Both the position numbers and the translations under genes were made by a program. A stretch of DNA of 64,000 nucleotides from Ancylostoma caninum (taxonomy: Eukaryota; Nematoda; Chromadorea; Rhabditida; Ancylostomatidae): assembly GCA_037903475.1 (NCBI GenBank), contig JBAJFG010000582.1:62001-126000 (forward strand), written 5' to 3'. Below are positions 1-64,000 of this stretch, piece after piece (within the stretch, counting starts at the first letter, position 1; each line of letters starts with the position of its first letter). Below the pieces are notes generated by a model that had not been told where the DNA came from, ran no database searches, and saw nothing but the letters and a program-made list of their open reading frames with translations.

Positions 1-770
1 GCAAACGAACTCCACCAAATGTTTTGCCAAACGCGATGTCCCGCCAAATGCGTCGCCATGCAAACCTTGCCAAATAGGTCGCCATACAAATCTTGCCAAA
101 TAGGTCCCCATGCAAAAAATGCGCTTCAACATCGTACGTGAGATTTCGCCACCTACTACCATTTCCTCTCATTGTCAGGAGAGGCCTCCAAAATTACCAC
201 AATGTCCTAGCTTTTCACATTTAATGGATCAGACCCAGGAAGTAGTTTGGAGAAAGTACCTCCTCAAGCAGTTGAACCGATGACATCCATCGATTCCGTG
301 CCCGAAAGCACGAAATACGTGGACATCGCCGTGGTTCAGCCGGCTGCGCACTGTTGTGCGCATTACGGCGAGGACCAAGGAGATATCCTCATGCAAAAAT
401 CATGCTGTGATCCTGCCTAACGGTGACCTCGGATTGACACCGTCACCCTCCTTATGTACGACTCTCTTTGGAATGCGTACCTCAGACTTGGGTAATTTAA
501 CCGACTCATCGACTCGAAAGCCGATGCGTCGTATGTGCCTGTCCAGGAAAAAGGGTCGTCAACATATTCTCTTGCCATTTGTCTTGCAAACCACCCAGAA
601 AATAGGTCGTCAACATATTCTCTCGCATTTTGTCTTGCCGAACAGACTCTAGACCCATTCTCCCGGAAAATGTCTTACCAAACAAGACTTTAACCGTAAA
701 ATGTCTTGCCAAGCACATTCTCTCGCCTTATAGGTCGCCAATGGACTTCAGAGAACGGCGTGATTTGGGT
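1..770. repeat. Degenerate short-word repeat region (CTTGCCAAA / GGTCGCCA)
   Basis: Variants of 'CTTGCCAAATAGGTCGCCAT' recur at 1-120, and 'GGTCGTCAACATATTCTC' with 'GTCTTGCC' recurs at 550-755. The two blocks share words but not a fixed period. The middle part (120-540) shows no recognisable gene. Open frames here are short and have no coding character. Confidence 0.55.
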
Positions 771-850
771 GCGCCGGCGCCCGAAAGCGGGAAAATGCCT
801 GCAGTCAAGTCCAACGACGTGATAAGGGTGTTAGTTCCCAAGTCCGGTCG
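769..850 (+). repeat. Stray unit of the GCGCCGGCG minisatellite
   Basis: One to one-and-a-half units containing GTGCGCCGGCGCCCGAAAG, then TCCAACGACGTGATAAGGGTG. They match the unit of the arrays at 48235, 62100 and 63655. It lies directly before the Penelope-like fragment. Confidence 0.6.
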
Positions 851-874
851 TCTTTGAACCTCGGCATAGTCCTT

Positions 875-1456
875 CGGTGTGAGTTATAAATTTAAATTTT
901 TATAAATTTATAGGTTTTTATAATTTTTTTAAAGTTCTCGTACATCTACCCCTCTAGGTTGCCATCGAATGCGAGTGCACAACGGTGTCGATTACGAAGT
1001 AGAGATCAGAATCCTTGAAATTGAAACTGGGATCTCTGCACGCAAAACTCTTGAGGCGTTTTGGATTCATTCCAAAAATCCGAAAATGAACCGCAAAGAG
1101 GAGTACCCCACCATAACCAACGAACTCTATCCATATCTCAGACTATGTGATATCTAAGTCGAGATAGGGCTTGTGGCAGAATGCCTCATTCTACTGACAA
1201 GTCCAACACGTTCGGTCGTCAATAACACCACCCGTTCGGTGGACTTGCAGAGGTGGGATTTCAGCTTTCGTAAGGATTTTGTGGTTTATGGAGTAGTTCC
1301 TGGTTCTTCGATGCCTGATTGAGGAGGCGTTTGCGCGGCTACTCCCATAGATCATTGAACCTTTCAGGCCCTGACGAAGGCGAAGCCGCCGAAACGTTGG
1401 CCAATAAAACATACTAACAACCTCGTGTACGGCTACAAAATTTATAACTCACACCG
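875..1456 (+). mobile_element. Penelope-like element 3' end bounded by 19-bp inverted repeats
   Basis: A perfect 19-bp inverted repeat, CGGTGTGAGTTATAAATTT, sits at 875-893 with its complement at 1438-1456. Between them lie the end of a GIY-YIG-type reading frame (969-1157) and a tail with a hammerhead-like core, CTGACGA ... GAAAC, at about 1369-1396. Penelope-like retroelements of the EN+ type carry a C-terminal GIY-YIG nuclease, may have terminal repeats in inverted orientation, and often carry hammerhead motifs in them. The inverted repeat and frame are seen directly; the class is inferred. No clear target-site duplication flanks it. The reverse transcriptase is missing, so the copy is dead. 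Confidence 0.6.
969..1157 (+). pseudogene. Penelope-like GIY-YIG endonuclease remnant
   Basis: A 62-residue open segment with ARKTLEAFWIHSKNPKMNR near residues 24-42. This resembles the end of the GIY-YIG endonuclease of Penelope-like elements: the Glu in LEAFWI would be the metal-binding glutamate, and NPKMNR is the usual downstream motif. The GIY and YIG motifs themselves are absent because the copy is truncated at its 5' side. In the intact element this domain would nick DNA to prime reverse transcription. The identification rests on motif memory only. Confidence 0.6.
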
Positions 1457-2582
1457 TGATAGGGATGTTCAAAAGTGGAGGAACCTCTGGGGACAGGTCT
1501 CAACGGTGAGACAATGGTGCACCGGTGTTCAGATCCAATTCCTTATTGCACTTACTCGGTCAATTTTTACTATTTACGTCCACCACAGCAAACCGAAATG
1601 CGTTACCACAAATTGTTGGAAAGGGGCTGTCCATAGTGGGTCAATGGTTCCATGAACCGCGATAAAGAAAACTTCTTTGTGGATAGTGTCTGTTCATCCA
1701 CCTGCAGTAATCTTATCTGAGGAGAATGAAAATATGCGAGCAAAGAGAACACGAAAAGAAGCCTGAGAATACGGTGTTAGCCGGACGATCAGGTCGATAT
1801 ATGGTGAAAGCAACCTCGAATTAACTCGTCTAGTGTTGCTGCAAACTTCAACCACAGGAGGAGGCACCACCAAATTCCTAATTTACAAACCCAAAATCTG
1901 CTGCAGGCGCTTCAGCTTCATAAACATATTTACAACCGAGTTCGAAAAATTAGAGGAAACCCGTGTTATACCTCTGTTTTATAACGGTTTCAAAAATTTC
2001 TAAACATTTGTCTCAATCACTATGGCATTTTTGAAGGAAGCACCCACGAGAATATTCATGTCCGAAATTTCGAATGTTCTGAAGTCTGGACGATAACTTT
2101 AGTGATTCTTCGCAAGCTGCACCGCCGAATGCATTCGCGTCCCCGGAGAAGTTTCAAATTGTGACGATCTTCTCCCCCTATTTACGCTCTTCCAAATGAT
2201 ATCGGACCGTACGTTCCCCTCCTTTACCCAGAATTTTCGAATCTCCAAATGTGGTATGAGTTTCTGTTTGTTGGCTGTTTCCAGTTAATCACAGCCGGTA
2301 GTAATCCACCCCGCAAGTTGCGAACTCGCGGGGGCACCAGGGTGCGACATCAGTGATAGCCGTAACGGTGCGAAGGCACCTCCACCAATAGAGACGGTTG
2401 ATTTTCGCAAGTCTTTTTCACATGAGTACCATCTCTGCAAGTCACTTCATCCCATGTGCAGTGGCCAGATCTCTTGATTCCGAACAGTTGTGCAAAAATA
2501 AAGGGGAGCCCGAGATGCCTACGATGTCGCGATCTCCTTGGGCGCTACCAAAGTTGCCACCTTAAAGTGACAACGTGGATGG
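1457..2582. other. Intergenic, one degenerate hairpin-repeat copy
   Basis: I see no gene. A degenerate copy of the TATGCGAGC... hairpin repeat lies at 1733-1796 (AGCCTGA ... TCAGG outer stem, inner stem decayed). It is the third copy of the family also found at 48805 and 63348. Confidence 0.5.
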
Positions 2583-3165
2583 CAGCAGAGGCCGAATTCC
2601 GGCGTGGCAGTGGCCAGCCACATTTGACCAGCCGAAAGTCGGGGGAAAATTCTAATTTCAGTAGGAAAACGGCAATATCGTGCAAAATGACATTCATAGT
2701 CGTGCTAAGCACCTCAAACAACCGGCTATGTGAAGTTTCAGAAAGTTCTGTAAGATACGATACCTACCGTACACCTACCGTAGTCCTACTAAAATGTGGT
2801 TATTATAGGAATTGGATGCGATTTCAGTGTACAGCACTTAAAATAACCACTCTATGCGAAGTTTCAGCAGAATTTTTCCTGAAGATTCTGGCCACATTTG
2901 GCCGCCTTTCAAAACGTGGCCATTAATGGCTGGCTACATGGCGCCGGAATTATATACGTTTTCCACCACTCACCGTAATTTCCCATAACGGAGGTATGAT
3001 ACAACATGAATGCGATATTTGTGTTTAGCACATCGAATAACCTCTACATGCGAAATTTGGGGGAATTCGGTGAGATTCCTCATCAACAGTGTATATGTCG
3101 GTGGCCAAATCTGACCGGCCAGAGGTCGCTGGCCGCTGCCACGCCGGAATTCGGCCTCAGGCGAG
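2583..3165. mobile_element. MITE-like element with about 45-bp inverted termini
   Basis: The left arm (2583-2632) contains GAGGCCGAATTCCGGCGTGG followed by CAGTGGCCAGCC. The right arm (3105-3165) is its near-complement, ending CCACGCCGGAATTCGGCCTC. The interior has a roughly threefold repeat, with word TATGCGAAGTTTCAG at 2729, 2855 and, diverged, 3049. The interior also shares TCAGAAAGTTC and TACCGTACA words with repeats in the 11.5- and 13.1-kb region. No coding capacity is seen. Confidence 0.65.
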
Positions 3166-3171
3166 CGCGAC

Positions 3172-3239
3172 GCTAGAGTGTGTAAGGGCAGGTCGGACAT
3201 GCCCTTGGGCATGTCCGACCTGCCCTTACACACTCTAGC
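3172..3239. repeat. 68-bp near-perfect palindrome
   Basis: Two 33-bp arms, GCTAGAGTGTGTAAGGGCAG... and its exact complement, are separated by only TT (3205-3206). It abuts the truncated end of the Harbinger-like MITE at 3241. In single-stranded form it would make a very stable hairpin. Confidence 0.9.
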
Positions 3240-3240
3240 T

Positions 3241-3536
3241 TTCGCCAGTTCAAAATGAATAAAAATGAAATGGCGATATAAGAGATAGGGATCGTGGAAA
3301 TGATACGTATCGACTGCTCGTTACATCGAAATGGATCGCTGCCAAACGGAACTAACCCCCCTTACTCTCGAAGATGTGCCCAAAATGAACTGGCGATGTG
3401 AATGATAGCGATAGTGGGAACGATGCCTATCGATCGCCACGCCCCATTTATTATCATCTTTCTGACGTCTGGGTCTCCTCATTCACTTTATCTATGTGGC
3501 GATCGCCACGATTGCTGACGAAGTCTGGGGATACTC
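3241..3536 (-). mobile_element. Harbinger-like MITE, truncated at one end
   Basis: This is the reverse orientation of the complete element at 52389-52746. The intact end here finishes GAAGTCTGGGGATACTC at 3536. The other end has lost the terminal bases before TTCGCCAGTTC and is replaced by the 68-bp palindrome. It shares the interior GGCGATCGCCACG motif. Confidence 0.75.
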
Positions 3537-5100
3537 TCACGTCGGAGTGTATTCAAGGCTAGTATCAACAACGGAATAAGTTTAAAATGCACTAAATCAC
3601 TCTTCAAAAACGCTTTTTTAACATTTTGAAGAAGAGATCAAGAAAAAAGAAAAAAACAGCGCTAAAATTTGATCTGGTGCGAACTCAGGTGGTCGAGCAT
3701 CGATCCACTCAGTTGGTCGCAACCTGCTTGTTGGTCACGCGGTGGAGCACTTTGCAGGGATCGAGGGGATTCACCCGACTAGATTGTACTGTTAAGGGAA
3801 TCCAACGATAATGTTGCCAAGACTTAGCGAAAACAAAGATCAACCTGGAGGCACAAAGAGACCTCAAACTAGATAGGAAATCGTAGCAAAGTTAGTAATA
3901 TGGAGAAATGAACATACATGATACAATAGCAGCTGATTCCAGCGCCTCTACCAATATCATACACAGTTGTGAGATGAAATAAAAATAAATCAAAAATCTG
4001 ATCTGGTTGATGTTTATGTTGAGATTCAATCGCACGTCACAACGTGTTGACATGGCTAAGTGGTTTAGTCGCTTTCCTGTGATCGCTATGTAGAGAGGTT
4101 CGAAATTGTGAGCCTCGCTAAGTTCTGCAGCCAAATCGGAATGCCGCATCTCACACCTACTTCGCATCCCAGAGTTGCCACCTTGTAGGGAGTGCTGCCG
4201 TCCTGGTGGCAACGTTGATGCCAACTTGCGGAATGGATGACTACAGGCCCACAAGTTTTGTTTCTTTTCTTGAAGTATGTCTCTGTAGTGAACATGATTT
4301 CCGGCGATCACGAAAGCGACGAGTTCCCCTTCCTAGCCGCCCTCACTCTCCTCTTACTCGTACTCCGAGACGGTGATTCATATGTGCTGCCATGTACGAA
4401 CGAAGGTGTGTGTAGAACAACCTCAACTATCAGATTTAACCATGGTATTTGGTCATACAAGAAGCCAATCTGACCTGAAACTGAAGACCGCTGAAACAGA
4501 TGCCCGTCCTGTCGTCTGGGGTGTCGAGGTGCATTCGTGTAGTGAACATGAGCTCTAGTGTGACGAAGTTTTTGGAATGAAGTAGCTAACATTATTGAAC
4601 GTTCTTGAAATAAGAGTCAGCCCGGTGATCCTGCAAGGAGCGGCGACACATCTGAGTTTCGCAACGGCATGGCAATCGAACCTATCTTTAATACTTACGG
4701 GTGCATACCCGAAGGTTTGAGTCACTGAAAATAATCCTCGTTATCACATGGTAGACCACCGACAACATCTTCTTCTGTAACTAGTGTGTCACAGAATGAG
4801 TTAAAGAATCATCACTGTACATCCAGTCTATCACATCCATCGCAAATAACATGCGAATAGATTGATGATGACTCAATGCTTTCCTCTTAATCTATGAGGG
4901 TATCACTTCCTCCAATAGGAAAAAGACTTCGCATGTTTGAGTTTATCGGCATGCGATCTCAGATTTTCGTCCAACAACATTGCTGAACAGCACCTTGAAT
5001 GACCTGTAAGAATTGGCACCAGTCACTACTAGGAAGAGGAAAAAGGGAAATGTACTGAAAGAACAAATGTACAGAAACATTCCTACAACATTTGCTGCGA
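3537..5100. other. Intergenic, nothing recognised
   Basis: I see no convincing exon or repeat. A small inverted repeat, GTTGCCACC ... GGTGGCAAC, lies around 4174-4213. Open frames on both strands are short and overlap one another. Confidence 0.4.
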
Positions 5101-5105
5101 AACAC

Positions 5106-6129
5106 TCATATGTAGCCGCCTAGTGGCGGAAATAATGTGGGCACCATGGTGAGTTGCAAGATATTCATCTCCACGATAAACTCGTAGAACCGAAACAGTT
5201 TGTGAGCGTCCGAAATTGTACTGAAGGAATATTGAAGGACTATGTGAATATGTTCAACGGCTACCTTAAGCTGAGCTTGAACGAGATCGGTAGTGCACTT
5301 ACGTGCCCTGTCAACGCTAGAGTTTTCACCATCAAACATTTTCAGTGCAGCACTAGAATAGCTAATAGGTGAATGTGGTATAAAACTGCTTTCTTGGCGC
5401 CCATGAGCGGATTCTAAATCCAGTGTATAGCTCGTGTCGAGTGAGTACAATAAAATTCGAGGAAGTGGAACAGCTCCATCAACCTCAGCATCAGACACAG
5501 CGAAACTCTCTTCGAGGCATTAATCTGTACAACGTCTGGCGTATACATATGTGAAGACCTCGCAGTTGACGTTATCAGGCTGTTGATGGACCTGATTGCA
5601 GTCAGCAGCACAAATACGTAACATCGACAGATTCGTGAGTTGGGCCCACATTTCAACCAAAAACGGTTCTGTCACCTGAAGCTGAATCGCAGAACATCTA
5701 CAGATGTACGCATGACTCATAAACGCATATTAACTGTTCAGGAATATCGAACACGGCGGAACGCCGATGAACAATATTGCTCATGGCAATGGTACATAAC
5801 AGATATCTTCAAGCGGATAAGAACTAACCTTGAATGTGAGCGGTGTTTTTCAGAAGAGGATCAAACGTTGCTGCACCGCCGCAAGAATAAACAATCGAGA
5901 AGAATGCGTATTAAACTTTATCTCTAAACCATACCTCTTTCTTCAAGCACTCCATAGGGACATCGTAGAGTCGAAATACGTGGGTGAAAACTATCTTTCC
6001 ATCAGCTAATCTTGCTTTACCGTGATCAATTGGAAGGAGAAAAAGTGCGCGAAGGCTATTTTGAAAACTGTCAGTACAACAGTACATTTGGATGCAACCA
6101 AGTGATAGAGGGTGGACGAAGATGGGCAT
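5106..6129 (-). CDS. Putative multi-exon or decayed gene, function unknown
   Basis: The minus strand has coding-like stretches at 6129-5929 (ends LYDVPMECLKKE before a GTATGG donor), 5720-5520 and 5498-5106. The last two share one frame and are separated by a single TAA at about 5521 plus seven codons, so they are either interrupted by an unrecognised intron or disabled. Possible acceptors are GATTCAG near 5675 and CTGACAG near 6075. I recognise no family or domain. The pattern of open frame and plausible splice sites is the only support. Confidence 0.3.
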
Positions 6130-7310
6130 GAATATTCATTACGCCCTGCACATGGTAGATAGACGAGTACAATATACACTCGGGAGCTCCTTTTATGCAG
6201 ATAAAAGTGGGCGGGGTTGACCTGGTAGGGAACTGTTGTGGCAATAATGCCAATGGATATAACGAGACAAAGGGGTGCCGCTCTAAGGGTCGACCCCAAC
6301 TGCTCAACTGTCACTCCAAGTTGAGTGATTAGATACCTGAGCGTGAATACTAGTGGTGAATAATAGAGGCTAATCATTCAGATGATCTTCGGACCTATTA
6401 CAAGTTATAAGAAATATATGGTTAATGATCTAGAAATCATCAACAGTACAGTTAGTACGAATTCCTGGAAGTATAACAAAGCGTAACGTTCCAGGCCTGT
6501 TTACGCAGCGAAATCACAGAAAAGAAATATCGAAGACGTTCTTGGTCATCCCCTTTGGAATGAACGATGCTATGATGTCTTACAACGCCTTCAAAAAGTC
6601 CTATTATTAAGCCCTGGAAAAAGCGCATACTCAGGCTTACATTGGATTTTCAACCTTGCATTTCTTTATGTGAGGTGCCAATTTAAAAGTCATTAGTTAG
6701 GTGCAGAGCCATTACATTTCTTTATGCACGTTTATATCCTTTATCGTACTTATCATTTATCGGAGGCTAACATGCAGTCACATACACATTATTCCCTACC
6801 TTCAAAATTTGCACCTCATTCAATCACCGATCAATCAGCGGTGAACAAAGAAGGAAGTGTGAGGAAAAGTGCGTCCTCCGCCATTTGAAAGACACAGAAA
6901 GGAAAAAAATGGTAAAAACATTAATTTTAGCATTGAACTAGACGACATACCCGGCTTCGCTTGGGAGTTTTACTACGCCCTCTTTTTCACACCGATGCGC
7001 TTAACTGGTGCCACCAACGAATTCCATGGTGAAATTATCAACTACATAAAGAACGCGTCGAACCAGCAGTCACAACATATCCCGCCGCGATTGCGACACC
7101 GCGCGCATTTCTCCACTGAAATCGAGGGGAAAGTGGGCGAGCTTCCGAAAATGGAGCGGGCTTACAGAGGTACCAAAGTGTGCTCTGCGGACTGATTGAG
7201 GTACCATGAAACATGAAAGGACTAACCGCGCATAAGAAGCAGGCTGATCGCGTACCTTAGTGTGGAGTTCGGCTGACCGCAGTACAAAAGACAGAAGAAG
7301 AATGATGCAT
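6130..7310. other. Intergenic, nothing recognised
   Basis: No convincing gene or repeat was found. Short open frames overlap on both strands without splice context. Confidence 0.35.
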
Positions 7311-7984
7311 ACATGGGACGTCAATCACGATCAGTACTTCCGCGGAATGATGCACCGCACTACCTACGCGGAGCGGGGGGCTGGCTGGGCCCTGCGGCTG
7401 GTGGATGTTACAGGGATTTCCTGATTTCCGGACGGCCAGACTAGTATTAATAGTAACTTTCGTTGTCAAACACTTATCCGTTATCCGGTATCCGTTATCC
7501 GTTATCCATTCTTTTTCGGCCTATCCGTTATCCACACCTTTGTCCGGGTCGTGGAAAATGTCGTATCCGTTCATTCCTTGTATGTACGTGAAGCGCTGCC
7601 AATTCGAATTCCACGCGTAACGCCACATGCATATTACTGCTTGTCGTGGATGGGAGAGAACTAGTCAATAAACACAGTGAAGACCGCAAACTACGCGATA
7701 CATCAGCTTTCCAGTGAGCAATGACAAAAAGCCTCTTTGCAGGGAACAAACTAAAAAACGATATCTTCCTCAAGCTCAGATAACAGAAGTGAATCGGTGC
7801 CACTCTATCTCGAACATTTACCAAGAAGGCCCACAAATGAATGGAATTGTCGCAGAAAATCAAGACAAGCAGGAAATCCCTGTAACATCCACCAGCCGCA
7901 GCGCCCAGCTAGCCCCTTGCTCCGCGTAGGTAGTGCGGCACATCATTCCGCGGAAGTACTGATCGTGATTGACGTCTCATGTAT
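7311..7984. repeat. Large inverted repeat (about 118-bp arms) enclosing a GGATAAC-word repeat
   Basis: The left arm 7311-7430 and right arm 7868-7984 are near-complementary; both contain GACGTCAATCACGATCAGTA and CATCCACCAGCCGCAG words. The roughly 440-bp loop holds a minus-strand copy of the GGATAAC-word repeat (7440-7640, seen on plus as TTATCCGTTATCCG). The left flank of that copy (GCTGCCAATTCGAATTCCAC, 7598-7617) also matches the copy at 24090-24115. Confidence 0.7.
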
Positions 7985-8535
7985 GGGATTGAACTTAACA
8001 TAAAGAAAACAGAGTACCTGGAATGCGGAGAAGAAACGTCCGGTACGATTTCCATCGATAGTGAGGAACTTCCGAAGGTCTCCGTGTTTAATCTCCATGT
8101 TATGTTTAAGTACCTCGGATCCCGTATCTCAGCTGACGGTAAGCTGAATGTAGAGCAAACGCTGTGTGGAACAAGTGGATGCAGGTATGGAAGGTCCCGT
8201 TGAAGCTGAAGTCAAAGATTTTTTGCACAGTAGTCCGACCGACCGACATGTTGCACTGTATGGAGCGGAATGCTGGCCGACCACTCATGGAGCCCGAGAG
8301 GCTCTGCTACGTTCGTACGGTCACGTACTGAGAAGTGACGACAGCTCAGTCTCCAAATCAGCAAGAAGATCACCGTGGAAAGAAGTAGGCCGAGAGGCAG
8401 ACCAAAGACTCGGTGGCTAGACAGGATTGAAGATGATATGCGATTTCTCAAGCTTAGTGTAGATGATGTGTACGACCGAAGGGCATGGCGCAATCGCACG
8501 AGAAACGCCGACCCCAGACGCTGGGAAACGGGCTA
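7979..8535 (+). pseudogene. Non-LTR retrotransposon ORF2 C-terminal relic
   Basis: Fragments in shifting frames read KKTEYLECGEETSGTISID, FKYLGSRISADGKL, KLKSKIF.TVVRP, ALYGAECWPTT, YGHVLRSDDS and RWLDRIEDDMRF, ending NADPRRWETG. These are the conserved blocks after the reverse-transcriptase palm in a LINE family that is abundant in parasitic nematodes. There are at least two frameshifts, and about 50 codons are missing between CWPTT and YGHVLR. It is a dead 3' fragment. The catalytic region is not present. Confidence 0.75.
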
Positions 8536-9840
8536 GGAAGAAGAAGAAGAAACTAGCGAGCAGCGAGAAACGAAAATGCAAAACAAAATGATCAAGATCG
8601 CGGACCGAAAATCGAGGACCTTGGATAAAGCCCAACCTCAAAAAAAGGCTGGTTTTCGCAAGAGATTCGGCTGGATGGACAACATCCGAGCCGTTTCGAA
8701 GGTCATGGAGGCTTGTCGGGAGCACCGCCTTCCCCTCGTCCTAACCTTTGTTGACTAAGAAAAAGCGTTCGACAACGCAGAAACAACCGCTTTTTCGTCA
8801 GCACTAGTCGACCAGGGAGTAGACGCGTCATATGTAAGAACATTAGCCGAGTGCTATATTGGATGCCCCACGACGATAGAGCCCTTTCAGCGCACCTTAA
8901 CCATTCCGATTGCGAAGGGGGTACGACAGGGCGATACTGTATCGCCAAAGCTGTTTACTGCCGCATTGCAGTGTGCAATGAAGTCACTCGACTGGGAGGA
9001 GAAAGGCGTCCTAACCTTTGTTGACTAAGAAAAGGTTGATGGACGATTCCTCTCAAATCTTCTTTTTGAGGACGAAATTGTCCGTCCTTTTCTCGAAAAG
9101 CATCAATGAAGCGGAGGCGATGCTTTCTAAGCTTAATGAGAAGAATAGGACTGCGAATAAATAGGGCGAAGACCCAGTTCATGAAGAGTGTGTACTGCGA
9201 AGGAGAGCGAATAGAACTGGATGGATCTGATATAAAGGAGACGTCGTCCTATGTGTACCTTGGATGATCAATGAACATGGCGAACAACCTCATAGAAGAG
9301 CTGGATAGAAGAATAAGAGCGGCATGGGCCGCGTTTAGGCCTCTGAGGGAATCCATAGACCACTGGCGGACCCGATCTCCGTGCTCATCGTTTCGATTCT
9401 ACAGTTCTTCCAGCGCTCTGTTATACTGCGGAGACAGGGCGGACACTGCAGCCACGTCGAAGGCGCTACGTACCGTACACACAGCGATCGACGTTGTCTT
9501 TTGAGGTACAACCAGCGTTCCCAACATCAGGCCGGGCGTCGCAGCTCCGATATGCTACAAATGTCTCGCCTTCGTGACCCAGCGGAATACGTATCGAGGG
9601 CTAAACATAGATGGGCTGGTCATATAATGAGATGAGAAGACGATAGATGGACAAAAAGAACTTTGGAATGGATTCCAAGAAAAACTAAACGACCTCGATG
9701 GAGACCACTTACGTGATGGGCCGATGTGTTCAAGCTGCAGATGGATCAGCTGAACGCTCAGCTAGAAACGATTTAAAGTCAATCCGTGCAGTTGCGGCAG
9801 CGCAGGAGTCCTCCGAATCATCCAGATGGTAGGAACCTGG
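8536..9840 (+). pseudogene. RTE-like LINE reverse-transcriptase relic
   Basis: Readable blocks in order are KKAGFRKRFGWMDNIRAV (from about 8640), LVLTFVD*EKAFDNAE, VRQGDTVSPKLFTA (about 8920), VDGRFLSNLLFEDEIV (about 9035-9082), YVYLGWSMNMANNL (about 9253-9297) and WAGHIMR near 9630. This is the RTE-type palm and connection region. The catalytic FADD is replaced by FEDE, motif A is broken by a stop (TTTGTTGACTAAGAAAAAG), and there are frameshifts. A 27-bp segment from motif A (8737-8763) reappears at 9007-9033. It is clearly inactive. Confidence 0.8.
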
Positions 9841-10495
9841 GAGTGATCTGCTTTCAATCTCAATCGCCGCTATTGCGCTGCTCGAGGTGCGGGTTGTTCT
9901 CTCGCAAGCATTTTTTGCCTTTCATCACCTTTACCAACTACTCCCTTCTTTCGGACCAACGAAAACAACACATTTTTCTCCGAAGCACCGCATCAAACCC
10001 CTTCAGGGCCCTCCTGACTTCCTACCCTTTTTAGGAAGCGCAGCTTACCTAACGGGAAGCCGTGCTGGGATCTGAGCCAACCTGTTGGGTGAACAACAAC
10101 GGCAGCGTGCGTGAGGTCTGATGCTGTCTGATTTGTGTGCAATGTTTTCGTAGAACTATTACCAAAAAGGTGTTCAAAAATGATACAGCTTCATTTTTTC
10201 TAGTCGTTCATGACTTCTACGCAGTTTGCAACTATTTGGCATACTACATACTTCTCGTTGGTAACTGAACTAACAAAAGAGACAATGTGTTCATTGTTAG
10301 GATGAAAACGCTGGAAATACAAGAACGACATCAATCCGATATGCGTGTGTAGTGCAGAAGCTTACAACAGAAAATCGTTGCTCATAGCACAGGGAGTGAA
10401 AATCTATTGAAAAAGGCTAACAAGCAGGAAAACTGTACAGTTTGAGATGAAATGAGATCATAAAACAAAAATAAGTCCATGGAAGGTGAGCAGAG
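9841..10495. other. Intergenic, nothing recognised
   Basis: This lies between the LINE relic and the 3' end of the Rho-like gene. No gene or repeat is seen. Any 3' UTR and polyadenylation signal of the Rho-like gene would lie at its right end. Confidence 0.35.
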
Positions 10496-13400
10496 TTACT
10501 GCGTTATGCAGCTTGATCTTCTGACCTTGGCGGCTTCCAACATCGATTGTCGTCGGCGATAACCACGTTGCTGTTCCAGAGCATAGTTGTGACCAATTTC
10601 GAAAGCTTCCTCGAACACCTCGTCGAGACCTTCCTGGAATTCTAGAGGCTTGAACTGATTTGGAGATTAGGAAAAACTAATCTTGAAATGATGTGGAGAT
10701 TAGGAAAAACTAATATGTTCCTGAAATATAATGTGGAATATAGAGATTTAAATCTCTTAGTTTGTTTCTTCAGCTCTAAATGAGAGAAAAAAACGTTACT
10801 CAAATGATTGGTTTGAATAGCTATAGGTAAAGGCGGCACTGTATAATGTGAGCTATATGGCATGTGTTCGATCTGCTCGGATTCAGCGCCCGTGGAAATC
10901 TTGGCTTCTAGAGTTTTGTCAGCGATGGCAATTCCTAGTGACGTGAAACTCACATCCAATGTTGGAATAGCGCGGAACATGCGGAAAACCGACGGATTAG
11001 AGAGTTAATTCCCATGCGCTCCATTAGATATTCGTGACTCCCTCCACGCTTGCTTGATCAGAAGACTCCAAGTCTGCGTAAGCCAGTTGGACCGCTGTCG
11101 TTCTCATGATCATATCTTCAAGGATAAGGGCCCGTATTCAATACACTTTATCCAGTCGGATAAACGCGCTTTAGCGGACATATTGGTGTGTTTTAGTGAA
11201 TCCAATGACAACATATCAGCGGATATGCGAATCCACTCGTTTCACTAGAGGATATCTTTCCCGGTTGATTTCTACTTGATAACAATCCATGATCTACTTC
11301 GTCTTCATTTCGTGTTGTCTGTCACCGAGACAGCGAACCACTGGTTTTTATCCACTCTGCTATCCAATGTAACTCATCCATCCACAAGCTCACTTGTAGG
11401 TGCAACCGAGCTCGCCGCATCCCCAGGAACTCCCCTCGCCGCAACCGTCGCGCGCGCGACATCGCGTTTCTTGATGCAGAAGATGTAAAATGTACTTAAT
11501 TTCGATTCTGGTAAAAAATCGGAAACTTGGGAGACAAAACATCTATTCTGGGGTTATTCGACGTGCTGATTACGAATTTGACATCTATTTTGCATCACGA
11601 AGCTGTTTTAGTGGCGTATCAACAAGTATGCGGCAGATGTTGAATTTTTCCGAATCTTCTCAAAATTTGCAAACAGGGGTTATCCTTCGTTCTGGTCACG
11701 AATTCAGTATCTATTTTGTATTATAATGTCATTATTAGTCAACCGAGGGACAGACGGGTGACTTTCTTCCTCGAAACTATTGACTAGGATCTGTATTCAT
11801 AAGCATTAGATGAAAAAATATTTTGATCTATCATCATTCGAAATTTCAAAAGCGTTAAAGAGGTGCAAAACGAAACTACCACTACATCGAAAAAAGAAAG
11901 AAATTGGAGGAATGTTCCTTTGCGAAAATTTTCATAGTAGTAATCTAGATTTTTCATGAATATACATTAGCAAATACCAGGTTATTCCAAGTGTTTCGCT
12001 CTGGAATTGGTGCTTTCTCGAATATTATATTCTTATTGTTCCAGAAAATCGATTTTGACAATACATCGCAAAGTGGCAATCCGGCGGCACTGTATCCAGG
12101 AGGTACGCCTGCAGTTACAGCGCATATCTGCGAGGCATTTCTTACACCTCATCTGGTGATGGTTTAATGATCGAATACGCAAAAAACACCGCAGATGTAC
12201 ATACAAATAAAAATTCTAGAGCAATATGATGAAGTGAAGCTATATAGCGTTAAGTTAATGGTGCTTCACATGCTTAAATATTATATTATTTGTTAACAAC
12301 GCTAGAAACTCCAATTTCAAAGGCCAATTTAACGAGAAGGGTTGGAAGGATTGTAGTGGCTGAATTCCTCAAAATTGCACACAGGTTTCACTTCCACTTC
12401 TTCATGTTTCTCTTTTTTTACTTACTCATGTACATAGGAACGGAAATTTTTAAAGCTTGAAATGCTGCTGAGTTGGACGAAAAGTTGATAAACACTAACT
12501 ATATGTACACTATATATAACTATATGAACTAATGAATAAATTCCTACGTAATAGTGCAATGAAAAAGTGAGTTTACCTAGAGAAATCGCTTACTCTAATA
12601 ACCATGCAGCACGAACACAGCACAAACGGCGTGGTTCGGTTAGGAACCCTAGCAGCAACGGTTGCCAGTTGCTGCCATTCTCCCTTTGATTGCTGCCGTC
12701 CCTCAGCAATTGCTGCTAAAGGGCCGACAGATTGAGCAGCAATCAAGGGAAGGATGGCAGCAACTGGCAACCGTTGCTGCTAGGGTTTCTATCCGAACCA
12801 TTACGCCGTTTGGTCTGCGTTCGTCCTGCACAGTTATCAGAGTACGAAGAGTGAACAGAAGTGAGTGTGCGGTAACTATTTTGACTAGATGGTTGAGAAG
12901 ATGAAATTCAAACATAAAATTATGAACTTTTAAGAATTTCAGCTTCACCCCTACTAAATACACGCTACGTAATTTAACTCAAGCACTATGTGAACTTGTT
13001 ACACGCTTCACCTTGAATTTATCGGCAACAACAATTTGCCTCAGCAGTGTGAGATAGCCCGGGTAGTATAATAAACGAGCGAAGCCGGGTACGGCAGCTA
13101 GTCACGATATAAAATATATATTGGATTCGCTATCAGAACGGAGAATAGTTCCTGTTCGCAAATTTTGAGAAGATTCAGAAAGTTCGGTATCTACCGTACA
13201 TCTGTTGAAACATCACTAAGGTGGCGTTATGACACAAAATAGACACTAAAAAATAGACATCAAAAATAGACATTTCGTAACCGGCTTCTCGAATAACCCC
13301 CGAATGAATGCTTTGTTCTTCAAAACCATCGATTTTTTCTCCAAAGCTGAAATTACATCTTCATTCAATTTTAAATGCTTCGTAATGTATAAGATTCATC

Positions 13401-16400
13401 ATCTTATACATTCTACTGGAACTCTGCCAAGCCTCAACTTTCCACGGACTCCTGAAAAGGTCTGCTACGCGTTGCTGTCTGCGTACATATCACACAAGAA
13501 ACGCGACATCGCGCGCGCGACGGTTGCTGCGAGAGGAGTTCCTGGATGATGCGGCCAGCTCGGCTGCGAGCGACAACCGCGGTAAAGGTGCGAGCGAGGT
13601 GTGAAGATGCTAATGATCCCTGGAGCATATTTCTAGTTTCTCGCTTTTAACTGGATCGCACCAAACGCTCGCCACTCATTGGATACGGCTCAAGGACTTG
13701 CAGACTTCTGCCGCGGCGACCGCCGCACATGGTTAGGCTTAAGGGGCTTTCATACATTTGCCGCGGCGGCGCCGCCGCCGCCGCGACAAAAGTGGGTGCG
13801 CGGCAAAAGTTGCCGCCGAGCGGCATGCGGCGCTTTCATACAAACGTCGCCCAGCGACAAAATACCCCCTCGACTATTCCTTGCCGCTTGTCGCTGGGCG
13901 ACGTCGCCGGGCGGCGCGCGGCAAAAAAGTAAACAAGCTCTTGTCGCGGCGACGTCGCCGGCCTATGCTTAACCATGGGCGACTGCCGCCGCGGCAAATG
14001 TATGAAAGCCACTTTAGGTCAGCGAGCTCGCGTCGAGAACAGTTTGCTTGCTTTTTGGCCGCAGCGGCGCCCAGCGGCGCAAGGCAAGGGGCGGTGGGGA
14101 TATTTTGTCGAAAGGCGACAACTTTTGCCTCACACCCACCCTTGCCGCGCCGGCAGCGGTGCAGCCGTGGCAAAAGTCTGCAAGCCCCCTAATGATGGAT
14201 TTCGTGGCACAGGACGTGAACAAAAGACGTGGTAAAAGCGTGCTCCGAGTAAGAGGGTCAAATACGTAGGTCCCGCCACGATTCTACAGCCGGTACGCTA
14301 ATCCGCGCATGGAATGCATTTCTTTTCAAGAAAGCGACCGAAATGTCATGGTAAATGAGTCATCATCTGGAATTATTGGGCTAGTTCTGCTCCGAAAATC
14401 TCAAACTATCTGTGATTATAATAGATGCCCTGATTACGAAAATCAGAACCATTTTGTACGGAAATGCTGTATATGCAGAATCACGGCACGTATGCGATAG
14501 AAATGGTACCCCACGGAACCCTTTGAAACCTTGTAGAGTTGCGTTATTTGACACTACCCCTTTATTATAAAGGATGCTTATCATGGATAACAACATTATT
14601 TCGCAGCATGCTGTCATCCTCTAGACAATGTTTTTCTTTTCTTCACAGTAACCTTACCGTATTCGTACAGAAATGGCCTTGGTTCGCTATGAGTCTAATT
14701 TTAGTGATCACTGCACCCAATAATCTTCACTATATGTTCGATTCTTAGATTATTACTGCAGAAACAGCCATGCTTGTTCATCACCCTTTGTATTTGTATC
14801 TCATTTATGATACGCGTGCAACGTATTCCGCCGCTGTCGCTTTAAAGGTGGTTGCTCACTTCTGGATCGGTTTCGGGATCAGGGATGTGCGGAAGTAAAA
14901 TTTCAAATCCCGTAAAACGTAAAACGGAAAACGGAAGGCCAAAAATGGGCGGAAAACGGAAAGCGTAAAACGGAAAACGGAAAATTTTGCCCAAACATAG
15001 GTTTGTGACCAAAGGTCATCTTCAACATTAGATTTTCTAGGCATCTTCTTGATGGGCATAAGTGGTGACCCTTTCAAGTAATTAAGTAACCTCAAGCCCA
15101 CTGATGGTACGTACTTCAAACGCCTAGAATATAGGCAGATTGAGCAGTATTTATCCTTCACCTAGTTACGGGAGATTATCATAGTTATATAATCGATAAG
15201 CATCTTTATCATTGAATGTTTAAGTATACGAGAAGCTGTAAAGTGTCAAAAGTGTGACTTCTTTCCTTTCTGACCTATTCTGCAAAAATTCAGACAAAAA
15301 GGTAACTATGGTAATTAATACGCTTGGGATCCGAGAAGGATCACTTTATCCACAACGGATCCTGTTGGGGCGAGTCAGCGAAGGTGGAAGGAGGAGAGGA
15401 ACAGCGTGTGGGGAACGCGAAACACAAGCAGCCCCAACATTGCGCAAGACATCAGGCATCAGCGGAGCCAGTGTGAAGCTGGGGATCAATTAAAACAGTG
15501 ACAATTACGGTGTTGCCCTATTCTTTTATCAAGTTGAAAGAAGGCCTACATCATGCGTTGATTCGCAAGAATGCTTGATGCCCTCACCATGGCAGGTTAC
15601 AGTTTCATGGAAATTTTGTATGAGTCCATTCCTCACTTCTTTGTAACCTTTTTTTCCTTTTCTGGGAATATAGAGGAGAGCAGGGCATTTGTATGGCATA
15701 TTTGGAACTACGATGAAGACCAGCAAAACCGCGACGGGACATTTACCCTGCAAAAAGAAACATAATAGTTCGAACTTCGTGGCGTTTAGACGTCAATTTC
15801 TGCCACATTGTTGTGAGCTCATGTACAATGCGCATCGAAGCACGAGAACCCTCTTCAGGATAGGGAAGTACACCGAAAACAACGACCCCTCTCACTCCAT
15901 TGTTTTCCGGGATTTTTCGTTTTCCGGGCTAAAAACCCGTAAAACGTGAAACGTAAGACGGAAGGCCAAAAATGGGCGGAAAACGGAAAACGGAAAACGG
16001 AAAATTCCGCACACCCCTGTTCGGGATCCCGACATCAGAATAGTGAGTAGGTGACGTTGATCGCAACTGTATAGACATTTCCTCACGAAAAATGCTGGGA
16101 AAGCCTTCTTGATCCCCCCATTTTTGGAGATTTTGAGATCTCCACGCCACGACAGCTACCACAAGGAGTTGCGGCACGCCGTTGCGAAGTGATAGCGCTG
16201 GAGTTTAACTGGGCAGTTCGTAATGGTAGCTGTCGTAGCGCGTGCACCTCAAACTCCAAAAATGACGCGTCGAGGGTCGGCAACCGTGTGCAGCCTTTAA
16301 ATGTCTCAAGTGAAGCTAACACCTTAGGTCTGCACTCAATTCAGGAAAAATACGTATGAGGTCTCCCTATAAGTCCATGTTTTCGGATATGAACAGCCTT

Positions 16401-17628
16401 CACGTTACAGGACGGAAACCCACACGCTAAATTAATTTATGCTCTCGCGATAAGTGCGTTACGTTGACTCACCCCAGTGATCTCTGAACACTCAAGGTAC
16501 TTGCTGGCTCCGATGCGCTTTGCAAACGACTCGGCGCGATGCAATGGCATCGGCATGTAGTTTGTTCCATGCTGATCGCTGTACTCAATCCTGGTGAGCA
16601 GGCGTTTCTCGATCTGTGTTCCTACCAACACAAACGGAACAGCGCGGATCCGGTCAATTACTGTGTCCAGGATCTGTAATGCAAATCCAGGGCTATGTGA
16701 GCATATGCATGCGAATGTAACAGTGTAGATTGAACCTTACCATTCGTACAGTCTCTTCGACGCTTGCTTGACGAGCGACGGAGACACATAGGAGGAACAC
16801 GTGTGGGTCTTCAAACCCTTGGTCGGCGGCAGAGTCGACGAAAATACATTTTCGGCCATTGAACGCGGTTATGAGTTGACCATTCTGGAAGTATCCGGAA
16901 GTTTTGAGGTGGAGCTGGATCTCAACAGATAGGAACAGGAGTTTTTCACATCACATATACACCAAAGGGTACAGTATACGTTCTAAGTAGCTAGATGTAA
17001 AAGTGCTAGTTTTGAAATAATTCCTTAGAAGGTTCTTGTTGATGAGAGCACCCCCAGTGGAGGTTGGAGTGCCCGCGCTGCTACGCTGGTGCTACCATAT
17101 AGACCATCTGTTTGATGGATGTTGCTAAGGAAAATAGATCTCAATCTCAGCCGAAAATTTCGATGGAATTTGTGTCCGTATTCCAATTCGCCTTGGCACT
17201 TTCACTTCGAAGTCGAATTCAGGGCAGTTTCATGCCGTGTGATGGATGCAACAAAAAAAAAACAGTATTTTTGTCGTTGGAAGCCTACGTGAAGGCCATA
17301 GTCCCCAACTCTCAATGCTATTGGTAAATCTAAATGGCTATTAATGTTCAGAAATGTGCCCTCCACACTCACTGCGGAATCAAATGGTACTCCAGAGAAG
17401 GCGGCATATTTCTTGAGCATCATTTCCTTGCCACAAGCGGAATCTCCGATCACTACGCACCGAACCAGATCCACATCGGTGAGATTTGACATTTGTATCG
17501 GTTTTTCTGGAAATACACTGGGGTAGACCTTGTGAGCTACGGAACCTCCATGGTAAAATGCGATAAGAATAACGAATGATACATAATGTTTCACCTTTTC
17601 GGGCATTAAACAGAACAGGGAATTTCAT
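10496..17628 (-). CDS. Divergent Rho-family GTPase (probable pseudo-GTPase) with CaaX box
   Basis: Five exons: 17628-17595, 17506-17289, 16884-16741, 16673-16473 and 10654-10496. They give 251 residues with consistent splice phases (intron 1 phase 1, the rest phase 0). Rho landmarks are RCVVIGDSACGKE (P-loop), FVDSAADQGFEDPHVFLL (switch II region), PFVLVGTQIEKR (G4), YLECSEITG (G5) and EGLDEVFEEAF, then a basic tail ending CITQ, a prenylation-type CaaX box. The key residues are altered: P-loop GKE instead of GK(S/T), DSAA instead of DTAG, TQIE instead of TQID, SEI instead of SAL, and no switch I threonine is obvious. Normal Rho proteins are membrane-attached switches for actin and polarity. 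This one probably cannot bind or hydrolyse GTP normally. Intron 4 is 5.8 kb and full of repeats. The fold assignment is firm; loss of activity is inferred. Confidence 0.8.
11495..11726 (+). repeat. Dispersed repeat family (GGGGTTATTCGA...), copy 1
   Basis: GGGGTTATTCGA, GACATCTATTTTGCATCACG, CGAATCTTCTCAAAATTTGC and the end ATCTATTTTGTATTATAA all have counterparts in reverse orientation at 13105-13300. Confidence 0.6.
12594..12844. mobile_element. Foldback MITE, copy 1 (TA target)
   Basis: Almost the whole element is one inverted repeat: CTCTAATAACCATGCAGCAC ... CTGCACAGTTATCAGAG at the ends, and GCAGCAACGGTTGCCAGTTG with its complement inside. TA flanks both ends. It is the same family as the elements at 55132-55606. 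Open frames within it are palindrome artefacts. Confidence 0.8.
13105..13300 (-). repeat. Dispersed repeat family, copy 2 (inverted)
   Basis: The minus strand reads GGGGGTTATTCGAGAAGCCG, then TGTCTATTTTTGATGTC and GAATCTTCTCAAAATTTGCG, in the same order as the copy at 11495-11726. Part also resembles the interior of the element at 2690-2790. Confidence 0.6.
13692..14188. mobile_element. GC-rich outer inverted-repeat element (GCCGCGGCGAC words)
   Basis: Outer ends GGACTTGCAGACTTCTGCC (13694) and GGCAAAAGTCTGCAAGCC (about 14170-14187) are inverted. The interior is unusually GC-rich with many GCCGCGGC and GTCGCC words. No clean target-site duplication was seen. Arg-rich open frames on both strands are artefacts of the repeat. 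Confidence 0.7.
13742..14013. mobile_element. Nested 272-bp element with TTA target duplication
   Basis: Inverted ends AGGGGCTTTCATACATTTGC and GCAAATGTATGAAAGCCACT are flanked by TTA at 13739-13741 and 14014-14016. A 3-bp TTA duplication fits PIF/Harbinger-type transposition. It sits inside the larger inverted-repeat element, so it is the younger insertion or a nested derivative. Confidence 0.7.
14880..14990 (+). repeat. GGAAAAC-word repeat (family B), copy 1
   Basis: Starts CAGGGATGTGCGGAA, continues with runs of CGGAAAA/CGTAAAA, has a central GGAAGGCCAAAAATGGGCGG, then more CGGAAAA words. It has the same architecture as the GGATAAC family (24131) with T changed to A in every word. Confidence 0.8.
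15902..16020 (-). repeat. GGAAAAC-word repeat (family B), copy 2
   Basis: The minus strand starts CAGGGGTGTGCGGAATTTTC and continues with TTCCGTTTTCCG runs and a central TTTTTGGCCTTCCG. Both ends carry inverted GGA/TCC words. Confidence 0.8.
16143..16242. repeat. Hairpin with 18-bp arms
   Basis: ACGCCACGACAGCTACCA (about 16143) pairs with TGGTAGCTGTCGTAGCGCGT (about 16223) around a loop of about 60 bp. It lies in intron 4 of the Rho-like gene. It is possibly a small MITE. Confidence 0.5.
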
Positions 17629-17678
17629 GGTAGATTGGCTGGTGCTCGATGAGAGCTGTGCAGCTCGACAAGCACCTC

Positions 17679-17686
17679 TATTTATA
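17679..17686 (-). promoter_or_regulatory. TATA box of the Rho-like gene
   Basis: TATAAATA on the minus strand, within TGTATAAATAGGGG, about 51-58 bp upstream of the predicted ATG at 17628. The TTTCCAG at about 17507-17513 could alternatively act as a trans-splice acceptor for a shorter form starting at the internal ATG, 17492. Confidence 0.55.
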
Positions 17687-17689
17687 CAA

Positions 17690-20340
17690 TCATTCAGTGG
17701 TCTCGATGTGGTCACAACGTTTGGTTTTGCGTATGTTTGTGTGCACGTATGTATGTACGCCAAACACCGCTCAAAAACAGCAAACATTGACGTCATAGCA
17801 CGAACGTGGACGGGCTTTTCTATTCATGAAAGTCCGAGGGTGAACACCACTGAGCGGTTCAGGGAATATGAGCGCAGCACACTTGATAAACGTGCAGAAT
17901 TAGCGGCAGTTATCCTATGAAATGTTCGTTCACATCAGACAGTATGGGATTATGAAGATATTACTGTGAAAACAGTCACATTTTCGACATAAGTTCTGGT
18001 AAAGTTCGTCCAAGTGCTGAGTTCTAAGAAAACTGGGTGAAGGAACTCTCAGATGTCAAGAAAAGTTTTTTTTCTCCACTGCGGTGGTTGGTAGTTGAAA
18101 GCGCAAACAACACCGAAGTGGTCGGCAAACAACTGGTTATGCTGATGTATAATTTTTGCAGGGTGACCATAATACGATCAACCGATCAACTGGTAAAAGG
18201 CAAAAACACACCGCTGCGTTTGACACTGTGCTCACTCTACGAACTGCAAGGAATATCCACACATGTACAGACAGATAAACTGTTTGAATTTATTTGTTTT
18301 ACCGTTAGTTCATTTATTTATTCATTCACTATTCATTTGAAGTCATCTATTTATTCATATGTTTATTTCCACATTTACTTATTTAAGTTGCCAATTGGCT
18401 GAAAAGAAAAATAACAAGGGAAACAAGAAGTTGCCTTAAAAAAGTGCTCAAATACTCAGCGGCAGATTCTTATTGTATAAAGTTGTGGTGAGCAAAGACT
18501 CCTAGACCAAAAAAGAGAGCGTTGCGGAAGGTTTGAAGGAATATTTGTAAGAAATCGAAACAATCGAAAATAAGATTAAAAGTAGCTGAAAGCAAAACTG
18601 GTCGAAGTAATCAAATCAATTATCAATTACATGTACTTAAATGTAATTAAAATTATGAGGACTTCGTAGTTCGAAATGTGCTCTCTAACAGCCTCATTTC
18701 CTTTGATATTTCGTAATTTTTTGAAATCTTTCACCATTAAGTATGTGCAAGTTAATTAATGAGTTTGCAAGTATCGGCATGTAATTAATATGTTGCGTCC
18801 CTCCCAATCTCCTTAATTGCCTTCCTTAAATTTGCAAAATTCGCAAAATTGCTTTGGAAAATAGATAAAGTTTCTACATTCGTTCAATTTTGAATAGTAT
18901 TCATGTGTGGATATGTTTCATTAGTTTTTACCGGGTTACTTTCGCCAGGGTACTAGTCAGACTGCTTAATTTTTTAGCTGGTTACTCTCGTTTTTTACTG
19001 GTCACACAAACCGTGCGCTCGTCGCGTTTCTTACCCAGACAACAAGGTGCGAACCACCAAGTGCGAGTGCCACTGGCAGTCATTGGTACCATATCCGATT
19101 AACAAATCTCAAAACAGTCCCACCCCCTCATCCACCACCTTGCCGCGTCGGCGCGTGCGATCAACGCAACGCTGATAGGAGCTCTATGCCTCAAATTTTT
19201 GCAAAAAGAAAAGAGTTTCAGAGTACGATAGCATATACGAAAAGGAAAACGTTGCGGTGATTTCGATATTTTGTTTTTTTTTCAGAAATTCAACAGAGTG
19301 TTGGACAGAGGAGAAGTGCTTATTGTGGTGTACATTAATGTTTGAATGCAGCTCAACTACTCAATTACCTTCTTCGGATTTCAGTTATGTCTCTATTTGA
19401 AATATTGGTCGTCATGTTTTATGACCTACGCTGGCTCGTTAGGGCATCTGAGGTGCGAACACCATCGAGAAGGTATAATTTATATCCCGGGGGCTAGCCG
19501 AAGGGAAAACGAAGGAGGAAAGAATATCGGTGGTGGCGTTATTATGCCACCAACGTTCGTTAACACAAAAATTGATTTGAAAGCATGTTTATTTGATGTT
19601 TGTTTGATACATGCAAAAAATAAGTACACTTCTTCAGTTAAAGTAAAGCTTATAAGTTAAGAGTTTTATAGGAGTTGACATTCACTCTTTCGGAAGTTTG
19701 TTACCATTCAAGTGAAATTATTAAAACTCCCCATCAACTGAATGGTTTTCCCCTATAGGAAATTCTTCTTAAAACCGTAGAAAAGTGATCTGGTGGTCAA
19801 CGATTGATAAGTACTAAGCCTACTCGATATCTATTCAATACTGAACCTCAATAAGCATTTCTGACATTCTAGCTCAATCTCCCTTCCATAAATGGAGATC
19901 ACGTATGCTTGCTGTGATTCTTTCTATGAAGGTAAGCGTAGTGTTGAAACGCTCACAGTTTGATGAAGTAGGATATGCCAACCACGAGTACGTGCTTTAT
20001 TCAGCCCATTCCCCTGAACCTGTTTTTGCGGGATTAGAACAAGACTTCTTGCTTCTGTGCTGTCTCACAGATTTTCCTAAACTTGAGAAGGTTCTATGCA
20101 GCTGATTTCAGCGATGCCTGAGTTCCGTTTTCTGTCAAAGCAGCATTGATTTCGACTTTGGAAAAAAAGTGAACTAATATGTCAGAAATGCTTATAGAAG
20201 TTTGCCCTTAAATTGACCACAGGTAGGCCTGGTGCACAAATACCACAAAATCGAACCTCTCGAGTATCATTACTAATTTTTTTCTGAAAGAAACTCAATC
20301 AGAAAATAAAAGACTCAATAAGAAAGTAAAAGAGTTGTAT
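17690..20340. other. Intergenic, nothing recognised
   Basis: AT-rich sequence upstream of the Rho-like gene. Open frames are short and lack splice context. No repeat family of this window was recognised in it. Confidence 0.35.
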
Positions 20341-20349
20341 AAATTTTCC

Positions 20350-20825
20350 ATTGTTATTGGATTGGCCTTCTGAACCAAATTATAATTTTCCTCATTCTCC
20401 TGAACCTGTCTTAAAGGCAGAGGGTCACCTCGTTCTGTCTGTTGGATTTACCAACATATCCTAGACCTTCTCATCATGTTGATCCCTGGGATGTACATCA
20501 ACAGGCACAGAAGCGACGAAATCCCCATTTTTGAAAGGCTCGAACTGGATAAAAATTTGGAGCCCGGAGGCGGATCGCTCCAAGCTGTGCTGGCTGCCTG
20601 CCACGGCTGCCGCGTCGGTCAACGAGTCTTGGCGTGTCCAATCGATAAGATCAACGGCTTCACATGTCAACTCGGGTTGGCAAACTGTTACAGACCCCGT
20701 CCTGGAAGACGGGTTTGTAGACCATTCTGAGACAATTTATGTATACCGTTGGAACCATCGCGCCGAGTAGATGCAGCATCTGCTGTTAGCTGAAATACGA
20801 AAATGAGGTGGACTCCTGCCTTTAA
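20350..20825 (+). repeat. Dispersed repeat family E, copy 1
   Basis: It shares CTAGACCTTCTC, CCCCATTTTTGAA, GGTTGGCAAACTGTTA, ACCCTGTCCCGGAAAACCGG-like and TTCTGAGACAAATTA words, in order, with 59860-60360, and partly with 32280-32370. Here the segment corresponding to the (AT)n tract of the other copy is only CCAACATATCCTAGACC. Confidence 0.7.
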
Positions 20826-20830
20826 CGCCT

Positions 20831-22096
20831 TTGAGCAACCCGTCGCGTTTTTTCCATCGCGTATGCCGCGCGCGGCTAGATCCAGAGTGGTCCGGGCGAG
20901 GGGCGGGCCTTGGTGAGGCGCCGATTCAGGTGACCGTCCCCAGACAACAGGCGCTGATGTCCACTCTTCCCATTTGGCAAAAAACAATCGACTCCTACGG
21001 TTACGTTACTGCATGTTTTATCGACTACCGCAAGGCGTTTGACTCCATTCCATTAGACCTCCTGTTTGCGAAACTCGAGGCATATGGAATTCGTGGTAGA
21101 CTGTTGAAATTCCTTCAAGCATTTTTGAGTGAGCGCGTGCAGCAAGTCCACGTGAACGACGATTTTTCGAATTCATATCCTACCGCGAGTGGGGTTCCCC
21201 AAGGTACTTGTCTTGGTCCCTTGATGTTCATTTTATACATAAATGATTTGCCGGAGTGCCTCCCCCCTGGTATCCGCTGTTGCATTTATGCGGACGATTG
21301 TAAACTGTACTCCTTGAACGACTACCATCTTATGCAACCTGCGCTAGACGCATTGGTCAGCTGGTCTGCCAGATGGGGCCTGGAAATATCTCGCGAAAAA
21401 ACCACGATGATGCTTCTCGGCTCGTACCATCCGTGTTGCAACTTTTACCTAGGGAACCATCAATTGCAGATCGCACACTCCGTTCGGGATCTTGGTATAT
21501 CTTATACAGATGAAATGAGATTCGACTCCTACATTGCCGAAATAGTTAACCATGCCTACATCAGATCCAACCACATTTTGAAGGCGTTCACGATTAGGAA
21601 ACTAGATACACTTTTCAAACTTTTTCAGACTTATGTACGACCGCTACTAGAGTACTGCACTCCAGTATGGTCCCCTTCAAAACAAGTCCAAATTGGGTTA
21701 CTGGAAGGTGTTCAGAGGCAATTCACCTATAGGATATTCAGAAGGAATGGAATCTCTGATCTAAGCTATGAGGATAGGCTTCTTCGACTCAAAACCACCT
21801 CTTTAGAATTTAGACGAGTCATCTACGATCAAAACTTAATTTTCAAGATAACTTTAGAAGATGTTGACATTGACCTGAACACCCTCTTTTCGCTTTCAAG
21901 CTTTAACGGCAGAACGAGAGGCCATCCATACAGATTTGTCATGGAAAAAGCTCGAACGCAGCAGTATCGCGAGTCCTTTGTTCCTCGGACGATTCCAATG
22001 TGGAATATGTTACCAGCGGCAATCGTGTTTTCGTCGTCTTCACCATCATTCATCACCAAACTTGAGGCTTTTCTTAAGCAGAGGGGGTTCCATTAG
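20831..22096 (+). CDS. CR1-like reverse transcriptase (5'-truncated ORF2)
   Basis: RNA-directed DNA polymerase of a non-LTR element; in the complete element it copies the element's RNA at a nicked target. Seen in order: FIDYRKAFDS (residues 63-72, motif A with catalytic Asp65), SGVPQGTCLGPLMF (120-133), YADD (153-156, the two catalytic Asp residues), REKTTMMLLG (about 194-203), RPLLEYCTPVWSP and the C-terminal RTIPMWNMLP block. The frame is uninterrupted and the catalytic residues are intact, but the N-terminal endonuclease and the start of the RT domain are missing. It cannot therefore move on its own. Residues 1-40 are probably not native protein. The intact frame suggests a fairly recent insertion. 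Confidence 0.85.
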   Translation: MSNPSRFFHRVCRARLDPEWSGRGAGLGEAPIQVTVPRQQALMSTLPIWQKTIDSYGYVTACFIDYRKAFDSIPLDLLFAKLEAYGIRGRLLKFLQAFLSERVQQVHVNDDFSNSYPTASGVPQGTCLGPLMFILYINDLPECLPPGIRCCIYADDCKLYSLNDYHLMQPALDALVSWSARWGLEISREKTTMMLLGSYHPCCNFYLGNHQLQIAHSVRDLGISYTDEMRFDSYIAEIVNHAYIRSNHILKAFTIRKLDTLFKLFQTYVRPLLEYCTPVWSPSKQVQIGLLEGVQRQFTYRIFRRNGISDLSYEDRLLRLKTTSLEFRRVIYDQNLIFKITLEDVDIDLNTLFSLSSFNGRTRGHPYRFVMEKARTQQYRESFVPRTIPMWNMLPAAIVFSSSSPSFITKLEAFLKQRGFH

Positions 22097-22583
22097 AATC
22101 TTCGTTCATTCTTATCTGAGAGTTTTCTTGAGTAATTTCAGTTTCAACGTGGCGCATCAACTCTCCGACCGATGGTTTCCAGCCTTAAGCGTTTCAACAT
22201 CCAAGTTTTTCATTGTTTCATCCCGCATGAGAACCTATTCGTTTTTATTTTTCTTACTCTGTTCTCTTTCTTAGTTCTCCTCAATGTTTCGTTTGAGTTT
22301 CTAACAGTGTTTCCTATGATTCATCTAAAGGGTCCTGTTTTACCACTTCTCCAGTCGTGTTTTCCTTTAGAATGCTAGTGCACTTCCATAGATATCTCCT
22401 GGGGCGTCTCCAGCTAGCCTTCGCACCCGGGCTCGCTGGACCTTAGATTGGGGTAGCTTCTTCGCGCAACGCATTCTAACTGGACAACAGACTCTTAACT
22501 AAGTCAATAATTGTTGCTATTCACCTCGTCCTCTACACCATGCATGTGAATATTCGGCTATTGACAAAATAAATGATGATGAT
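20831..22583 (+). mobile_element. CR1/Jockey-like LINE, 5'-truncated
   Basis: A single intact 421-codon frame (20831-22096), then a 3' UTR ending AATAAATGATGATGATGAC near 22570-22586. LINEs of this kind lack poly(A) and end in a short tandem word, here GAT. The upstream endonuclease and the first reverse-transcriptase motifs are missing, so truncation lies around codon 41. The target-site duplication is not visible because another element starts at the 3' end. Confidence 0.85.
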
Positions 22584-23220
22584 GACGACCGCGTGGCTCA
22601 CCGGTGAGCCGCGCTTTTTCGGTCGCGTGGGACCGCGCGGCTCACCGGTGAGCCGCGCCCTTTTTGACAAGTACTGGACCTTATTTCCGAACCATTTTGC
22701 AGCATTTCAATATTGAATAGTTACATTCCTTCCTAAAAAGGTCCCAAACAAGTGCAGTTTAAGGAGGAGTTCTCCCTTATTGCGACAAACATCATGAAAA
22801 GTATGGAATTTTGAAGTCGAGGAAGATTGCTTCACATTTCTTTTGTCGTGGATGGAATTACTCTGTGCAAAAGCCATATTTTCTACATAGAATCACATTC
22901 GTTACATCCTGCGCTTCTTTATTAGTCAGGCTAGAACCTTAGGAACGTGTATAGTCTCTGGACACTCCCTTATAACACTAAAAACACCCTCTACAAACTA
23001 CGTTCGGTCTTAATGGAATCCAGAAGCGTTTAGAATCTCTACTTTTTTGTCCGATGATACTTGTAATCTTCTGGAACTAGATTTCAAAATTGTTTCTGCA
23101 AAATGATCTGTTTTTGTCCGAATTATCTTATCGTAATGGTGTGGAACTCCGCGGGCGCCGCACTCTTGAAAGGGGCGTTGGTCCCACGCGCCAGACACGC
23201 AAAAATGCGCGCGGTCGTCA
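22583..23220. mobile_element. Inverted-repeat element at the CR1 3' end
   Basis: TGACGACCGCG at the left pairs with CGCGCGGTCGTCA at 23208-23220. CGCGTGGGACC (about 22625) pairs with GGTCCCACGCG (about 23180). The left end also holds two copies of GCTCACCGGTGAGCCGCG, itself a palindrome. It begins exactly at the terminal GATGATGAC of the LINE, so it inserted there or was captured. No coding sequence is seen. Confidence 0.6.
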
Positions 23221-24070
23221 ATGGGTTAATACTTTATCATCTAAAACTACATACTTTTGCTTCTAATTCTATTTACATACATATCTGCCCTTGCTTCATT
23301 TTGGTCAATTTTTCTTTCTGAAACCCAATTTCCCTAACGCATGCATACTTTTTATACAAAAACCACTAAAACTTGCACTACAAAAAAGCACCTTTCAGAG
23401 TAGAAGTGCAACGGTGCACTTCAATCGCCAAATATTGCTGTTTTTATAGAAGCGATGCAACAAACATTCATGTGAAGGACATTCACGTGCAAAACTTAAG
23501 CGAGTTTTTTTTGGTTAAGATGTCAAAGAACGAACAGCAAGCTGTTAGCATATTTGTGTTCGAATTAATATTTTAATTAATATTTTAACAAGCCGTTCCC
23601 TTCGTTTCATAAATACCAATTAGTTTGGCATTAACTGGCCATACTATTTATTAATAGAAACCAATTCTTTCGCATGCATAGAATCTAGTGCAGCCTCAAT
23701 CCTTAAGTGCTTCCGCCCGGTTGTTGATCACTTAGTAGTGTCCTCAGCATTGCAAATAGGTCGTCGAAAATTCTTGTATGTACTCGAGATTTGCCATGGA
23801 ATAAGACGCACAGAGCGCAGGATTCGTTCTTGTGCTTTAGCGAACATGAAGATTCCACAATTGGGCAGAACTCGGCTTGAAATGATTTATAGCGGATGTC
23901 AGAAGCCTCTCTTCAAGACAACTTTGTGTACTAAATAACAAAAGATGAACCACTAAAGCAAAAAATGGTGGTTGTGCTGTACGACAGAGAGAGACAGAGT
24001 TACGTGTGTATATTGTGGCATGTATGTACGTATGTAGGGTGACAGACATGACCAAATGCAAACAATACAA
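23221..24070. other. Intergenic, nothing recognised
   Basis: AT-rich, no convincing exon. Short simple runs only. Confidence 0.35.
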
Positions 24071-24074
24071 TCAG

Positions 24075-25345
24075 TAATATGTATGTGGCGTTACGCGTGG
24101 AATTCAAATTGGCAGCACATTGCGTACATACCAGGGATGAGCGGATACGAGATTTGGGATAACGGTGCGGATAACGGATAGGCCAAAATTGACCGGATAA
24201 CGGATAACGAATAAGTGCTCCAGATGCTACAGGACACCGTATTCGTTGTTGCAAAATCGACGTCGTATTTTCGACCCACGAGCGTTGGAATAATATTTTG
24301 AAGTGTAGAGTTATGTTTTCACCATACTTTTGGTATGAATTCGAACGAACATTTCCTTCTGTTTCTGTCCTTTCATTCTCATTCAGACCGATCCACTTTC
24401 CCAAGCTTTTCCAGGATAATCGAAATGTAGCCGTTCGCAAAAATTTCTGTCAAACTGAATCATGGGTACAAATTCGATAACAACGCTGAAGATAGGAAGG
24501 GGAGTGTTACCACCGTATATGCGAGGGAATGTCAAACAAAGTCTTAGCCCAATGTTGTCTAAGTGAATCAATTTTGGACATATGTATGTGTCAGAGTTAT
24601 TTACTTAAACTTGATAATGTCAACACCCTTGTTAGGGCACTGGCGGAAGCTATCACCAGACGATATGTTCAAGATGTCGAAGACGACCATAAGATTCATT
24701 ATTCTGCTATTTTCGAGGCAGTGGAACGAATAGACATGGTGGAAAATTTGAGCAAGTCGGTTCCCCAAAAGCAACAGTTTCATATTGCTTTTGTGGAGTT
24801 CTGATAAACATTTTGGAATTGACTGACTATAACGAAAGTATTGACGTTCAAACACTATTTAACAGATACATTCAAAAAATGATAAAAATCATAGAGTTCA
24901 ATGAATAGTCGAATGAACCTTGCTTGGAAGATGCATCGCTCATCGGTTGCTGCGAGGTTTCAACGTTGTTGATTTCCAAACATTGGCCAACGTTGTTGAT
25001 ACTTTTACAAGTAGATATTGGTTTCGAGGTTGTTTCCCGATTTCGTCGGACAACCCAGAAAACATGAACACGAGCATTTCTTTTTGGGCAGATACAAGTC
25101 TGTATCAGCTTCTCCTACCTTGCTACAAGATCGCAAACCACTGACGACGTGAAACTGGACTAGATCGAATAATATAATACTTATTGGAATGGAGGCTATC
25201 CTCCGTTGAAGACGTGCGAAATGAAGCTTCGGCCTTATCCGCACCGTCATCCGGCCCTAAAAGCCCGGTTAACGATGCGAATAACGGACAGGCCAACCTA
25301 CGGATAATGGCAAAACGAACAACCGGATACGGACAATCCGCCTAT
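24075..25345 (+). repeat. GGATAAC-word repeat (family A) composite, copy 1
   Basis: 24131-24217 reads CCAGGGATGAGCGGATACG, then GGATAACGG words with a central GGATAGGCCAAAATTG. 24497-24790 and 25190-25345 match, in reverse, the copy at 31012-31500. About 400 bp at 24790-25190 has no counterpart in that copy. The frame at 24529-24804 (DNVNT.. AEAITRRYVQ) has a partial match in the other copy (DNVNTLLSVLVEAITRR). It may be a decayed element-encoded peptide, but I recognise no family. Confidence 0.65.
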
Positions 25346-25361
25346 CTCTGTGTACTACATA

Positions 25362-25560
25362 CAGGAAGCTCCAAATGTCCGCAGTCAAGAGGGGCGCGGC
25401 CACGACGCGGCTTTAGGCAGAGACACAGGCGCTCTGCATGCTGCCACGGGTTGTCTGCAGAATTAGAGAAGCCAGAGGCAGCATAGAGAGCGCCTGTGTC
25501 TGATCAAGGAGCCGCGCCGTGGCCACGTCCCTTTTGTGTGCGGACATTTGGAGCTTCCTG
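25362..25560. mobile_element. 199-bp palindromic MITE with TA target duplication
   Basis: CAGGAAGCTCCAAATGTCCG at the left and its complement CGGACATTTGGAGCTTCCTG at the right, flanked by TA (25360-25361, 25561-25562). The arms extend about 85 bp each, with GCCACGACGCGGCT and GACACAGGCGCTCT words. TA duplication fits a Tc1/mariner-mobilised MITE. Confidence 0.8.
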
Positions 25561-25676
25561 TACTTGATGGAGCAAAGTGAATGTTGTTGCATGTCAGCAT
25601 GTTTGTTTCCTGTCGCTTTTGAGCAGATTGTAAATACTGTCGACCGTAAATGTTATTCTGCACAATTAGCGTCGAT

Positions 25677-25917
25677 GGCGCTGCGTTTTTCGAGGACACG
25701 GAAAGCACGCGGCGCGGTCGCCCCACTCGCGCTGGAATTATCGCCGTGGCGGCGAATCAGTGTTTTCCTGGTGGCTTTTTCGAAATTATATTCGGTGTTA
25801 GCTGCCAAGAAAATTAACTATAAAGAAAATCCTATAGTTCGTTGTCGCAGCAAGAATCTTAGCGCGAGCGGCGCAGTCGCGGCGCGTGCTTCCCAAGTCC
25901 GCGAAAAACGCGCCGCC
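25677..25917. mobile_element. Foldback element, about 57-bp GC-rich arms
   Basis: GGCGCTGCGTTTTTCGAGGA ... CACTCGCGCT (25677-25734) pairs with AGCGCGAGCGGCGC ... CGAAAAACGCGCCGCC (25861-25917). A 168-codon open frame running through it is an artefact of the arms. Confidence 0.65.
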
Positions 25918-27470
25918 TCAACGCTTTCTATATATGCAAAAATATTAGTTCCAAGAAGTGCTGCCTCCAATTTTTACACATTTTTACACAAGTCAAGAAA
26001 ATATTTCGTTTATCAATGTAAGTAAATCACTAATTAGGACTTTAATGAGATCTCATGAAAAGTTTTCAACAAACTTAGACAAAAATCGTCTCTTGTGTTC
26101 TAGAATTCATTCTAACGTCAACTTTTGCAATTCGTTACCACACGTTGATAGGCGCTAACCGTTAAGGGTCAACGTTTGGGTTTACGCGTGTCAACTTGGG
26201 TTTCTATGATGTGACGATGGCCCCTTCGCCCACTACGATGTGTACAGTAACAGTTATGAACGTTTTTATCCCTCCTGTAAGCCTGATATTCAACGCATCC
26301 GTGCAGTTCTTGCTGAAAGAGTATGTGTATTCAAAGGTCAGCATTAGCTGTCTACATCAGCAGATTAGCCAGTTCCGGACATTGACTAATTGATAGCTAA
26401 ATATATTCCTGGCTGTCATTGCCAGAAATAATAAGAACCTAGTGTGCTTTGGCCTTTATATGTCGCTCTAGTTTCCTTAACTACGAGTAAGAATGCCAAA
26501 GATTTTTTTCGCCAAAACTTCGCGACGAAGCCCCAGCGAAGCCTCCTATTTCGGCAATTCTTAGGTTTTGCTTACACTTAGATAATAAAGTAAAATCCTA
26601 GTGAGAAGTTTTTAAAGAGTAGTTCTTGATGTATGTATAATAACTGGGACCTAACTAAAAACTATCGTTTTATTTATCGTTAGTTGTTTATGAATCAATT
26701 TGCACTTCGAGAAATTGAGAAAGGGTGGGAGGGCTATGACTGTACTTGCTCTCCTATCATGGTTAAACTAAATTCATTTCGAAAGTGTGGGTTTTTCGAC
26801 TAAATCGGAGGTTCGAGATCGGGCATACTCACTATGATATTCGATTCTGAGTATAGTGGTTATTTTCTTCCAAACAATGTCACGAAGGCAAAATTCGTTC
26901 TTCAAAGAATTTCACTCAATAATTAGACCGAATGATTTTTTCTGAGAAAAAGCAGCAAGTGAATTAGTGAAAGTAGGGGAGCACTGAAGGTAACCCTAAA
27001 CTCGATTAGTGGATCGGTACAACTGCTACATACCTACTCGAAATTACTGCCGTCAGCATACCTAAATAGGAAGCGCAAGGGTTCAAACAGTGATATTCCG
27101 TCCAGTTCCGCAAATTAGCTTGGCCCCATGTGTGCCTTGAGTTGTGCAAAAAAGAAGTAAGAAGTACGAAATGATTGACTTGACTGAAGGAGCAGAAAAG
27201 ACAAATAGACCACATTCTCAGGTAAAAAGCAAACAAACGCAGTGCACAGCAAATAAATGCTTTACAAACGAAGCAAGCCTGGTCACAGTAGCAGCAAAAC
27301 CCCTGCAAAACGCGTGAAGCTGCAGCTAAAAAAATGGCAAAGAATGGCATAACTGAGCACTTTTTGAGTGTTCATGCAAGTGAATAGCGCCAGAGCGTGC
27401 TCGTGCTTAATTGCGTATGAATTGTCATGCAACAGCCGGTGACCACTGCCTAAGAAGTTTAGTCAGTCTA
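25918..27470. other. Intergenic, nothing recognised
   Basis: AT-rich sequence with no convincing coding exon and no recognised repeat. Confidence 0.35.
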
Positions 27471-27473
27471 CAA

Positions 27474-27858
27474 TTACATTTCGCACCAATTAGATTCGAC
27501 AGTAATTACGGCATAAGTAACGAGCCCAGCAGCTCGAGAAAACATCAACAACGCGTTGTTGACTTCGGCTGAGAGAAGGAAACGAATCATTGGTATGCGG
27601 AGCTTTTCCTGGCTCATGCTTCCCTATAGGAAAAAAACGTGCTTTGATTAAGCATCACATTTTGTTATGGGACACTTACCACCCTCGAGCGAAAGGCCCT
27701 GGTAGTGCAGTGCATAGAAAGCCGCTTTCCATGCTCTTCCCCAGAAAGAATAGTTCATCCCTGACCTGAGGTGACTGATAAGGTGCTGAAGTAAGTAGGT
27801 AAGACACCTTTCAACCATGTTTGGCTGTTTCTCCTCAAGTTCAAGAAGACAAAACGGC
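27474..27858 (-). CDS. Two 3' exons of an unrecognised gene
   Basis: Exon 27858-27680 (left edge uncertain, CAG acceptor at 27859-27861) ends WKAAFYALHYQGLSLEG with a phase-1 GTAAGT donor. The next exon, 27568-27474, follows TTCTCTCAG and joins in frame to read AEVNNALLMFSRAAGLVTYA ..., ending NWCEM and TAA. The splice phase fits exactly, both splice sites are strong, and the codons look protein-like. The N-terminal exon(s) upstream were not found. I recognise no family or motif. It could be the C-terminal part of a soluble helical protein. Confidence 0.5.
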
Positions 27859-27859
27859 C

Positions 27860-30625
27860 TGACGCTACACGTGCGGTGCACGTTCTTTGTTCCATACCGT
27901 GCGGAAACAATTTTATAATTATCACAACTGGAGTAGTGATTAGTGTCCTGATAACGAATAAAAGACCCTTTACTAGCGTACTGTTATGTGTGATCCGATG
28001 AGGAGAGTTCGAAAGCGTTGATTGTGTCAGCTGTTTTTTTTTTGGGGCGAGATCGATTATTCGCACTGCTTTGCAGTGTTTTTGCAGATTTTTTTTCACA
28101 TTTAGGAGGTTCTTGACCACTCCCGCACATTTTTCAGGAAGTTGTTCTACCTATCTCGAATGAATGCTCCCAAAAGTAGAGATATCTTAGTGACAGGAGA
28201 AAACATGTGGCTTTTAGGTTCTATTGTATTGGCAAAAGGAGGAACTCTAAAATCTTCTGCCTTGTTTTCAAATGGAAGCTTTGAAAATCTATGGAGTTAG
28301 CTGTTGGACAGCACACTATTGAAACACAGTGTAACACTGTGCTCAGTGGTCTAACGGTTGACGCTCTAACGGTTCGAAAACGATTAGTAACTCAGACACG
28401 TGTTCCAAACATAAAAGCGCAGAGCAGATACGAGACCCTTGCCCAACGACGATAAATATGTGAATTTGCATTTATCCTGAGACGGAGACCTCTCGCAGAA
28501 TTCGAAACACGGATGTTCGGGAAAAGAGCATGAGGACAGTGGGCGTGGCCAAAATAGGCGACCGCTCTATAGGCGCTTCAGGAAAGAGTCGGTGTTGGTG
28601 CATTCACAGACTGAAGGTTAGCTCTGTGGTTGTGCACTATCAAGCATAGCGCCTGCAGAACGGCATGACAATGATTGGAAACGACCGCGTCTCAGTTCGT
28701 GGTCCTTCTACCAGTAGCGACTACCGGTTGAATGGACTATACCATAGCTCGTTGTTAGAGTTGGTAGCGTTTTGGTGAAATCCAATGAAGATATTTGGGA
28801 GCTTTGGTGCTTGTGGTGCAAGAAGTAACTCTCTCAAACCAAAGACTGTGAATGTGAGCACTTTTAGGTGTTTTCTGATCATTAACAGCTGCAGGACACC
28901 TTTTGCTTATGTGTACATGGAGCACAACAGAGTTTAGTTTTTCTTCGCTACCAGTATGCTACCACCACACACACCACAGTATGTTTGATGAAGATTTTAA
29001 AAACCTTAATACATTCAAAAATTCCACTCAAATCAATTCAACTCAAAAAAAAAATGGGCAAAGTTATATTAGATCGAATCTCGCAAATACATATAAGGGT
29101 AATTTATACCATATGTATGTATGTGTTCGACGCGCGTGCACTTATCTTACGAAGGATAGACCCAGACGCAGCCGGTACGCAGCTCAAACTCAAATCGGAT
29201 CCAGGCGCTCGCCGAGTCGCGGCTATTCGCGTCGGTCGTGCAATATCTACACTTAGAGTGGACATGCATCGTCCAAAGGTCTTCATGTAAAATTTCCCCA
29301 GATATGTATGTGCGTTTCTATAAATTGCCACGAAATTATGTACATAATTTGGATTACAGCCCAACCAACAATTTTTCTTTTCTGTACCTAAGAAGCGATA
29401 TTACGACAAAAGCAACGTTTGTATTGCATGTTTGAGCAGAATTGCGGATTAGAAATATGGTCCATCTCAAAATTGAGGGGTAGCCTATGTGATGCATGTA
29501 GGCGCACAACCAGTTTTTACTCGACACGTAATCGCATTCTTTGTTATAGTTGCCGTGAGCCAACGTGCTGGTAAATACCCCTTTCATCTCGGAATTTGAA
29601 ACATGTCAATGCAAGAATGTTGACATTGACATTATGCAAATTGAAGTACTCGGATCAGTTGGAAATTCGAATATTCGAAAAAGAATAATAATAGTACAAC
29701 CAAGAGAAAAGGTATAATTGTAAAATGTGAAATATCACGATAATAATAATTGCCAAAAATGTGAGTTCTGTTCAAAACAGAAAAAGCAGGTACGAAAGCC
29801 TTGAAGTGCGCTACGAAATATGTGCAACTTCCGATGTCGGTTATAGGAAAAATCGGAAATTTCTAACACTGAAGACTGTACCACGGAAAACGAGCATTAT
29901 TTCTTCAATGTAGTGCTCTGTTTTGCTCGAACAAACAAATATTTCCATTTGCGGCTAAGTTACTAATTATTTCAACTAAATTACCTAGTTTTCATATGGG
30001 CTCCAGCACAGCTACTTATTCTTGCGGCCGACAGGGTCGCTCAAGCAAACAAATGAAAATGACGCCATGGCGGGCGCAGGACATCGCTGTCGGTGCACTT
30101 TCTGCATATTGTCTACTCAATTATGTACTTGTGTATGCATATACTAATGGAGAACAATGGCGAAACAAAAATAACAATGATGAACAAAAATTCAATATGA
30201 GCTTCAATGATTCCATCTATGGGATTCATGAATTCGGAATTTGTCCTTTTTTAGAATGAATTCAGCGTTCTTTGATGCCCAAAAGCATGCTTGGCAGTTT
30301 CCCCGCTTTTTATGAACGTGTAAAAAGGGCTGAATGAAAGGTATCAAAAAAGGTATAAAAGATATCTTCATTGCGCGTGGCATCGAAGGAACAGGGTCCT
30401 TGAGGTTATCATGGCTCTGATGAGCGGTAAGTCGCAGATAATCTTTGCACACTTCCTAAGCTTTTGTTTAAGGAAAGATTGCGACTGAGACTCCTTTCTA
30501 CGGGATATTGAGGTTTCAGCCAAGACCAAGCAGGGCTTACGTATGTACGTACACATGAGAGGAGACAGTTAATGTCGCTCAGTTCCTCAACATAGTTTCG
30601 GCGTTTCTTCCTCATGTGGAAATGT
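27860..30625. other. Intergenic, one weak tRNA-like segment
   Basis: Nothing convincing was found. GTGCTCAGTGGTCTAACGG ... GGTTCGAAAAC at 28340-28380 has tRNA A- and B-box-like words but wrong spacing and no cloverleaf. Short open frames around 28985-29290 lack splice context. Confidence 0.35.
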
Positions 30626-30629
30626 ACTC

Positions 30630-31005
30630 ATGATATCTACTAGAATCGGAGCTTCAAGGGAATGGCTACACCAATTATTGAACTTCCTAAAGGAAAGACG
30701 AAGTTTTTGTAACTACGAAATGGTTCACTACCGCTTTCCAACTTGTTTTCAACGAAAGTGCAGTTGCTGTTCCGAGGCAAAGGACTACACTGATGTGAAG
30801 AGATACACATTTTCTCATATGAAAACAATACCTTTACCATACAATGCTCTAAGTTGAGTGAGGTTATGGTCGATTTTTAGGACTTCAAAGAAGACAAAGA
30901 CGACATGTTCCTGGAAAACTTTCAGCAGTGGCTGCAGAACACAAGCCAGCGAGCAAAAATGCTGAAAAGACGCAGACATGACGGCATCTTGATGCCACAA
31001 GAAAG
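30630..31005 (+). CDS. Putative small two-exon gene segment, function unknown
   Basis: Exon 1 (30630-30794, 55 codons) starts MISTRIGASREWLHQLL and contains a Cys cluster RKCSCCSEAK, ending at a phase-0 GTGAAG donor. Exon 2 (30881-31005) follows CGATTTTTAG and reads DFKEDKDDMFLENFQQWLQ, then a basic stretch LKRRRHDG, ending at a phase-2 GTACAC donor. Downstream it runs into the family A repeat at 31012, so the real continuation is unknown. A possible terminal exon with a strong TTTTTCAG acceptor starts at 32900. The splice-compatible frame is the only evidence, and no domain is recognised. Confidence 0.4.
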
Positions 31006-31011
31006 GTACAC

Positions 31012-31500
31012 ATCAGGGATGAGCGGATTGTCCGTATCCGGTTGTCCATTTTGCCGTTATCCGTAGGTTTTGGCCTATCCGTTATCCGCACCGTAATCCG
31101 GAGTTTTGGCGCCGGATAACGGTGCGGATAAGATCACAAATAGAAGCTTCATTTCGCACGTTCTCAACAGATTATAGCCTGGAAACCGTTGCTTTTAGGG
31201 AATCCACTTGCACAAATTTTCCACAATGTCCATTCGTTCACGGTAACGAAAATATCATAATAATGAATCTTATGGTCACCTTGAACCTTGAACAGATCTT
31301 CTGGTGATAGCTTCCACCAGTACGCTCAGAAGGGTGTTGACGTTATCAAATTTGATTCCATAACGCTGAGACACATATGTCCAAAATTGACTCAGTTGGA
31401 CCAATATCGGGCTAAGATTTTGTTTGACGTTCCCTCGCGCATGCGCTGGTAGAATTCCCCTTCTAGCTGCAACGTTGTTACTGAGTTCGAGCCCGTGATT
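31012..31500 (-). repeat. GGATAAC-word repeat (family A), copy 2
   Basis: The left end reads CAGGGATGAGCGGATTGTCC on the plus strand, then TTATCCG words and an inverted GCGCCGGATAACGGTGCGGA. The remainder to 31500 matches 24497-24790 in reverse. The repeat is partly palindromic at its word-rich end. Confidence 0.7.
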
Positions 31501-32099
31501 CAGTTTCACACGAATTTTTGTAAACGACTACCTTTCGACTTTCGAGAGAACTTCTTTAAAAAACCGGAAAGACTCTCTCTTCAAGCCTTTTTTCTTTTTT
31601 GACTCTTTCTTTTTAAGAAATTTGCTCTCACTCTACCTCTTAATTACCTAGAGATGTCAATTTTGTAATCTGTGAAAGAACATACTTATTTTTGAAGATT
31701 TAGTTGTAGTCACATATGGCTTTTTCATTGCTACCTCATGTAGCTACAATCTTCATTCAGCTGTTTCATATTCATATTTGTTTTGTTTCATATTTCCATC
31801 TCATTTATGGCTTTATCTGTTTGGCTGGAATGGCCTCCGTGTATCTGGTGAAACGAAGTAGCAAATTCATACGGAATATTCACTGCTGGATCGTTTAGTA
31901 GAGCTAGGAAGCTTACGAAATTCTTGTTTGAATGCTGTCCTCAAGTAGGAAATTGCTAAAGCCAGCGACCGCTTACCGCCCCATTTACATACCTAAGGTG
32001 TTACTGAATTCTAGATTCTTCCAAAACCCCGACCTCATTTGAAGGAAATGCACTAGTTCATTTTTCATTCAATACATGACAACAAATCTCTTTCTTTCA

Positions 32100-32370
32100 C
32101 ACCACGTTGATTTCAACAATGTACATCAAAAGCCACAAAAGTGCCAAAAAACACGATCTTCAAGAAGGTAGAAGGTGTAGTTTTCGGGGACCATTTGAGA
32201 GAACGGTTCTTGTGGGCCGACTGCTGGGGGCGCGGGGGGGCCCCCCCCCCCACAACAGCACCGTTAAACAGTTGTAATGCCCGGACTGCCAGATCAGATG
32301 GGTTCGGCAAACTAACGAAGACCCTGTCCCAGAAAACAGGTTTCTAGATGGTTTTGAGGAATTTTATGTG
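32100..32370 (+). repeat. Family E repeat fragment with a G7C11 homopolymer junction
   Basis: GGCAAACTAACGAAGACCCT, then GTCCCAGAAAACAGGTTTC (32307-32345), matches the family E copies at 20690 and 60210. Upstream at 32234-32251 a run of seven G is followed directly by eleven C. Confidence 0.55.
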
Positions 32371-32899
32371 CTTTACACCTCCGAATCCGTGGGTCGAAAT
32401 GGCCCAGAATCTCCAAAAAGGGGTTGAACACGAAAATGAGTGAAGGCATGCCCTTAAGTGCAGGAAAAGCCCCATAGTGTAAAAAACCGTCACCAACGAC
32501 CATCATAAAGAACGTTTCCCCTCGAAAGCTGTTCTTATCCGCAATTTATGAGACCAATTCAAGTAGGATTCCCACGAACCGAGTGAGACTGGCCAATTAC
32601 TCTAAAGAACAACCACAGCTCAGGGGGACAACTCGTGCAGCATGGAGGGTCACATATCTGAACGTTTCATGACTTGAGAATTCTCAGCTGTCCGGGATTA
32701 ATGTTTTTAGAAATTGTGTACAGTAAAACTTGCCTTTGAATGTAGCGCATACGGGGAAACCAGCAAAACTCAATTCCATTTCACACATTCTGGATTTCGA
32801 CTAGGGTTGTGAGGATCATGTGATTGCCATGTCATTTCCGGAGTTGTTTCATAATCATATACGGGGAGGAATTTATGTTATGTTTCAAACCTTTTTCAG

Positions 32900-33005
32900 T
32901 AATCCAACTAATCCAACGGAATGTGAATCCTGCCAAACAACTTGCTCTGAGACTACGTAAAATTGAGAATAAGGATGATAAGAAGATTAACAGTAATGGA
33001 GGATA
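32900..33005 (+). CDS. Candidate terminal exon, unassigned
   Basis: A strong acceptor, ACCTTTTTCAG, ends at 32899. Two frames stay open: one reads IQLIQRNVNPAKQLALRLRK and ends KINSNGG with TAG at 33003-33005. The other, in the phase left by the exon at 31005, gives NPTNPTECESCQTTC and an earlier stop. Which is used, if either, cannot be decided here. Confidence 0.25.
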
Positions 33006-34110
33006 GGAAAAATAGGTGTAGTCGTTAATCCAAAGTGAAAAGTGACTTCCACTGAAAACCTAGAAATCTGTGTTATTCTTATTCCACTGACCTTTGAGAT
33101 TAGCATGCAAAACTATGGAGGCGCGCTGTCCTTAGTGAATTTTTGTATAATGAAGTGTTTGGTCTGAATTGCCTGAAAGGTCAATTTATGCCGCATCTGG
33201 ACGTGAATGAATTGCTGAGTGTTCTCCAGTTTTCAATTTTAGAAGAAATTTAGAACATTACCTTAACTAAGGAGCAACAGCAGCAGAATTGCACCGCACT
33301 TCATGTTAACACCCAGAGAATATTTGCTCTGTCAGTTGTCAGGAGGCATTCATACAAAAAGCGACTGATCGGAAAATTCCCGAACTTGGGTAAATGAACT
33401 GAGACTTTGGGTTTTGCCCTAGATTCCGATCGCCCCCATCTCTTAACGTAAATGTGCCGTAATATAATTAACCGGTGCCGGCTTCTTGTGACCACTTCGT
33501 CTCATATTTTAACATTTGCCCAATTCAGGTCCCAACTTTCAATGACCATACACTGTCCCAAGGTCGGCATGTCGATGATTCTTCTGTTTAGTCTCCTGTT
33601 CTAGTTAGTTCTCGGCCTTGTTTGCTTGCATTACAGTTCCTGCTAGTGCACAAATAAATAAATAAAACAAATATAAATGACTGAAACATCTCGGAGCGAA
33701 TGCTGTGTCGTCATTTTTAAATTTTTCTCTTTGACCCATAAACGCGCAGTTATAGTTTTACACCCAAATGTATGATGTATGATCCATTGTGAAGCTTTTT
33801 GAGAAAGTATTTCAGATACAACAGAAGGAAAAAGACTACTCGGTAGCTCAGAATGTCTCCGGAGTAGATCGGGACATTTCGAAAAAAAAAACCCCATGAA
33901 AGTAAAACTCGCCGTTTATCTTAGTTTTTGCACGAATATCGCAGGCATTGTTCGGTGTATAATTTGAACTTACTCCTGCGTTTTTACCTTTCTTTTAGAC
34001 CTACCCGAATTTTTTTGTCTGAGCTATTCGGATCGAATACGAAAGCTCATCAAATAACTTATAAGAAGGTTCCATAATAGAAAGAGAACCATCGAATCTC
34101 AAACAGTAGC
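33006..34110. other. Intergenic, nothing recognised
   Basis: AT-rich, no convincing exon or repeat. Confidence 0.35.
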
Positions 34111-34124
34111 AATTATAGTTCTAA

Positions 34125-34285
34125 CCGAATATTCGTATTCGAATAAATATTCGAAAAATTCGAATATTCGAATATTCGAATAGTCGAATATTCGAGAATC
34201 CCCCAATATTCGAACATATTCGAATTCGAATATTCGACAGGTCGCACTATTCGAATATATTCGAATATTCGAAGCCCATATTCGA
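34125..34285 (-). repeat. TTCGAATA-word repeat (family C), copy 1
   Basis: Runs of ATTCGAATATTCGAATATTC with partial words, bounded on the plus-strand left by GCAATTATAGTTCTAACCG. The word is self-complementary, so the array can fold on itself in many registers. Confidence 0.8.
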
Positions 34286-34854
34286 TATTCGATCGCCATT
34301 CAAAGCAAAAAAAACTAGCGTGTGTCCTTTAGCGGTACTAGGGATGTAACCGGACAGCGTTAGCAACACAACTTTCGCGTAAAATAAAGCAGATTATACG
34401 CATCATCACCACGATTACGAAATATCTGCAGATCTGCAGTAAGGCACCAGGAGAACAATATGCTTTCAGAACATCGTAGTGTGTATGGTTGGTCTAAATT
34501 TTCCTCGTGCTACTTTTATAGTATTTGCTCATTGTACCTTCTCTTCGCAACTACTTCCGTGCGTCCCCTACCCATTTCTCCGTTCTCTTTTCCCCTTTGA
34601 TATCTCGGCAAATGTCCACACTTATGAGAGAGACCATAACTCCAACCACGTTTTGTGTGATTTTACCTTATAGCGCGGTTTATGCTGGTCACATCTCAGA
34701 AGTATAGCAGAAGATACTTACTATTGAAGTTTTGCTTTCGTTGTTCTGTGCTAGATTTACTGTCGAAGCTTTACGATGAAGAATGAACTGATCACTTGAG
34801 ACAAGCTTCTTTGATGTCAGGCGATATTCGCAGAGATTTCTTTAGCAAATGCTT

Positions 34855-35030
34855 CTCAAATATTCGAATATTCGAATGTTCGAATATTCGAATGTTCGAA
34901 TATTCGAAACCCTTGATATTCGAATATTCGAATTCGAATACTTCTGACATTGGACATTCGAATAATATTCATTCGTTCGAATGGTTTCTGAAGAGTCGAA
35001 TATTCGATATTCGAATATCCGAAGCTCCTC
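34855..35030 (+). repeat. TTCGAATA-word repeat (family C), copy 2
   Basis: Runs of AATATTCGAATATTCGAATG words, ending near GTTAACTATAGTAGCAATG. That flank resembles the complement of the left flank of the copy at 34125, so the two copies are probably inverted relatives. Confidence 0.75.
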
Positions 35031-35049
35031 TTCGAATGTGTTAACTATA

Positions 35050-35312
35050 GTAGCAATGATGCTTTCGGCAAGATGTGGTCGAGAATATGTAGAAGGAGTG
35101 CAATATCTCGAACCGGAGGCTCGCCCGCCATTAACGTCGACTTTAGTCCAAAAAAGGTAGTTAATGAGCAAAGGAGCGGACATGAACGCTATGGCCATTA
35201 CTCTTCCGACATAATGAGTGCTCAGTGGAACATAAATTAAAACAGCGAAAAGTGCATAGATCAAAGATTGTTGAATTCTAGAGCCGTGTTGACTCTCATA
35301 AAAACGGCTCAT
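35050..35312 (-). CDS. Hypothetical protein segment with two hydrophobic stretches
   Basis: An open frame from ATG at 35312 reads MSRFYESQHGSRIQQSLIYA. It has two likely membrane segments, LIYALFAVLIYVPL (about residues 17-30) and VMAIAFMSAPLLINYLFW (about 38-55), then a polar part. Its 3' part runs into the family C repeat, so the real end or donor is unknown. I recognise no receptor family. It could be one exon of a membrane protein or a chance open frame. Confidence 0.35.
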
Positions 35313-35395
35313 AATGGCTTCAGCATTGATGCATGACTGATGTTTTCATTCGTGTTGAAAGTGGTTAATGCATGGAAAGGGCAACTTCTTTCTTT

Positions 35396-36424
35396 TCAAC
35401 AGAAATATTGAGTGTGATTGCCACTGTGTAGGTGCTTTTTTTTCAGATTTTTTGTACGAGGATTAATTCTCTTACGAAGGACTTCCGCAAATCTTTGCTG
35501 AATTAGAGAAAATTCGAGAAGAATTTTGAAAAATAAATGGGTTAGAGGATTGGCGCATATGCCATATATGTATATGATAGAAAATGCTGTGATTTTGGGA
35601 CATGCGTTAAGCACGTAATTCAAAGTTAAGCCCTGAATTTGAGATTTTTTTTGAGCTCTGTTGTCGAATATGATCTAGTCGTGATTATAATTTGTTGGTT
35701 TTCGCTTCATTTTCTGGTAATCGGTTAACCACATATAGAGAGTACATATAGAGGGCAAGGACATGGGAAGACACTAAAAAATTCATATTCACTGGTCATA
35801 GGAAAAGTTTATGCATTTGTTCGCGACATAGAATTCTACCAGTTACAGCGGACAAGGTCTGACTCTATGAGAAAATCACCTTCAGTTTTTTTTTCCGACG
35901 TATTGGACCCTGTTGCAGCATCGTTAAAAGTATGCCCGAGAATTGAGTTGGGTAATAAGTTTGCGCCGTTTTCTATGTGCATCGAAACCAGTGTATTTTG
36001 AACACCCCATTTACAACAAGTTCAGCACTTTTCCATATAACTCTTTTCCTCCTGTATTAATGCTGGCCAGAGGCAGCGCAGCTCCTTATTTCCATGTCAG
36101 TGGAAAGCCACATTATTAGAGACGACTCACCCTGTGCCCTATGACTCCAATTCTTGGATGAAGCTTCTGTGAAATAGTTGAGAAATTGAACAAAATAAGT
36201 GATTGGTGACTGCTTCAAACCTATAGAGTTAGCACCAGTAGAATTACCTTTCTCCACAGCAGCTCCATTAATGCTTTGCTGAAACTTGCCCGAAGAAGGC
36301 GCGCCTTCTCAATTGAAAGAGGCACTGAGCAAAGATATGTCTTTTTTTCAAGGAATGGATCAGATGGACGCAGGTGTTGCTGAGAATTAACATCTCTCCT
36401 CCACATGGTGATTCTCCTCCACAT
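35396..36424 (-). CDS. Small basic protein, three-exon model, function unknown
   Basis: Exon 1 (36424-36248, 59 codons) starts MWRRITMWRRD and ends ALMELLWRK at a GTAATT donor. Exon 2 (36166-36131) is only 36 nt, follows TTTCACAG, reads KLHPRIGVIGHR and ends at GTGAGT. A candidate exon 3 (35497-35396) follows TTTCTCTAATTCAG and reads QRFAEVLRKRINPRT, ending QYFC and TGA. All junctions are phase 0, giving 104 residues. The segment SIEKARLLRASFSKAL looks like an amphipathic helix, but I do not recognise a family. Exons 1-2 are well supported; exon 3 is tentative because 630 bp lie between. It is divergently placed 1.9 kb from the secreted gene at 38339. Confidence 0.5.
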
Positions 36425-36456
36425 CTAGAGCAACAACAATCTGATAATCGAGTTAC

Positions 36457-36463
36457 TTTTATA
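36457..36463 (-). promoter_or_regulatory. TATA box of the small basic protein gene
   Basis: GGTATAAAAGTAAC on the minus strand, 33-39 bp upstream of ATG 36424, followed by an initiator-like TTATCAGATTG. Confidence 0.6.
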
Positions 36464-36601
36464 CCAACTCCTCATTAAAATGAAGAGACAACATGGAAAA
36501 ACCGCACTCTTCCGTTGCCCAACTCAATACAAGCAAGAGTTACTTGATAGAAGCAGTTATTTGCAACGAAATGTGTAGGCGGCTCTTTGAGGGTGAAGGG
36601 C

Positions 36602-36787
36602 AATTTATACTAGTCAGACGCACGCTTCCATTTGCGAAGGACTTCCCACGAAGATTGGCCAACGCGGCATGTACGATACTTCCTCACTGTTTAGAACGCA
36701 CGGCCGCCATGAGGCCATAAACGCGTGCGTTCTGCGTCAGCGATGCGACTGGCCCTATCTTTCATACGCACGCATCTAGTATAAATT
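36602..36787. mobile_element. MITE, family AATTTATACTAG, copy 1
   Basis: Left end AATTTATACTAGTCAGACGC and right end GCATCTAGTATAAATT are inverted. The same ends occur at 46951-47154. The interior is not obviously conserved. Confidence 0.65.
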
Positions 36788-36789
36788 AT

Positions 36790-38280
36790 CCTTGAACCAC
36801 TCCAGCGCTTTTTCTACCACGTGGTTTGTTCTGCGGTGCATTGCGTTGCGATGGACTTATAACAATAAGACGAAAAAAAAAACGTGAATTCACGATCACG
36901 ATACTGGCGTGCTTCTCAATGTGATGCCGCGAATAACAAGTGCATGCGGAGATATGTGGCCCTCACTTGGGTGATATGGTGAGCCGAAGATGACCTATAC
37001 ATATAGTGAAGAGAGGGAGAGCACAGCAGAAGATAGGCAACTCTCAGCTGCTGATACTCCGCTGCGGCGTTTCTGTGATTGAAACAAGATAAGCTGAAGG
37101 AAAAACATGGTACTTTGGAAGGCAAGGGCACCCGGCTCCAGACGTTCCTCCATTTGTTGTAGCGGCACATCCTTATATCTTTGTCTTCATAAAGATAAAG
37201 GCACAGGTGAAGTCTTAATAATAGGCAGGTCCAGCAAATTGTCAGGATTTACTAGTAGAATTAATACCAGGAAAATCTTTGTGGTACCAAGACATCAGTG
37301 GTGCGAAAGAAGCTCTCCATGCAAGTGCTCCTCTGTAGAAGGGCGTGCGATATGGGCCGGAAATGAATCACGTGCACCCATTATGTCACCGGAAGAACCG
37401 CAATTTTGAGGACGAGACGCACGCAAAGTCACGTTCAATCTCCTCCTATTTGTTTTCCTCAATCGTAAGAATTGTGGTCTCAGCGGTGGTAATCAGCAGG
37501 GAAAGGTTGATAGCACTGGAGTTCCTCTACCAGTCTACGGATATCACGCAGCTGATTCCCTTCAACAGCTTCGATATGCGTGCGTCATTCACTTGAAACG
37601 GACAACCGGAATGCGTTCCGTGGTCGATGCAAAGTAGCAGAATCTCACCTTTGCCATGTAGTAAAAGACAATCGAAGAACACGTCGCATCACATACCTTT
37701 TTTGCCAAATCGTACAGTTGCTCTCTCTCTCTCCCTCACGAGTTTGTAAAACTGGGTGAGGGGAGGAGGCGGTGTAGAAAAGCTCTGGAGGGAGGCGACG
37801 ACGAAACAATGAGCCGAAGGTCGGCTCACCGTCGGCTCTGGTTTGTAAACACGATCAGCCACTAACCGCTGACAACCGTGTTGTTTGAATGACTCGGCTT
37901 TTTCAAAACTTTCTAACCATTAGAGATTTCGAACCTCCAACCATGAGAGAGCTGAAATGTCTGATTGTCCTCGTAGTATGCTGACATATCTCTACAACAG
38001 ATCTCACGGCTAACGGAACTCATTTGGCCGTAATAACTCAAGCGGCTAGTGAATTTCTTCCCACATAACATAGTTTTGATGTGTTAAGCTCAAAAATACA
38101 TTCCTGCGGTTACAAAATATGTGGGTTTTGATCTGAGAAATGGTGGAGCCTAGCAGTCAAATCACCCACCAGGAAGTCGCGCTCATACACAAATGCTCAT
38201 GTGCTCGACGGCCCACCGTTCATCATCCATCAGCTATCCGAGAATGACCTCAACGGGCTGCGGATCATGTTTGCTTGCTC
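36790..38280. other. Intergenic between divergent genes
   Basis: No firm gene. The minus strand at 37575-37485 reads QLRDIRRLVEELQCYQPFPA and then a stop, which looks protein-like but has no clear splice site. The rest is unassigned. Confidence 0.35.
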
Positions 38281-38284
38281 AGTG

Positions 38285-38292
38285 TATATAAA
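38285..38292 (+). promoter_or_regulatory. T-A-rich core promoter (TATATAAA) of the tandem-exon gene
   Basis: TATATAAA within GTGTATATAAACCACAG lies about 47-54 bp upstream of the ATG at 38339. A TTTCCAG at about 38319-38325 could be a trans-splice acceptor. Confidence 0.6.
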
Positions 38293-38338
38293 CCACAGTG
38301 GAGTAGGTTATGCGCTGATTTCCAGTTTGGAGTGTACT

Positions 38339-41300
38339 ATGAAGGTGGCCGTGGCCGTATTACTACTCTCATGTTGCTGCTTCAACGCGAAATCGATTAA
38401 AAAGGAACCACTGGGCAGTTATCGCACTGCGTCTGTTGTGGACGACATCAGTAGAGAGGCAAGACGTTACAAAAGATACGGGAGCGAAAGAAGATCCGAA
38501 TACGGCGATGATCGTGCGATTGATGACCATTACCTAGACGGAATTCTGGACCAGGAGAATCGTCGTAACATCAGGTAAGGCCCGATTTCACAGATCATCA
38601 CGGAGACCATATATAATCTAGACAGATCATAATATAAAAAGAATGGTAAGCAAAATGCGCGGGCAAATTCTGTACCCATGTTGCGGCGCGGTTGCGTTTA
38701 CGGTCACAGCGACTGGAGCAGACTACAATGCAGTTTTTTCTCAACTAATGGAATTTCGGTTTTTTGACAGGTTCACCGGGATTGGACGGGCGCTGTGGCT
38801 TGCCGCGCGATTGATCGGTGTCGCGCATCCGACGGGGATTGCCGCGGGGTGCGGCGGCGGGGTTGGACCTCTCCAATTTCGATGGGACCTTCAAATTTGG
38901 ATGGGGACCTTGACCGGACTGACCGATCGATGCCCTAAACTTGAAATTCAACGGGGATTGCGATGGGGGAACGGGGACGGGAGTTGAGATCTCGGATTTT
39001 GACGGGACCATCAAATTTTGGACGGGGTACCTTGAAGGACATGGCCACGGGGGTCAGAACGGGGGACGGGGTTTGACCACTCGACGTTTAACATCACTTT
39101 GAATTTGGGCGAGATCGAAAGCTGATTGCACCGCTTGCGACCATGTCATGTTCACAGCACGCCATCGCGTCCGATCTGGGCTGGGATTCATAAAACGATA
39201 ACCAAGCAAACCCAGTCTAACAACCAACTTTTGCCGTCTGCGTCTCTTAGCACCATGTAGTCAATACGATAACCAATCACACTAGGCATCCTTGGTTTGC
39301 TTGGTTATCGTTTCATGAATCCCAGCCCTGGCAAGTTTGGTAACGTCGGGAGTGGTTAGTATTTGGATCGGAGACGCCTCGAGATTTCCAGGTGTCCGAG
39401 GGTTTTTTTTTCGATTTTTGTTTTGCACCTTGCCTATCTCCTCCATATCATAATATAGAAAGAATGGTAAGCAAAATGCGCGGGCAAATTCTGTACCCAT
39501 GTTGCGGCGCGGTTGCGTTTACGGTCACAGCGACTGGAGCAGACTACAATGCAGTTTTTTCTCAACTAATGGAATTTCGGTTTTTTGACAGGTTCACCGG
39601 GATTGGACGGGCGCTGTGGCTTGCCGCGCGATTGGTCGGTGTCGCGCATCCGACGGGGATTGCCGCGGGGTGCGGCGGCGGGGTTGGACCTCTCCAATTT
39701 CGATGGGACCTTCAAATTTGGATGGGGACCATGACCGGACTGACCGATCGATGCCCTAAACTTGAAATTCAACGGGGATTGCGATGGGGGAACGGGGACG
39801 GGAGTTGAGATCTCGGATTTTGACGGACCATCAAATTTTGGACGGGGTACCTTGAAGGACATGGCCACGGGGGTCAGAACGGGGACGGGGTTTGACCACT
39901 CGACGTTTAACATCACTTTGAATTTGGGCGAGATCGAAAGCTGATTGCACCGCTTGCGACCATGTCATGTTCACAGCACGCCATCGCGTCCGATCTGGGC
40001 TGGGATTCATGAAACGATAACCAAGCAAACCCAGTCTAACAAACCAACTTTTGCCGTCTGCGTCTCTTAGCACCATGTAGTCAATACGATAACCAATCAC
40101 ACTAGCCATCCTTGGTTTGCTTGGTTATCGTTTCATGAATCCCAGCCCTGGCAAGTTTGGTAACGTCGGGCGTGGTTAGTATTTGGATCGGAGACGCCTC
40201 GAGATTTCCAGGTGTCCGAGGATTTTTTTTTTCGATTTTTGTTTTGCACCTTGCCTATCTCCTCCATATCATAATATAAAAAGAATGGTAAGCAAAATGC
40301 GCGGGCAAAATCTGTACCCATGTTGCGGCGCGGTTGCGTTTACGGTCACAGCGACTGGAGCAGACTACAATGCAGTTTTTTCTCAACTAATGGAATTTCG
40401 GTTTTTTGACAGGTTCACCGGGATTGGACGGGCACTGTGGCTTGCCGCGCGATTGATCGGTGTCGCGCATCCGACGGGGATTGCCGCGGGGTGCGGCGGC
40501 GGGGTTGGACCTCTCCAATTTCGATGGGACCTTCAAATTTGGATGGGGACCATGACCGGACTGACCGATCGATGCCCTAAACTTGAAATTCAACGGGGAT
40601 TGCGATGGGGGAACGGGGACGGGAGTTGGGATCTCGGATTTTGACGGGACCATCAAATTTTGGACGGGGTACCTTGAAGGACATGGCCACGGGGGTCAGA
40701 ACGGGGGACGGGGTTTGAGCACTCGACGTTCAACATCACTTTGAATTTGGGCGAGATCGAAAGCTGATTGCACCGGTTGCGACCATGCCATGTTCACAGC
40801 ACGCCATCGCGTCCGATCTGGCAAGTTTGGTAACGTCGGGCGTGGTCCCCTCCGGTGCATCTATCGACATTTCTGGTGATTATCGATTTTTTGGGGGATT
40901 CACAAACTACCAGGGAATGAGTCCTCATCCAACAACATGGCTATTGTGCAGAGACTTCGAGAACCGACGGTTTTAGTTTCTATACAAATTTCTAACTTTT
41001 CCTGTTTTGCAATTTTGGTATAGGAAAACGTAGCGGGCGGGAGGTGGGTGGTAATAAAGTCCGGGAAAGCTATATGACTAGCGCCCTTGTGCTTGCAGAT
41101 GGTGCTCCGTGAGTGCGACGTGATAATAGCATCCGCGAATCTATCGATGTGTCCGGTTTTCGTGCGATTTTTCGAAGAATTCGACGACTTACGAGCGAAA
41201 ATGTGGGGAAAAATTCGAAGGAATTGCGAAAACCTTGGTTTCCCTTCCAGAATCCCCTTCACTCTTCCTTCTAGCACCCTATTAATATGACAGGAGTATA

Positions 41301-44300
41301 GGAAATTGATCTCGCGGCAACCTACTCCCGAATCCATCCTTCATCTTATACAATCTCTCCTTCTTTCTAGGCCATTGAGGGAGAATATGTAGTGCATAGT
41401 GTTCTACACAGCATTGAGGTTCAAAAAAACTTCCACTGCAGGAACATCATCTAGAAAGAAACAAAGAAGGGTTTCACATGGTCACTATAATCCACTCCTC
41501 TTCCTGAGATTGAGCAAAACCGTAGAGAAAACTCACCCTCCCACCTTCTCGTGTGTCTCCCCCACCCTGTCAATTCATCCCGTTCCTGAGTTCAGGCAAA
41601 GAGTGAGAGAAAAATTGATACACTCGCTTTATGGGTCTGACAGAGCTCATTGATGCAGCACCTTCTCTAAGTCAAGGCAAATTTTGAATCTTAATAGGAT
41701 AAAAGAATGTATTATAGATAAAAGCGCACAGGAAAGTCAGTCTTCTCACCACTTATTTCTCTCAGCAACAACATGGATCATCTCCCTTCCCAGAAACTCA
41801 GGCAATAGCCTAGGCAATAATTCGCGCACCCAACCCGTGTATCTCAACAACCCCGTGGATCACCCTCTTTTCCTAAGCTTAGGCAAAAGCTTAGACAGTA
41901 ACTTGCGCATCCACCCTATGCATTTCGCCAACCTCGTGAATGACCTCCCTTCCCAGAAGCTCAGGGAATAGCCTAGACAATGACTTGCGACCCACCCCAT
42001 GTATCTGGCCTACCCCGTGGATTACCTCCTTTCCAGAAGCTTATGGAAGAGCCTAGGCGGTAAACTGCGCACCCACCCCATGTATGTCACCAACCTCAAG
42101 GATAACCACTCCTTCCTATGCTAAGGCGAAAGCCTAGACAATAACTTGCACACCCACCCCATGTATCTGGCCAACCCTGTGGATTACCTCCCTTTCTAGA
42201 AGCTCAGCCGGAAGCTTAGACAACAACTTGCACACCCACCCCATGTATCTGGCCAACCCCGTGGATTACCTCCCTTTCCAGAAGCTCAGGCGGAAGCCTA
42301 GACAATAACTTGCACACCCACCCCATGTATCTGGCCAAACCCGTGGATTACCTCCTTTTCCAGAAGCTCAGGCGAAAGCCTAGACAATAAATTGCACACC
42401 AACCCCATGCATCTGATCTGGCCAACCCCGTGGATTACCTCCCTTTCCGGAAGCTCAGGCGAAAGCCTAGACAATAACTTGCACACCCATCCCATGTATC
42501 TGGCCAACCCCGTGGACTACCTCCCTTTCCAGAAGCTCAGGCGAAAGCCCAGACAATAACTTCACACCCTCCCCATGTATCTGGCCAAACCCGTGGATTA
42601 CCTCCTTTTTCAGAAGCTCAGGCGAAAGCCTAGACAATAACTTGCACACCCACCCCCGGCATCTGGCCAACCCCGTGGATTACCTCCCTTTCCAGAAGCT
42701 CAGGCGAAAGCCTAGACAATAACTTGCACACCCACCCCCGGCATCTGGCCAACCCCGTGGATTACCTCCCTTTCCAGAAGCTCAGCCGGAAGCTTAGACA
42801 ATAACTTGCACACCCTCCCCATGTATCTGGCCAACCCCGTGGATTACCTCCCTTTCCAGAAGCTCAGGCGAAAGCCTAGACAATAACTTGCACACCCACC
42901 CCATGTATCTGGCCAACCCCGTGGATTACCTCCCTTTCCAGAAGCTCAGGCGAAAGCCTAGACAATAACTTGCGCACCCACCCCATGTATCTGGCCAACC
43001 CCATGGTCATCTCCTCAAAGCTTATTGTTAGCATGGCTACTTATCTCATTTTTATGAGCACATTTTTTAAACATTTTTTTGTGTTCAAAAACCATTTCTT
43101 TGAAATTGGGACACTGCGCGAATTCTGCTGATTGCAAGGTAGTGCAGAAGAACAGTGTTCCGAAGTGATGGCTATAATCATCGTTTGGAACTTTTCTATT
43201 CGACGCAATTCTGTGGTGTCGTATTGGTGATTCGATAAAGAAAAAGAAACTGGGTAGGAAATAGATGGTCTTGATGTTAATTTTTTCTTCTCATTTGATT
43301 TTTGATGTCAGTTTTTGTTCGTAACTTTCTTGTTCATAACCGAAATATAAAATTGTTTTCATAAGTTTTGTTTGAACTACGGGGATGTGATAGTCATACG
43401 TAGCGATAACGCTAAGCGAGTACTTGAATGGTTGATTTACCAAGCGATTTACCAAATTTGTACAAATCAACTGTGTTAAAACAATATGAAGTAGCGCATC
43501 TCAAATTTGAGGAAATTAGTCCTACAACAAGTTGGCGCACATGAAAAAAAAAACACTGGGTCATTACTGTCACAGTTTTTGGAGCGTACTACACTAACGT
43601 AACTTACGGGGCCACTAGTCACAGAAAAAGATTTATCGAAAGTTCAGATCTGAGATGGGCAGAACACGCGATTCTGGAGATCATGACTCAACAGACGATA
43701 ACACCAAGTCTGGAAGGATAAACCGCCTGAAGCAACTGAACCGCGACTCCAAACCTAGTTCTTCAAACGCTGACTACACAGACTATGCAGATTACAACCC
43801 CTACTATTATCAGGACAAAACAGAAGACCTGGCCGATGAGTTTTATGAGGACGAGGGAATGCCCGACTACACAGATTATGACGCCGACTATCCTCTGGAC
43901 AGAAACCGAGACCAGGTGGATCGGTATAGCTCCAGCACCAAGAACAAGAAAAGGTCCGATCACAGAGACTATTATGCGGGCAAACTGCGGAAAATGATAA
44001 AGCGGATCCTTAAATCCGAGACGGGGAGATCACGCGATTACCCAGACTATGACGCAACGGACGATAGTCGAACTAGTTCTTTTATAAAGAAACTCATGCA
44101 CCCACTAATAAGGAACTCCAGACGTGGTTTCATAAGAAATTCAGACAGTGAAGAAGAAGAGCGGGAAGAGTATGATGGACAGGAAGAGAGAGACAGTGCC
44201 TACCCTGATTATCGAGATGATTCTGATGATGAAGAAGATGACGATGGAAGTCAACACCTAACTGACCGTATCAAATCTGTAGGAATTGCTCACTTGGTAA

Positions 44301-55117: not shown

Positions 55118-55609
55118 ACGCAGACCTACTCTGATAACTGTGCAGGACGAACGCAGACCAAACGGCGTAATGGTTCGGGTAGAAACCCTAGCAGCAACGG
55201 TTGCCAGTTGCTGCCATCCTCCCCTCGATTGCTGCTCAATCTGTCGGCCCTTTAGCAGCAATTGCTGAGGGACGGCAGCAATCAAGGGGAGGATGGCAGC
55301 AACTGGCAACCGTTGCTGCTGGGTTTCTACCCGAACCATTACGTCGTTCGGGCTGCGTTCGCGCTGCACAGTTATCAGAGTAAGGGCGTAATGGTTTGAG
55401 TAGAAAACGCTAGCAGCAACGGTTCCCAGTTGCTGCCATCCTCCCCTTGGTTGCTGCCGTCCCTCAGCAATTGCTGTTAAAGGGCCGACAGATTGAGCAG
55501 CAATCGAGGGGAGGATGGCAGCAACTGGCAACCGTTGCTGCTAGGGTTTCTACCCGAACCATTACGCCGTTCGGGTTGCGTTCGTGCTGCAGAGTTATTA
55601 GAGTAACAT

Positions 55610-56480
55610 GTGAAACGTGAGAAACAGAGTAAACGAATGTAACTGCTGCTTACGTCCATAGCAACAATCTTGTTTACGTGATCAGCAGTGGTGAAAGCAG
55701 AATGTGGGCGGGAGTGGGGAAGGGAGAGTGGGAAAAATTGTGGTCGCCGCCAATTCGTGGACGTGTCCGCCACTGGTGCATAGCTATCCCATTATCACCA
55801 CTCCAAAGTCACCGTCTCTATAACAGTCTCTCAGAATGGTGCTTAACGGGTAACCACCCAATTTTCTTGTCTTAATTCATGTCCCCAAAGAAGCGTAGCG
55901 ACAGAAGAAGCGCGATAGAACAAAAACGAAAGTCGGTGTAAGGGCACTGTCTTACGAACAATTCGAACACCGCCCCGAAAACGGGTTCAAAAATCATCTT
56001 AAAACATTTTGCGCCAGCGTGTCGACAAGGCCAAGAATGCGTTGTTATTTATCTACCCGATAAATTAATCGCATTCTTCCGATAACTTTCGCTGTAGCAT
56101 GGACTAATCATTTTCTCATTGTTTTGTCTGCAATCTATACGATGAGCCATATTCATATTAGTCATACATATCTCCAGAACAAAGACAAAATTAAATTCCT
56201 GGAAGCGTATATAAGCTCTGCGTGGTTGTTCATATGTGGTTCGCAGCAGTCCACGAATAAAGCTTCAAGCGAAGATCGACGTCTAAAGATGGTTCAGACA
56301 CGAGAATGAGATGTAAATTCGCCTTTAACGCGGCCCTCAAGAAGTGCCAGTTCGAAAACGAGTATTACTAAATCTTAGCACATGACAAAACTGTTTTAAC
56401 TATCATCTGTGAATTGATGTATCGCAAAAACACTTCTGAAGCAACGACATCTCTTTATTCAAATAATTTGAAAAGATTCT
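55610..56480. other. Intergenic, one TATA-like site
   Basis: GTATATAAGCTC at about 56206 looks like a TATA box but no convincing gene follows. Otherwise nothing is recognised. Confidence 0.3.
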
Positions 56481-56489
56481 ATTCGGAAT

Positions 56490-56690
56490 TTGAGTAACTC
56501 GAGAAGTCTGATTATTCGATCGTTCGAATGTTCGAGTTATTTTAGAAGTTCGGAATTCGACCATTCGAATATTTAAATAAATCAAAAGGCCGCAATATTC
56601 AATCATTTGAACAATCGAATAATTCGAAAAGTTCCAAAACTCGATCGGTCGAATATTCGAAGGTTTGAAGGATAAAATTCGAATACCTAT
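56490..56690. repeat. Degenerate TTCGAATA-word repeat (family C)
   Basis: ATTCGATCGTTCGAATGTTC, ACCATTCGAATATTTAAATA and CGGTCGAATATTCGAAGG words, older and less regular than the copies at 34-35 kb. Confidence 0.55.
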
Positions 56691-57107
56691 GTATAGAGGC
56701 CAATCGCAAATCGGAACTTTCTCTCCTGACTTTGCTTCATCTACTGGTAAATTGACCTGGCCACGAGCTGTTACCTTGGCAAAAGCACAATTTTCCAAAA
56801 TCAATGATGTTAAATTGGTGTTCCTTAGATTAAAAAAATCCATTTCTTCTTTTCACAAAGCCTATGCATTTTTCGGGTGAATTATGTCTTTAATGTTCTT
56901 TTTGTACCGTAGAGTTTACTACAGGACACTTTATTCGCCGAGATTTTGACAACAGGTCATTTTCAAAGACTGATAGTGGATCAGATTGCTCGAAAATGCA
57001 ACCCGAATTTTCTTTAACCAAAAAAAACACCTCTGACGTGGACATGCAACTCATTTTGACTAGGTAACCGTGAGCTAGCAGTTCGAGCTCAAGAACCGTA
57101 CCTCTTA

Positions 57108-58604
57108 GGCTGCGTCCAGAGTACGCCAGCAAGGTCCAGAGCACGCCGCGGCAGGCATACATCGCATGCGTATTGATTGTAGCCAGCGGCATGCCGCCAG
57201 CTACATCAGCGGCCGCTGGAATCCGGGGCCGCACCAGTGCACGTCCATAGTAATTGCGCTTGTCCAGAGTACGCCAGGTCATGCCGCTGGCTACATTGGC
57301 GCGCGCCGCCAACGCCGCTCATGCCGCTGTGACCCCAGCCGCTCGTGTAGTCCACTCGGATGGGCTTCATCAGCGGCACACGCCAGCGTCTTGAACCTCA
57401 ATTCAGGAGATTTACTTCATACTGAGAAGTATATTGCATATGTTGAAGTATTTATACATTAGCCTGAAGATAACAATAAATTCGCAATTTCTCGCTGCTG
57501 TAGAAGTTCAATGATTTCAGAATCAAAAGTGAATGAGAACATCTGAAGGGCCGCTATTTGTGCAGTATCAAAATTACTATCAACTTTTAATGCATTATAG
57601 AATACACGTACATGTATTCATGATCTATACTGTCAAATCTGTGGAAGTTATCAGAAACACAGAATGCCCTGATCACGAAAATCGCATTTGTCGCATTTGT
57701 TTTCTACCCTAACCCCGTTTCGTAAGTTTACGGTGGGAATAATGTAGAAGAGTGAAATAAAATGCAATCTTCGACAAGGAAATCGAAGTGTTGGCAGTGC
57801 CAGATGCTATAGCCTGGCTAACGTAAGTGGTGTTACAGTAAAAAGGCCACGATCCTCACGTTTATCAGACTCATTAACCCTTTCATCAATTAGTGAGGAA
57901 ATTTCCGCGGTTTTCTGAGAAGAAAAGTGGGAAGGTGCCTGACCAGACTGACATTTCCTCGCCAGCATTCATATTTTCTCTGTTTCTTACTGTCATCTCA
58001 CTACATCTTCACGGAAAAGTGATTAGGATAGGAAATTAGTGCAATTTTCGTGATCCCTCTGAAGTGAGGTCCAGGCTAGAATTTCTAAACAATACGAGTC
58101 CGATCCCGAGTCATCTTTTATAATTCTGTATCAGAAACAACGAGACATAACACAAACTTAAAAAATGTTCTCGGGAGATCCAGAAATGTCTCAAATGATC
58201 GATTTCATCAGATAAAGTAACGTGACTGTGGTGACTACGATAATATACCAAAACCATTGTTTTTACTTGCGGGATAAAAAGGATTGTCAGGTAATTGTTC
58301 ATATATAACGTATCGTTATTCTTTTCACTCTGACGTTCAAATAACTTTGTGAGTTAATCATAATTTTAGTAAATATGTGTAATTATATCTAATATATAGT
58401 TTTTCTGAGGACATATAAGGAAATTTTACCCTTTTCGAGCACCTCAAACTATTATTCCAACTTTTGTCTGTACACAACATTGTTCTAGCGCGCACCAATT
58501 GACCTGGCTGCATGAGGATGCCGCTGCCGTTGCCACCGGTGTAGCCCGCATGGCAGCGGCCGCTTGTTTTGTCCTCACTTCGCTGGCGTACTCTGGACGC
58601 AGCC
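57108..58604. mobile_element. PIF/Harbinger-like element (1497 bp, TTA duplication)
   Basis: Ends GGCTGCGTCCAGAGTACGCC and GGCGTACTCTGGACGCAGCC, flanked by TTA (57105-57107, 58605-58607). A second internal GTCCAGAGTACGCCAGG lies at 57254. Subterminal regions are rich in CGGCATGCCGC and GCGGCCGC words. No transposase or DNA-binding frame was found, so it is non-autonomous. Confidence 0.85.
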
Positions 58605-58660
58605 TTATAGAAGGGATTTGACGACCCGCCCGAAAATTGAAAAAAAAATCATATTCACTG

Positions 58661-59014
58661 TTAAATGCTATGAGTGTATGGCAGGTTGAATGAGTTACTA
58701 AATAAAGCTATGATAAGAACAAAAAGAGATGAAAATCTCTGACAGATTTTTTCGGAAAACCAATAAAATGGCGAACGACTCATAAAGCATGTATGCTGGC
58801 CAAGTAGGAACGATTGGACAATAAAGGTCTCCGTAGACATGTGCGCATGTGCGTCCAGATCGCTAATTAAACGTGGAAGGTGATTACATACAAGAAGGTC
58901 CACAATAGTAATATCACTCCAATGCCTAGCGCAGAACGACCATAGGTCGTGCAAGCCCTGAACTAAAACTGAGCCATAAAGGCGCAAATGAGAGTACTCT
59001 GGCATATTAAACAA
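58661..59014 (-). CDS. Putative coding exon(s), function unknown
   Basis: The frame stays open for 117 codons and looks protein-like: YSHLRLYGSVLVQGLHDLWS, then FCARHWSDITIVDLLVCNHL. An acceptor-like TTAATATGCCAG precedes it (about 59005) and a GTATGT donor lies inside, after DITIVDLL. The true exon may therefore end there, with a second one after TTGGCCAG near 58800. No domain recognised. Confidence 0.3.
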   Translation of the reverse strand: MFNMPEYSHLRLYGSVLVQGLHDLWSFCARHWSDITIVDLLVCNHLPRLISDLDAHAHMSTETFIVQSFLLGQHTCFMSRSPFYWFSEKICQRFSSLFVLIIALFSNSFNLPYTHSI

Positions 59015-59650
59015 TGGAACATGTTATTTCAGGCGCGTGGTCTTTCATCAACGCAAGTGGTTCCTCGGATGGGCATGGAATGTTTATGAGCAACATAGTG
59101 TGCCTATACCGAAACATTTCTATATTCCTATGTATGAGTAATTGTTTCACAATAATCTCGTAGTCTCACCCTAGAAAAGCGTTTTAATTTTTTAAAGCCC
59201 TTATAAAACAAGATGAAGAATGCAAGAAAAAAGCGAAATTGTCTTTGTATATTGCTTCTCCACGGCAGTCATGTTGGTAGCGAAAACCAAAGGATGCAGT
59301 CAGAAGTTCCGCTGGAGTACAGATGATTATAATTATAGGTAAAAGACTCTTTGGTAGTAGCTGTTACAAGGAATATCGATTCAGTTCTCAGAAACGCTCA
59401 CCAGTGCTCAAATTGTTCATCCTCCTGAGAAAAAAAATAGAATCCTCCCGTTTGAAGTTTATATAAGGATAACTAGGACATACGTACATAGAAAAGGTCT
59501 AGCTCAACACACCTGGTTAACTTAATGATTGATTAAAGTAACACCTTAGCTAAGTAACTGAAAAGAAAAAGTACATAGCGGATACCAAGGCTCGTCTTCT
59601 CAGTTGTACTTTTCGCATATGGAACACAGCCGAAGAATGTAAAGAACTTA

Positions 59651-59840
59651 ATTAGTGGTCAGACATTGAATATATATAACAGGCGTTGAAAACATTCTGG
59701 AGAGACATCTCGCAGCAGTCGGATTGCAGCAGTTCTTCGTCATGCAGCAATGTCTGCCTTCCATTTCTTGGGGGTGTGACTTGCCAGGTTAGTGGTCAGA
59801 CATTGAATATATATAACAGGCGTTGAAAACATTCTGGAGA
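59651..59840 (+). repeat. 51-bp direct repeat carrying a TATA-like motif
   Basis: TTAGTGGTCAGACATTGAAT, ATATATAACAGGCGTTGAAA, ACATTCTGGAGA occurs at 59651 and again at 59789, 138 bp apart, essentially identical. Each contains TATATATAACAGG. Confidence 0.8.
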
Positions 59841-59859
59841 CTTTATAGATATCCCACAC

Positions 59860-60360
<501 letters not shown>

Positions 60361-61880
60361 CCATACATAGATTTTGTTCTAAGTTCAGGAAGGATGTGTA
60401 TTGTGGAATAGTGTTTTCGGTGTTGAATTCTCTAGCATTCCTATTAAAGAACGAGTTCAAATTTTTAGAAAATGTTTGTTAGCTAAGAGAACGCCAATAA
60501 ACAGCAACACATCTTGTTATCCTCGTAGAACCGGGTATTGATTACGTAGCAATGCTCTGTTTGTTACTCAAAGGAACTTTCAGAACGACATCAATAGGAA
60601 AAAATTCCAGTCGTGCGCTCACTAGTGGATAGGTACATAAATGGTCAAATGCAGAGGGACCGAAGGAAAAAGGTCTTTCTGCTGTCATTCTTTCACAAAT
60701 TTGTCTATCTTTAAGAGTTTACGCTGCATCGACTGTGGTCACATCAGTATTACCCATAAAACCAACACTTTGTTCGCGAGGGAATATCAAAATGTGTAAG
60801 AGCACAAAGCGATAGAAGCAGAGCACGAGTGTAAGCCAGATAAAAGAAAAGAAGAACTGTTCCAAAGTGGTCTGTACGAACATCATTTGCTTTGCTCAGT
60901 GTGTCGCTGTCCAGTACCCAAGTTTAGAGTCCCAGGAAATGCCAGATATCATGCGCGTACCCACAACATTGCTACACAGCGTAGACAATTAGTGGACGAC
61001 GGAGGAAGTTCGCACTGGCTGGTCACAACGGGTTTCTACTACTAGTTGCTTTGCCTCCAGAAGACATGTCAAACAACTAAGTTATCTAACTTTCTCACAA
61101 CTATGAATCTGACTCTCTAGAATATCTGTTGCCAATCCAGAATGATCTGATACTTGCAATACAAATTCAGCAAATTACCCTGAGTGCCCCAAAGTTATTG
61201 TCGCAAGGAGCTCTTGCGGTTTGATGAAATTCCTCCATAGTGGTCATTGGGTACTCCGAGTGATTCAATTGAATGTGTGGGTTTGTAGAATGAGTGCAGG
61301 AGGAAACTTAGAGCAATAAAATTATTTTAGTTTTCGTATAAGGATAGTGCACGAAACGAAAACTAAAATATATAGGTAACAGTCTTTAAATCAATGTGTT
61401 CATAGCACTTTAAAATTGTAGAACTCCGTTCAAAACTAATTCCGGCATGATTGCTCAACGTCTGATTCTTCGATGAATCCTTCTTCGCATTTTTGAGAGG
61501 CACTTGTGCTTGTGCAATGACTTTTGACTCACCTTGTAGGTATACATATGTAGATTTCTTCGTGGCTAACGTCGACTACGGTTTGGACGAATCAGCAGGT
61601 TGCTACTGTGTGAGGAAGCTTAGAAAATCTATTTACTTTCTTTCCAATTTATTTCGAAACTCACTCATACAAAATATCCTTCGACATTCTGGAAAGAGCC
61701 CAATTTGATGTTTACAAAGTGAGATTAAGAAATTCGGGATTTTAAAACCAGCAAGGCAGTGCTGGACGCAGAAAGTAGGCGGGAGGGGGAGGGGGGGGGG
61801 GGCGTGGGAAAAAAGATGGGGTCTCGCCACTTTGGGGACCCAGATGGAAAATAAAATTGATAAAAACATTTTTATAATAA
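60361..61880. other. Intergenic, nothing recognised
   Basis: No convincing exon. A G-rich run (GGGAGGGGGAGG then ten G) lies around 61780-61802. Confidence 0.35.
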
Positions 61881-63010
61881 AAAATCATGACTTATAATAA
61901 CGGGCTTAGTTTGTTTTCGTGTCTGTCTGTATGAATGTGTGTCAGACCGTTACGAAATTCTATAATTGGTCAGTGATCGTGATTGTGAGATCATATAAAA
62001 GCCTAGGAATGGGTGTGGTATGGTTGAGTGGGGTTGGGATGAGATCGAGGAGAAGGTTGGACAATCTGCAACAGATCCGCCAATGGGGTCAATACAGAAG
62101 GGCTGCGCCGGCGCCCAGAACTGGGGGAGATGGGTCCACCACTGTGATAAGGGTGCGCCGGCGCCCAGAAGTGGGGGAGATGGGTCCACCACTGTGATAA
62201 GGGTGCGCCGGCGCCCAGAAGTGGGGGAGACGGGTCCACCACTGTGATAAGGGTGCGCCGGCGCCCAGAAGTGGGGGAGATGGGGCCACCATTGTGAGAA
62301 GGGTGCGCCGGCGCCCAAAAGTGCTGGAGACGGGTTCACTGCTGTGGTAAGGGTGCGCCGGCGCCCAGAAGTGCTGGAGACGGGTTCACTGCTGTGGTAA
62401 GGGTGCGCCGGTGCCCAGAAGTGGGGGAGACGGGTCCACCACTGCTGTGATAAGGGTGCGCCGGCGCCCAGAAGTGGGGGAGACGGGTCCACCGCTGTGA
62501 TAAGGGTGCGCCGGCGCCCAGAAGTGGGGGAGACGGGTCCACCACTGTGATAAGGGTGCGCCGGCGCCCAGAAGTGCTGGAGACGGGTTCACTGCTGTGG
62601 TAAGGGTGCGCCGGCGCCCAGAAGCGGGGAGATGGGTCCACCACTGTGATAAGGGTGCGCCGGCGCCCAGAAGTGGGGGAGACGGGTCCACCACTGTGAT
62701 AAGGGTGCGCCGGCGCCCAGAAGTGGGGGAGACGGGTCCACCACTGTGATAAGGGGCGCCGGCGCCCAGAAGTGGGGGAGATGGGTCCGCCACTGTGATA
62801 AGGGTGCGCCGGCGCCCAGAAGTGGGGGAGATGGGTCCACCACTGTGATGAGGGTGCGCCGGCGCCCAAAGGTGGTTAAACGCATGGCGGTCCAGCTTTG
62901 TGATAAGGGCGCCCGCGTCCAGAAAAGGAAGTTCGTCACGGTTTACGTAAATTTCTTCAAGGTGGTGCCCTGGCACCCGTTCCGGCAATTCCTTCTACCT
63001 ATGTGACCTA
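61880..63010 (+). mobile_element. Composite repeat with GCGCCGGCG minisatellite, copy 1
   Basis: Head ACTTATAATAACGGGCTTAG, a GTCTGTCTGTATG region and TTGGTCAGTGATCGTGATTG; then about 16 units (62103-62880) of GTGCGCCGGCGCCCAGAAGT, GGGGGAGACGGGTCCACCAC, TGTGATAAG; then the tail TACCTATGTGACCTAGGTGC. The same head, array and tail order occurs at 63348-64000. Open frames across the array are artefacts. Confidence 0.75.
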
Positions 63011-63347
63011 GGTGCACATTATTTCAATCGGTATTCCCCTCCTCATTCCAGTCCATTTGTATCTGAATCGACCCCACCCTTCACTCTGTTTTTATACACG
63101 GGCAGACCCTTATCACTTGAGTTACCACAACAACCTGCTAGAGATAGATTATTTCAAGAGAGCATTCTCACTGAATCGGCTACGGCCAATTAACAACGGC
63201 CACTAGGGCCAATCAAAAGAAATTACTTCTCCCACGTGGAGGAAGGCTACCGCTCACGCGATCGAGAGCTTTCCAAAAGTCGATGGACTTACTTGGGGGG
63301 ATACAGGATCTACTAAATCTGTCCACCTCTTTTTCTGCATCGTATGC

Positions 63348-64000
63348 GTAGTATGCGAGCGAAGCGAGCATCAGTAGAAGTCTGGAAGTCCGGCGTTAGC
63401 CGGACGGCCAGACTGGTGACTTACAATAAAGGGCTTACAATTAGTCTGTCACGTGTGTGTGGGTGTGTGTGAAACGAAATTCCTCCCTGATTGGTCAGTG
63501 ATGGTGATTGCCGGGTCAACAAGATGATAGGGACGGGTATGGTGAGGTTCAAAGAATGAAGAGAAGCTCTAAAGGATGGGGAAGTGGGGAGCGGTGAGTG
63601 CGTCGTGTTGCAGTGGGTGCGCGGACCCCACAAGGTGGAGAACACCTACAAACAGGTCCAGCGGTGTGATAATGGTGCGTCGGCGCCCAAAAGTGAGGGA
63701 ACGCCTAGAGTCGGGTCCAACGGTGTGGTAAGGGTGCGCCGGCGTCGGAAAGTGGGGAAACGCCTGGGATCGGGTCCAACGGTGTGATAAGGGTGCGCCG
63801 GCGTCGAAAAGTGGGGAAACGCCAGGAGTCGGGTCCAACGGTGTGATAAGGATGCGCCGGCGTCCACATGTAATATGAATTCGCTAGGCGGGCCTATTTC
63901 TGCATGAGCGGTACGCTTACCCTGTTTCGGCGGACCCTCCTACCTAAATCACCTAGATGCACATTGTTTCCTTTCGTATCCGTGTTCTCTTCCCATTCCG
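63348..64000 (+). mobile_element. Composite repeat with hairpin module, copy 2 (continues past window)
   Basis: TATGCGAGCGAAGCGAGCA, then the hairpin 63379-63414 (AGTCTGG-AA-GTCCGGC-GTTA-GCCGGAC-GG-CCAGACT), GACTTACAATAAAGGGCTTA, TTGGTCAGTGATGGTGATTG, three to four minisatellite units (63655-63867) and the tail TACCTAAATCACCTAGATGC. This gives the full order of the composite. It is possibly a non-autonomous Helitron-type element, but no CTRR-type end was verified. Confidence 0.7.

What the first reader, a model, noticed from the sequence alone, without database searches (positions are those of the whole stretch)
38339..46499. Undescribed secreted-protein gene built from small phase-0 exons, with a seven-unit tandem exon array
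A signal-peptide exon, an Asp/Tyr-rich exon and eleven small downstream exons join in one frame across 8 kb. Every junction from the second exon on is phase 0, so exons can be skipped or multiplied without frame loss. The design recalls micro-exon genes of parasitic flatworms, and the sequence matches no family I know. The acidic tyrosine clusters suggest sulfated, extracellular protein.
Basis: partly seen in the sequence, partly recalled or inferred. Interest (0 to 1): 0.88.

Follow-up and report, generated by a model that had tools for sequence, protein, structure and literature searches.

The report
Hookworm secreted protein with exon array

Summary
The gene is real, but its 3' end was misread. 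The window belongs to a 348 Mb Ancylostoma-like genome, which holds an intronless, unbroken 475-codon copy of the gene on another contig. This retrocopy is a natural record of the mRNA. It confirms the 5-kb exon 1/2 splice and splicing of array exons, and suggests transcript ends near 38317 and 46525. It also shows that the last three exons are read in other frames. Their junctions are phase 1 and 2, and they encode an eight-cysteine domain conserved in A. caninum ANCCAN_23002, A. duodenale Aduo_006584 and a third locus in this genome. So phase 0 holds for exon 2, the array and exon 10 only. The middle array unit stands once in the retrocopy and five times here (three units against seven in all). 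No convincing Pfam domain was found. The layout resembles filarial ALT proteins, but the ALT domain test fails. Most likely this is a secreted, fast-changing host-interface protein with a constant cysteine-rich head; function is inferred. In this window the junction into exon 11 does not keep the relatives' frame.

The parts
38285..38291 (+). TATA-like box
   Evidence: TATATAA at 38285; about 30 bases upstream of the point where homology to the retrocopy begins (38317)
38317..38338 (+). 5' untranslated region; probable transcript start near 38317
   Evidence: Homology of the intronless C140 copy to the window begins at 38317
38339..38574 (+). Exon 1: hydrophobic leader (by eye) and RYKR site
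   Evidence: retrocopy 93% over 258 columns; P0001 96% over 79 columns; junction 38574/43648 24 of 24 bases in the retrocopy
38575..43647 (+). Intron 1, holding an ~822-bp direct repeat (38623-40821, 98%) and an 82-bp satellite (41774-43006)
   Evidence: absent from the retrocopy
43648..44278 (+). Exon 2: acidic Asp/Tyr-rich region (longer form ends at 44296)
   Evidence: retrocopy joins 44278 to 44341 (23 of 24 bases); P0001 keeps VGIAHL, the longer form
44341..44418 (+). Array unit 1 (78 nt, phase 0)
   Evidence: 3 differences of 78 to retrocopy unit 1
44480..44557 (+). Array unit 2 (middle type)
   Evidence: 3 differences to retrocopy unit 2
44620..44697 (+). Array unit 3 (middle type)
   Evidence: 4 differences to retrocopy unit 2
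44760..44837 (+). Array unit 4 (middle type)
   Evidence: 3 differences to retrocopy unit 2
44900..44977 (+). Array unit 5 (middle type)
   Evidence: 4 differences to retrocopy unit 2
45040..45117 (+). Array unit 6 (middle type)
   Evidence: 3 differences to retrocopy unit 2
45174..45239 (+). Array unit 7 (66 nt; 12 nt shorter at its 5' end than retrocopy unit 3)
   Evidence: 1 difference of 66 to retrocopy unit 3; P0001 has the same short form
45993..46064 (+). Exon 10: linker with RNRR basic site and NAS/NDT sequons
   Evidence: identical to the retrocopy over 74 bases and to P0001 over 24 residues; sites seen in the translation and in retrocopy and P0001
46132..46246 (+). Exon 11 segment with the first two cysteines; its junction from exon 10 does not keep the relatives' frame in this window
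   Evidence: tblastn of P0001 and P0003; retrocopy alignment; splice context
46302..46380 (+). Exon 12 (starts phase 1, ends phase 2; three cysteines)
   Evidence: retrocopy junction 46246/46302 24 of 24
46437..46503 (+). Exon 13 (three cysteines) to stop codon TGA at 46501-46503
   Evidence: retrocopy junction 46380/46437 24 of 24
46504..46525 (+). 3' untranslated region; probable poly(A) site near 46525
   Evidence: homology to the retrocopy ends at 46525, followed there by an A-rich stretch

Best explanation
This is a spliced gene of a hookworm (Ancylostoma, close to A. caninum) for a predicted secreted protein. Shown: its exon structure, from an intronless genomic copy of its mRNA; a family with at least three places in this genome and homologs in A. 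caninum and A. duodenale; a conserved C-terminal domain with eight cysteines; a variable acidic, tyrosine-rich and repeat-built middle; a middle array unit that stands five times here and once in the retrocopy. Inferred: each 140-bp exon-plus-intron unit is phase 0, so unequal exchange can add units without breaking the frame. Inferred: the protein enters the secretory pathway and may be cut at basic sites (RYKR, RNRR). Inferred: the cysteine-rich domain is the folded working part, and the acidic/basic middle is a disordered, fast-changing spacer or pro-region exposed to the host.
For: Intronless 475-codon copy at G000:C140 without stops; its ends fit a TATA-spaced start and a poly(A)-like end; 5 of 7 tested junctions match 24 of 24 bases. 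P0001: 70% over 95% of the query, E 6.3e-251, and 415 of 422 residues identical in gap-free columns outside units 1-6. P0003: 76% over 93% of the 85-residue C-terminus. Cysteine spacing 15-10-5-10-4-10-6 in P0001 and P0003. A third locus at C41 has a leader-like exon, a 51-bp acidic repeat (10.3 copies) and three C-terminal exons with the same splice phases. Units pair w1-r1, w2 to w6-r2, w7-r3. Exons 1+2 against the retrocopy: dN 0.041, dS 0.080.
Against: No RNA or protein data were available. The signal peptide was judged by eye. In this window the junction into exon 11 does not keep the relatives' frame, so this copy may not make the full C-terminus, or the assembly may be wrong there. Units 2-6 differ as little in introns (0-2 of 62 where lengths are equal) as in exons (0-3 of 78), so there is no sign of selection on the units since they duplicated. 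Exons 10-13 show 4 nonsynonymous and 0 synonymous changes against the retrocopy, which does not look like strong constraint on the C-terminus between these two copies. The C41 domain has one extra residue between cysteines 6 and 7. The structure model is poor (mean pLDDT 39.4). Host-interface function rests on analogy only.
Confidence: 0.6

Rival explanations
1. Precursor of a cationic cysteine-rich peptide: the acidic middle and the array are a pro-region, cut off at RNRR, that releases a basic eight-cysteine peptide with antimicrobial or host-directed activity.
For: Exon 2 charge about -18 and C-terminus of P0001 about +8, pI 9.2; RNRR close to an NDT sequon in the retrocopy and P0001; C-terminus far more alike than the middle between P0001 and P0003.
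Against: No processing data; P0003's C-terminus is only about +2, and no RNRR was found in P0003; the array itself is basic (+20), unlike a plain acidic propiece.
Confidence: 0.25
2. A nematode counterpart of schistosome micro-exon genes: isoforms with different numbers of array units are made by alternative splicing.
For: Eight symmetric exons of 66-78 nt; two exon-2 donors 18 nt apart, in frame, one used in the retrocopy and one in P0001.
Against: Small symmetric exons are 606 of about 1731 coding nt; three-unit copies can also reflect a three-unit gene; MEGs 'appear to be restricted to platyhelminths' (PMC4350168, passages).
Confidence: 0.12
3. A decaying locus: the window's copy is losing function (altered exon 11 junction, satellite-filled intron 1, shortened unit 7) and the retrocopy or other members do the work.
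For: Junction into exon 11 out of frame; unit 7 with its intron is 122 nt against 140; retrocopy open throughout.
Against: The other exons are open; the short unit 7 is shared with P0001, which is predicted intact and is 415 of 422 identical in gap-free columns outside units 1-6; a small assembly error would explain exon 11.
Confidence: 0.2
4. A structural extracellular-matrix or cuticle protein with repeat spacers and a cysteine-rich end, not host-directed.
For: Nematode cuticle proteins with C-terminal cysteine domains exist (PMC11925461, passages).
Against: The cysteine-cradle spacing in that paper (C-x22-C-x7-P-x3-C-x9-C) does not match, and Pfam gave no such hit; apart from one compositional hit, only Ancylostoma proteins were found, in searches that score a capped set of candidates.
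Confidence: 0.15

Closest known systems
Ancylostoma caninum hypothetical protein ANCCAN_23002 (P0001)
   Same: Same gene or its direct ortholog: 415 of 422 residues identical in gap-free columns outside units 1-6; same short unit 7; same C-terminus
   Different: Three array units instead of seven; a 31-residue extra copy of an acidic segment in exon 2
Ancylostoma duodenale hypothetical protein Aduo_006584 (P0003)
   Same: Leader, acidic Tyr-rich middle, eight-cysteine C-terminus (76% over 93% of that part of P0001)
   Different: 284 aa, no array; only one weakly similar stretch in its place
Filarial ALT proteins (Pfam PF05535)
   Same: Layout: leader, variable acidic region, conserved cysteine-rich domain (PMC555940, passages)
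   Different: No PF05535 match; this genome has a separate ALT-type exon at C164 with another cysteine arrangement
Schistosome micro-exon genes
   Same: Leader plus small symmetric exons (PMC4350168, passages)
   Different: Symmetric exons are a minority of the coding sequence; phase 1 and 2 junctions at the 3' end; a conserved cysteine domain; nematode, not flatworm

Membership tests
ALT (PF05535) | Signal peptide plus variable acidic region before the conserved domain | tested here: inconclusive
   Acidic region shown; leader judged by eye, no predictor run
ALT (PF05535) | Match to the conserved cysteine-rich ALT domain | tested here: not met
   No PF05535 hit at E up to 5 for P0001, its C-terminus alone, P0003 or the retrocopy; the same scan finds a 39-aa piece of a separate ALT-type exon of this genome at 3.2e-14
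Micro-exon genes | Most of the coding region in very small symmetric exons | tested here: not met
   606 of about 1731 nt; smallest internal exon 66 nt
Micro-exon genes | Alternative splicing makes pools of variant proteins | not testable with these tools
   No RNA data; two exon-2 ends seen in two copies
Cysteine-cradle (PF23626) | C-x22-C-x7-P-x3-C-x9-C | tested here: not met
   Spacing in P0001 and P0003 is 15-10-5-10-4-10-6; no such Pfam hit
ANCCAN_23002/Aduo_006584 family | Eight-cysteine C-terminus with spacing 15-10-5-10-4-10-6 | tested here: met
   Window exons 11, 12 and 13, read apart, hold 2, 3 and 3 cysteines and align to P0001 without gaps; contiguous in the retrocopy. C41 has one residue more between cysteines 6 and 7

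The most novel reading that the evidence does not exclude
Hookworms carry a secreted family in which a conserved eight-cysteine head is joined to spacers that are rebuilt by different repeat devices in different members (tandem phase-0 exons here, a 51-bp acidic repeat at C41, none in the A. duodenale protein). Array-length variation, and possibly alternative use of near-identical exons, would give variable antigens, a nematode analogue of flatworm micro-exon genes.
Probability: 0.25. Interest if true: 0.75.

Novelty: new variant of a known kind. Interest (0 to 1): 0.52.

Why it matters
Fast-changing secreted proteins are candidate points of contact between hookworm and host. Here one genome holds the gene, a spliced retrocopy and a diverged sister, so the growth of an exon array can be read directly and its length variation can be tested in worms from the field.

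Tried and rejected
Three of them (DUF7890 29.9 against 26 bits, DUF2065 28.6 against 24.3, DUF2250 27.7 against 24.4) pass the curated whole-protein cut-off, but with no stretch significant on its own and all on the array. P0001 and the retrocopy do not reach those cut-offs, and P0003 has no hit. I reject them as summed repeat composition. P0002 (E 6.5e-7, 36% over 31%), a long protein with KEEVE-type repeats, was dropped as compositional. In one search only the 8000 candidates sharing most words were scored, so absence elsewhere is weak evidence. PDB by sequence, with the P0001 C-terminus: 0 of 177635. PDB by fold: one match, E 4.4, meaningless on a model of pLDDT 39. NCBIfam: two hits far under cut-off. 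Helical-moment tests of six stretches gave 415 to 2151 of 10000 shuffles at or above the observed value, so no amphipathic-peptide claim is made. No clear target-site duplication at the retrocopy (longest shared word 5 bases). BLASTP of exon 2 against itself gave only the full-length match, although tblastn aligned P0001 weakly to a second place in exon 2. Rfam and tRNA scans of the window: none. The promoter scan is for bacterial sites and of no use here. Print searches in the held library: ANCCAN_23002 and Aduo_006584, 0 papers each; Ancylostoma with tyrosine sulfation, 0; micro-exon genes with nematode, 11 listed, none on hookworm by title. Searches gave listings, from which only PMC555940, PMC11925461, PMC4350168 and PMC7071665 were opened, each as passages. 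The passages of the hookworm secretion review PMC7071665 show no such family.

Full report
WHAT IS THERE. Tandem Repeats Finder also sees the array, as a 140-bp unit. A protein search of about 5.8 billion sequences, in which the 8000 candidates sharing most words were scored, gave two hits at E up to 10: ANCCAN_23002 of Ancylostoma caninum (P0001, 508 aa, 70% over 95% of the query, E 6.3e-251) and a repeat-composition hit that I dropped. A search with the C-terminus of P0001 gave P0001 itself and Aduo_006584 of A. duodenale (P0003) among 12 candidates. A search with P0003's C-terminus gave only itself among 7 candidates. Outside units 1-6, P0001 and the window's exons, read apart, agree in 415 of 422 gap-free columns; 33 gap columns, 31 of them one acidic segment, were set aside. 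The window is therefore from a hookworm close to A. caninum; the exact species was not settled.

THE RETROCOPY. The window lies in a 348 Mb genome of 638 contigs. Exon 2 matches two places there: the window and G000:C140:729134-729766. The C140 copy is one open frame of 475 codons that runs through the exons without introns. Its homology to the window starts at 38317, about 30 bases after a TATATAA box at 38285, and ends at 46525, where the copy continues with an A-rich stretch. No clear target-site duplication was found. Of the 12 junctions of the model, seven were compared over 24 bases. Five match 24 of 24. Exon 2/unit 1 matches 23 of 24 if exon 2 ends at 44278. Unit 6/unit 7 matches 16 of 24, because the window's unit 7 has lost its original 5' border. 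The junction into exon 11 was left out of that test, and the four junctions among units 2-6 have no counterpart in a three-unit copy. It does not show that the window's seven-unit copy is expressed today.

The retrocopy, P0001 and P0003 end in the same eight-cysteine domain, with spacing 15-10-5-10-4-10-6 in P0001 and P0003. The exon 11/12 and 12/13 junctions are phase 1 and phase 2, as they are in a third family member at C41. In this window the junction from exon 10 into exon 11 does not keep the frame seen in the retrocopy and P0001. Intact copies exist elsewhere; whether this is a real change or an assembly error was not settled, and no repair was attempted.

THE ARRAY. The window has seven units and the retrocopy three. 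Window unit 1 pairs with retrocopy unit 1 (3 differences of 78), units 2-6 with retrocopy unit 2 (3-4 of 78), and unit 7 with retrocopy unit 3 (1 of 66). Units 2-6 differ from each other by 0-3 bases of 78, and the introns after units 2-5 by 0-2 of 62. So the middle unit has multiplied, probably after the retrocopy formed. Because introns are as alike as exons, this shows recent duplication and not selection on the unit. P0001 has three units, but it is a prediction, and repeats may be collapsed in a draft assembly. A DNA search with the array gave three matches at two places in this genome, the window and the retrocopy.

THE FAMILY. P0003 matched 8 stretches in this genome: two at C140, four at the window and two at C41; such counts are lower bounds by the tool's own note. 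The family thus keeps its end and changes its middle. Exons 1 and 2 differ between window and retrocopy with dN 0.041 and dS 0.080; exons 10-13 have 0 synonymous and 4 nonsynonymous changes in about 66 synonymous and 255 nonsynonymous sites. No formal test was made, and the second figure does not speak for strong constraint. A simulation with substitutions only left 18%, 9% and 5% of neutral copies without a stop at 3%, 4% and 5% change, so the open retrocopy hints at constraint but does not prove it.

HOW IT MAY WORK. The middle is acidic in exon 2 (charge about -18) and basic in the array (about +20); the C-terminus of P0001 is basic (about +8), that of P0003 barely (about +2). Tyrosines in exon 2 stand in acidic context more often than in shuffles (10 of 18 against 5.4; 47 of 2000 shuffles reach that), which permits sulfation. 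RYKR and RNRR sites and NAS/NDT sequons are present in the retrocopy and P0001; P0003 keeps NDT but neither basic site in that form. I infer a secreted, perhaps processed and glycosylated protein with a folded cysteine-rich head and a variable spacer. The structure model is too poor to say more than that the head is predicted mainly helical.

WHAT IT IS NOT. It is not an ALT protein by the domain test. PF05535 finds one place in this genome, C164, whose cysteines are arranged differently, and a scan that detects a 39-aa piece of that exon at 3.2e-14 gives no such hit for the retrocopy. P0001, its C-terminus alone and P0003 also had none. It is not a micro-exon gene in the sense described for schistosomes (PMC4350168, passages), since small symmetric exons are about a third of the coding sequence.

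VERDICT. A real and spliced gene (about 0.93 by my estimate), a hookworm family without a convincing described domain in the libraries searched, and an exon array that grew. The function stays inferred.

Noticed in passing
G000:C140:728881-730352 (L003 8382-9853): Full-length intronless copy of the gene with an open 475-codon frame; may be a working retrogene.
   Followed up: yes
G000:C41:964658-979685, minus strand (L013, L014): Diverged family member with a 17-residue acidic repeat (WSDDYEEDERNESNRNK type) and no exon array found in the part read.
   Followed up: partly
38623-40821: About 2.7 copies of an 822-bp direct repeat, 98% alike, inside intron 1, each with a stop-to-stop frame of over 120 codons.
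   Followed up: no
41774-43006: 82-bp satellite, 15 copies, inside intron 1.
   Followed up: no
48259-48707, 62098-62875, 63655-63866 and the C41 locus: 50- to 59-bp GC-rich minisatellite family (GGTGCGCCGGCG...) recurs in the window and in C41.
   Followed up: no
20807-22096: Reverse transcriptase open frame (PF00078, 8.4e-25), a possible source of retrocopying activity.
   Followed up: no
45993-46525 against L003 9498-9853: Exons 10-13 show no synonymous difference from the retrocopy while exons 1-2 do; possible gene conversion.
   Followed up: no
G000:C164:8920123-8920236 (L015): ALT-type exon (PF05535) beside a long simple-repeat stretch.
   Followed up: partly
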